Shown piece by piece: positions 1 through 37,382 of a stretch of DNA of 37,382 nt. The translations under genes and the position numbers were made by a program. The stretch is from Pseudonocardia sp. (GTDB lineage: Bacteria > Actinomycetota > Actinomycetes > Mycobacteriales > Pseudonocardiaceae). The stretch spans positions 1 through 37,382 of the forward strand of contig NZ_JAOPWR010000394.1 of assembly GCF_025965585.1 (NCBI RefSeq). The letters run 5' to 3'. The first letter of the stretch is position 1. Each line of letters begins with the position of its first letter. The notes beneath the pieces are model-generated. The model searched no databases, was not told where the DNA came from, and was given only the letters and a program-made list of their open reading frames with translations.

Positions 1-242
1 TTGACCGCCACGGCGGGCCCGTCGGCGGCGGGCCAGCGCAGCGTTTCCGGCCGGTCGGTGTCCAGCACCGCGTCCACGGCGCCGCTGCACACCGCCAGCG
101 GTGCGAGCGCTGCCGGCGCGGCGAGCACGATCCGGTGGTCGGGGAAGTGACGGCGCAGTCCGCGCAACGCGGGCACGGCGACCAGGAGGTCGCCCAGTCC
201 CAGCGCGCGCAGCACCAGGACGTCCTCGCCGTCGTCGGTCAT
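1..242 (-). CDS. Glycosyltransferase family 9 protein, N-terminal part (runs off the window)
   Basis: Reading from an ATG at 242 towards base 1 gives about 80 codons with no stop; the rest lies outside the window. The start MTDDGEDVLVLRALGLGDLL followed by VAVPALRGLRRHFPDHRIVL is the typical first beta-alpha unit of GT9 (ADP-heptose:LPS heptosyltransferase-like) enzymes, which move a nucleotide-activated sugar onto an acceptor. In Gram-positive actinobacteria such enzymes act on glycans other than LPS; the acceptor is unknown here. The gene is divergent from a second GT9 gene starting at 301, with a 58-base shared promoter region. The family call comes from this N-terminal unit only, so the subfamily is open. 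Confidence 0.75.
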   Translation of the reverse strand, partial: MTDDGEDVLVLRALGLGDLLVAVPALRGLRRHFPDHRIVLAAPAALAPLAVCSGAVDAVLDTDRPETLRWPAADGPAVAV

Positions 243-300
243 GTGCGGGGGTTACCCCGGTCGGGCCGGGGGTACGCGTCCGGCGACGGCAGGGGACGGG

Positions 301-1386
301 ATGCGACGGATCGCGGTGTTGCGCAGCAACGCCATCGGCGACTACCTGATGGCCACGCCGGCGCTCGCGGCGCTGCGCTCGGCGTTCCCCGACGCGGAGC
401 TGACGTTGCTCGCCGCCGGCTGGCACCGCGCCTTCCTCGACGGAAGACCGGGTCCGGTCGACCGGGTGCTCGTGCTGCCCGAGGTGCCCGGTCTCGCCGG
501 GCAGCCCGGTGGGGCCCCGCCCGACGCGGAGCTGCCGGGCTTCCTCGCGGCCGCCCGGGCCTACGGCTACGACCTCGCGGTGCAGTTGCACGGTGGCGGC
601 GCCCGGTCGAACCCGTTGGTCACGGACCTGGGGGCTCACTACACGATCGGCCTGCGGGCCCCGGACGCCCCGGGCCTCGACGCCACCGTGCCCTACCGCT
701 ATTACCAGCCCGAGGTGGCGCGATACCTGGAGGTGGTCGGGCTGGTCGGGGCGACCGGCCCGGCCGAGTACCCGGAGCTGGCGTCCGTCCCGGGCGAGGA
801 CGACCGCGCCGAGCGACTGCTGCCTGCGCAGGACGGGCCCTGGGTGGCGCTCAACCCCGGGGCCGGGGATCCGCGGCGGCGCTGGTCCACGGCCAGGTTC
901 GCCGCGGTCGCCGACGCCGTAATGGCGAGCGGAGCACGCGTGGTGGTGGTCGGCTCCGACGCCGACGTCCGCACCGCGGCCGAGATCACCGCTCGGGCCC
1001 GGTCGGCGCCGCTCGACCTCACCGGTCGCACCGACCTCGGCACGCTGGCTGCGGTGTTGCGGCGCTGCGCGGTGGTCGTCTCCAACGACTCCGGTCCGCT
1101 GCACGTCGCCCGCGCCGTCGGGGCTCGGACCGTGGGCCTCTACTGGTGCGGCAACGCGATCAACGCGGCACCCGAGACGCGCTCCCGGCACCGCCCCCTG
1201 CTGAGCTGGCGCGTGCACTGCGTGGAGTGCGGTGTCGACTGCACCCCCGTCGGGAGCCCCCACCGGCCCGGCAACGGCTGCTCGCACCGATCGTCGTTCG
1301 TCGACGAGATCCCGGTGGCCGAGGTGGTCGACGAGGTCGAGGACCTCCTGCGTGCGAGCCCGGCTGCCGGCACCGACCCGAGGTAA
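301..1386 (+). CDS. Glycosyltransferase family 9 protein
   Basis: The 361-residue product has the two-Rossmann GT-B layout of GT9. An N-terminal unit, LRSNAIGDYLMATPALAALR (residues 7-26), binds the acceptor side. The C-terminal nucleotide-sugar domain shows LNPGAGDPRRRWS (184-196) and VSNDSGPLHVARAVGARTVG (260-279), the signature region of heptosyltransferase-like enzymes. A cysteine cluster (C307, C310, C314, C327) near the C terminus may bind a metal or form disulfides. I chose the ATG at 301 rather than an in-frame ATG at 241 because a purine-rich ribosome site (GGCAGGGGACGGG) sits directly before it and homology begins there. It is divergent from a related gene at 242, so the pair may build one glycan. 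Sugar and acceptor are unknown. Confidence 0.85.
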   Translation: MRRIAVLRSNAIGDYLMATPALAALRSAFPDAELTLLAAGWHRAFLDGRPGPVDRVLVLPEVPGLAGQPGGAPPDAELPGFLAAARAYGYDLAVQLHGGGARSNPLVTDLGAHYTIGLRAPDAPGLDATVPYRYYQPEVARYLEVVGLVGATGPAEYPELASVPGEDDRAERLLPAQDGPWVALNPGAGDPRRRWSTARFAAVADAVMASGARVVVVGSDADVRTAAEITARARSAPLDLTGRTDLGTLAAVLRRCAVVVSNDSGPLHVARAVGARTVGLYWCGNAINAAPETRSRHRPLLSWRVHCVECGVDCTPVGSPHRPGNGCSHRSSFVDEIPVAEVVDEVEDLLRASPAAGTDPR

Positions 1387-1468
1387 CGCCGCGACCCGCA
1401 CGGTCGTCCGCCGGCGGATCTGCAGCGGGATGTGGATCTCGGGCGACACTCCCGTCGCTCACGCACCT

Positions 1469-2542
1469 CTACATGGTGGCATCGGCCACCACGGAGCGCA
1501 GCTCGCCGGTCCGGGCGAACACGGCCCGCTGGCGCGCCGCGCCAGTGCCCCTGTGCAGTACCGCGTCGGCCAGCTCGCGGACAGAATGCAGGTCGCCCGC
1601 GTCCTGTAGCGCCTCCGCGACGTGCTCGATCAGGGCGTCCACCACGGACCCCGCGGGCGCCGGCTTCCATGTCCGCGGGTCGAGCAGCTCGGCGTCGGTC
1701 CCGGACCGCCCCGCCCGCCACGCCGCGAGCCGCAGCACCTCGGTGCGCACCGGGTCCGGTGCGGTTCCGGCCCCGCGGACCGCGGTCTCCACCAACGCCC
1801 GGGTCAGCGCGGCGATGAGAACGGTGTCGGCGGGCTCACGGCAGACGTCAGCCACCCTGATCTCCACGGTGGGGTGGTGGCGGGACAGCCGGGCGTCGAA
1901 GTACAGCATCCCCTCGTCGAGTATGGTGCCCGTGGAGAGCATCGCGTCCGTGACCTCCCGGTAGCCACCGGGCGTGCCGAAGAGCCCGGTCGGGCCCGCG
2001 GACGGCCAACGTCCCCACAACTGGCTGCGGAAGCTCGCGTAGCCGGTGTCCGCGCCGTTCCAGAACGGCGAGTTCGCCGACAGCGCGAGCAGCGGCGCCA
2101 GCCACGGGCGGATGCCGTCCAGCGCCGCGACGCCCTCCTTCTCGGACCCGACCGACACGTGCACGTGGCATCCGCATGTGAGCTGCTCGGCGCCGGTGTG
2201 GCCGAACGTCTCGATCATCCGCTCGTACCGGGGTGACGGCGCGACCGTCGGGTCCACCGGCAGCGGCGAGGTCGCCAGCGGCGCGAGCTCGACCCCGGTG
2301 GCCCGAGCGGCGTCGCGCGCCTGAGCCCGGGTCCGGCGCAGCTCGTCGTGGAGGTCGTGCAGGTCGCGACAGGGCCGCGTGCCCGTCTCGAGCTGCTCCC
2401 GCTGCAGCTCACCGGTCAGCTCGGCGTCGGCATCCCCGTCGTCGTCGGTACCGCGCAGCACGGCACCGGCGACGTCCCGCGGCTCCCCGGTCGACCGGTC
2501 GACGAGCAGGAACTCCTCCTCGACACCGACGGTGCGGGTCAC
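1469..2542 (-). CDS. YbdK-type carboxylate-amine ligase (glutamate-cysteine ligase 2 family)
   Basis: The 357-residue product belongs to the GCS2/YbdK family of ATP-grasp-like carboxylate-amine ligases, which form a gamma-glutamyl amide bond; weak glutamate-cysteine ligase activity is known for some members. Visible marks are GVEEEFLLVD at the N terminus (6-15), with the acidic metal-binding residues, and CGCHVHVSV near 123-131, another conserved active-site strand. Length is normal for the family. The start is a GTG at 2542 that overlaps the stop of the upstream phosphatase gene (GTGA), so translation is coupled. Actinobacteria make mycothiol rather than glutathione, so the real substrate is uncertain. 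An open frame continues upstream to 3148 but is only the antisense-like extension over the phosphatase gene. Confidence 0.85.
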   Translation of the reverse strand: MTRTVGVEEEFLLVDRSTGEPRDVAGAVLRGTDDDGDADAELTGELQREQLETGTRPCRDLHDLHDELRRTRAQARDAARATGVELAPLATSPLPVDPTVAPSPRYERMIETFGHTGAEQLTCGCHVHVSVGSEKEGVAALDGIRPWLAPLLALSANSPFWNGADTGYASFRSQLWGRWPSAGPTGLFGTPGGYREVTDAMLSTGTILDEGMLYFDARLSRHHPTVEIRVADVCREPADTVLIAALTRALVETAVRGAGTAPDPVRTEVLRLAAWRAGRSGTDAELLDPRTWKPAPAGSVVDALIEHVAEALQDAGDLHSVRELADAVLHRGTGAARQRAVFARTGELRSVVADATM

Positions 2543-3228
2543 GACTCCCCATCGCGCCGTGCGGCCCCGCGCAGGAGCGTGCGGTCGAGGGCGTCGTGCA
2601 GGTCCCGGATCGACTCGAAGACCTCGCGGGCCCCGGCCCCGCGCAGCTCGTCGGGGGAGAAACCGCCGGTGCGGAGCCCGTAGCCGGGGATGCCGGCGTG
2701 ATCCGCCGCGACCAGGTCCCACACCGAGTCTCCGACCAGGACCGCCGCCGAGCCGCCCACCCTCTCCACCGCCCGCTGCAGGAGATCGGGCTGCGGCTTG
2801 GTGCGGTCGACGTCCTTGCTCGTGAGCCACGCCGCGGCCAGGGACCGGCCGTCGAACAGGTCGAGGTAGCTCTCCACGTGGTCCGGGGCGCCCGAGCTGG
2901 CGAGCACGATCGTCAGGCCGCGTTTCGCCACGTCGGTGAGCAGGTCCCGCACGCCGTCGAAGGCCTGCACCTCGTGCAGCATCGGCGCGTACTCCTCCGA
3001 CCAGGCCGCGCGCAGGTCGTCGCCGTGCTCGGCCTCCACGTCGTCTCCGGCGACGGCCGCGACGAGCTGGTCGCCGCCCATCCCGATGGCGCGGTGCAGC
3101 CGCCACACCGGCAGCCCGATGCCGAAACGGCGGAACGCGCGGTACCACGCCAGCGCGTGCTGGTAGTTGGTGTCGACGAGCGTGCCGTCGACGTCGAACA
3201 CCGCGGTGTCCACGGCACCGACCGTCAC
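2539..3228 (-). CDS. HAD-superfamily phosphatase (subfamily IA)
   Basis: The 229-residue protein has all four HAD motifs: DVDGTLVD with nucleophile Asp12 and acid Asp14, the SSGAP serine motif II, KPQPD with the motif III lysine, and VGDSVWD motif IV. A helical cap lies between motifs I and II (class C1), as in phosphoglycolate phosphatase and beta-phosphoglucomutase relatives. It should hydrolyse a small phosphorylated metabolite in the cytosol. The start is GTG at 3228, overlapping by four bases the stop of the small gene upstream; its own stop overlaps the ligase start. All three genes are therefore translated as one unit. The substrate is not predictable from sequence. Confidence 0.85.
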   Translation of the reverse strand: MTVGAVDTAVFDVDGTLVDTNYQHALAWYRAFRRFGIGLPVWRLHRAIGMGGDQLVAAVAGDDVEAEHGDDLRAAWSEEYAPMLHEVQAFDGVRDLLTDVAKRGLTIVLASSGAPDHVESYLDLFDGRSLAAAWLTSKDVDRTKPQPDLLQRAVERVGGSAAVLVGDSVWDLVAADHAGIPGYGLRTGGFSPDELRGAGAREVFESIRDLHDALDRTLLRGAARRDGES

Positions 3229-3404
3229 GACGACGACTTCCGGCGGTCGGCGTCCACCTCGTCGCGCTCGAGCCGGGTCCGGCGCCGCAGCTCCCCGTCG
3301 TCGGGGTGCGGCCCGGCCTTCGCCCGCTCGCGGTGGTCTGGGTGCGGCGTGTCGTGCGGCTCGATGACGCTGCCGAGGTCCGGATCGTCCTGGGTCGTGC
3401 TCAT
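3225..3404 (-). CDS. Small hydrophilic protein, function unknown
   Basis: This is a 59-residue, strongly charged protein without membrane segments: MSTTQDDPDLGSVIEPHDTP at the start and a basic, arginine-rich end. It shows no recognisable domain and looks disordered. The case for a real gene is its 4-base GTGA overlap with the phosphatase gene downstream and codon use like its neighbours. I chose the ATG at 3404; an in-frame ATG at 3446 would add 14 residues over sequence that looks like promoter. It is probably the first or second gene of the 3404-1469 unit. Confidence 0.6.
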   Translation of the reverse strand: MSTTQDDPDLGSVIEPHDTPHPDHRERAKAGPHPDDGELRRRTRLERDEVDADRRKSSS

Positions 3405-3442
3405 GCGGGTGAGGTACCCCGCGTGATGGGGTTTCAACCTGA

Positions 3443-3634
3443 TCACCGCTGTTCCCCGTCCGTCTGAACCGTCCCCGTCACCGCTTCGTACCCGGGATCC
3501 TGCAGGTCACCGTGATCGACGTCGGCCCGACGCTGCGGGCCCGCGCGTTGACCACCCGGCTCGGCGGGGTCGTCATCGACATCCACCGTGCCGCCGGGGT
3601 CGGACCGCGGCTGGGCGTACGCGGGAACGCCCAC
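3443..3634 (-). CDS. Possible small acidic protein, function unknown
   Basis: From a GTG at 3634 the minus strand encodes about 63 residues that are rich in Asp, Gly, Pro and Gln (for example DPGGTVDVDDDPAEPGGQRA) and end at 3443, 38 bases before the next small gene on the same strand. Codon third positions are mostly G or C as in real genes here. No strong ribosome site precedes the GTG, and the same frame stays open far upstream as an antisense shadow of the transporter gene, which weakens the call. It may be the first gene of the unit running to 1469, or only part of its leader. Confidence 0.3.
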   Translation of the reverse strand: MGVPAYAQPRSDPGGTVDVDDDPAEPGGQRAGPQRRADVDHGDLQDPGYEAVTGTVQTDGEQR

Positions 3635-3685
3635 CGTCAGCGGAGTGGTCCTTTGTCTCGAATGGAGCGGGAGCGGGTAACCAGG

Positions 3686-4639
3686 ATGCGTGCGATCACG
3701 GATCCGGGCGGCGCAGCAAGCGACAGCGAGCATCCTGTGCTGAGCGTCGTCCTCGTCGTTCTCGCCGCCCTGTGCAACGCCACGGCGTCGGTGCTGCAGC
3801 GGAAGGTCGACCGCGACGAGCCTGTCGACGGGCCCACCGGCCTGTCCCTGCTCTGGGACCTCGCCCATCGTCCGGCCTGGATCGCGGGCATCGCCGCGCT
3901 GATCGTCGGTTTCCTGCTGCAGGCGGCGGCGTTGGCCACCGGGCCGATCGTGCTCGTGCAGCCGCTGCTGGTGCTGGAGCTGCCCTTCACCCTGTTGCTG
4001 GCCGGCGCCGTGTTCGGTTCCCGGCTGCACGCCCGCGAGTGGACCGCGATCGCCGGGATGAGTCTCGGGCTCGCGGCCCTGCTCTACGCCCTGGCGCCGA
4101 GCGGTGGCGATCCGCTCTCCCCGTCGGTGGGTACGTGGGTCGTCGGGCTGGCCGTCACGCTCGGCGTCGCGGGCATCTTCGTCGTGGTCGGTCACCGGTC
4201 CTGCGGATCGAGGCGCGCGGCGGCGTTCGGGCTGGCGACGGGCATCGGCTTCGGGCTGACTGCCGTGCTGGTGGCCGCGATCGGGGCCGTCTGGAAGTCC
4301 TCGGGCTGGCCCGGGCTGCTCACCTCGCCGTTCACCTGGCTGCTGGTCGTGCTGGGACCCGTGTTCTTCTATCTGCTGCAGAGGACCCTGCAGGCGGGCC
4401 CGCTGGTGGCGTCCCAGCCTTTCCTCACGCTGTTCAACCCCGTGGTGGCGGTCGGATTCGGGGTCGCGGTGTTCGGCGAACGGGTCAACGGCAGCGGTTG
4501 GCTGGTGCTGGCGGTGGCCGGTGCGGTGCTGATCGGAGCCGGCACCGTGCTGCTGGCCCGTTCGCCCCTGCTCACGCGCACCGAAGGCGGTGACAGCGCC
4601 GACGTCAGCACCGACGGCCGGCACACCGACCGCGCCTGA
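3686..4639 (+). CDS. EamA/DMT-type multispanning membrane transporter
   Basis: The 317-residue protein is very hydrophobic with about nine or ten membrane helices in two related halves, as in the drug/metabolite transporter (EamA) superfamily. Segments include LSVVLVVLAALCNATASVLQ at the N terminus, which matches the DMT first helix, and NPVVAVGFGVAVFGERVNGS in the second half, the usual 'P-(x)-V-x-G-E' region before the last helices. The substrate is unknown. The start is taken as ATG 3686 after a purine-rich stretch; ATG 3662 is an alternative that adds eight residues. The C-terminal tail after residue 295 is hydrophilic. It is divergent from the minus-strand unit ending at 1469. Confidence 0.75.
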   Translation: MRAITDPGGAASDSEHPVLSVVLVVLAALCNATASVLQRKVDRDEPVDGPTGLSLLWDLAHRPAWIAGIAALIVGFLLQAAALATGPIVLVQPLLVLELPFTLLLAGAVFGSRLHAREWTAIAGMSLGLAALLYALAPSGGDPLSPSVGTWVVGLAVTLGVAGIFVVVGHRSCGSRRAAAFGLATGIGFGLTAVLVAAIGAVWKSSGWPGLLTSPFTWLLVVLGPVFFYLLQRTLQAGPLVASQPFLTLFNPVVAVGFGVAVFGERVNGSGWLVLAVAGAVLIGAGTVLLARSPLLTRTEGGDSADVSTDGRHTDRA

Positions 4640-4908
4640 CACCCCGTGCCCGAGACCGTGATGACGGCGCTGATCCTGCGAGGGCCGTGAGTAGCAGGTC
4701 GACGTGCAGCCGGACGGGGATTCCGGCGTCACGGCCTCCCGTGACCCATGCGTCGGCCCGGTCACGGATCCGGCACCCGGTACCTGATTCCTCGGGTCCT
4801 GGACGGGAACCCGCCCATCGACCGAGATTGTTCTCGTCGCGGTGCAAGGCAGCTCTCGGCGTCCCCACAGCACCGTGCGGAAAGACCGACGGGCCCGAGG
4901 AGGCGGCG

Positions 4909-6072
4909 ATGGCATCGCAGAAGACGCTCGACCGACCGATCCGTTGGGAGGCCGAGGACAGCGGCCGGGAACGGGTCGTCGCCGTCGGCCTGCTGGCCGA
5001 TCCCGGGCTTCCCACCGAGATCGGCCAGCAGCTTGCCGAGGAGCTGCCGAACATGTTGGCCGATCAGCCCCGGGACGGGATGCGCTACTCGTTCACCGTG
5101 GTCTCGGAGACGCTGCGGCGCTCCGGGGACGCCCGGGGCGAGCGGCTGATCGACCTGGCAGCCGAGCGACGCCGGCGGGAAGGATGGGACATGGCGATCT
5201 GTCTGACCGACCTGCCGGTGTACAACGACGGCCGGCCCCTCGTGGCTGAGCTGAGCCAGGACAAGGGAGCGGCGTTGCTCGTCGTTCCGGCGTTGACGGT
5301 GCTGCATCCGGCGGAACAGGCTCGCGACATCGTCGCCGGGCTGATCCTCGAGTGGGCGGCCGGCCACTCCGGCGACCAGCCCCTCCAGCGACTCGAGGAT
5401 CGGGTGACGAACCTGCATCGAGTCGAGCCCGACGACGAGGACATCGACCTGCGTCTGACCAGATCTTCAGGACAACTGCAGATGCTGGTCGGCATGGTGT
5501 GGGTGAACCGGCCGTGGCGGCTGGTGCTCGGGTTGCGCAGTGCGCTCGCCGCCGCCCTGGCCACCGCGGCCTTCGGCCTCGTGTCCAGCCCGGTCTGGCA
5601 GGTCAGTGCGGCCATGAGCACGGCGCGCCTGTGGGTGGCAACCGTGGTCTCGCTCGCCGCGATCGGCGGATGGCTGATCCTGAATCACGCACTGTGGCAG
5701 CACCCGGCAGACAACGACCCTCGGGAACGCCGCCGGATCCGTCTCTACAACGCGGCGACACTGTTGACCCTTGCGATCGGCCTGCTGGTGTCCTACCTGG
5801 CGCTACTCGTCGGGGATTTTCTGACCGGCTGGTTCGTGGTGGTCCCGCAGGTGTTCTCCAACGCGATCGGACGGCCGGTCGGCTTTACCGATTATCTCCG
5901 GCTCGCCTGGCTGGTCTCCTCACTGGCCACCATCGGCGGCGCTCTGGGATCCGGGCTCGAGTCGACCGACACGGTCCGCAGCGCGACGTGGGGCACCCGG
6001 TACCGGAAAGCCGGCTCGCACCGTCGCAAGAGGCGAGCTGATTCGGGGTCGCAGCGTGTGGGCAGGGGGTGA
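4909..6072 (+). CDS. Membrane protein with large N-terminal soluble domain, function unknown
   Basis: This 387-residue protein starts at ATG 4909 after a good ribosome site (CGAGGAGGCGGCG). Residues 1 to about 195 are soluble; VVAVGLLADPGLPTEIGQQL starts a beta-alpha fold, and GWDMAICLTDLPVYNDGRPL suggests a nucleotide-binding-like alpha/beta domain. Residues about 200-370 hold four likely membrane helices (around WRLVLGLRSALAAALATAAF, WVATVVSLAAIGGWLILNHA, LLTLAIGLLVSYLALLV and LRLAWLVSSLATIGGALGSG), followed by a basic tail. I recall similar actinobacterial proteins being labelled as tetrahydrofolate dehydrogenases in automatic annotation, but nothing in the sequence supports that activity. 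About 270 bases without a gene lie before it. Confidence 0.75.
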   Translation: MASQKTLDRPIRWEAEDSGRERVVAVGLLADPGLPTEIGQQLAEELPNMLADQPRDGMRYSFTVVSETLRRSGDARGERLIDLAAERRRREGWDMAICLTDLPVYNDGRPLVAELSQDKGAALLVVPALTVLHPAEQARDIVAGLILEWAAGHSGDQPLQRLEDRVTNLHRVEPDDEDIDLRLTRSSGQLQMLVGMVWVNRPWRLVLGLRSALAAALATAAFGLVSSPVWQVSAAMSTARLWVATVVSLAAIGGWLILNHALWQHPADNDPRERRRIRLYNAATLLTLAIGLLVSYLALLVGDFLTGWFVVVPQVFSNAIGRPVGFTDYLRLAWLVSSLATIGGALGSGLESTDTVRSATWGTRYRKAGSHRRKRRADSGSQRVGRG

Positions 6073-6486
6073 AGCACTCGACCTGTGTGCGCCCGGCGCG
6101 CTGTCGAAGGCGACCGGCGCGCACGAGGGCCGGTACGGCCAGATCGCAGGAGACGTGGTCGGTGACGACCTGCTTGATGACCTCGAAGCGTTCGGAGTCG
6201 CAGTACGTGGTGATCGGCGGGTCGACCCGGCCGGGGCAGGCCCGGGTCGACCCACTGCGGCGCAGGCCATCCGACCGTATTCGACCGTGCGCCCGGCCCC
6301 AGTATGGAGCCCCGGTGCCATTCCCGCTGACCTCGCACGCCTTTCAGGACGCGAGCACGATCAACAATCCGAGTATTCGGAGTGGGTGTCGTACACGTGC
6401 GGCCACCGAGGCCGGATCGCTGTGGCCCATCGAGGTGGGTCGGAACGGGTAGCGGCGCTGCTGTGGTCCGCGTTGGTCGAGGCGCC
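6073..6486. other. Gene-poor spacer between convergent genes
   Basis: These 414 bases separate a plus-strand gene ending at 6072 and a minus-strand operon ending at 6487. No convincing gene was found. On the minus strand a stretch near 6250-6110 reads as coding-like text (TTYCDSERFEVIKQVVTDHV) without a clear start or recognised family; it may be a decayed gene. No clear terminator hairpin was identified. Confidence 0.5.
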
Positions 6487-6900
6487 TCACGCCACGGGCG
6501 GCTCGTCGCCGGCGCCGCGGGTCAGCTCGAACCACACCTGTTTGCCGCTGCCGTGCTGCTCGCTGCCCCATCGGTCCGCGAGTACGGCGAGCAGCCACAT
6601 GCCGTGCCCGCCCGCCGCGCCTGGTTCCAGGGTGCGCGGGGGGTCGGCGGAGTCGTCGGCCACGCTGACACGCAGGACGGGGTCGGCCAGGTGCACCCGC
6701 ACCTGCAGGGCGGCGTCGCTGACGACGTGGCGTAGGACGTTGGTGACCAGCTCGCTCAGCAGCAGCAGCGCGTTGTCGCAGAAGGACTCCGCTGCCCATG
6801 CGGCGAGCAGCTGCGCCACCACCGAACGTGCGGCGGGGACACTGCGCGGGTCCGGGGGCAGGTCGATGGTGGCTCGCAGGGTGGTCGGGACGACCGTCAT
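6487..6900 (-). CDS. RsbW-like anti-sigma/serine kinase ATPase (HATPase_c_2)
   Basis: This 137-residue single-domain GHKL ATPase resembles RsbW/SpoIIAB-type switch kinases, which hold a sigma factor or phosphorylate a STAS partner. The N box is LLLLSELVTNVLRHV (Glu50, Asn54), the G1 region is VADDSADPP (Asp82-Asp83), and the glycine lid is GGHGMWLLAVLADRWG from residue 97. Its ATG at 6900 overlaps the stop of the STAS gene (ATGA), which makes that STAS protein the obvious partner. It is the last gene of the operon starting at 9827. No sigma factor gene lies in the window, so the target is unknown. Confidence 0.9.
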   Translation of the reverse strand: MTVVPTTLRATIDLPPDPRSVPAARSVVAQLLAAWAAESFCDNALLLLSELVTNVLRHVVSDAALQVRVHLADPVLRVSVADDSADPPRTLEPGAAGGHGMWLLAVLADRWGSEQHGSGKQVWFELTRGAGDEPPVA

Positions 6901-7208
6901 CGCGTGGCGCCGTCGGGTGCGGGCTGCGCTGCGGGGAGCACGTCGAGCTTCTCGAGCAGGCCGAGCGAGGCGAAGACCCGCAGTGCCGACCCGTCGCCCA
7001 GGCGCACCGCGAGCCGTCGACCCGCGTCACGGGCCCGCGCGTCGGCGAGCAACACGAGCCGCACACCGGTCGAGTCCACGAACGTGAGCCGGCTCAGGTC
7101 CACGACCAGCAGCTCCGGTTCTGCGCTCTCGGCCTCCTCGACGCGTTGTTGGGCCGCGTCGAAGGTCGAGAGGTCGAGCTCGCCGTCGAGGACGACTTCC
7201 ACGGTCAT
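6897..7208 (-). CDS. STAS-domain anti-anti-sigma factor
   Basis: This 103-residue single STAS domain protein is of the RsbV/SpoIIAA type. The phosphorylatable serine is Ser46 in LTFVDSTGVRLVLLADARA, the conserved DSxG turn. In the family the unphosphorylated form binds the kinase and frees the sigma factor, and a PP2C phosphatase removes the phosphate. Both partner types are encoded next to it: kinase downstream with an ATGA overlap, phosphatase upstream by 34 bases. The ATG at 7208 is preceded by CGGAGGCGGC. Longer frames upstream run antiparallel into the phosphatase gene and are not used. Confidence 0.92.
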   Translation of the reverse strand: MTVEVVLDGELDLSTFDAAQQRVEEAESAEPELLVVDLSRLTFVDSTGVRLVLLADARARDAGRRLAVRLGDGSALRVFASLGLLEKLDVLPAAQPAPDGATR

Positions 7209-7242
7209 GATGCCGCCTCCGCAGGACCGAGCACGTCGGCGG

Positions 7243-9372
7243 TCACGGCGCAGCCTCCACGACGAGCAGGGCGATGTCGTCGCGCGGCCGCCCGTGCTGG
7301 AACGCCACGACGTCGGCGAGCAGCCGCTCGGCCAGTGCCTCTGCGCCACCCGAGGCCTGCGTGCTCACGACTCTCGTCAGTCGATCGGCACCGTAGAAAC
7401 CGTCCACTCCCCGCGCCTCCGTCACACCGTCGGTGTAGAGCACCAGCATGTCTCCCGGATCCAGTCGCACGGTGGTCGCGAGGAGGTCCACCTCGGGGTA
7501 GACGCCCAGCAGGGTGCCGGACAACGCCACAGCCTCCACCTGGTCACCGCGTCGGACCAGTGGGGGCGGGTGTCCGGCGCCGGCCAACCGCACGGTGGCG
7601 CCCGCCGCGTCGACCTCGATCTGGGCATGGGCCACGGTCGCGAAGCGGGACGCGCCGGCCGCGGTGTCCAGCAGCATCGCCTCGTTGAGCCGCCGCAGGG
7701 CCTCGACCGGCCCGAGCCCGTGGGCGATCTCGGAGCGCAGGGTGTGCCGGATCAGGGCCGTGAGCGCGGCGGCTTCCGGGCCCTTGCCGCAGACGTCGGC
7801 CACCACGACCGACCAGCGCCCGGGCACCGCACCGGGCACCACGTCGTAGAGGTCGCCGCCGACATGCACGTCCGCGCTCGTGCTCATGCTGCCCTCGACG
7901 TCGCCGGCGGTCTGGGCGCGGTACCGGGCGGCCAGGCGCAGCCCCGGCACGACGGGCAGCGCCGCCGGGAGCAGCGCGGCCTGCAGCGTGTCGGCGATGT
8001 GGTGCTGCAGCTGGTAGAGCCGCGCGTTGTCCAGGGCGACGGCCGCCATGGTGGCCACCTGCCCGGCGAAGGCCAGGTCGGCCTCGTCGAAGTGCCGCCC
8101 GGACTCGGCGTGCACGAGGGTCAGCGCGCCGAGGCTGCGACCGCGGACGAGCAGTGGCATCACCAGGGCCGACGCCATGCCGATGGACCGGATCAGGTCG
8201 AGGTGCTCCTCGTCGACGGCCGCGGCGACGATCAGCTCGTCCGGCACGTCGGGGAAGAAGGCCGGCTCGCCGGTGCGGCTGACCGCGATCGCACCGGCCG
8301 GGGCATCCGGGTCCGACGGATAGCGCTCCTGTAGCCGGGTGACGAAGGCGACCTTGTCCGGGTCGTCGTGGGCCACCGCGATCTGCTCGACCCGCTCGTT
8401 GCGGACGAGGTGCACCGCGCACCAGTCGGCGATCTCGGGCACGACCAGGTCGGCGAGCTGCTGCAACCGCTCCTCCACCGACAGCGGCGCCTCCATGAGG
8501 CGTCCGGCGTGCGCGAGGAAGGTCATGCGCGCGAGCTGCTGCTCGGCGACCGCCCGCGCGTCGCGCTCGGCGAGGAGCAGCCGGGCCCGGTCGAGCGCCT
8601 GCGCGCACAGCGCGGCGACCGCCTGGAGGTAGTCGCGCTCGTCGGGCGTGAAGGCGCGCGTCTCGGAGAAACTGAACACAACCGCTCCGACGTCGCGGTC
8701 CTCGACCCGCAGAGGCAGGCAGGCGGTGGCCTGGATGTCGCCGGACGTGCCCACCGGGGCCATCTCCGGGTAGCGGGCACGCCACTGCGCGGCATCCTCC
8801 AGCCACACCGGCGCGCGGTCGAGCACGGCATCGGAGAGCGGACGCCCGCGGCGCAGCGCGATCCGCTCGAACCGGCGCGTGGTCTGGTCCGGCCAGCCGG
8901 CGGCGTGCAGCACCTGCAGGGTGTCGGCGTCCGTGCGGGTGTAGGCCCCGGCGGCGTCGGCGCCGAGCAGCGCGGCGGCGGTCGTCACGGCGAACCGGCC
9001 GATCTCCGAAGGTGTCGCGGCACCCAGCAGCTCACCGGTCAGCTGTTGCAGGGCGACCCCCCGCTCCCGCGCGCCCGCCACCCCGGCCACGGCGGGGATC
9101 CCGTGCAGCACCACCCCGCCCGACAGCGGCACCAGCCCGACGGTCATCGCGGGCTCGACCAGCTCGACGGCGGTGGCCTCGCACCGCTCGAGGACCTGGT
9201 CGAGCGCCGGTAGCAGGTGCGGCTGCGACCGGACGTCGCGCAGCGGCCGGCCCACGGCCAGGCCGGGCAACGCGCCCCGCGCGGCCGGGTTCGCCCAGCT
9301 GACGACGTGCTGCGGGCTGCGCGTCACGATGATCGGGAACGGCAGATCGCCCTCCGTGGGACCGGCGCTCAC
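7243..9372 (-). CDS. PP2C/SpoIIE phosphatase with PAS and two GAF sensor domains
   Basis: This 709-residue cytosolic signalling phosphatase has a PAS-like N terminus (about 1-100), GAF domains at about 110-265 and 295-450, and a SpoIIE PP2C domain from about 460 to the end. Metal-binding motifs are present: VGGDLYDV (504-511), DVCGKGPEAA (526-535), GAGHPPPLV (598-606), LYTDGVTEAR (645-654) and RPRDDIALLVV near the end. It should dephosphorylate the STAS protein encoded next, in answer to a signal sensed by PAS/GAF. The catalytic domain carries a short insertion around 490-502 before VGGD. The GTG start at 9372 overlaps the stop of the upstream ATPase gene (GTGA). No membrane segment is visible, so the signal is likely intracellular. 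Confidence 0.92.
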   Translation of the reverse strand: MSAGPTEGDLPFPIIVTRSPQHVVSWANPAARGALPGLAVGRPLRDVRSQPHLLPALDQVLERCEATAVELVEPAMTVGLVPLSGGVVLHGIPAVAGVAGARERGVALQQLTGELLGAATPSEIGRFAVTTAAALLGADAAGAYTRTDADTLQVLHAAGWPDQTTRRFERIALRRGRPLSDAVLDRAPVWLEDAAQWRARYPEMAPVGTSGDIQATACLPLRVEDRDVGAVVFSFSETRAFTPDERDYLQAVAALCAQALDRARLLLAERDARAVAEQQLARMTFLAHAGRLMEAPLSVEERLQQLADLVVPEIADWCAVHLVRNERVEQIAVAHDDPDKVAFVTRLQERYPSDPDAPAGAIAVSRTGEPAFFPDVPDELIVAAAVDEEHLDLIRSIGMASALVMPLLVRGRSLGALTLVHAESGRHFDEADLAFAGQVATMAAVALDNARLYQLQHHIADTLQAALLPAALPVVPGLRLAARYRAQTAGDVEGSMSTSADVHVGGDLYDVVPGAVPGRWSVVVADVCGKGPEAAALTALIRHTLRSEIAHGLGPVEALRRLNEAMLLDTAAGASRFATVAHAQIEVDAAGATVRLAGAGHPPPLVRRGDQVEAVALSGTLLGVYPEVDLLATTVRLDPGDMLVLYTDGVTEARGVDGFYGADRLTRVVSTQASGGAEALAERLLADVVAFQHGRPRDDIALLVVEAAP

Positions 9373-9827
9373 CGGCCCACCTCGTCCACGGCGGGCGGCC
9401 ACCACGACGCGGGGCCCGACGGCGTTGCGGTGGCAGCCGCACCGCTGACGGTGAAGGCGATGCGGGTGCCGGCGGTCCCGGCGTCGAGCGCCACGTCGTC
9501 GCCCAGTGTGTCGATGACCGCCAGGCCGCGTCCGCGGTAGCCCGGGTCGGCGGGGGGCTTGCGCCACCGGCCGAAGTCGCGCACCACCACGAGCACGCCG
9601 CCCTCCGGCCCCAGGCTCACCGACAGCTCGAACTCGCCCGGCTCGATGTTGCGATAGGCGTGCTCGACGGAGTTGGATGCGGCCTCGCTGACGAGCAGCT
9701 GGAGGTCCTCGACGAGCTCCTCGGCGAGCCCCGCGAGCGCACCCCACTCCCGCACGGCCCGCCGCACCGCGGGCAGCACGCGCGGATCAGCACGCCACCT
9801 CTGCTGCAGCCGGTCCGCGGTGCCCAT
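9369..9827 (-). CDS. RsbW-like ATPase (HATPase_c_2), first gene of the signalling operon
   Basis: This 152-residue GHKL ATPase has an N box LLVSEAASNSVEHAY (Glu48, Asn52), G1 box RDFGRWRKPP (Asp84) and glycine lid GYRGRGLAVID (97-106). This variant, with FGxWR and RGRGL, is common in stand-alone actinobacterial serine kinases next to SpoIIE phosphatases. It differs clearly from the second ATPase of the operon (6487-6900), so the two probably have different partners. The ATG at 9827 has a strong ribosome site AAGGAGTGGGCGC. A 45-residue C-terminal extension ends in the GTGA overlap with the phosphatase gene. Confidence 0.9.
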   Translation of the reverse strand: MGTADRLQQRWRADPRVLPAVRRAVREWGALAGLAEELVEDLQLLVSEAASNSVEHAYRNIEPGEFELSVSLGPEGGVLVVVRDFGRWRKPPADPGYRGRGLAVIDTLGDDVALDAGTAGTRIAFTVSGAAATATPSGPASWWPPAVDEVGR

Positions 9828-10038
9828 GCGCCCACTCCTTGACCGCCATCGTCCGGCCCCGCCGCCGATCGGCCTCGCGCCGAGCCGCGTCAGTGTGCCA
9901 GACGCGCCACATGAACGGTGGGTTGTCATCGACGGCTGCTCGGCGGTCGGGTTCCCTCGGCCCGCATCCCGTATCTGCAAGCACCAGGCGACCGCAACGC
10001 AGTGACCACGCTTGCCGGCCGCGAGGTGGCGTCGGCGG

Positions 10039-10884
10039 TCACTCCCCGCCCATCGCCGCCAGCATCACGTCGAGGACCGCCTGATCGGGGCACGGCGGCG
10101 GTGTGGTCCCGGCGAGTCTGCCGATCATGTCGAAGGCCTGCTCCACACGTGGCCCGTCGATCACCGGGCTGTGGCCGGAGATGATCGTGGACATCCCGTG
10201 GCTCCGCACCTCCTTGACGCAGGCCGCGTAGCGGGTCGCGTCGACCATGCTGAGCCACGGCGAGAGCGCGTGGATGCCGAACATGACCATGCCGCCCCAC
10301 CACGCCTCGGGGTCGACGTCGGCGATCGTGTCGGCGGGTGCCACGCCCGGGCCGCCGGGCACCGGCGAGGCGAACGCGTCGGCGGCCCAGTAGACGCCGG
10401 TGGAGGTGTCGTAGAGACCGCGGGTGGCGGGGGAGTCGTAGACGGGCGGGCGCAGGGCCACGAGCATGCGGTCCCCGGCGTCGAACGACTCGCCGTCGTT
10501 GAGCCAGCGGCAGCGCTGCAGCGGGAACTCGTAGGCGTTGGCGAAGCGCTCCACGAGCGTCCAGCTGCAGACGAGCCGCGCGTTCGGGCAGGCGTCCATC
10601 ACCTGGCTGAGGTTGCCGGTGTGGTCGGAGTCGTCGTGGGTGAGGAACACCCATCTGACGTCCTCGGGCTCCACCAGGCCGAACACGTCCTGCAGCCATT
10701 GCTCCCGGTTCCGGGCGCTGCCGGTGTCGACGACGATCGGCTCGGCGCCCTGGATGACCGCGGAGTTGAGGTACACCGACAGAGGCGCGCCGAGTGCGTG
10801 CTGGACGTCCTGGATCACGTAGGTGCCGGGGCCGACCTTCTTCGGGGCCTGGTGCACGGTGGGGACGGCATCGAGGAGGGACAT
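10039..10884 (-). CDS. MBL-fold metallohydrolase, last gene of the catabolic operon
   Basis: This 281-residue metallo-beta-lactamase-fold protein has the metal motif THDDSDHTGN (residues 82-91), giving HxDxDH instead of the usual HxHxDH. Acidic replacement of the second histidine is known from the diiron (flavodiiron/ODP) branch of the fold, so a di-iron site is as likely as zinc. A later GHSP supplies another metal ligand. In a catabolic operon it may act as a thioesterase, lactonase or oxygen-reactive iron protein. The ATG at 10884 is preceded by a purine-rich site; the gap to the CoA ligase gene is 29 bases. Confidence 0.82.
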   Translation of the reverse strand: MSLLDAVPTVHQAPKKVGPGTYVIQDVQHALGAPLSVYLNSAVIQGAEPIVVDTGSARNREQWLQDVFGLVEPEDVRWVFLTHDDSDHTGNLSQVMDACPNARLVCSWTLVERFANAYEFPLQRCRWLNDGESFDAGDRMLVALRPPVYDSPATRGLYDTSTGVYWAADAFASPVPGGPGVAPADTIADVDPEAWWGGMVMFGIHALSPWLSMVDATRYAACVKEVRSHGMSTIISGHSPVIDGPRVEQAFDMIGRLAGTTPPPCPDQAVLDVMLAAMGGE

Positions 10885-10913
10885 GGTCGTCTCGCTTCCG
10901 GGTGGCAGTGGTG

Positions 10914-12422
10914 CTAGGCGCGTGCACGTTCCTCGATGTCGACCTCGGCGGCGGTGCGCTCGGTCGGGAGCTGCTTCTTGGCGATCTTCTGGGTCTCGGT
11001 CAGCGGCCAGGTCTCGACGAACTCGACGTAGCGCGGCCGCTTGTAGGGCGGCAGCCGTTCCGCGCACCAGTCCCGGAGCTCCTCGGCGGTGACCTCACCG
11101 CCGGGGCGCACCATGACGAACGCCTTGACGTCCTCCTCGGTGAGCGGCGAGGGCACGCCGATCACCGCGCTGGACGACACCGCCGGATGGGCGTCGAGGA
11201 CGACCTCGACGTCGGCGGGGGACAGGTTCTCCCCGCGGCGGCGGATCAACTCCTTGACCCGTCCCGCAAAGAAGTGGTTGCCGGCCTCGTCGATCCGTGC
11301 CAGGTCGCCGGTGTGCAGCCAGCCCCCGCGCAGTACGTCGGCCGACTGCTCGGGCATGCCGTAGTACCCGGGCGTGGTGGCCGGGTTGCGCAGCTGCAGC
11401 TCACCGACCTCGCCGGGGGCCACCTCCTCGCCGGTGGACGGGTCGACGACGCGCGAGCTGTTGACCGTGCCCAGGCGCGGGTGCTGGCGCGGGCGGCCCA
11501 TCGAGCCGTAGGCGGGCGGCTCGTCCACGGGGCAGATCAGCCCGTACGGCGACTCGGACAGCGCGTAGCCGATCACCAGCCGGAAGCCGAACCGCGCCGT
11601 GATCTCCTCGTGGCGCTCCCGGTGCGGCGCGGGTGCGGAGTAGCAGTACCGCAGCCGGTGCTCGCGCTCGACCGGCGACGGGTCGCGGGCCATCAGGATC
11701 TCGACCATCGCGCCGATCGCGTTGAACACCGTGGCGCCGGTGTCGCGGACCGTCTCCCAGAACGTGCTCGCCGAGAACTGCGGCAGCAGCACGAGCTGCG
11801 CGCCGCAGCACCACGACCCGAGGGTGGAGTAGGCCTGTGCGTTGAGGTGCGAGAGCGGCAGTGTCGTGAGCAGCACGTCGTCGCTGGTCAGCTGCAGCCA
11901 GTACGGGTAGCCCTCGGCGGCCATCGTGTACATGCCGTGGGTCTCGATGATGAACTTCGGCCGTCCGGTGCTGCCCGAGCTCTGGATGTAGGACGCGGGC
12001 TGCTCCGGCGTGGTGGCCGCGGGTGCCGCGGGCTCGGCACACAGCAGCGCGGCGACGTCGGTGCACGCCACACCGTCGGGCACCGCGGTGCCGGCCGGCG
12101 CGACGACGAGCCTCGCCCCGGTCTCCTCCAGCACCGCCGCGAGCTCCGACTGCGCCGCCTTCGGGTTGACGGCGACGCTGACCGCGCCGCTCAGCACCAC
12201 GCCCAGCCAGGCCCGGAGGAAGTCGAGCCCGTTGGGCAGCACGATCACCACGTGGTCGCCGGGCGACACCCCGCGCTCCCGCAGGCCGCCGACGCAACGG
12301 AGCGCATCGGCGTGCATCTCCGCCCGGGTCGCCTCGCCGTCGGGCGTGCGGCACCACGGCTCGTCGGGCCAGCGCTCCACGCCCTGGGCGAGGAGCTCGG
12401 AGAAGGTCAGGATGTCGGGCAC
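10914..12422 (-). CDS. AMP-forming acyl/aryl-CoA ligase
   Basis: This ANL-superfamily adenylate-forming enzyme of about 502 residues activates a carboxylic acid as its AMP ester and then as CoA thioester. The phosphate loop is SSGSTGRPKF (about 148-157), the A8 hinge is FAGRVKELIRRRGENLSPAD, and the C-terminal lysine region is PLTETQKIAKKQL, with QK where many ligases have GK. The middle part (TLPLSHLNAQAYSTLGSWCC) resembles carnitine/crotonobetaine-CoA ligase (CaiC) and related carboxylate ligases rather than long-chain fatty acid ligases. Two in-frame GTGs lie at 12428 and 12422; the second is chosen because AGGAG is five bases upstream, whereas it overlaps the first. It likely supplies the CoA thioester for this pathway. 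Confidence 0.9.
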   Translation of the reverse strand: MPDILTFSELLAQGVERWPDEPWCRTPDGEATRAEMHADALRCVGGLRERGVSPGDHVVIVLPNGLDFLRAWLGVVLSGAVSVAVNPKAAQSELAAVLEETGARLVVAPAGTAVPDGVACTDVAALLCAEPAAPAATTPEQPASYIQSSGSTGRPKFIIETHGMYTMAAEGYPYWLQLTSDDVLLTTLPLSHLNAQAYSTLGSWCCGAQLVLLPQFSASTFWETVRDTGATVFNAIGAMVEILMARDPSPVEREHRLRYCYSAPAPHRERHEEITARFGFRLVIGYALSESPYGLICPVDEPPAYGSMGRPRQHPRLGTVNSSRVVDPSTGEEVAPGEVGELQLRNPATTPGYYGMPEQSADVLRGGWLHTGDLARIDEAGNHFFAGRVKELIRRRGENLSPADVEVVLDAHPAVSSSAVIGVPSPLTEEDVKAFVMVRPGGEVTAEELRDWCAERLPPYKRPRYVEFVETWPLTETQKIAKKQLPTERTAAEVDIEERARA

Positions 12423-12430
12423 GGGCACTC

Positions 12431-12811
12431 CTATGCGGCGAAGACGGGCGTGGTGTCGACGTGGATCCGCTGCTCACGGCACCGGCCGTCCGCGGCGAAG
12501 GCGAAGAAGCACCCCCCGCGAACGGTCACCTCCTTGCCGTCCAGGCGGGTGTAGACCACCTCGCACTCGAAGGCGATGAGGTCGTCCTCGAGCTGCCACG
12601 TGCCGTGGAGGATGTGGCGCCAGCCGCCCACGCTCGCGCGCAGTCCGGTCAGGGCCTCACGGATGCCGTCGCGGCCCTCGATCGGGTCGGCGTTGGCGAA
12701 GACCATCCGGGCGTCCTCGGTGAACATCGCCATGAACGTGTCGGTCTCGACGGCGTCGATCGCCCGGTAGTAGTCGCGCAACCAGGCCTGGTACTGCTCG
12801 GTCACCTGCAT
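12431..12811 (-). CDS. SnoaL-like (NTF2-fold) protein
   Basis: This 126-residue protein has the cone-shaped NTF2/SnoaL fold pattern: an N-terminal helix pair (QYQAWLRDYYRAIDAVETDT), then FMAMFTEDARMVFANADPIE, then beta strands ending in HVDTTPVF. Family members include isomerases, dehydratases, aldol cyclases and non-catalytic subunits; the sequence alone does not choose. It follows an oxygenase gene by 26 bases and precedes the CoA ligase by 8 bases. The same oxygenase-SnoaL order is repeated upstream at 15462-16667 and 14998-15465, which suggests a working link between each pair. Confidence 0.82.
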   Translation of the reverse strand: MQVTEQYQAWLRDYYRAIDAVETDTFMAMFTEDARMVFANADPIEGRDGIREALTGLRASVGGWRHILHGTWQLEDDLIAFECEVVYTRLDGKEVTVRGGCFFAFAADGRCREQRIHVDTTPVFAA

Positions 12812-12837
12812 GGTCGTCTCCGGTCTCGGCGAAGGGT

Positions 12838-14049
12838 TCAGAGCAGGGGGGAGTTGGGCGCCAGGCCGGCCAGCGCGCGGCCGTGGAACTCCAGGCCGGT
12901 GGTGGGCGACATGATCGCGTGGACCTTCAGCGCGGCGGCGTCACGCGCGAGGCGCTGCATCGGCGAGCTCTTGTGGATCGCCGAGGCTCCGGACGCGGCG
13001 CGCAGGATCTCCACGGCCTCGGCATAGAGCTGCGTGGCGTAGGCGACCTGGCCCCAGATCTGCGCGTGCTCGCCCTCGGCGTACGGGACGTCGTCGGCGG
13101 CGTGCCGGTCGACGATGTCGGCGGCCTCGAACGTCAGGGCGTCGGCGGCCCGGATCCGCAGCGCGGCCTCGGCGGCCTGGTGGTGGCGGATCGGGGCCGT
13201 GCTCTGGTCGCCGTAGCCGGTGTAGGTGATGGGCCTGCCGGACTTCAGCTTGCCGATGAAGAACTCGAGCGCGGCCTTCGCGACCCCGGGGAGCCCCGAT
13301 GATCCGGTGGTGAGGATCGTCGAGATGATCGGGGTGCGGTAGAGCGGCGTGCCGGCGTTGCGCACGGTCGCGAACCTGCCCTGCTGGGCGTCCGCGAAGT
13401 GCATCATCCGGTCGGCGGGCACCCAGATGTCCTGGCCGGTCACGGTGTTGCTGCCGGTGCCACTCAGCCCGCTGGTCTGCCAGTCGTCGAGGATCGTCAT
13501 GCCCTCGTAGGGCACGAGGAACATGCCGAAGCCCGGCGCGTCGGACTCGGGGTCGATGACGGCGCTGCGGATGGCGTAGGTGGCGTGTGCGCACCCGGTG
13601 TTGAACGGCCAGCGACCCGAGAGGCGGTAGCCGTCGCCGTCGGAGACCGCGACGGTGCCGCCGAGCGGGAACGACACCGTGATCCGCACGTCCGGGTCGG
13701 CGAAGACCTCGTCCTGGACGTGGTCGGGGAGCAACGAGGTGAACTGGGTGCCGTCGCTCCACAGCGCGGCGACCCACGCCGTCGACGAGCAGCCCTGGCC
13801 CAGCTCCCGGCAGACCTCCACCTTGGTGCGGGTGTCGGCCTCATAGCCGCCGAAGCGGCGGGGGAGCGTCAGCCGCAGCAGGCCAGCGTCCTGCAGCGCC
13901 TGGACGTTCTCCACGGGCAGCTTCTGCTCCTGCTCGCAGCGCTCGGCGTTGCGGCGCAGCAGCGGCACCAGCGCCGCCGCGCGGGCGACGAGCTCCTCGC
14001 GGCCCGGAACCTCGGTTCCGACCGGGTCGTCGATCGTGGATGTGCTCAC
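12838..14049 (-). CDS. Flavin-dependent oxygenase of the acyl-CoA dehydrogenase fold (HsaA/HpaB-like), copy 2
   Basis: The 403-residue protein has the acyl-CoA dehydrogenase fold in the branch of two-component flavin monooxygenases (group D; relatives HsaA, HpaB, DszC). Pointers to that branch are WPFNTGCAHATYAI in the middle domain, the LSGTGSNTVTGQDIWVPADR segment, and a C terminus ending in GLAPNSPLL. Such enzymes use reduced FMN or FAD from a separate reductase to hydroxylate a phenol-like ring or oxidise a carbon; none is encoded in the window. The GTG at 14049 has AGGAGG six bases upstream. It is a clear paralogue of the product of 15462-16667. An intercistronic hairpin lies just upstream. 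A true acyl-CoA dehydrogenase is the main alternative. Confidence 0.85.
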   Translation of the reverse strand: MSTSTIDDPVGTEVPGREELVARAAALVPLLRRNAERCEQEQKLPVENVQALQDAGLLRLTLPRRFGGYEADTRTKVEVCRELGQGCSSTAWVAALWSDGTQFTSLLPDHVQDEVFADPDVRITVSFPLGGTVAVSDGDGYRLSGRWPFNTGCAHATYAIRSAVIDPESDAPGFGMFLVPYEGMTILDDWQTSGLSGTGSNTVTGQDIWVPADRMMHFADAQQGRFATVRNAGTPLYRTPIISTILTTGSSGLPGVAKAALEFFIGKLKSGRPITYTGYGDQSTAPIRHHQAAEAALRIRAADALTFEAADIVDRHAADDVPYAEGEHAQIWGQVAYATQLYAEAVEILRAASGASAIHKSSPMQRLARDAAALKVHAIMSPTTGLEFHGRALAGLAPNSPLL

Positions 14050-14081
14050 GGCGGTCCTCCTCGTCGAGGCGCGGCGAACCG

Positions 14082-14112
14082 GCCCGGGACCCGCAGCGGT
14101 TGCGGGCCGGGC
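14082..14112 (-). terminator. Strong intercistronic hairpin (attenuator or processing site)
   Basis: The arms GCCCGG (14082-14087) plus CCCGCA (14090-14095) pair with TGCGGG (14101-14106) plus CCGGGC (14107-14112), leaving a GA bulge and the loop GCGGT. That is 12 G/C-rich pairs in the 88-base gap between the isomerase-like gene and the second oxygenase gene. No T-run follows on the minus strand, so a full terminator is less likely than partial attenuation or an RNA processing or stability element. Confidence 0.6.
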
Positions 14113-14137
14113 GACGGGTTCGGCGTCGTGGGTCTGG

Positions 14138-14977
14138 TCAGATGGTGAAGAAGAGCTTGCGGAAGGAGTCGATCGAGTTCTGGTCACCGCTCGCGGCGCC
14201 ACCCTGCAGGCGCTGGTAGACGTCGAGGCAGAACTCGTTGCAGGGGAAGGCGAACGTCGCGTCGGCATTCTCCGGGGCGCCGGGCGCGAAGGTGAGGGCG
14301 TTCTCCTTGACCTGCACGGTCCAGTGCTCGTCGCCGGAGGTGGTGATGTGAACATCGATCGTCAGGTCCACGCCGTCGGCCACCTCGGGGGCGAAGCAGA
14401 TCTGCATCAGCCCGAACATGAAGGGCACCAGGGTGTCCGACGCCTCGGTGTCGACGAAGGCGTCCCGGCCCAGCGCCTTGCGCAGGTCCCAGGCGTGCAC
14501 CGAGTAGTCCATGAGCTGGAACGCCGCCATCATGAACGCCGGCACGGGTCCGACCCACTTGTGCGGCACCAGCCGGCCGGCCCACTCGTCCTCGGGGACG
14601 TCCTCGAAGTAGCGGAACAGCAGGTCGGTGCAGGCCTCGAGGCGGCCCAGCACCTCCCAGCGGTAGACGCCGCGGTACTCCCGCGCACTCTGCCCCAGCG
14701 CGTCGCCGTAGGCCCGCATCCCGCGGGGCTCCTCGGTGGGCCAGCCGTGCTCGCCCTGCTTGAAGTAGCCGAGGTAGCAGTAGGCGGCGTCGAGCAGGTG
14801 GCCTGCCATGTCGCGGACCTCCCAGAGGTCGCACGGGGTCTGGGCGTGCCACTCCTGCTCGCTGGCGGCCACCAGCATGTCGAAGCAGACGCGGAACTCC
14901 TGCCGGACCAGCCGGATCATCGTGTTCTTGCCGGCGGGCTGGGTCACGTCGACGCGGGTCGGGACGGTCGAGGTCAT
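14138..14977 (-). CDS. Maleylpyruvate-isomerase-family (mycothiol-dependent, DinB-like) protein
   Basis: This 279-residue protein has the MDMPI_N metal-binding four-helix domain: TPCDLWEVRDMAGHLLDAAY with His60, and MDYSVHAWDLRKALG with His161 and Asp164, matching the family's metal-site pattern (HL and HxWD). The C-terminal part (PENADATFAFPCNEFCLDVY) is the SCP2-like domain usual in this family. Family members isomerise ring-cleavage products with mycothiol as cofactor, or transfer mycothiol to other electrophiles. In this operon it could isomerise a ring-fission product. ATG 14977 follows GAAGGAGTCCCC. It lies 20 bases after the SnoaL-like gene. Confidence 0.85.
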   Translation of the reverse strand: MTSTVPTRVDVTQPAGKNTMIRLVRQEFRVCFDMLVAASEQEWHAQTPCDLWEVRDMAGHLLDAAYCYLGYFKQGEHGWPTEEPRGMRAYGDALGQSAREYRGVYRWEVLGRLEACTDLLFRYFEDVPEDEWAGRLVPHKWVGPVPAFMMAAFQLMDYSVHAWDLRKALGRDAFVDTEASDTLVPFMFGLMQICFAPEVADGVDLTIDVHITTSGDEHWTVQVKENALTFAPGAPENADATFAFPCNEFCLDVYQRLQGGAASGDQNSIDSFRKLFFTI

Positions 14978-14997
14978 GGGGACTCCTTCGGGACGGG

Positions 14998-15465
14998 TCA
15001 GCAGACGGGGACGTCGATCTGGCGGAGCCAGTCGTCGCGGTCGTAGAGGGTCTTCACGGAGATGACGGCTTCGCCGCGGGTGCGGATGACGACGACACCG
15101 GGCAGCGAGAAGCGCTGGCCCGCACCGCGGTGGACGCGGCCGCGCCAGGTGAGCTCGCCGGTGAACGTGCCGGCGAACACCACCTCGGCGAGCACCGCTC
15201 CGTCCCCGGCCGCCGCGGGGGTCGAGACCAGGCCCATGGCGAGGCCCGGGAAGGTGACGGTGGTGGTGCGCAGGAAGTGCGCCACCGCGGCGTCGCGGGA
15301 CCGCGCGGGCTCCGGGCGGAACATCGAGTGCACCTCGACGTCGTCGCCGAGCACCTCGCGCAGGGCGGGGACGTCGCCGGACTCGTGGGCGTCGTACCAC
15401 CGGTCGAACACGGCGAGCGCGTCGGCCGGCTCCACGGCGGTGTCGCCCACGGGTGCGGCACTCAC
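14998..15465 (-). CDS. SnoaL-like (NTF2-fold) protein
   Basis: This 155-residue NTF2/SnoaL-fold protein has an N-terminal helix DALAVFDRWYDAHESGDVPA, then VLGDDVEVHSMFRPEPARSR, and barrel strands through to IDVPVC. It starts at GTG 15465, overlapping the oxygenase stop (GTGA), so the two are translated together. It is only distantly similar to the other SnoaL-like protein at 12431-12811. Likely roles are isomerase, dehydratase or lactone hydrolase on the oxygenase product, but a catalytic residue set cannot be fixed by eye. Confidence 0.82.
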   Translation of the reverse strand: MSAAPVGDTAVEPADALAVFDRWYDAHESGDVPALREVLGDDVEVHSMFRPEPARSRDAAVAHFLRTTTVTFPGLAMGLVSTPAAAGDGAVLAEVVFAGTFTGELTWRGRVHRGAGQRFSLPGVVVIRTRGEAVISVKTLYDRDDWLRQIDVPVC

Positions 15466-16667
15466 AGCATTGGGGTGTTCGGTTCGAGCCCGCACAGCGA
15501 GCGGCCGTAGATCTCGATACCGGTGGTCGGCATCATCACGGCGTGCGTCGCCAGTGCCTGGGCGTCGCGGGAGACGAGCTGGATCGGCTGGCTCTCGTGG
15601 ATGCCGCTGGCCCCGCTGGCGTGGCGCAGCGTCTCGATCGCCTCGCCGTACAGGCGTGTCGAGTACGACACCATGCCCCAGATCTCCGGGATCTCGCCGG
15701 GGGCGTAGGGCTCGCCGGACTGCGCGTGGCGGCTGAGGATGTCGGCGGCACCGGACATCAGGTGGTCGCCCGAGCGGATCTTCATCGAGGCCTCGGCCAC
15801 GTGGTGATGGGTGATCGGCGCCTCGCTGCGCTGCCCGTAGCCGGTGTAGGCGATCGGGCCGCGGGTGGGCAGCCGCTCCATGAACAGTTCGAGCGCCGCG
15901 CTCGCCAGCCCCGGGAACGTGCCGCCGCCGCTCGTGAGGACGTAGGGGACGGCCGGGATGGTGTAGATCGGCCGGTCCTTGTTGCGTTCGCTGCGGCCCT
16001 GTCCGAGCTTGAGCTCCTCCAGGCGCAGCATGCGCTCCTCGGGGACGAACACGTTCTCCCCGACCACGCTGTTGCTGCCGGTGCCGCGCAGGCCGCTGAC
16101 GTGCCAGTCGTCGAGGATCGTGAGGTCGGCGTAGGGCATGAGGAACAGGCAGACCTCGGGCCTGCCCGCCTCGAGCTCGACGACGGCGGGCTCGGTGACC
16201 CAGGTGCCGTCCAGGCAGCCGGAGTTGAACGGCCATTTGCCGTTGAGCCGGAAGCCGGCGCCGTCGCGCTCGGCGCGGGCCGTGGGGATCAGGGTGGCGG
16301 TGCAGTGCACCGACGGGTCCCCGTCGCCGTAGACCTGTTCCTGCACCTCGTCGGGGAAGTGGGCGATCAGGAAGTCGGCGTCGGAGTAGAGGGTGGCCAC
16401 CCACGCGGTGGAGCCGCAGCCGCGGGCCAGCTCCCGGAAGATCCCGAGCTTGGTGTGGGTGTCGATCTCGTAGCCGCCGTACTCGCGGGCGCGGGTCGCC
16501 CGCAGTATCCCGGAGTCCTCGAGTGCCTTCAGGTTCTCCTTCGGCATCCGGCGCTCCGCGTGGGCCTGCGGCGCGTTGGCCCGCAGCATCGGCACCAGGT
16601 CGGCGGCCCGCTGGATCAGCTCGGCACCGGCGGAGGCCGCGGTCGGGCGTTCGGCCAGTTCGGTCAT
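15462..16667 (-). CDS. Flavin-dependent oxygenase of the acyl-CoA dehydrogenase fold (HsaA/HpaB-like), copy 1
   Basis: This 401-residue paralogue of the protein at 12838-14049 shares segment after segment: LRANAPQAHAERRMPKENLK, KWPFNSGCLDGTWV, LDDWHVSGLRGTGSNSVVGE, VFVPEERML, PIAYTGYGQRSEAPITHHHV and the C-terminal GLEPNTPML. These fit group D two-component flavin monooxygenases more than acyl-CoA dehydrogenases. It is the first gene of the operon; ATG 16667 has AAAGGAGTGGGAC before it. The 486-base upstream region carries three copies of a TTGTATnCGA-like element that may bind the neighbouring GntR regulator. No flavin reductase gene is nearby, so reduced flavin must come from elsewhere in the genome. 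Confidence 0.86.
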   Translation of the reverse strand: MTELAERPTAASAGAELIQRAADLVPMLRANAPQAHAERRMPKENLKALEDSGILRATRAREYGGYEIDTHTKLGIFRELARGCGSTAWVATLYSDADFLIAHFPDEVQEQVYGDGDPSVHCTATLIPTARAERDGAGFRLNGKWPFNSGCLDGTWVTEPAVVELEAGRPEVCLFLMPYADLTILDDWHVSGLRGTGSNSVVGENVFVPEERMLRLEELKLGQGRSERNKDRPIYTIPAVPYVLTSGGGTFPGLASAALELFMERLPTRGPIAYTGYGQRSEAPITHHHVAEASMKIRSGDHLMSGAADILSRHAQSGEPYAPGEIPEIWGMVSYSTRLYGEAIETLRHASGASGIHESQPIQLVSRDAQALATHAVMMPTTGIEIYGRSLCGLEPNTPML

Positions 16668-16875
16668 GTCCCACTCCTTTGTGGACGTGCGTCGTGGACG
16701 TGGCGCGGACGGCGCCCGTCCCCGGGCACGGTGGCGCCCGCCCCGGGACGGAGCGCTGGGTCCCGATGGCTGACACCGCGCGGTGGCTGTCGGGTGATCG
16801 CATCCGGGACCGAGAGCGTCGCGGGCACTCGGTGTACCGGCCGCCAGCTTGTGGAAGCGGGTGTATCACCCTGTG

Positions 16876-16885
16876 TTGTATACGA
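16876..16885 (+). promoter_or_regulatory. Putative GntR operator, TTGTATACGA
   Basis: TTGTATACGA is a near-palindrome and the best copy of a motif found five times in the two promoter regions of the catabolic island. The GntR/FCD family commonly binds such short TA-centred palindromes. Assignment to the neighbouring regulator is inference. Confidence 0.45.
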
Positions 16886-17075
16886 GCTGACGGTAACGAG
16901 GGTCACAGTGGGGCGTCAAGAGCTTCGTGGGATCCGGTTGCGTGAGCGGGTTCGCCCCGCCTCGTGAACAGGTGCAATGCGGTACGGCAGCCTGTCGGCC
17001 TCGGGTCGGGATGCTGTGTGGCGACGTCGTGGGCGTCGAGGACGCGCAGGGGTTTCCGGCCGACAGAGAGCCCGA

Positions 17076-17085
17076 CTGTGTACGA
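17076..17085 (+). promoter_or_regulatory. Putative GntR operator, CTGTGTACGA
   Basis: It shares TGTRTACGA with the copies at 16876 and 17120 and lies 44 bases from the latter, about four helical turns, which would suit two dimers on one DNA face. Confidence 0.4.
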
Positions 17086-17119
17086 ACTGCCGTGAACGTA
17101 GTCAGGACGAAGACACGAG

Positions 17120-17129
17120 TTGTGTACGA
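17120..17129 (+). promoter_or_regulatory. Putative GntR operator, TTGTGTACGA
   Basis: This third copy of the element upstream of the oxygenase operon lies 25 bases beyond the 3' end of the GntR gene (17154). Confidence 0.4.
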
Positions 17130-17153
17130 TTCCCGGCGCTGGTGCCGATCAGC

Positions 17154-17843
17154 TCACGCGCTGGCGAGCCCGCTGTCCCCGAGTTCGGGGGCCTGCCGCT
17201 CCTGCTCCATCTGCCGCAGTGACCAGCGGCCGGCGCGCAGGTGGGCGCGCATGGCCCCCTCCGCCCAGTCGCCGTCGCCGACCTCGAGCGCCTCGAGGAT
17301 CTCGCGGTGCGAGGCGAAGGCCCGCTCGAGGTCGGTGGGGGTGTGGTGGTGGAAGGCCTCGCGGACGAACGGCGTGGCGAGCAGCGTGGGGATGATCGCG
17401 ATCAGCTGGCGGTTGCGGGACGCCTGGTTGAGCGTGACATGGAAGTCGATGCAGAGCCGGCCGATGTGCTGCAGCTCCGGCTCGCCCGCGCCGGGCAGCA
17501 GTTGCTCCATCTCGGTGCACATCACGCTCAGCGCGTCGAAGTCGACGTTGTCGCGGGCCTGCGCCGCGCGTCGCACGCCGTAGCCCTCCAGCAGTACGCG
17601 CAGGTCGTAGATGTCGTCGAGGTCCTGCGCGGTCCACCCGACGACCAGAGCGCCGCGGTTGCGCAGGATCTGCACCAGGCCCTCTGCCTGCAGCCGGTGC
17701 AGCGCCTCGCGCACGGGCGTGCGGCTGACGCCCGCGGCGGCGGCCACGTCCTCTTCGCGCAGCCAGCTCCCCGGCGGGTACTGGCCGTTCGCGATGCCGC
17801 GCTGCAGGGCCTCGTAGGCCGCTGCTCGGGCCGAGCTCGCCAT
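17154..17843 (-). CDS. GntR-family regulator with FCD domain
   Basis: This 229-residue regulator has an N-terminal winged helix (YPPGSWLREEDVAAAAGVSR then TPVREALHRL, the canonical SRTPVREAL recognition helix) and a C-terminal all-helical FCD ligand domain. Histidines in FHVTLNQASRNRQL, HREILEALE and MRAHLRAG match the metal/ligand site of FCD proteins. It probably represses the operon at 16667 and the divergent genes at 18137 until a pathway acid or CoA ester binds. ATG 17843 is chosen for GGAGG five bases upstream and agreement with its paralogue at 19665; ATG 17861 is possible. The segment GWTAQDLDDIYDLR is almost identical in both regulators. Confidence 0.9.
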   Translation of the reverse strand: MASSARAAAYEALQRGIANGQYPPGSWLREEDVAAAAGVSRTPVREALHRLQAEGLVQILRNRGALVVGWTAQDLDDIYDLRVLLEGYGVRRAAQARDNVDFDALSVMCTEMEQLLPGAGEPELQHIGRLCIDFHVTLNQASRNRQLIAIIPTLLATPFVREAFHHHTPTDLERAFASHREILEALEVGDGDWAEGAMRAHLRAGRWSLRQMEQERQAPELGDSGLASA

Positions 17844-17900
17844 GCAGACCTCCGTCGTCATGCCCTGTAGCCATCCCACCACACCGAGCAGGGACCCTGA

Positions 17901-17910
17901 TTGGATACAA
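17901..17910 (-). promoter_or_regulatory. Putative GntR operator, TTGTATCCAA
   Basis: This copy of the shared element is on the minus strand, about 60 bases upstream of the regulator start, where a bound protein could block its promoter. Confidence 0.4.
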
Positions 17911-18041
17911 GCGTACGACACGGTGGGGGATCTTGTGTGTCTCGTGGTGGTGGGGAAGTGGCTCTGACGTCGTGATACATCCACTCAGGGATTGACCGAC
18001 CGGACGACTTCACGGGGAACTCTTGTTCTGGTTCCTCCGCC

Positions 18042-18051
18042 TCGAATACAA
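18042..18051 (-). promoter_or_regulatory. Putative GntR operator, TTGTATTCGA
   Basis: This copy of the shared element is on the minus strand, about 85 bases upstream of the VOC gene start. Confidence 0.4.
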
Positions 18052-18136
18052 TTTCGCCGCCGCTGGGTGGCCGTCTGCCACCCCCGCTCCGTTCCGGGGC
18101 CAGGCCACCGCTCCGCCGCACCTGCAGGAGGACGAC

Positions 18137-18631
18137 ATGACCGCCATCAACTACGCGGGTCTCAACCACCTCGCGCTCGTCACGAACGACATGGACAAGA
18201 CGGTGCGGTTCTATCGCGACGTCCTGGGCATGCCGCTCGTCGGCACGACGGGCAACCGCGACGAGAACTACCCGCACCGGCACTACTTCCTGAGCATCGG
18301 CCGCGGAGCCTCGATCGCGTTCTTCGAGTGGAAGGACATCGAGCTCCCGGGACGCAAGGACTCCGGCATCCCGGCGTCGGGCATCCAGTTCGACCACGTG
18401 TCGATCAGCGTCGACTCCGACGAGGACCTGGAGAACCTGCGCAAGCGCCTGCACGACGCCGGCTCCGACGTCAGCGACGTCGTCGACCACGGCCTGCTCC
18501 GGTCGGTCTACGCCACCGACCCCAACGGGATCTCGATCGAGTTCTCGGTGCCGGCCCGCGACCTGGACGCCGACCCCTGGTTCGACGACGCCGACCCCGT
18601 GGCCGCCGTGCGGGAGAAGCAGGCCGGCTGA
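18137..18631 (+). CDS. VOC-superfamily (glyoxalase/extradiol dioxygenase-like) protein
   Basis: This 164-residue vicinal-oxygen-chelate protein has two beta-alpha-beta-beta-beta modules. Likely metal ligands are His11 (GLNHLALVT), Glu64 (AFFEWKD), His87 (FDHVSIS) and Glu135 (ISIEFSV), which fits either a glyoxalase-type HEHE site or a His-His-Glu iron dioxygenase site. The hydrophilic C-terminal tail after residue 140 is longer than in glyoxalase I. In a pathway with two hydroxylating oxygenases a ring-opening dioxygenase or an epimerase/isomerase would make sense. ATG 18137 follows CAGGAGGACGAC. The lyase gene follows after 6 bases. Confidence 0.85.
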   Translation: MTAINYAGLNHLALVTNDMDKTVRFYRDVLGMPLVGTTGNRDENYPHRHYFLSIGRGASIAFFEWKDIELPGRKDSGIPASGIQFDHVSISVDSDEDLENLRKRLHDAGSDVSDVVDHGLLRSVYATDPNGISIEFSVPARDLDADPWFDDADPVAAVREKQAG

Positions 18632-18637
18632 CCCCTG

Positions 18638-19429
18638 ATGGCGATCTTCGAGGACGATCACCCGCCGATGACCACGTCGATCGGGCGGTCCACGGCCGAC
18701 GACATCTGGGTGCAGGGGTACAACCTCGCCGACGAGCTCATGGGGGAGGTCGACTTCGGCAGCGTGTTCTACCTGTTGATCACCGGCCGGCTGCCGACGC
18801 CCGGCGAGGCGAGGATCTTCAACGCCGTGCTCGTCGCGCTGGCCGATCACGGCCTGACCCCCACGGCGCTGGCCGCCCGGCTCACCTACACCGGTGCACC
18901 GGACTCGATCCAGGGCGCGGTCGCGGCCGGGGTCCTCGGCGCCGGGTCGGTGTTCCTGGGGGTCTTCGAGGACGCGGGCCGAGTGCTCACTGCGGCGGGG
19001 CCGACGGAGGCGTCGAGCGACGCCGATCTCGACCGGTTGGCCGCCGCGGTGGTGGAGGAGCACCGGGCCCGTGGGGCGCGGATCCCCGGCCTGGGGCACC
19101 CGTTCCACAAGAACGGCGACCCCCGCACGGCACGCCTGCTGGCCATGGCCCGCGAGCACGACGTGCTCGGCCCGCACACCCGGCTGATGCTGCGCGTGCA
19201 GGAGCGGGCCACGTCGCCGTCGGGCAAGCCGCTCGCGCTCAACGCGGGCGGGGCCTGCGGCGCGCTGCTGTGCGACCTCGGGATCGACACCGCGGTGCTC
19301 CGCGGCGTGGCGGTCGTCTCGCGGGCGGCGGGCGTGGTCGGGCACCTGGCGGAGGAGGCGCGCGCGCCCATGGGCCGCACGCTCTGGTACATGGCCGAGC
19401 GCGAGGCCACGTACCAGGCGCGGCGGTGA
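18638..19429 (+). CDS. Citrate-synthase-fold lyase (citryl-CoA lyase-like)
   Basis: This 263-residue protein matches the short citrate synthase-like/citryl-CoA lyase proteins, which make or break the bond between an acyl-CoA carbon and a keto acid. GLGHPFHKNGDPRTARLL (from residue 151) corresponds to the citrate synthase GxGHxxYKxxDPR motif with catalytic His154, and His71 in LADHGLTPT fits the first active-site histidine. Where relatives have a catalytic Asp (NVDG-like), this one reads LNAGGACGALL, so the acid/base Asp seems to be missing. It may catalyse a retro-aldol or Claisen cleavage of a CoA thioester made upstream. Its stop overlaps the next small frame (GTGA). Confidence 0.8.
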   Translation: MAIFEDDHPPMTTSIGRSTADDIWVQGYNLADELMGEVDFGSVFYLLITGRLPTPGEARIFNAVLVALADHGLTPTALAARLTYTGAPDSIQGAVAAGVLGAGSVFLGVFEDAGRVLTAAGPTEASSDADLDRLAAAVVEEHRARGARIPGLGHPFHKNGDPRTARLLAMAREHDVLGPHTRLMLRVQERATSPSGKPLALNAGGACGALLCDLGIDTAVLRGVAVVSRAAGVVGHLAEEARAPMGRTLWYMAEREATYQARR

Positions 19430-19620
19430 CCGGTCCGCTCGACTGCGTGCTCGTGCTCGAGGGTGTGCCGTTCCACTCCCACGACACCCGCAACACCGGC
19501 TACGCGACCGCGGTGGCCGCGGTGCAGGCCGGCGTCCACGTCCTGGACGCCGGCCTCGACCCGCCCGCGCTCCTCGGCCGCGCGGGTGGGTCTCCGCAGC
19601 GTGGTGCCCGTGCGCGATGA
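19426..19620 (+). pseudogene. HMG-CoA-lyase-like fragment (64 residues)
   Basis: From a GTG that overlaps the lyase stop (GTGA), a 64-codon frame reads MTGPLDCVLVLEGVPFHSHD and on through TRNTGYATAVAAVQAGVHVL. This matches the metal-binding strand of HMG-CoA lyase-type TIM barrels (HxHDT followed by AxxxALxAGVxxxD); the metal histidines would be His17 and His19. Both the N-terminal barrel strands and the C-terminal Gly/Cys loop are absent, so it cannot be a working lyase by itself. Its TGA overlaps an ATG (ATGA) in frame with the next regulator. It is either a decayed gene kept as a coupling frame or a small protein of new function. Confidence 0.5.
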
Positions 19621-19664
19621 TGTCCGGCGATCGGGAAGGGTCGGACGGCGGGGGAGGGACCGGG

Positions 19665-20369
19665 ATGGCGCGTGCCGCGGACATGGCCTACGAGACCATC
19701 CAGAACGCCATCGTCACCGGTGAGTACGCGCCGGGCAGCTGGCTGCGCGAGGAGGACCTGGCCGAGCGCGCCGGGGTGAGCCGCACCCCCGTCCGTGAGG
19801 CGCTGCGCCAGCTCAACATCGAGGGCTTCGTGGAGATCGTGCCCAACCGGGGCGCCCTCGTTCTCGGGTGGACCGCCCAGGACCTGGACGACATCCACGA
19901 CCTGCGGGCGCTCCTGGAGGGTTACGCCGTACGTCGCGCGGCCGAGGACCCCGGCACCGACCTCGCCGCGCTGGGCGAGCTCTGCGACGAGATGGAACGA
20001 CTTCTCGAGGAGCACGGGGACGCCCGGTTCCCCCGGATCGGGGAGCTCAGCTCCGAGTTCCACACCGCCATCTACCAGTCGTCCGGGAACCGCCAGCTCA
20101 TCGCCGTCATGCCGTCGCTGATCCAGATCCCGCTGGCGCGCGAGGGCTACCACCAGCGCACGCGCGAAGCGATCGTGCGGAGCCTGGCCCAGCACCGCGA
20201 GATCCTCGACGCCCTGTCGGCGCACGACGCGGACTGGGCCGAGTCGGCCATGCGGGCCCACATCCGTGCAGGCCGCACGTCGTTGCGACGGCAGGGCAGA
20301 TGGGCGGAGGAGGGGACAGGGCAGGAGCAACCGGCCGCCGACGCCTCGATCGAGGCCGGCGAGGTGTGA
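19665..20369 (+). CDS. GntR-family regulator with FCD domain, second copy
   Basis: This 234-residue paralogue of the regulator at 17154-17843 has a winged helix (YAPGSWLREEDLAERAGVSR, then TPVREALRQL) and an FCD domain with EFHTAIYQSSGNRQL, HREILDALS and MRAHIRAGR histidine positions. The stretch GWTAQDLDDIHDLRALLEGY is nearly the same in both copies, which speaks for duplication within this locus. ATG 19665 is preceded by GGGGGAGGGACCGGG; ATG 19617 in the same frame overlaps the preceding stop but adds a glycine-rich leader with no counterpart in the paralogue. The two regulators may sense different intermediates or form heterodimers. Confidence 0.9.
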   Translation: MARAADMAYETIQNAIVTGEYAPGSWLREEDLAERAGVSRTPVREALRQLNIEGFVEIVPNRGALVLGWTAQDLDDIHDLRALLEGYAVRRAAEDPGTDLAALGELCDEMERLLEEHGDARFPRIGELSSEFHTAIYQSSGNRQLIAVMPSLIQIPLAREGYHQRTREAIVRSLAQHREILDALSAHDADWAESAMRAHIRAGRTSLRRQGRWAEEGTGQEQPAADASIEAGEV

Positions 20370-20516
20370 AGACCTTTCCCCCACCGCCGCGGGGTCGAGC
20401 CCGGATGGGGATCCGCTCGCGTTCGGGGTTGTCGAGCGCGGCCTGGTGCGGTGTGCCGACGGGTCATCCCCGACGCAGGTTGGAGGGTGGCTACGTGGAC
20501 GACGACGTCTCGCCCG

Positions 20517-21713
20517 TCACCAGGTCACGGGGAGGGCCGTCAGCCCGCCGGTGAGCACGTCCGAGCGCACCTGCAGCTGCTCGACGGGCACCGCGAGCGC
20601 GAGCGTCGGGAAGCGCGCGGGCAGGGCGGCGAACACCGCCTGCAGCTCGATGCGGGCCAGGCCCGCGCCGATGCAGAAACGGGGACCGTGCCCGAACGCG
20701 AGATGCGGGTTGGCCGTGCGCGTCACGTCGAAGCGGTCGGCGTCGGCGAACACCTCGGGATCGCGGTTGGCGACGCTGACGGCCAGCAGCACCGCGTCAC
20801 CGCTGCGAATGTGCACGCCTGCGACGTCGATGTCGGCCTGGGCGTAGCGGGGGAGGCCACCCCCGCCGGGCGCGCCGAGCCGCAGGATCTCCTCGACCGC
20901 GCCGGCCACGCGGCCGGGATCGTTCCGGAGGGCGTCGGCCTGACCGGGGTGGGCGAGCAGAAGGAGCGTGCCGACGTCGATCCGGGTCACCGTGGTCTCG
21001 TGTCCGGCGAACAGCAGCATCGCGCCGAGCCCGGCGACCCGGCCGTCGGCGTCCGGGCCGTCGACGGTTGCGACGAGATCGGAGATCACGTCCTCGCCGG
21101 GCTCTGCGCGCTTGCGGACGACGAGCTCGCGCATGTACCCGAACAGCTGGCCGAGCGCGGCGGTCGAGGCCGCCCGGTCGTTCAGGTTGCACGCCCCGGC
21201 CGACCACGCGCTGAAGCGGTGGCGGTCGGCGAAGGGCACGCCGAGCAGCTCGCAGATCACCAGCACGGGCAGCGGGAACGACAGCACCTCGTGCAGGTCC
21301 GCGGGCGAGCCGTGCGCGGCGAGCTCGTCGAGCAGGCCGTCAACCAGGTCCTCGACGTGGGCCCGCAGCCGGCTCATCCGGCGCGCCGAGAAGGCCGGGG
21401 TGAGGACCTTGCGCATGGCGGCGTGGTCGGCGGCCTCGGTGGCCGCAGTGCCCATCGGGCCGCCGAGCACGGCGGACCCGGAGATCCGCGCGGCGTTCTC
21501 GGGGTCGGGGTGCGAGCGGCCCAGCCGGGGATCGGCGAACAGCGCCCTGGCCTCGGCGTAGCCGGTCACCAGCCAGGCGACGTCGCCTGCGGCCGTCCGC
21601 ACCGGGTTGATCGGCGCGGTGCAGGCCAGCGTCCGGTACGTCGGGCCGACGTCGAGGATGTCGGGGCGCGGGAACGGGAGCTGCGGAAGCGCGGACGTGG
21701 GCGTGGTGGTCAT
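20517..21713 (-). CDS. Cytochrome P450
   Basis: This 398-residue soluble bacterial class I P450 shows the I-helix oxygen motif AGHETT (236-241), ExxR motif Glu275-Arg278 (EEILRLG), and heme loop FGHGPRFCIGAG with thiolate Cys347. The residue two before the cysteine is Arg rather than the commoner His, which is tolerated in the family. It needs a ferredoxin and reductase, neither of which is encoded here. ATG 21713 overlaps the stop of the membrane protein upstream (ATGA). It lies next to the catabolic island but on a separate transcript, so it may or may not take part in it. Substrate unknown. Confidence 0.93.
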   Translation of the reverse strand: MTTTPTSALPQLPFPRPDILDVGPTYRTLACTAPINPVRTAAGDVAWLVTGYAEARALFADPRLGRSHPDPENAARISGSAVLGGPMGTAATEAADHAAMRKVLTPAFSARRMSRLRAHVEDLVDGLLDELAAHGSPADLHEVLSFPLPVLVICELLGVPFADRHRFSAWSAGACNLNDRAASTAALGQLFGYMRELVVRKRAEPGEDVISDLVATVDGPDADGRVAGLGAMLLFAGHETTVTRIDVGTLLLLAHPGQADALRNDPGRVAGAVEEILRLGAPGGGGLPRYAQADIDVAGVHIRSGDAVLLAVSVANRDPEVFADADRFDVTRTANPHLAFGHGPRFCIGAGLARIELQAVFAALPARFPTLALAVPVEQLQVRSDVLTGGLTALPVTW

Positions 21714-22360
21714 GAGGGCCTCCCGGCCGGGTCGAGGGAACGCATGCGGGCGGCCCGGCGACGGACGGTCCAGACACCGACCGGGCCGATGAGGACGACG
21801 GCCAGCAGCGGTGACGCGACCATCACCGCGCCCGGAGTGAGCACGAACGACAGGGCGATGACGCACGCGGCGTGCACGACGAGAGCCGCCCCCCAGACCG
21901 CGGTCATCCGCCGCATCCCGGCGCGGTGCCCTGGCGAGGCCCAGAGGCCCTCGAACGCCGGCCGCTCGGCCGCCGCGGCCAGCTGGCGTCCGATCACGAA
22001 CACGAGCGGGCGCGACGCGGCCAGCGAGGCGAGGAACACGACACCGATCGTCCCTGTGAGGAAGGCCCCCTGCACCAGCAGGAACCAGGCGCTGTGGAAC
22101 AGCAGGCCGCCGGCCAGCCCGACGACGATGGCGCTCAGGCTCACCAGCGCCGTGCCGTCGACCCGCCGTGTCCGCAGTGCTGTCGCGGCGATGCCGGCCG
22201 CCGGGAAGACCGACCCCACCGCCAGCGCCACCAGCTGGGACGATCCCAGTGCGGTGAGCAGCTCGTAGGCGGCGAGAGGCGCGAGGATGTTGAGCAGCAG
22301 AGCAGGGGCCGCGGCGCGGCGGAGATGGCCGCCCGCGGCCGGTGAAGCGGTGGTGGTCAT
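21710..22360 (-). CDS. VC0807-like multispanning membrane protein
   Basis: This 216-residue protein has about six hydrophobic helices: ALLLNILAPLAAYELLTALG, LVALAVGSVFPAAGIAATAL, ALVSLSAIVVGLAGGLLFHS, FLLVQGAFLTGTIGVVFLAS, TAVWGAALVVHAACVIALSF and SPLLAVVLIGPVGVWTVRRR. Topology and pattern resemble VC0807-family or intracellular-septation-like proteins of unknown role. ATG 22360 is chosen because the leader in front of it is not membrane-like. Its stop overlaps the P450 start (ATGA), so expression is coupled; a link to the P450 substrate is possible but not shown. Confidence 0.7.
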   Translation of the reverse strand: MTTTASPAAGGHLRRAAAPALLLNILAPLAAYELLTALGSSQLVALAVGSVFPAAGIAATALRTRRVDGTALVSLSAIVVGLAGGLLFHSAWFLLVQGAFLTGTIGVVFLASLAASRPLVFVIGRQLAAAAERPAFEGLWASPGHRAGMRRMTAVWGAALVVHAACVIALSFVLTPGAVMVASPLLAVVLIGPVGVWTVRRRAARMRSLDPAGRPS

Positions 22361-22589
22361 GACGAGAACGCTAGGCAGCGGGCACGCCATGGGCGTCCAC
22401 CCACGGTTCGGACCCCGCCTCCACCCGCGGGTGGACGTTCACCTACTCGCTCACGGGGCGACGAGGTACAGGCTGTAGGCGACCACGAGCTCGCTGGCCA
22501 GGAAGCACGGCGCGGCGGCGGTCAGGCGCCGCCGGGCGAGGTGGACGGCGCCGTCCGGCCGGTGAACACCAGCGGTCCGGTTGGGCGTA

Positions 22590-23888
22590 TCACCCTGCCC
22601 CGAACCAGCCGAGCACGGTCTGGACCAGCAACAGCAGCGACATCGCCGCGACCGCGACGACCGCCAGGGTGGCGGCGATCCGGAAGACGCGGCCGTTTGC
22701 GGCGTCACCGAGCACGCTTCGCCGGTTGGCCAGTACCAGGATGTAGATCAGCACGATCGGGCTCACGATGCCCTGTAGCACCTGCGTGCCGATGAGCAGC
22801 TGGATCAGGTTGACCGGGGTGAGGGCGACGGCTGCGCCGAGGATCACCTGGAAGGTGAACACACCCAGGAAGAGCGGTGCCTCGCGGAAGCGCCGGGTCA
22901 CCGAGCGCTCGACGCCGACGGCCTCGCTGATGGCGTAGGAGGTGGACAGCGGGACGACCGCGCCGGCCAGTGCGCTGGCCCCGAGCAGCCCGAACGCGAA
23001 GAGGATCTCCGCTCCCGTACCGGCCACGGGGCGCAGCGCCCGGGCCGCCTGGGCGGCGGAGTCGAGTGGCCCCTGGCCGCCGATCGTGGCACCGGTGGCG
23101 ATGATGATCATGATGGAGATGATGCAGGCGAAGATCGCACCGGTGACCGCGTCGAAGCGGGCCGCGGGATGGTCCTCCGGGCCCGCGCCCCGGTCCACCA
23201 CCGCGGCCGCGGCGTAGAGCTGCATGTACGGGCTGACCGTGGTGCCGATCAGGGCGACGCCGAGCAGTACGAAGTCCTTGTCGCCGCTGAAGTGCGGCAG
23301 CACCAGGTTGGCGCCGACGTCCGCCCAGTTCGGGCGCGCCAGCACCGCGGCGACCGGGTAGGCCAGGAAGGCCAGCGAGAACAGCAGGAAGATCCGCTCG
23401 GCCCACTTGTAGGACCCGAAGACGACGAGGCCCCAGATGAGCACGGCGAAGATCGGGATCACCACGTAGCGGCTGATCCCGACCAACTCGAACGCCGCCC
23501 CGATGCCGGCGAACTCCGACACGACCAGACCGGTGTTGGCCAGCAGCACGCACAACAGGGCGACCGCGGTCCAGCGCAGGCTGAACTGCTCGCGGATCAG
23601 GGCCGCGAGCCCCTTGCCGGTGTGGGTGCCCAGCCGGACCGCCATCTCCTGGACCAGGACCAGCGCGATGGTCACCAGCACCATGAAGAACAACGTGCGG
23701 TAGACGAACTGCGAGCCTGCCGAGGAGTAGGTGGCGATACCGGCGGCATCGTTCCCCGCGTTCGCCGCGATCAGCCCCGGGCCGGCGATCGCGAGGTAGC
23801 CGAACAACCGGTGCCGGCGAAGCCGGTCCCACAGCGACGGGTGCGGGCGTGGAGCCGCCATGGCCTCCGGATCCAGGGTGCGGCTCAC
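22590..23888 (-). CDS. Nramp (SLC11)-family transporter with altered metal-site motifs
   Basis: This 432-residue protein has about eleven membrane helices in the Nramp/LeuT fold. Helix 1 reads GPGLIAANAGNDAAGIATYS, so the canonical DPGN is DAAG (47-50); helix 6 reads LIGTTVSPYMQLYAAAAVVD, so MPHN becomes SPYM (219-222), losing the metal-binding methionine. In the family such changes mark branches that do not prefer iron or manganese, for example Nramp-related magnesium transporters. The GTG start at 23888 overlaps the stop of a soluble PRC/MgtE_N/CBS protein gene, which also points to magnesium. A later ATG at 23861 could be the true start. Substrate is inferred, not shown. Confidence 0.88.
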   Translation of the reverse strand: MSRTLDPEAMAAPRPHPSLWDRLRRHRLFGYLAIAGPGLIAANAGNDAAGIATYSSAGSQFVYRTLFFMVLVTIALVLVQEMAVRLGTHTGKGLAALIREQFSLRWTAVALLCVLLANTGLVVSEFAGIGAAFELVGISRYVVIPIFAVLIWGLVVFGSYKWAERIFLLFSLAFLAYPVAAVLARPNWADVGANLVLPHFSGDKDFVLLGVALIGTTVSPYMQLYAAAAVVDRGAGPEDHPAARFDAVTGAIFACIISIMIIIATGATIGGQGPLDSAAQAARALRPVAGTGAEILFAFGLLGASALAGAVVPLSTSYAISEAVGVERSVTRRFREAPLFLGVFTFQVILGAAVALTPVNLIQLLIGTQVLQGIVSPIVLIYILVLANRRSVLGDAANGRVFRIAATLAVVAVAAMSLLLLVQTVLGWFGAG

Positions 23889-25246
23889 CGCAGCAACCTC
23901 GGGAAGTGGAGCCGGTCGGTCTCCCGCAACAGCGCGTCGACGACGTCGTCGGCGAGGATGCGGCCCAGCGGGCGGCAGTCCCCGTCGACCACCAGCAGCG
24001 ACGAACGGCGAGCCTCGACCAGCGCCTTGGCGACCTCGCCGACATCGGCATCCGGTTCGACCACCACCGGATCGAAGTCCGGGTGGTCCCGGATCAGCTC
24101 ACCGAGGGTCCGGTCGTCGGCGGCGGTGAACAGGTCGAACAGCGGGACGTCGGCGATCACGTGGTGCTCCCCGTCGCGGACCACCACGGCGTCGATCTCG
24201 TTGCGGTGCTCGGCCTGCTCGGCCGTCCGGGCCCGCACGCCGGCGATCGTGTCGCTCTCGTCCACGGCCACCAGCAACGTCGTCATGAACCCGCCGGCCC
24301 GGTTCGCCGGATAGTCCAGCAGCTCAGCCAGACGCGACCGGGTGGGCTCCGGCATCCGCTCCAGCAGCTCCACGCGCTCCTGCTCGCTCAGGTCGCGCAG
24401 CGCGTCCACCGCCTCGTCCGGCTCCATCGCCGCGACCAGCTCGGCCGCCCGCTCGGGGGACGACTCGCGCAGCAGCCTCTCCAGCACACCCGCGTCCATC
24501 TCCTCCAGGGCGTCGGCCGCCGTCGCGGGTTCCAGCGAGGCGAGCAGCTGCTGGCGGCCGGGCCGGCCGAGATCCTCCAGCAGGTCGGCGAGCTCGCCGG
24601 GGCGCAGCCGCCCCAGGGCCTCCTGGCTGCGGCGCAACCGCACCGTCGAGGGCGCATCGGTCGCCTGCTCGTCGAAGGGCGCCACCGCGTCCCAGTCGAT
24701 CACCTTGTCCGGGGTGGGACGGGTGCGCAGCCGCCGGGGTCCCAACCGTCGCAGCAGCGAATGGGCGCTGACGTCGACGCCGACCAGCCGGGTCCGGTCG
24801 CCCACCGGGGCCAGGTAGAGGTCCGCGGCCCGGATCACCTGTACCCCGTCCACGTCCACGAGCTGGTGGTCCAGCACGTCCCGCGCGAGCAGCACCTCGC
24901 CGGGGCGCCGGACGTAGTCGCGCAGGTCCAGCCGGGCGGTCCGCAGTGTGACGCCGTCGCGGGTGATGTCCGCGATGTCGGAGGCCTCGACGAAGGCGTG
25001 CCTGCGGCCGACGCGGACCACCAGCCCGGTCACCGGCGGGTACCGCTCCTCGCCGTCCATCCGGACCACCACGTCCACCAGGCGCCCGACCTCCTGACCG
25101 GCCTGGTTGCGCACCGGGCCGGCGATCAGCCCGGCCACCGACACGATCGCCCGCCTCACCACGCGGTTGGCGGTGGCCCGCTCGGCGCGTACCCGGCTGC
25201 GGCCGCGCAGCGCGTCGGTCGTCAGCACGAGCGGGCGTTTCGGCAC
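23885..25246 (-). CDS. Soluble PRC-barrel / MgtE_N / CBS protein
   Basis: This protein is about 453 residues without membrane helices. The N-terminal third has PRC-barrel-like strands (VRNQAGQEVGRLVDVVVRMD; DVLDHQLVDVDGVQVIRAAD). The middle is the helical MgtE N domain (LADLLEDLGRPGRQQLLASL, ELVAAMEPDEAVDALRDLSE), and the end is a CBS pair. In MgtE channels these last two domains bind Mg and gate the pore; here the pore is missing and the gene is instead fused by a GTGA overlap to an Nramp-type transporter, which it probably regulates. GTG 25246 has GAGGAGG five bases upstream; GTG 25249 is an alternative. Confidence 0.85.
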   Translation of the reverse strand: MPKRPLVLTTDALRGRSRVRAERATANRVVRRAIVSVAGLIAGPVRNQAGQEVGRLVDVVVRMDGEERYPPVTGLVVRVGRRHAFVEASDIADITRDGVTLRTARLDLRDYVRRPGEVLLARDVLDHQLVDVDGVQVIRAADLYLAPVGDRTRLVGVDVSAHSLLRRLGPRRLRTRPTPDKVIDWDAVAPFDEQATDAPSTVRLRRSQEALGRLRPGELADLLEDLGRPGRQQLLASLEPATAADALEEMDAGVLERLLRESSPERAAELVAAMEPDEAVDALRDLSEQERVELLERMPEPTRSRLAELLDYPANRAGGFMTTLLVAVDESDTIAGVRARTAEQAEHRNEIDAVVVRDGEHHVIADVPLFDLFTAADDRTLGELIRDHPDFDPVVVEPDADVGEVAKALVEARRSSLLVVDGDCRPLGRILADDVVDALLRETDRLHFPRLLR

Positions 25247-25420
25247 CACGACCTCCTCACCGATGCGGTGGATGCGGCGGTGCGAGCTGTAGGTACCCCT
25301 CCGGCTCGGACCCAATCCGCCGACCCCGATCCCCGCAGCGGTTCCGTCCGTCGCAAGCAGGTGGGTGCCGCCGGGCCGCCGATGGGTAGTCCGCGCTGTG
25401 GTCGATCCGAGGAGGACACG

Positions 25421-26452
25421 ATGGCCCGGAACCCGAAGAAGTCGTCGGAGTCGGCGAAGCTCAGCTCCGTGGACGATTGTTCCAGCAGGTCGGACACCAC
25501 GCCCTTCAGGTGGCCACAGGGCGGCGAGGACAGCCTGGACGTGCTCTCACACCTGCCCGACATGAGGGTCGACGACAGCGACGAGGGCGATCCGGTCCTC
25601 ATCGGTCCCGACGGTCGGCCGGTCGAGACCTGGCGCGAGGGCTATCCGTACGACGATCGCATGTCCCGGGAGGAGTACGACCGGCTCAAGCGGCCGTTGC
25701 AGATCGAGCTGCTCAAGCTCCAGTACTGGGTGAAGGAGACCCGTCAGAAGATCGTCATCCTCTTCGAGGGACGGGACGCGGCCGGCAAGGGCGGCACCAT
25801 CAAGCGGTTCATGGAGCACCTGAATCCCCGGGGTGCCCGCGTCGTGGCGCTGGCCAAGCCGACGGAGCTGGAGCTGGCCCAGTGGTACTTCCAGCGCTAC
25901 GTCGCCCACCTGCCGGCGGGCGGGGAGATCGTGCTGTTCGACCGCAGCTGGTATAACCGCGCGGGCGTGGAGCGGGTCATGGGCTTCACAGATCCGCGCG
26001 ACTACATGGAGTTCCTGCGTGAGGTGCCGGAACTGGAGCGGATGTTCGTGCACAGCGGCATCCACCTGATCAAACTGTGGTTCTCGGTGTCGCGCAGCGA
26101 ACAGCGGACCCGCTTCGTGATCCGCAAGATCGACCCCGTCCGGCAGTGGAAGCTCAGCCCGACCGACCTGGCCTCGCTCGACAAGTGGGACGAGTACACC
26201 GAGGCCAAGGAGGCGATGCTGTTCTACACCGACACCGCCGACGCCCCGTGGACCGTGATCAAGAGCAACGACAAGAAACGGGCTCGGATCGAGGCCATGC
26301 GCTACGTGCTGAGCCTCTTCGACTACCCGGGCAAGGATCCGGAGATAGTCGGAACGCCCGATCCGGAGATCGTGGGCTCGGCCCTGTCGATCTTCGAGCA
26401 CGACGAGCACGAACGCTTCCCGCCGCTGAACTACCTCAATCCGACGAGGTGA
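25421..26452 (+). CDS. ppk2: Polyphosphate kinase 2
   Basis: The 343-residue PPK2-family kinase transfers phosphate between polyphosphate and nucleoside (di)phosphates. Walker A is EGRDAAGKGGTIKRF (from 116), Walker B is DRSWYNRAGVERVM (from 174), and the lid module contains VSRSEQRTRF, with the conserved arginines. The last half, including KWDEYTEAKEAMLFYTDTAD and APWTVIKSNDKKRARI, is typical of the class I-like branch. An N-terminal extension of about 50 hydrophilic residues precedes the core. ATG 25421 follows a perfect GAGGAGGACACG site. The 174-base gap to the divergent MgtE_N gene must hold both promoters. Direction (ATP making or using) cannot be read from sequence. Confidence 0.93.
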   Translation: MARNPKKSSESAKLSSVDDCSSRSDTTPFRWPQGGEDSLDVLSHLPDMRVDDSDEGDPVLIGPDGRPVETWREGYPYDDRMSREEYDRLKRPLQIELLKLQYWVKETRQKIVILFEGRDAAGKGGTIKRFMEHLNPRGARVVALAKPTELELAQWYFQRYVAHLPAGGEIVLFDRSWYNRAGVERVMGFTDPRDYMEFLREVPELERMFVHSGIHLIKLWFSVSRSEQRTRFVIRKIDPVRQWKLSPTDLASLDKWDEYTEAKEAMLFYTDTADAPWTVIKSNDKKRARIEAMRYVLSLFDYPGKDPEIVGTPDPEIVGSALSIFEHDEHERFPPLNYLNPTR

Positions 26453-26838
26453 GCAGAGTGCCTCGCAGCGGTGCACCCGAGCCGGGACCACCGGCAGAAG
26501 CCGTCACCGCTCGTCGACGGGGGCGGCCGTCGGAGCCCACCCGGGGGTGAACAGCTGAGGAAGCGCGGACGGAGGCCGCGCAGAACGTCCTGTTCGGACG
26601 GTCTCGGGGGGGCCAGGGACGCGACCCGTCCGACGCCGGCTCCTTGCGCAGCCACCCGGGCGACGAACTCGTCGCCGGGCATCTTCTCGACCCGCTCCCG
26701 GCTCGCTTCCGCGACGAGTGGCTGGTGGTCCCGCGGCAGGTCCCCTCGACGTCGACGGGTTCCCCGGCCGGGGTCCGGGGCCCGTCCCGGGCCGATGGGC
26801 CCTGGCGACCGACCGGCGCAAGGCGGAGGGTCGGCACC
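26453..26838. other. Spacer without a convincing gene
   Basis: These 386 GC-rich bases lie between ppk2 and the alcohol dehydrogenase gene. Several open frames exist on both strands but show Arg/Pro/Ser-rich shadow composition and no recognisable family. The dehydrogenase ATG at 26839 is preceded by a purine-rich GGCGGAGGGTCGG site at the end of this stretch. Confidence 0.5.
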
Positions 26839-27837
26839 ATGCGCGCATGGGTGGTGGATCATCCCGGTCCCGTCGATCGGGGCCCGTTGCTGTCGGCGGA
26901 GCTGCCCGACCCGCGGCCCGGCCCTGGTGAGGTCCGGGTGCGCGTGGCCGCGTGCGGTGTCTGCCGCACCGACCTGCACCTGGCCGAGGGCGATCTGCCG
27001 CCGCACCGGCCGCGGACCGTTCCGGGGCACGAGATCGTGGGCGTCGTCGACGAGGTCGGGCCCGGGGCCGGCCGGTTCGCGGTCGGGGACCGGATCGGCG
27101 GCGCCTGGCTGCGCGGGACCTGCGGGCGCTGTCGCTGGTGCCGGTCGGGCCGGGAGAACCTCTGCCCGTATGCGACGTTCACGGGCTGGGACGCCGACGG
27201 CGGGTACGCGGAGCTGGCCGTCGTGCCGGAGGCCTACGCGTACCGGCTCCCGAGCGGTCTCGACGACGTCGAGGCCGCCCCGCTGCTGTGCGCGGGCATC
27301 GTGGGCTATCGGGCGCTGAAGCGAGCCGAGCTCCCGCCCGGAGGCCGGTTGGGGCTGTACGGCTTCGGGGCGTCGGCGCACCTCGTCGCGCAGGTGGCGA
27401 TCGCGCAGGGGGCGATGGTGCACGTGCTGACCCGCTCGGCCGCCGCCCGCGCTCTGGCACTCGAGCTGGGCGCGGCGTCGGCGGGACCCGCGGACGCCGC
27501 ACCGCCGGAGCCGCTGGACTCGGCCGTGTTGTTCGCGCCCGTGGGGGAGCTCGTGCCGGTGGCGCTGCGTGCCCTGGACCAGGGCGGCACCCTGGCGGTG
27601 GCGGGCATATACCTCTCCGACGTGCCCCGGCTCGTCTACGCCGAGGAGCTGTTCCGGGAGAAGCAGCTGCGCAGTGTCACGGCGAACACGCGCGCGGACG
27701 GCGAGGAGTTCCTGCGGCTGGCCGCGACGCTGGGGGTGCGGCCGACGGTGTCGCTCCGCCCGCTGGGAGAGGCCGACCGGGCGCTGGCGGACCTGGCCGC
27801 GGACCGCCTCATCGGCGCAGCGGTGCTCGTGCCCTGA
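26839..27837 (+). CDS. Zinc-dependent alcohol dehydrogenase (MDR family)
   Basis: This 332-residue medium-chain dehydrogenase has catalytic zinc ligands in [14 protein letters not shown] and [12 protein letters not shown], a structural zinc site [15 protein letters not shown] with four cysteines, and a Rossmann domain starting [20 protein letters not shown]. It resembles AdhP/AdhA-type enzymes that oxidise alcohols or reduce aldehydes with NAD(H). The glycine motif GFGASA is a slight variant of GxGxxG. ATG 26839 is taken because homology starts there. It is probably a single-gene unit downstream of ppk2. Confidence 0.9.
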
Positions 27838-28209
27838 CCGCGCCACGCCCGCGACTGCCGGGCGATTCCTCGCAGCCCTGGGCCGTGAAGCCGGCAGCGA
27901 TGAGCACTTCGGCACGACTGGCAAGCCGGATTCCGCGGGAAACGGGACATCGAAGGAAAGGTACCAGCCGGCGACAGCGGCCCTGGAACGTCTCCGGCTC
28001 CGACGGCCTGACTGTGAGGAGCAGAAGACAACGTCGGGCGCGGCATGGGGAACGGCACACTCTCGACGCTTCGCCGGCTTCTTGGCGGCGAGTGGACTTC
28101 CGCGACACCTGATCGTGTGAGCGGCGACTCGTCTCGGCTCGACATTCCCAGCAATCTGTGGATAATTGAGGATATAACTCCCCGCACAACCATGGATGGA
28201 CGTAGGAAT
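27838..28209. other. Upstream region of lsr2
   Basis: These 372 bases without a gene lie between the dehydrogenase and lsr2. Base composition falls towards the end, with an A/T-rich patch at about 28150-28180 that contains promoter-like hexamers. Lsr2 proteins often bind A/T-rich DNA at their own promoter, so this patch is a natural autoregulatory site. Confidence 0.45.
28138..28166 (+). promoter_or_regulatory. Putative sigma-A-type promoter of lsr2
   Basis: CTCGAC (28138-28143), a 17-base spacer and GATAAT (28161-28166) resemble a housekeeping promoter, 44 bases before the lsr2 start. An alternative -10 is TATAAC at 28173-28178. Confidence 0.35.
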
Positions 28210-28647
28210 ATGGCGCAGGTTACAGAGGTCAGGCTCGTCGATGACCTCGACGGTGGCGCAGCCGCCGAATCGATCGCCTTCGGGCTCGATGGGAAGACGT
28301 ACGAGATCGACCTGAGCGAGACGCACGCGGCCGAACTGCGCGACGCGCTCGCCCCGTTCGTGAGTGCAGCGCGCCGTGGTGGTGCAGCCAACGCTCCGGC
28401 GACGCGGCAGAAGACCGTCTCCCGGTCCTCGCGCTCTCGCGAGGAGACCGCCGCGATCCGTGAGTGGGCCAATGCCAACGGCCACGAGGTGTCGAGCCGC
28501 GGACGGATCCCGTCCAGCGTCCTCGAGGCTTACGAGAACCGGGGGAGCGTTCCTGCTCCTGCTCCTGCACCGGTCGAGGAATCGGAGCCCGAGGTCGTGG
28601 CGGAGGCGCCGAAGCGTCGCTCCCGCAAGAAGGCTGCTGCTGCCTGA
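28210..28647 (+). CDS. lsr2: Lsr2 nucleoid-associated protein with basic C-terminal tail
   Basis: This 145-residue Lsr2 protein is an actinobacterial H-NS-like DNA-bridging silencer. The N-terminal dimer domain reads [20 protein letters not shown] with [20 protein letters not shown]. The C-terminal DNA-binding domain contains [20 protein letters not shown] with the RGR AT-hook-like motif at 97-99 that enters the minor groove of A/T-rich DNA. Most Lsr2 proteins end about here (roughly 110 residues); this one adds about 35 residues rich in Pro, Ala and Glu and ending [11 protein letters not shown], like a histone H1 tail. ATG 28210 has GTAGGA just upstream; ATG 28192 is possible. Confidence 0.95.
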
Positions 28648-29311
28648 TCGCATCGGCATCGAGGAAGGGGCCCGGGCTACGGCTTGGGCCCCTTCTGCCG
28701 TTCTGTGACCAGTTGGTGCATGTCGGCCTGAGTCACACCGGCCGGCCGCATCGTTCCTGATGGTGGCGGGCTCTGTGAGGAAGCGTTTCAGAATGAGCAT
28801 CGAGAGTTCGTGGACATCAATCGCTGCGCGGCGGACTCGGCGCCCCCGGGTGCGCATTATCGTGTCGGCGATGAATGGGAAACGGGCTGCGACATGCGGC
28901 TGGAGGGCGGGGTCGAGAGCCGCGGCCGGCGACCCGGTCGTCGCTACCACGGGCGGGTGTCCGCTCCCGGTTCCGACGGTGGATGCGTTGTTCCCGGTGG
29001 TGCTGGTCGTAGATCCGGAGCATGGCGACCTGGGACGTGCCCGCATTCGCGGCCGCGGTGGCGGCGCCCGCGTCGCCGTGGTGTACGACGGCGGCGACTC
29101 CTGGGGAAGAGTGCCTTCGGGTGAAGATCAGGCCGGGATGAGTTCGGCGGCGGCTACCGGCGCACGGGTCGGGGAAAGACCGCTGGAATGTGATCGCCGG
29201 GCGACGGGTGCGATTCTCGACACGGGTGGTTGCCGACAATGCCGTTACGCGTGTCGAGGCACCGTCCGCCATTTTTCTCTCGACGCTACGTGACCGGAAC
29301 TGTAGGGCCGC
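28648..29311. other. Gene-poor region between convergent genes
   Basis: These 664 bases lie between lsr2 and the minus-strand membrane protein. Apart from the terminator I see no gene I can support. GC is lower than in the neighbours around 28760-28880 and 29160-29290. On the minus strand near 28900-28740 a frame reads HVAARFPFIADTIMRTRGRR then AAIDVHELSMLILKRFLTEP, which looks like real protein text but has no recognised family. It could be the remains of a gene or mobile element. Confidence 0.45.
28664..28695 (+). terminator. Terminator hairpin of lsr2
   Basis: GAAGGGGCCC (28664-28673) and GGGCCCCTTC (28686-28695) form a perfect 10-pair stem over a 12-base loop, 16 bases after the lsr2 stop. 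The T-run after it is weak, as is usual in high-GC actinobacteria. Confidence 0.75.
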
Positions 29312-29953
29312 TCAGCTGTTGGCAGCCGTGGTGGGTTGCAGGCCTGCGTCGGCGGGTGTGCGGTTGATTTCCGTGCCCCTGGTCAGCGGGGTCGCGGCGA
29401 GCGTGACGAGGGAGGCGCCGAGAACGAGCGTGGACCCGGTGGCGAGGAGCTGCGCCGGACCAGTGAACTGGGCGCTGAACGGGCCTCCGGGCATGGCGAG
29501 GCCCCAGGCGGCGGCGGCCACGAGTGCGGTCCCGAGCTCGAGCCAGGGTGCTGGTCGTTGGTTGCCTGCGCTGGCGTTGGTCTCGGACGGGCTTGCCGCA
29601 ATGGACTTCTGGCGGTAACCGATCACTGTCGCGGCCGCGGTGAGACCCAGGAACCCGAAGAAGGCCCACCATCGGAAGGGTAGGTAGCTGTGCGGGTCGC
29701 TGCCGACGGCCGCGGTGACGACGGCGATGAGCGCGGTGTAGGCCGCGAGTGGCTCGGTCGGTATCGCGCTGGTCAGGGCGTCGGTGAAGGACTGGGGCAC
29801 TCCTGTCGCGGCCGGCCCGGGGGAGGTCCCGTTGGTCTCTGCCGCCGTGGGGGAAGTCGTGGGTTCCCCTCCGCGTGAGCCGCCCAGTGCCGGCGTGCCC
29901 GCGTCCGCCCGGTCGCGTTCGACGGCGAGGGCAGTGAGTGCTCGGATGCTCAT
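29312..29953 (-). CDS. Four-helix membrane protein, function unknown
   Basis: The 213-residue protein has a hydrophilic Thr/Gly/Pro-rich N terminus of about 60 residues, then four likely membrane helices: LAAYTALIAVVTAAVG, WWAFFGFLGLTAAATVIGY, ELGTALVAAAAWGLAM and LLATGSTLVLGASLVTLAAT. No family recognised. ATG 29953 overlaps the stop of the hydrolase gene upstream (ATGA), so both proteins are made together and may form a membrane-linked pair. The start SIRALTALAVERDRAD is charged and probably cytosolic. Confidence 0.65.
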   Translation of the reverse strand: MSIRALTALAVERDRADAGTPALGGSRGGEPTTSPTAAETNGTSPGPAATGVPQSFTDALTSAIPTEPLAAYTALIAVVTAAVGSDPHSYLPFRWWAFFGFLGLTAAATVIGYRQKSIAASPSETNASAGNQRPAPWLELGTALVAAAAWGLAMPGGPFSAQFTGPAQLLATGSTLVLGASLVTLAATPLTRGTEINRTPADAGLQPTTAANS

Positions 29954-31221
29954 CGGCTCGTCTCCACCGGTGCGTGGGCGGGGAGGCTGTCCGGCTCGGT
30001 GGAGGGAGCCGCCCGTGTGATGACGCCGGCCAGTGCGGGGATGAACTCTGCGGAGTTGTCCCAGTAGTTGTGGGCGGCCAGGCCACCTCCGCTGTGAGCG
30101 ACGTTGTTCACGTGCAGGTCGGTCACCGGGCAGTTCACAGTGCCGCGGAGCACCGACTGATCCGGGTGTGGCATCTGCATCAGGGTGTGTGGGGACGGGT
30201 CGGGGAGCGCGTCGTCCGCGCGCCATTCCCCGGAGGGTTCGAGCGGGTCCGCGACCGGGTCGAGTGGGTCGTAGATGTTGAGCCAGAACTCGTCGGTGAC
30301 GATGTCCTGGAGCCGGCCCACACGGTTGCCCCAGGCGAACAGGTCGACGTACTTGCGCAGGGGGCTTCCGGCCGTGACCAGCGCTGTGACCTTCGTCGGG
30401 GCGTAGCGGCCGAGGACGTCGACGGCGAGCACGGTGCCTTGGCTGTGGGAGTTGACGACGATCGTGTCGACGTCGTCGCGGGCGACGAGCCGGGTCAGGG
30501 CCGTTTGGACGAAGCCGCGCACTCGCTCGCGGAGGTCGTTGCGGCAGACGTAGCTGGCGACGTCGTGTTCGAGGGTGTCGAACAGGTTCAGCCGCGACGC
30601 CGGCGTCAACGCCGTGGCTCCGCCGGGCGCGGGCGGCGCGGCCCTGTGCAGCAGGTTCATGAGGTGGAGTCGATGGCGCGGGGCTGCCCCCGCTGGGCCG
30701 GGGTCGAGGTCGCGGCGCGGTTGCAGGCCGCTCGGCGGGGCTCCTGCGGGGCCGGCCGACCGACGGAGCATGGCCGCGATGTCGGCGGCCAGGAGGTGTG
30801 CCGCACCGAGCGGGTGGGCGTAGGCGTCGAGCGAGAGGGCGGTCCGGGCCAGGGTGTCGAGCGCGGAGCCCAGCCGGGGCCCGCCGACCTCCAGCCCGGA
30901 GTAGATCAGGGCGACGTGGGCGACGCGGCGGTCCGTCGGAGCGTCGCCCTGCTCGGTGACGAGTGGGCGGTGGGGGTCGAGCCGGCTGAGCCCGTTCTCG
31001 GGCTCGTTCCACGGGGACTGCACGTAGACCGGGCCGTGTACGCCGTGCTCCAGACGTTCGGGGTCGTCGCCCAGGCCGGGCACCAAACCGGATGCCTGCA
31101 GCAGCCTGTGCAGCTGGTCGGCGTATCCGGGGCGCCGGCCGCCCGGATCATTCGGGTTGTCGGTCGGCGGCTGTTGGAAGCCGATGCCGTGAACGGTGAC
31201 CACACACGTAACCCCAGCCAT
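29950..31221 (-). CDS. Lipase-like alpha/beta hydrolase
   Basis: This 423-residue alpha/beta hydrolase has an oxyanion loop CVVTVHGIGFQQPP (His11-Gly14) near the N terminus. The nucleophile elbow is VVNSHSQGTVLAVDVLGRY with Ser260; the usual first Gly of GxSxG is Ser258. Likely acid Asp319 or Asp321 lies in NIYDPLDPVADP and likely base His384 in LAAHNYWDN. No signal peptide is visible, so it should act in the cytosol or at the inner membrane face, near its partner membrane protein. ATG 31221 follows GAGGAG by seven to nine bases; ATG 31239 and 31254 are alternatives. Esterase, phospholipase or non-lipid ester cleavage all remain open. Confidence 0.75.
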   Translation of the reverse strand: MAGVTCVVTVHGIGFQQPPTDNPNDPGGRRPGYADQLHRLLQASGLVPGLGDDPERLEHGVHGPVYVQSPWNEPENGLSRLDPHRPLVTEQGDAPTDRRVAHVALIYSGLEVGGPRLGSALDTLARTALSLDAYAHPLGAAHLLAADIAAMLRRSAGPAGAPPSGLQPRRDLDPGPAGAAPRHRLHLMNLLHRAAPPAPGGATALTPASRLNLFDTLEHDVASYVCRNDLRERVRGFVQTALTRLVARDDVDTIVVNSHSQGTVLAVDVLGRYAPTKVTALVTAGSPLRKYVDLFAWGNRVGRLQDIVTDEFWLNIYDPLDPVADPLEPSGEWRADDALPDPSPHTLMQMPHPDQSVLRGTVNCPVTDLHVNNVAHSGGGLAAHNYWDNSAEFIPALAGVITRAAPSTEPDSLPAHAPVETSR

Positions 31222-31420
31222 GTCCGCGCTCCTCTGCATCACGACACGTTCCACGAACCTGATGCCGCCGGTGTTCGCCGAGATACATGTGGTGTGATGA
31301 ATGCTGTTGCGCTGCGAGGACAGACCACGTCCATGTCGTCGGTCCGGCTCCGACCGCGACCGTCGGCCGACCGGTCGCCCGTGAGCGGGTCATCGTGCGC
31401 GGCGTGGGTACACCGGCCCG

Positions 31421-31801
31421 ATGAGTACCGACATGAACCCCACCACCGCGGTCGACACGACTGAGGTCCCCCAGGTCGAGCCGGCCGATGCCGCCCGGCT
31501 CGTAGCCGACGGCGCGCTGCTGATCGACGTCCGCGGTCCCGACGAGTTCGCGGCCGGCCACGCCCCCGGAGCGACCAACATCCCGCTCGACACGTTGGAC
31601 CCCGCTGCCCTGCCCCGTGACCGGGCCCTCGTCACGACCTGCCGGACGGGGCGCCGGGGCGCACAGGCCGCGGCCCGGCTGCAGGCCGCAGGCTTCAACG
31701 TGCACAACCTCGCCGGTGGGATGACGGCGTGGGCCGCCGCTGGGCTGCCGGTCGTGCGCGATGACGGCAGCCCGGGAACGATCCTCACCCCCACGACGTA
31801 G
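31421..31801 (+). CDS. Single-domain rhodanese-like sulfurtransferase
   Basis: This 126-residue rhodanese domain has the entry motif LIDVRGPDEFAAGHAPGATN and the active loop TTCRTGRRG with catalytic Cys74, which would carry a persulfide. It ends with NLAGGMTAWAAAGLPVV, the conserved C-terminal helix of the family. No signal peptide. It may move sulfur or detoxify cyanide or reactive sulfur; partners are not evident. It is divergent from the hydrolase gene with 199 bases between starts. ATG 31421 is used; an ATG four codons later is possible. Confidence 0.92.
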   Translation: MSTDMNPTTAVDTTEVPQVEPADAARLVADGALLIDVRGPDEFAAGHAPGATNIPLDTLDPAALPRDRALVTTCRTGRRGAQAAARLQAAGFNVHNLAGGMTAWAAAGLPVVRDDGSPGTILTPTT

Positions 31802-31823
31802 CCGGGCCGAGCGTCTCCCACCC

Positions 31824-31858
31824 GTCGCGTGCCTGATCGTCGGTCGCGTGCCTGATCG
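31824..31858. repeat. Short tandem direct repeat, two copies of 16 bases
   Basis: GTCGCGTGCCTGATCG occurs at 31824-31839 and again at 31843-31858, so the units are 19 bases apart. It lies between the rhodanese gene and the convergent HPF-like gene. Function unknown; possibly a replication-slippage duplication. Confidence 0.85.
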
Positions 31859-31897
31859 CCTGTTCGCACCCGTCGGATCGATCTCCCACCGGTGACG

Positions 31898-32263
31898 TCA
31901 GCTCGTCTTCTTCCTCAGGTGCCGGTTGCTCTTGGGCTCCCGCACCGACTTCTCGTCATCGATCTGCCGGATCACCTCGCGCTTGGCTTCGGCGAGCGCG
32001 TGTTCGAGGTTCCGGTCGGTGGCGCCCGCCACCAGCGGCGGGAAGCCGGGGATGTCCACCCGCAGGGTGACGTGCTGCTCCTTGCCGTCCCGGTCCTTCA
32101 CCGCGACCTCCACCGACACCTCGTCGGGGTTCCAGCGCGCCAGGCGCGGCCCGAGGGCCGAGAGCGCCGCCAGCACCCAGGGCTCGTCCCCTTCCCGGAA
32201 CCCGGCGCCGAGGCGCAGCACGTCCTGGAGGAGATCGTGTCGCCGATCCTCGGTCTCGCTCAC
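31898..32263 (-). CDS. HPF/RaiA-like ribosome-associated protein
   Basis: This 121-residue protein has a pattern like the beta-alpha-beta fold of hibernation-promoting factors: VSVEVAVKDRDGKEQHVTLR then VDIPGFPPLVAGATDRNLEH, followed by a long helix ALAEAKREVIRQIDDEKS and a basic tail KSNRHLRKK. HPF/RaiA proteins sit in the decoding centre of idle ribosomes. The N-terminal 30 residues do not match the family closely, so the call is moderate. It lies 66 bases downstream of the P-type ATPase gene on the same strand and may be co-transcribed. Confidence 0.55.
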   Translation of the reverse strand: MSETEDRRHDLLQDVLRLGAGFREGDEPWVLAALSALGPRLARWNPDEVSVEVAVKDRDGKEQHVTLRVDIPGFPPLVAGATDRNLEHALAEAKREVIRQIDDEKSVREPKSNRHLRKKTS

Positions 32264-32329
32264 CGCTGGCCTCGTCTCTCCTGGGTCTGCCGGTTCGCAC
32301 TACCCCGCGGCCCCCGCGGCAAACATGCC

Positions 32330-35300
32330 TCACAGGTGTCCGACGCGCTGATGCACGGCCATGGAGCGGGACACCGGTCTGCCCGGCGAACGGGTTCGGC
32401 CCGGTGGGGCCGTCGACGGTGAACCGGGGGCGTGGTGGCCGACCGCGCCGCCGTCGTCGTGGGCGCCGCTGACGAAGGGCGCGAACAGGGTTGCGGCGGT
32501 AGCCGTGGTGGCGGCACCCGCGGCGATGGTCCAGCCGAGAGGTCCCAGGGGCGTGCAGCCGAAGAACCGGCTCACGCCGGGGGTCTGGATGATCGCGGCG
32601 AGGGCGGCGGCGGAGCCGATGCTGCTGGCGAGGACGGCGGGACTGGGCCCCCCGATGACCAGGGTCTGACCGAGCTGGCTGCCGACCAGGGCGGCGAGCG
32701 CGACGGTGCTGGCCCGCCGGGCACGGCCGGTGACCCGGGCGGCAGCCCAGGCAGCAGTGGCTGCGGCGGAGGTAATGATCGCCCTTCGGGTGATCTCGCG
32801 GGTGAGGGCGACGCCCAGGGAGGCCTCGGGGCCCTCGGTGAGCAGCGCGGCCGCGTTGGGCCCGGGCGGCCGCAGGGCGATGGCGAGAGCGGGTGCGAGG
32901 TCGGTCAGCAGGTTCACCAGCAGCAGTTGGCGGGTGTTGAGCGGGGACTGCCCGGTCAACGAGGCTCCCAGGACGGTGAAGGCGATCTCACCGAGATTGC
33001 CGCCGACGAGGATGCCCAGCGCCTGACGCACCGACGCCCACATGCCGCGCCCTTCGACCAGCGCGGCGAGGATCGTCTCGAGCCGATCGTCGGTGACGAC
33101 CAGGTCGGCGGCGGCCCGGGCGGCGGGGGTCGCGCGGTGTCCGAGCGCGATGCCGACGTCGGCCAGCCGGATCGCGGCAGCGTCGTTGGCGCCGTCCCCC
33201 GTCATGGCGACGGTCCGGCCCAGGCGTTGAAATGCGCGCACCACGCGGACCTTGTGCGCGGGGGTGCCCCGGGCCACGACGGTGATGTGGGGGAGAACGG
33301 CGTCGAGGGCGGCGTCGTCGAGGTCGTCGAGTTCCGGCCCTGTGATCACTTGCCCCCCGTCGACGACGTCGAGGCGGCGCGCGATCGTCTCGGCAGTGCC
33401 GGGGTGATCACCGGTGATCATGATGATCTGGACCCCGGCCGCGCGCAGCGCGGACACCGAGGCCCCGGCCGCGGGTCGGACGGGGTCGGACAGGGCCAGG
33501 AACCCGAGCATCGTCAGGTCGGTGACGTCGGGGTCGGTGAGCCGACGACCTGGGTACCCGGTGCGTTCGGCCACGGCCAGCACGCGGTAGCCCTGCGCAG
33601 CGAGGTGCGAGGCGCGCTGCTGTATCCGGCGCCGGTGCCGGGCATCCATGCCGACCCGGCTGTCCCGCTGTCGGACGTGGGTGCACCGCGGGAGCACGCT
33701 CTCGGGAGCGCCTTTCACCGAGAGCAGGACCTCGGGGGAGTTCGTGTGGGCGGCGTCATCGGCGGGGCTGGTGGTGGCGAGGGTGGCGTGCAGGCCGCGG
33801 GACGGCTCGAAGGGGAGCATCGAGAGCCGGCGCCATCCCGGGAGGTCGTGCTCCCGGGTGATCCGGGCGGCGCGTGCGCCCTCGGCCACGGCACGGTCGG
33901 TCGGCTGCGCCAGTGGCTGCGTGCCGCGGCGGTCGGGGGTCGCCCGCAAGCCCGCGGCCAGCACGTGCGCGTGGGGCGCGGCCGGCTCGTCGGCCGGTGT
34001 GGTGGCCGCGAAGGTGGTGGTGTCGTCGATGGCGGCCAGCGCGATCCGGGCCTGGGTCAAGGTGCCGGTCTTGTCGAAGCACAGCGTGTCCACGCGGCCG
34101 AGGGCTTCGATGGTGCGTGGATTGCGGACCAGTGCCCCGTGGCGCGACAGTCGCCGGGCCGAGGCGAGCTGCGCGGCGTTGACCAGGAAGGGCAGACCTT
34201 CGGGCACGGACGCGACGGCCAGGCTGACCCCGGTGCCGAGGCTGTCGCTCAGGGGGCGGCCGTGCAGCAACCCCACCGCCACCACGGCGCCTGCCGATCC
34301 GAGTGCGATCGGGAGAGTGGTGGCCGTGATCGCGTCGAGGCGGGCCTCGACCCCCGAGGACGGAGCGGCGCCCCGGGTGGCGGCCATGCTGCGCCCGGCC
34401 TCGGTGCAGTCGCCGACCGCGACGACGGCGGCTCTGCCGCGCCCGCCGGCCACGCTGGTGCCCTCGTAGAGCATGCACGTGCGCTCGACGAGCTCGTCGG
34501 CGATCACGGGTTCGGGCTGTTTGGGCACAGGGAACGGTTCACCGGTCAACGCCGCCTCGTCGACCTGCAGCCCGGCCACGTCCAGAACCCGGCAGTCGGC
34601 CGGCACCACCTCGCCGGAGCGTAGCTCGACGACGTCGCCGACCACCGTGTCCTCCGCGGGCACGATGATCGGCCGCCCGTCGCGCAGCACCCGGGCCCGC
34701 ACCGCCGAACCGGCCGTGAGCTCGGCGACGGCGTGCTCGGTCCGCAACCGCTGGACCCCGCCGATCATCGCGCTCAGGGCGGTCACGCCGGCCACGAGAC
34801 CGGCATCGGTCACTGAGCCGACCGCCGCCGAGACGGCCGCACCGCAGGCGAGGATCGGGGTCAACGGGTTGTTCAGCTCCGCGACCACCGCGCGCAGCAG
34901 GCTGGGGTTCGGCAGCGCCGGACCGTGGCTGCGGTACCGGTCGCGAGTCTGGACGCTGCTCAACCCGTCGGGTGCGGTGTCGAGCTGGTCGAGTACGGCG
35001 TCGATCGGCATCGTGTGCCAGCTGATGCGCGGGACCGGTGGGGCGAGCGGACGCTCACCTATCTGCCGCGCGGCCCAGGTGCCCTCGGCGAACGCGGCCG
35101 CGGCGGCCGCGTTGACCGCGAGCATCGCGGCCTGCCCGGGCCGTGACCCACGTCCCCACCCCCGGTTCGACAGCACCCCGACTCCGCCGAGCACCGATCC
35201 GGCCATGGCCAGCCGCACACCGTGCCGGCTGACGACAGCGGCCGGTCCGCACGCTTCGATCAGCAACGCCGCGAGGTCCAGGTTCCGCCCGATCAGCACC

Positions 35301-36913
35301 TGCGCAGCCCGGGGTGGGTGGCCGTCGACGGCGTCGACGCCCACCCCGACGTCGGCGTTGCCCAATGCCGTGCTGCGTCGCGACACGAGCAGCACCACCC
35401 CGCCGTCGGCCTGTAGTCGCCGCACTGTGCCCAGCAGGTGCCTCCCGCCCGGCAGGACCGCATCGGGCAGAACCCCGTCGGGGAGCCCGCCCGCGACGAC
35501 CGGCGGGGCTCCGGCGACCACCAGCCGGGTACCACTCCTGCGCGCGGCCGCAGCCAGCGCCTCCACCGAGTCCGACGCCTCCGGGATCACCCCGGCCACC
35601 GCGACCACCTCACCGCAGCGCGAAAGACCCAGGACGTGCAGGGCGCCGGAGTGCCTCGGTCGGCTCCCTTCACGGCGTCCGTGCGAGCCCCAGCCCTCGG
35701 GGAGATCGGGCGCGTCGCCCTCCCCGAGACGGGCCAGTTCCCACTTGCCGGAGCGCTGAGCTGACGTCGGGCAGCTCGGCTGGAACAACCTGTGCAGTTG
35801 TCCGGCGACCTCGGTCGTGTCGCTGCCGGGCCGAGCGACGATCTCCCCGAGGACCAGCCGCCCGGTGGCCAGCACCTCGGCGTCCAGCACGACGGTGTCC
35901 ACCCGGTCGAGCCGGCGCAGGACCATCGGGTCCAGCACGACGGCGCCACGCCGTGCGAGCAACCGGCCCAGCCCGACCGCGAAGGCCTCCCGTCCCATGC
36001 GCGCCGCTTTCGGTGTCGCGGCCAGCGCCAGGTTCACCGCCCGGCGAGGGTTCCCGGTCAGCGGCAGCGCGAGCGCCCACGCGGCCGCCCCGGCCAGCCC
36101 GGAACGGTCGGCGTAGATCTCCACCGGGCCCGCGGGCAACGGACAGGGACGCTCCACAACCACCGGGGCCGCCGTGGCCGGGTCGGCAGGCAACTCGGCC
36201 TCACGCGCCCGCCACACGGCTTGCGTCGCCCGCGCCTCCGCGGCGACGCCGATCCGGTGCGCCCCGTCCACGACCAGCCCGAGCCGGCCGCCCGACAACC
36301 CCTGCGCCAACGCCGACAGCCCCGCCAGACCCAGATCGGCGCCCGGCCGGCCCACCACTGACTCCAGAGCGCGGCGCAGCCGGGGATGGCTGTCCACCGC
36401 GGTCACCATCGCGGCCAGCTCCGCTGGAAGCGGCGTGCGTCCGACGAGCGCTCCGGCCCCCGACAACGCCAGTCCAGCACCGGTCGCAGCCACGGCCAGC
36501 ACCGCACGCTCGACGCTCGCGCGGTCCACCTGCGGCAGCGGGACCGGTGCGGCAGTCTCTGGGTTGCCGTCCGCGCCGTGTGCACGCTCCACCTGGTCGA
36601 CGACCGTGATCAGCTCTGCCAGCCCCGGCCCGTCCTGCTCGAGGGCGACGACGACCCGGCCCAGCATGTGGTTGACACCGGCCCACTCCACGCCCGGCAG
36701 GCGCTGAACCTCCGCGACGACCGCCCGGCCGAGCACACCGGCACCGACACGATCCAGGCCCTGGACCTCGATCATGGCGCACTGATGACGCCGGTTCGCG
36801 CGACGGCCATCCACCTGCTCACGGTCCACGACGTCCAACACCCGGCGAGGTGCCTCGACGGCCGCGCGCAGCACACGACGCGAGCTCAGCACTGCTGCGG
36901 ACAGCACGCCCAC
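32330..36913 (-). CDS. Very long P-type ATPase (CtpH/CtpI-like) with degenerate N-terminal half
   Basis: This 1527-residue cation-transporting ATPase resembles the unusually long mycobacterial CtpH/CtpI proteins. The active half (about 650-1480) has PADCRVLDVAGLQVDEAALTGEP (TGEP instead of TGES at 790-793), PEGLP in helix M4 (904-908, as in P2-type pumps), phosphorylation site CFDKTGTLTQ (Asp947), KGAPE (1067-1071) and TGDGANDAAAIRLADVGIAL (from 1238). Residues about 45-115 form an HMA-like fold without CxxC. Residues about 300-580 look like a second, dead ATPase: VDTVVLDAEVLATGRLVL mirrors VDTLCFDKTGTLTQARIAL, and NADVGVGVD mirrors LADVGIALG. GTG 36913 has AGGAGG seven bases upstream. The ion is not predictable. 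Confidence 0.9.
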   Translation of the reverse strand: MGVLSAAVLSSRRVLRAAVEAPRRVLDVVDREQVDGRRANRRHQCAMIEVQGLDRVGAGVLGRAVVAEVQRLPGVEWAGVNHMLGRVVVALEQDGPGLAELITVVDQVERAHGADGNPETAAPVPLPQVDRASVERAVLAVAATGAGLALSGAGALVGRTPLPAELAAMVTAVDSHPRLRRALESVVGRPGADLGLAGLSALAQGLSGGRLGLVVDGAHRIGVAAEARATQAVWRAREAELPADPATAAPVVVERPCPLPAGPVEIYADRSGLAGAAAWALALPLTGNPRRAVNLALAATPKAARMGREAFAVGLGRLLARRGAVVLDPMVLRRLDRVDTVVLDAEVLATGRLVLGEIVARPGSDTTEVAGQLHRLFQPSCPTSAQRSGKWELARLGEGDAPDLPEGWGSHGRREGSRPRHSGALHVLGLSRCGEVVAVAGVIPEASDSVEALAAAARRSGTRLVVAGAPPVVAGGLPDGVLPDAVLPGGRHLLGTVRRLQADGGVVLLVSRRSTALGNADVGVGVDAVDGHPPRAAQVLIGRNLDLAALLIEACGPAAVVSRHGVRLAMAGSVLGGVGVLSNRGWGRGSRPGQAAMLAVNAAAAAAFAEGTWAARQIGERPLAPPVPRISWHTMPIDAVLDQLDTAPDGLSSVQTRDRYRSHGPALPNPSLLRAVVAELNNPLTPILACGAAVSAAVGSVTDAGLVAGVTALSAMIGGVQRLRTEHAVAELTAGSAVRARVLRDGRPIIVPAEDTVVGDVVELRSGEVVPADCRVLDVAGLQVDEAALTGEPFPVPKQPEPVIADELVERTCMLYEGTSVAGGRGRAAVVAVGDCTEAGRSMAATRGAAPSSGVEARLDAITATTLPIALGSAGAVVAVGLLHGRPLSDSLGTGVSLAVASVPEGLPFLVNAAQLASARRLSRHGALVRNPRTIEALGRVDTLCFDKTGTLTQARIALAAIDDTTTFAATTPADEPAAPHAHVLAAGLRATPDRRGTQPLAQPTDRAVAEGARAARITREHDLPGWRRLSMLPFEPSRGLHATLATTSPADDAAHTNSPEVLLSVKGAPESVLPRCTHVRQRDSRVGMDARHRRRIQQRASHLAAQGYRVLAVAERTGYPGRRLTDPDVTDLTMLGFLALSDPVRPAAGASVSALRAAGVQIIMITGDHPGTAETIARRLDVVDGGQVITGPELDDLDDAALDAVLPHITVVARGTPAHKVRVVRAFQRLGRTVAMTGDGANDAAAIRLADVGIALGHRATPAARAAADLVVTDDRLETILAALVEGRGMWASVRQALGILVGGNLGEIAFTVLGASLTGQSPLNTRQLLLVNLLTDLAPALAIALRPPGPNAAALLTEGPEASLGVALTREITRRAIITSAAATAAWAAARVTGRARRASTVALAALVGSQLGQTLVIGGPSPAVLASSIGSAAALAAIIQTPGVSRFFGCTPLGPLGWTIAAGAATTATAATLFAPFVSGAHDDGGAVGHHAPGSPSTAPPGRTRSPGRPVSRSMAVHQRVGHL

Positions 36914-37012
36914 ACCGACACCTCCTGACCCGCCGCCACCTGCCCCGGTGCCACCCGGTCGGCGAGGTCCTGCTGCCGTCGCTCCCGAGTGCTGCGGGAT
37001 CCCTGCGGGGTC

Positions 37013-37360
37013 CTATTCGGGGATCCGCGGTCCAGGGGCAGGGGGCTGCGCGGCGCGCTCGCGGGCCAGGCGCTCCGCCACCACGCTCCCCACACCCACC
37101 GCCAGGGCGACCGGCCACTCGAGCAGGCCTACCACGGTGGCCGCCCCCAATCCGCCCCACCACAGCAGCCGCTTGGCATCCACGTCAGGCAGGCCCGCCG
37201 GCAGCGGAAGCCGGATGCCCCCGCCGACCGCCACACCGTGGGGGTCGCCGGATGCGTTGACACCGGCCTCCACCGGCGAACGACGCCCTGCCGTTGCCTC
37301 ATCGTGTGCGGGGGAAGCGACATCGGATCGGTCGGACGCAGTACGTGTGCGTGGTGGCAT
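37013..37360 (-). CDS. Small membrane protein upstream of the P-type ATPase
   Basis: The 115-residue protein has a disordered, charged N terminus (about 1-60) and a hydrophobic hairpin or single long span at about 66-97 (LLWWGGLGAATVVGLLEWPV, ALAVGVGSVVAERLA), ending in a Pro-rich tail. ATG 37360 follows CAGGAGGAGCA. It precedes the ATPase gene by 99 bases on the same strand. A small membrane protein beside a long Ctp pump also occurs, as I recall, next to mycobacterial ctpH, so it may be an accessory subunit. No function can be read from the sequence. Confidence 0.75.
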   Translation of the reverse strand: MPPRTRTASDRSDVASPAHDEATAGRRSPVEAGVNASGDPHGVAVGGGIRLPLPAGLPDVDAKRLLWWGGLGAATVVGLLEWPVALAVGVGSVVAERLARERAAQPPAPGPRIPE

Positions 37361-37382
37361 TGCTCCTCCTGAGCCGCGTACA

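Follow-up and report, generated by a model that had tools for sequence, protein, structure and literature searches.

Gene content and organization of the island

The window analysed is the whole of contig NZ_JAOPWR010000394.1 of Pseudonocardia sp. (37,382 nt), in which the island occupies positions 10039-20369. Seven closely packed minus-strand genes, separated by 29, 2, 26, 88, 20, and -4 nt, face the genes of a VOC protein and a citrate-synthase-fold protein, with one GntR/FCD regulator on each arm, an arrangement that a preliminary description had given correctly. Nine of the eleven named genes are in the codon-bias list of frames; the filter behind that list dropped the longer frames that hold MDMPI and SNO2. 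LIG, SNO1, SNO2, MDMPI, MBL1, VOC, LYA, GntR1, and GntR2 (identified in the list below) score above Pfam cut-offs. The preferred starts are GTG at 14049 for OXB and ATG for MDMPI (14977), MBL1 (10884), VOC (18137), and GntR1 (17843). The features are as follows:

10039-10884, minus strand: MBL1, MBL-fold protein of the flavodiiron/ODP type, 281 aa (PF19583 ODP, 49.2 bits; Lactamase_B, 34.8 bits)
10914-12428, minus strand: LIG, AMP-forming acyl-CoA ligase, 504 aa (PF00501, 191 bits)
12431-12811, minus strand: SNO1, SnoaL_2-like protein, 126 aa (PF12680, 52.3 bits)
12838-14049, minus strand: OXB, group D (HsaA/XiaF-type) flavin monooxygenase, oxygenase component, 403 aa (HsaA model, XiaF in the PDB, tree)
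14138-14977, minus strand: MDMPI, maleylpyruvate-isomerase-family protein of the mycothiol type, 279 aa (PF11716, TIGR03083)
14998-15465, minus strand: SNO2, SnoaL-like protein, 155 aa, with a 4-nt overlap with the end of OXA (PF12680, 41.5 bits; PF07366, 40.7 bits)
15462-16667, minus strand: OXA, second group D flavin monooxygenase, 401 aa (HsaA model)
16876-16885, unstranded: palindromic operator-like site TTGTATACGA upstream of OXA, found also upstream of OXA in loci L006, L004, and L005
17120-17129, unstranded: operator-like site TCGTACACAA, downstream of GntR1 and upstream of OXA, found also in L006
17154-17843, minus strand: GntR1, GntR/FCD regulator (PF00392, 65.1 bits; PF07729, 76.5 bits)
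17901-17910, unstranded: operator-like near-match site between GntR1 and VOC (TTGTATCCAA, also in L006 and L004)
18042-18051, unstranded: operator-like near-match site between GntR1 and VOC
18137-18631, plus strand: VOC, single-domain VOC protein, putative ring-cleavage dioxygenase, 164 aa (sequence, profile, fold)
18638-19429, plus strand: LYA, citrate-synthase-fold protein (NCBIfam NF004868, "citryl-CoA lyase")
19426-19620, plus strand: small frame, scar of lost genes (HMGL-like at 17.5 bits, below the cut-off of 29)
19617-20369, plus strand: GntR2, GntR/FCD regulator, with ATG 19665 as a possible start (PF00392, 68.7 bits; PF07729, 81.0 bits)

Relatives retain four further genes, of which the window has only the scar, made up of the start of a CaiB-like CoA-transferase frame (a resemblance judged by eye) fused to two fragments of a frame resembling HMG-CoA lyase, and alignable with residues 209-309 of the P. 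oceani HMGL with a gap of 52 residues. A putative target motif of GntR1 and GntR2 is TCGTATACAA.

Conservation in other genomes

The preliminary description had proposed a search for the gene set elsewhere, and the set does recur in other Pseudonocardia: the enzymes are encoded in the same order in four loci, L004, L006, L007, and L041, of which three are near-identical. A fifth locus, in P. bannensis, has the set in rearranged form and lacks a SNO1 match. Such recurrence argues that the grouping is more than chance. VOC, MDMPI, LIG, and LYA also occur together without homologues of OXA or OXB in the stretches fetched from four genomes, two located through MDMPI (G023 and G100) and two through LYA (G519 and G481). 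VOC itself is a weak marker of this core: among 394 genomes it has 12 matches other than its own at E up to 1e-28, and LYA was nearby in just one (G519) of the ten surroundings inspected. Genome G356 has an MDMPI homologue (34% identity) with none of the other island genes within 19.9 kb, and in a Nonomuraea record homologues of MDMPI (36%) and VOC (44%) are encoded some 10 kb from each other, with no LYA. No described counterpart of the gene set was found in the titles and abstract openings of a mainly open-access literature.

Flavin-dependent monooxygenases

OXA and OXB are 49.7% identical to each other and score 213.6 and 221.6 bits, respectively, with the HsaA model (NF045629), both under its equivalog cut-off of 450 bits; OXB matches XiaF in the PDB at 168 bits. 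Profile scores and a tree group both with HsaA, HpaC2, and XiaF, apart from the acyl-CoA dehydrogenases, and it was grouping with the latter that had been named in advance as fatal to the preliminary scheme; the tree carries a long-branch warning that affects its details more than this split. Identity as acyl-CoA dehydrogenases is ruled out by the same two lines of evidence. The earlier label "HsaA/HpaB-like" is correct as to the HsaA/XiaF type, which has the acyl-CoA-dehydrogenase fold, but not as to HpaB, since no HpaB Pfam family is matched. The island lacks a flavin reductase, as had been stated: judged by PF01613 only, there is no match on the contig and there are seven elsewhere in the genome. 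Other reductases can supply reduced flavin to two-component flavin monooxygenases, according to a review (PMC6165268).

Proteins on the sphingomonad plasmids pDC02, pMEA01, and pMEA02 (strains DC-6 and MEA3-1) share 57-58% identity with OXA, and 2-methyl-6-ethylaniline degradation by MEA3-1 is the subject of a paper, to judge by its title. The island could thus be an acquired xenobiotic pathway for hydroquinones derived from chloroacetanilides or anilines, like that of those plasmids, but 58% identity does not fix the substrate, and in the 21-25 kb around the plasmid genes the rest of the window genes are without close relatives (CaiB, 31% in L027). This origin is improbable.

A biosynthetic or tailoring role, in which the HsaA/XiaF-type oxygenases and SnoaL-like proteins would make or modify a natural product, has in its favour that SnoaL-like proteins are common in natural-product clusters and that homologues on Streptomyces plasmids (38-42% identity) lie in apparent clusters of that kind. 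A scan of 12 frames of 10039-20369, however, gave no match to any family of carrier proteins, ketosynthases, NRPSs, or exporters, and the GntR/FCD control, together with the CoA-transferase, HMG-lyase, and RraA-like genes that relatives carry, suits catabolism better. This role is the least probable of those considered, and the preliminary description of a catabolic type of cluster is supported.

Proposed ring cleavage and isomerization

By sequence, profile, and fold, the closest solved relative of VOC is 9u42, titled homogentisate 1,2-dioxygenase, which scores well ahead of the rest and for which no describing paper was found in the literature. H11, H87, E135, and Y125 are invariant in all 29 VOC sequences, as is H49, and we take the first four to be the 2-His-1-Glu site and the active-site Tyr. 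With this pattern, which is that of type I (VOC) ring-cleavage dioxygenases, VOC is a putative dioxygenase; FosA-type proteins use a similar triad. VOC might be the dioxygenase that genomes with HPPD but no canonical HgmA would need for homogentisate. HPPD is encoded in 15 of 17 chosen genomes and HgmA_C is matched in 8 of the 17 (in 5 below 40 bits), but absence of HgmA_C says little, because at E up to 1e-20 it is found in only 18 of 197 genomes of the class. HPPD and FAA_hydrolase genes lie near each other in some of these genomes (G496:C85 and G519:C7), where the homogentisate cluster is then probably an ordinary one whose dioxygenase has diverged.

MDMPI passes the cut-offs of MDMPI_N (PF11716, 49.6 bits) and TIGR03083 (61.8 bits against 50), and its H60, D157, and H161, invariant in 11 of 11 sequences, fit the metal-binding triad of the family; the characterised mycothiol-dependent maleylpyruvate isomerase has Glu where this triad has Asp. 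A phmmer search of the PDB gave no relative at E up to 0.1. These features place the protein in the mycothiol-dependent maleylpyruvate isomerase family, with maleylpyruvate isomerization as its putative activity. The sequence of ring opening by VOC and then isomerization, proposed earlier, is the best reading of the 9u42 relationship and the MDMPI residues, though not a proven one.

VOC also scores with FosB and GlxI, FosB being level with MhqO, and thiol transferases share the VOC fold. VOC might accordingly be a thiol-dependent enzyme that, with MDMPI (itself of a thiol-dependent family) and the GloB-like Lactamase_B protein MBL2 of relatives, performs a mycothiol-linked conversion or detoxification of a reactive carbonyl or quinone. 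The MBL2 gene adjoins that of LYA in L006, L007, and L041, and that of GntR in L042. Against this stand the top-scoring relative, titled as a ring-cleaving VOC dioxygenase; the first-module metal position of glyoxalase I, which by our reading of the alignment is not a conserved Glu in VOC; and the retention of VOC and MDMPI where MBL2 is gone altogether (the window) or matched over residues 1-111 only (L004). A thiol-dependent function is rather unlikely, although the strongest competitor to ring cleavage.

Proposed CoA activation and the citrate-synthase-fold protein

LYA exceeds the NF004868 "citryl-CoA lyase" cut-off (341.3 bits against 193), and its family, which has members in 47 of the 394 genomes sampled from the class (E up to 1e-50), keeps the His of PGxGH and the Arg of DPR in all 41 aligned sequences (LYA and 40 relatives). 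The Asp of NVDG, which is catalytic in the citrate-synthase fold and present in 6hxp, 6qcl, and citrate synthase 8rjk, is replaced by A, G, or T in all 41. Cleavage of a C-C bond by this protein, as proposed earlier, is doubtful, and the automatic annotation of the family as citryl-CoA lyase may be wrong.

The LYA gene adjoins a homologue of a CoA ligase or CoA transferase in 27 of 30 loci (a raw count), with LIG homologues of 44-48% identity in 7 of the 30. The preliminary description had placed the CoA ester first, with the ligase acting on an acid and two hydroxylations on the CoA ester followed by ring opening by VOC, isomerization, and lyase cleavage; such an order would resemble that of the box or paa pathways. 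Co-conservation of the ligase and citrate-synthase-fold protein with the oxygenases in Pseudonocardia is consistent with this order, as is the proximity, at roughly 4 kb or less, of VOC homologues to AMP-ligase homologues in eight of ten stretches (G519 and seven others, in which the ligase identity is 27-30%). In the stretches fetched from four genomes, however, the ligase, LYA, VOC, and MDMPI occur without the oxygenases, and the neighbours of LYA tie the ligase to it; CoA activation is therefore probably late in the route. HsaA, HpaC2, and XiaF are not known to depend on CoA esters. The order with activation first is unlikely.

The MBL-fold protein

Designation of MBL1 as an MBL hydrolase is doubtful: its best PDB matches are the flavorubredoxins 7r0f and 4d02, and its nearest solved relatives are thus flavodiiron proteins. 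It lacks the HxHxDH of MBL hydrolases, having HDDSDH in the window and five Pseudonocardia relatives and HDDVDH and HPDRDH in one sequence each; H83, D85, D87, H88, D150, D169, and H238 are invariant in 8 of 8. A structure model was too poor to use (mean pLDDT 47).

Proposed pathway

From the observed gene content, families, conservation, operator-like sites, and residue patterns we infer every reaction, the order, and the substrate as follows. OXA and OXB would convert a phenol by hydroxylation into a ring of the hydroquinone or hydroxyquinol type, with reduced flavin from a reductase encoded elsewhere; VOC, as an Fe-type single-domain dioxygenase, would open the ring to a maleyl-type product; and the MDMPI-like enzyme would isomerize that product from cis to trans with mycothiol. 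The SnoaL-like proteins and the flavodiiron-like MBL1 may act on intermediates, LIG would activate the resulting acid as its CoA ester late in the route, and LYA would act on that ester. That the island, common to a few Pseudonocardia, is a two-armed, GntR-controlled catabolic cluster for a phenolic compound degraded in this way is our preferred interpretation, held tentatively at somewhat less than an even chance; the parity of FosB with MhqO and the frequent occurrence of VOC without the core count against it and slightly raise the odds of a thiol-dependent VOC. If true, it would be a new and testable combination in actinobacteria, in which phenols are hydroxylated by flavin-dependent enzymes, the ring is cleaved by a small VOC protein, and the lower pathway depends on CoA.

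A more speculative and distinctly less probable extension is that these genes represent an undescribed aerobic route in which a VOC diphenol dioxygenase and a mycothiol-dependent maleyl isomerase supply a dedicated CoA ligase, whose CoA ester is then processed by an Asp-less citrate-synthase-fold enzyme instead of being hydrolysed. LYA would then belong to a widespread family that is misnamed and catalyses a new reaction, with a ligase or a CoA transferase as its partner in many catabolic clusters.

Comparison with known systems

OXA and OXB resemble HsaAB, HpaC2, and XiaF in fold, profile (more than 200 bits with the HsaA model), and 26-33% identity, but differ in an HsaA score below the cut-off (214-222 against 450 bits), in being two paralogues, and in having no adjacent PF01613 reductase. 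With the homogentisate and gentisate pathways the island shares a 9u42-like VOC protein, an MDMPI family member in the cluster, and an implied cis-trans isomerization, whereas it has no FAH-type hydrolase and instead has a CoA ligase and a citrate-synthase-fold protein, with two flavin monooxygenases upstream. MBL1 has the MBL core, H-x-D-x-D-H motif, and later Asp and His of flavodiiron and ODP proteins, but its 281 aa leave no space for a flavodoxin domain, Tyr-Asp stands at the His of the flavodiiron "LHWPD", and Asp replaces the E of HxExDH. LYA resembles citryl-CoA lyase, the CCL module of ATP-citrate lyase, and citrate synthase in fold family, NF004868 score, and conserved His and Arg, and its family differs from them in lacking the NVDG Asp. 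The pairs of CoA transferase and "citryl-CoA lyase" on Rhodococcus plasmids likewise join a LYA family member to an adjacent CoA-ester-forming partner, and in R. rhodochrous BX2 genes of a VOC protein and an FAD-dependent oxidoreductase lie near such a pair; in these plasmids, however, a CoA transferase replaces the ligase, and the hydroxylases nearby are annotated as FAD-dependent oxidoreductase or 3-(3-hydroxyphenyl)propionate hydroxylase rather than being of the HsaA type.

Gene organization and conservation of the island

The host has a 6.8-Mb draft genome of the genus Pseudonocardia, and the window is its whole contig C57 (37,382 bases). Every member of the gene set claimed for 10039-20369 in the preliminary description is found there, and the family assignment of each gene is backed by Pfam and NCBIfam profile matches.

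Genes of the island (gaps are to the gene preceding in transcription order)
16667-15462, minus: OXA, group D flavin monooxygenase, first of seven
15465-14998, minus: SNO2, SnoaL-like, gap -4 nt
14977-14138, minus: MDMPI, maleylpyruvate-isomerase family, gap 20 nt
14049-12838, minus: OXB, group D flavin monooxygenase, gap 88 nt
12811-12431, minus: SNO1, SnoaL-like, gap 26 nt
12428-10914, minus: LIG, AMP-forming acyl-CoA ligase, gap 2 nt
10884-10039, minus: MBL1, MBL-fold protein, gap 29 nt
17843-17154, minus: GntR1, GntR/FCD regulator, upstream of OXA on the same strand
18137-18631, plus: VOC, proposed ring-cleavage dioxygenase
18638-19429, plus: LYA, citrate-synthase-fold protein
from 19617, plus: GntR2, GntR/FCD regulator

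A pattern-based scan with OXA, run over 84,980 named genomes, gave four loci at 70-86% identity, all from Pseudonocardia (P. acidicola, P. bannensis, P. oceani and P. hydrocarbonoxydans), the remaining 17 loci having 38% identity or less. MDMPI has a match in 6 of 62 genomes of the genus, own included, which added one new locus (G397), and at E up to 1e-40 in 4 of 397 genomes of the order, own included. The proposed check of co-conserved synteny came out positive: the nine enzyme genes and GntR1 stand in the window's order in P. acidicola, P. oceani, P. hydrocarbonoxydans and G397, the last three being counted as one lineage because their downstream genes are 97-99% alike. GntR2 follows the LYA side in these three and lies beyond MBL1 in P. 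acidicola. The P. bannensis locus has a rearranged gene order, a more distant LYA (46%) and no match to SNO1. The conserved island is real, and it could not be assigned to any described pathway.

Oxygenases and flavin supply

With the HsaA model, OXA reaches 213.6 bits and OXB 221.6 (both under its cut-off of 450); with an HpaC2-type model they reach 174 and 155 bits, versus 37 and 54 bits with the best acyl-CoA dehydrogenase model. Their PDB matches are XiaF, HsaA and HpaC2. A 22-row tree fully supports the split between 19 oxygenases and three acyl-CoA dehydrogenases, upholding the identity of OXA and OXB as flavin oxygenases. In this tree OXA clusters (100/99) with proteins encoded on the sphingomonad plasmids pDC02 and pMEA01. 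The pMEA01 relative has nearby an iron-type dehydrogenase, a Phenol_MetA_deg protein, an FCD fragment and a flavin reductase; the pDC02 relative adjoins a VOC-like fragment (33% over 57 residues) that has no Pfam match. Transposases also surround OXA relatives on sphingomonad plasmids (L025 11420-13146, L026 11387-16622), and an OXA relative occurs on two plasmids of strain MEA3-1, which a paper title in a reference list (PMC7773584) connects with 2-methyl-6-ethylaniline degradation.

In line with the preliminary description, no flavin reductase of family PF01613 is encoded on the contig; seven PF01613 matches occur elsewhere in the host genome. Other reductases can supply reduced flavin, according to a passage of a review (PMC6165268). 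In P. oceani, a DHBP-synthase and partial GTP-cyclohydrolase-II-like gene (L006 4257-5273) lies within the catabolic operon, and perhaps provides extra flavin for both oxygenases.

A smaller core

G023, a genome of another family, has MBL2 (a Lactamase_B protein) and GntR facing VOC-MDMPI-CaiB-SNO2-LIG-LYA, with no OXA or OXB homologue within the 31 kb fetched. VOC, LIG, LYA and MDMPI lie within about 4 kb in G100, G519 and G481 (the VOC of G481 being of a divergent type, 37%), and the 13-20 kb fetched from each likewise holds no OXA or OXB homologue. These four genes can thus spread as a set independently of the oxygenases, and the latter seem to be an addition found in the Pseudonocardia form. 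Against a tight core, LYA lies near the VOC homologue in only one (G519) of 10 VOC surroundings fetched, out of 12 non-own matches in 394 genomes, and the MDMPI homologue of G356 stands alone. An AMP-ligase homologue is within about 4 kb of VOC in 8 of the 10, at 27-30% identity in seven and 46% in G519. In L098 (G535) and L099 (G505), VOC homologues of 73% identity each adjoin a second, divergent VOC gene, with an AMP-ligase homologue near and no LYA nearby; in G505 a partial MDMPI match adjoins the VOC region.

Among 30 LYA loci fetched, of 49 matches in 394 genomes, the flanking 1.5 kb holds a CaiB homologue in 20, a LIG homologue (44-48%) in 7, and neither in 3, the window's own included. 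Ligase and CoA transferase look like alternatives for making the substrate of LYA; their adjacency to it, though both belong to large families, would argue for a late CoA step, against the order of the preliminary description, in which CoA-ester formation came first.

The closest solved relatives of MBL1, which may be a hydrolase or an oxygenase, are flavodiiron proteins, from which it differs in its motif, H-D-D-S-D-H, with Tyr-Asp in place of the LHWPD His; D150 is invariant in 8 of 8. In G489 (L110 8635-10057) an MBL1 homologue (58%) directly precedes a VOC homologue, with no OXA, OXB, MDMPI or LYA in the surrounding 19.9 kb, which ties MBL1 to VOC and suggests that the two work together.

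The family named citryl-CoA lyase

The most likely surprise of the island is the family of LYA, which scores 341 bits with the NCBIfam citryl-CoA lyase model (NF004868, cut-off 193). In citrate-synthase-fold enzymes the Asp of NVDG/NVDF is the expected general base. Forty-one family members, LYA of the window among them, were aligned with the citryl-CoA lyase 6hxp and the ATP-citrate lyase 6qcl, and citrate synthase 8rjk was compared pairwise: all 41 have Ala, Gly or Thr in place of this Asp, and none has a substitute Asp within three columns. All 41 retain the PGxGH His and the DPR Arg; at the first His site 40 carry Phe, as ATP-citrate lyase does, and one carries Tyr. Judged by these residues, the family name is probably a misnaming. 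The host has a second LYA-family gene (50% identity) at G000:C141:11801-12547. On a Rhodococcus rhodochrous BX2 plasmid, a stretch flanked by ring-hydroxylating dioxygenase genes (L047 4922-10798) has a CoA transferase and a LYA homologue facing genes for VOC, FAD-dependent oxidoreductase, NTF2-like and alpha/beta hydrolase proteins.

Gene loss and regulation

In P. oceani, P. hydrocarbonoxydans and G397, LYA is followed by MBL2, a family III CoA transferase, a DHBP-synthase/GTP-cyclohydrolase-II-like protein, an HMG-lyase-like protein and GntR2; an RraA-like gene comes next in the first two, of which G397 matches just 30 residues. Between LYA and GntR2 of the window, the genes from MBL2 to the HMG-lyase are gone, apart from a 195-nt frame (19426-19620) that by eye starts like the CoA transferase (GPLDxVxVLE) and continues as two HMG-lyase pieces, residues 209-234 and 287-309 of the P. 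oceani protein. The frame reads as a deletion scar, the HMG-lyase-like gene being intact in those three relatives. In P. acidicola the MBL2 match covers residues 1-111 only. Since both main arms kept their enzymes while these genes decayed, the lost genes are dispensable for any function that selection still maintains.

A 10-bp palindrome, TYGTAYACRA, was derived from intergenic stretches of the window, P. acidicola, P. oceani, P. hydrocarbonoxydans and G397. With up to one mismatch, and palindromes counting twice, the window has 14 matches versus 2.6 expected, nine of them in the intergenic stretches on either side of GntR1, a partly circular result. Of the independent loci, P. bannensis has 12 matches where 1.5 are expected, including perfect sites preceding OXA and directly preceding the SNO2 match; G023 has 7, which 1 in 200 shuffles attained, and the stretch from GntR to VOC holds one perfect palindrome. 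The distribution of this putative operator fits GntR-family control of both arms.

Comparison with known pathways

The most probable use of the island would be breakdown of a phenolic compound via hydroquinone-type ring cleavage with a late CoA step. MDMPI is over its Pfam and NCBIfam family cut-offs, with H60, D157 and H161 invariant in 11 of 11 aligned. Although the usual FAH-type hydrolase of gentisate and homogentisate breakdown is absent from the cluster (the host genome has 13 FAA_hydrolase matches), the island, with VOC as the proposed dioxygenase and MDMPI as the putative isomerase, would follow the same logic as those pathways, in which a diphenol dioxygenase is followed by a maleyl isomerase.
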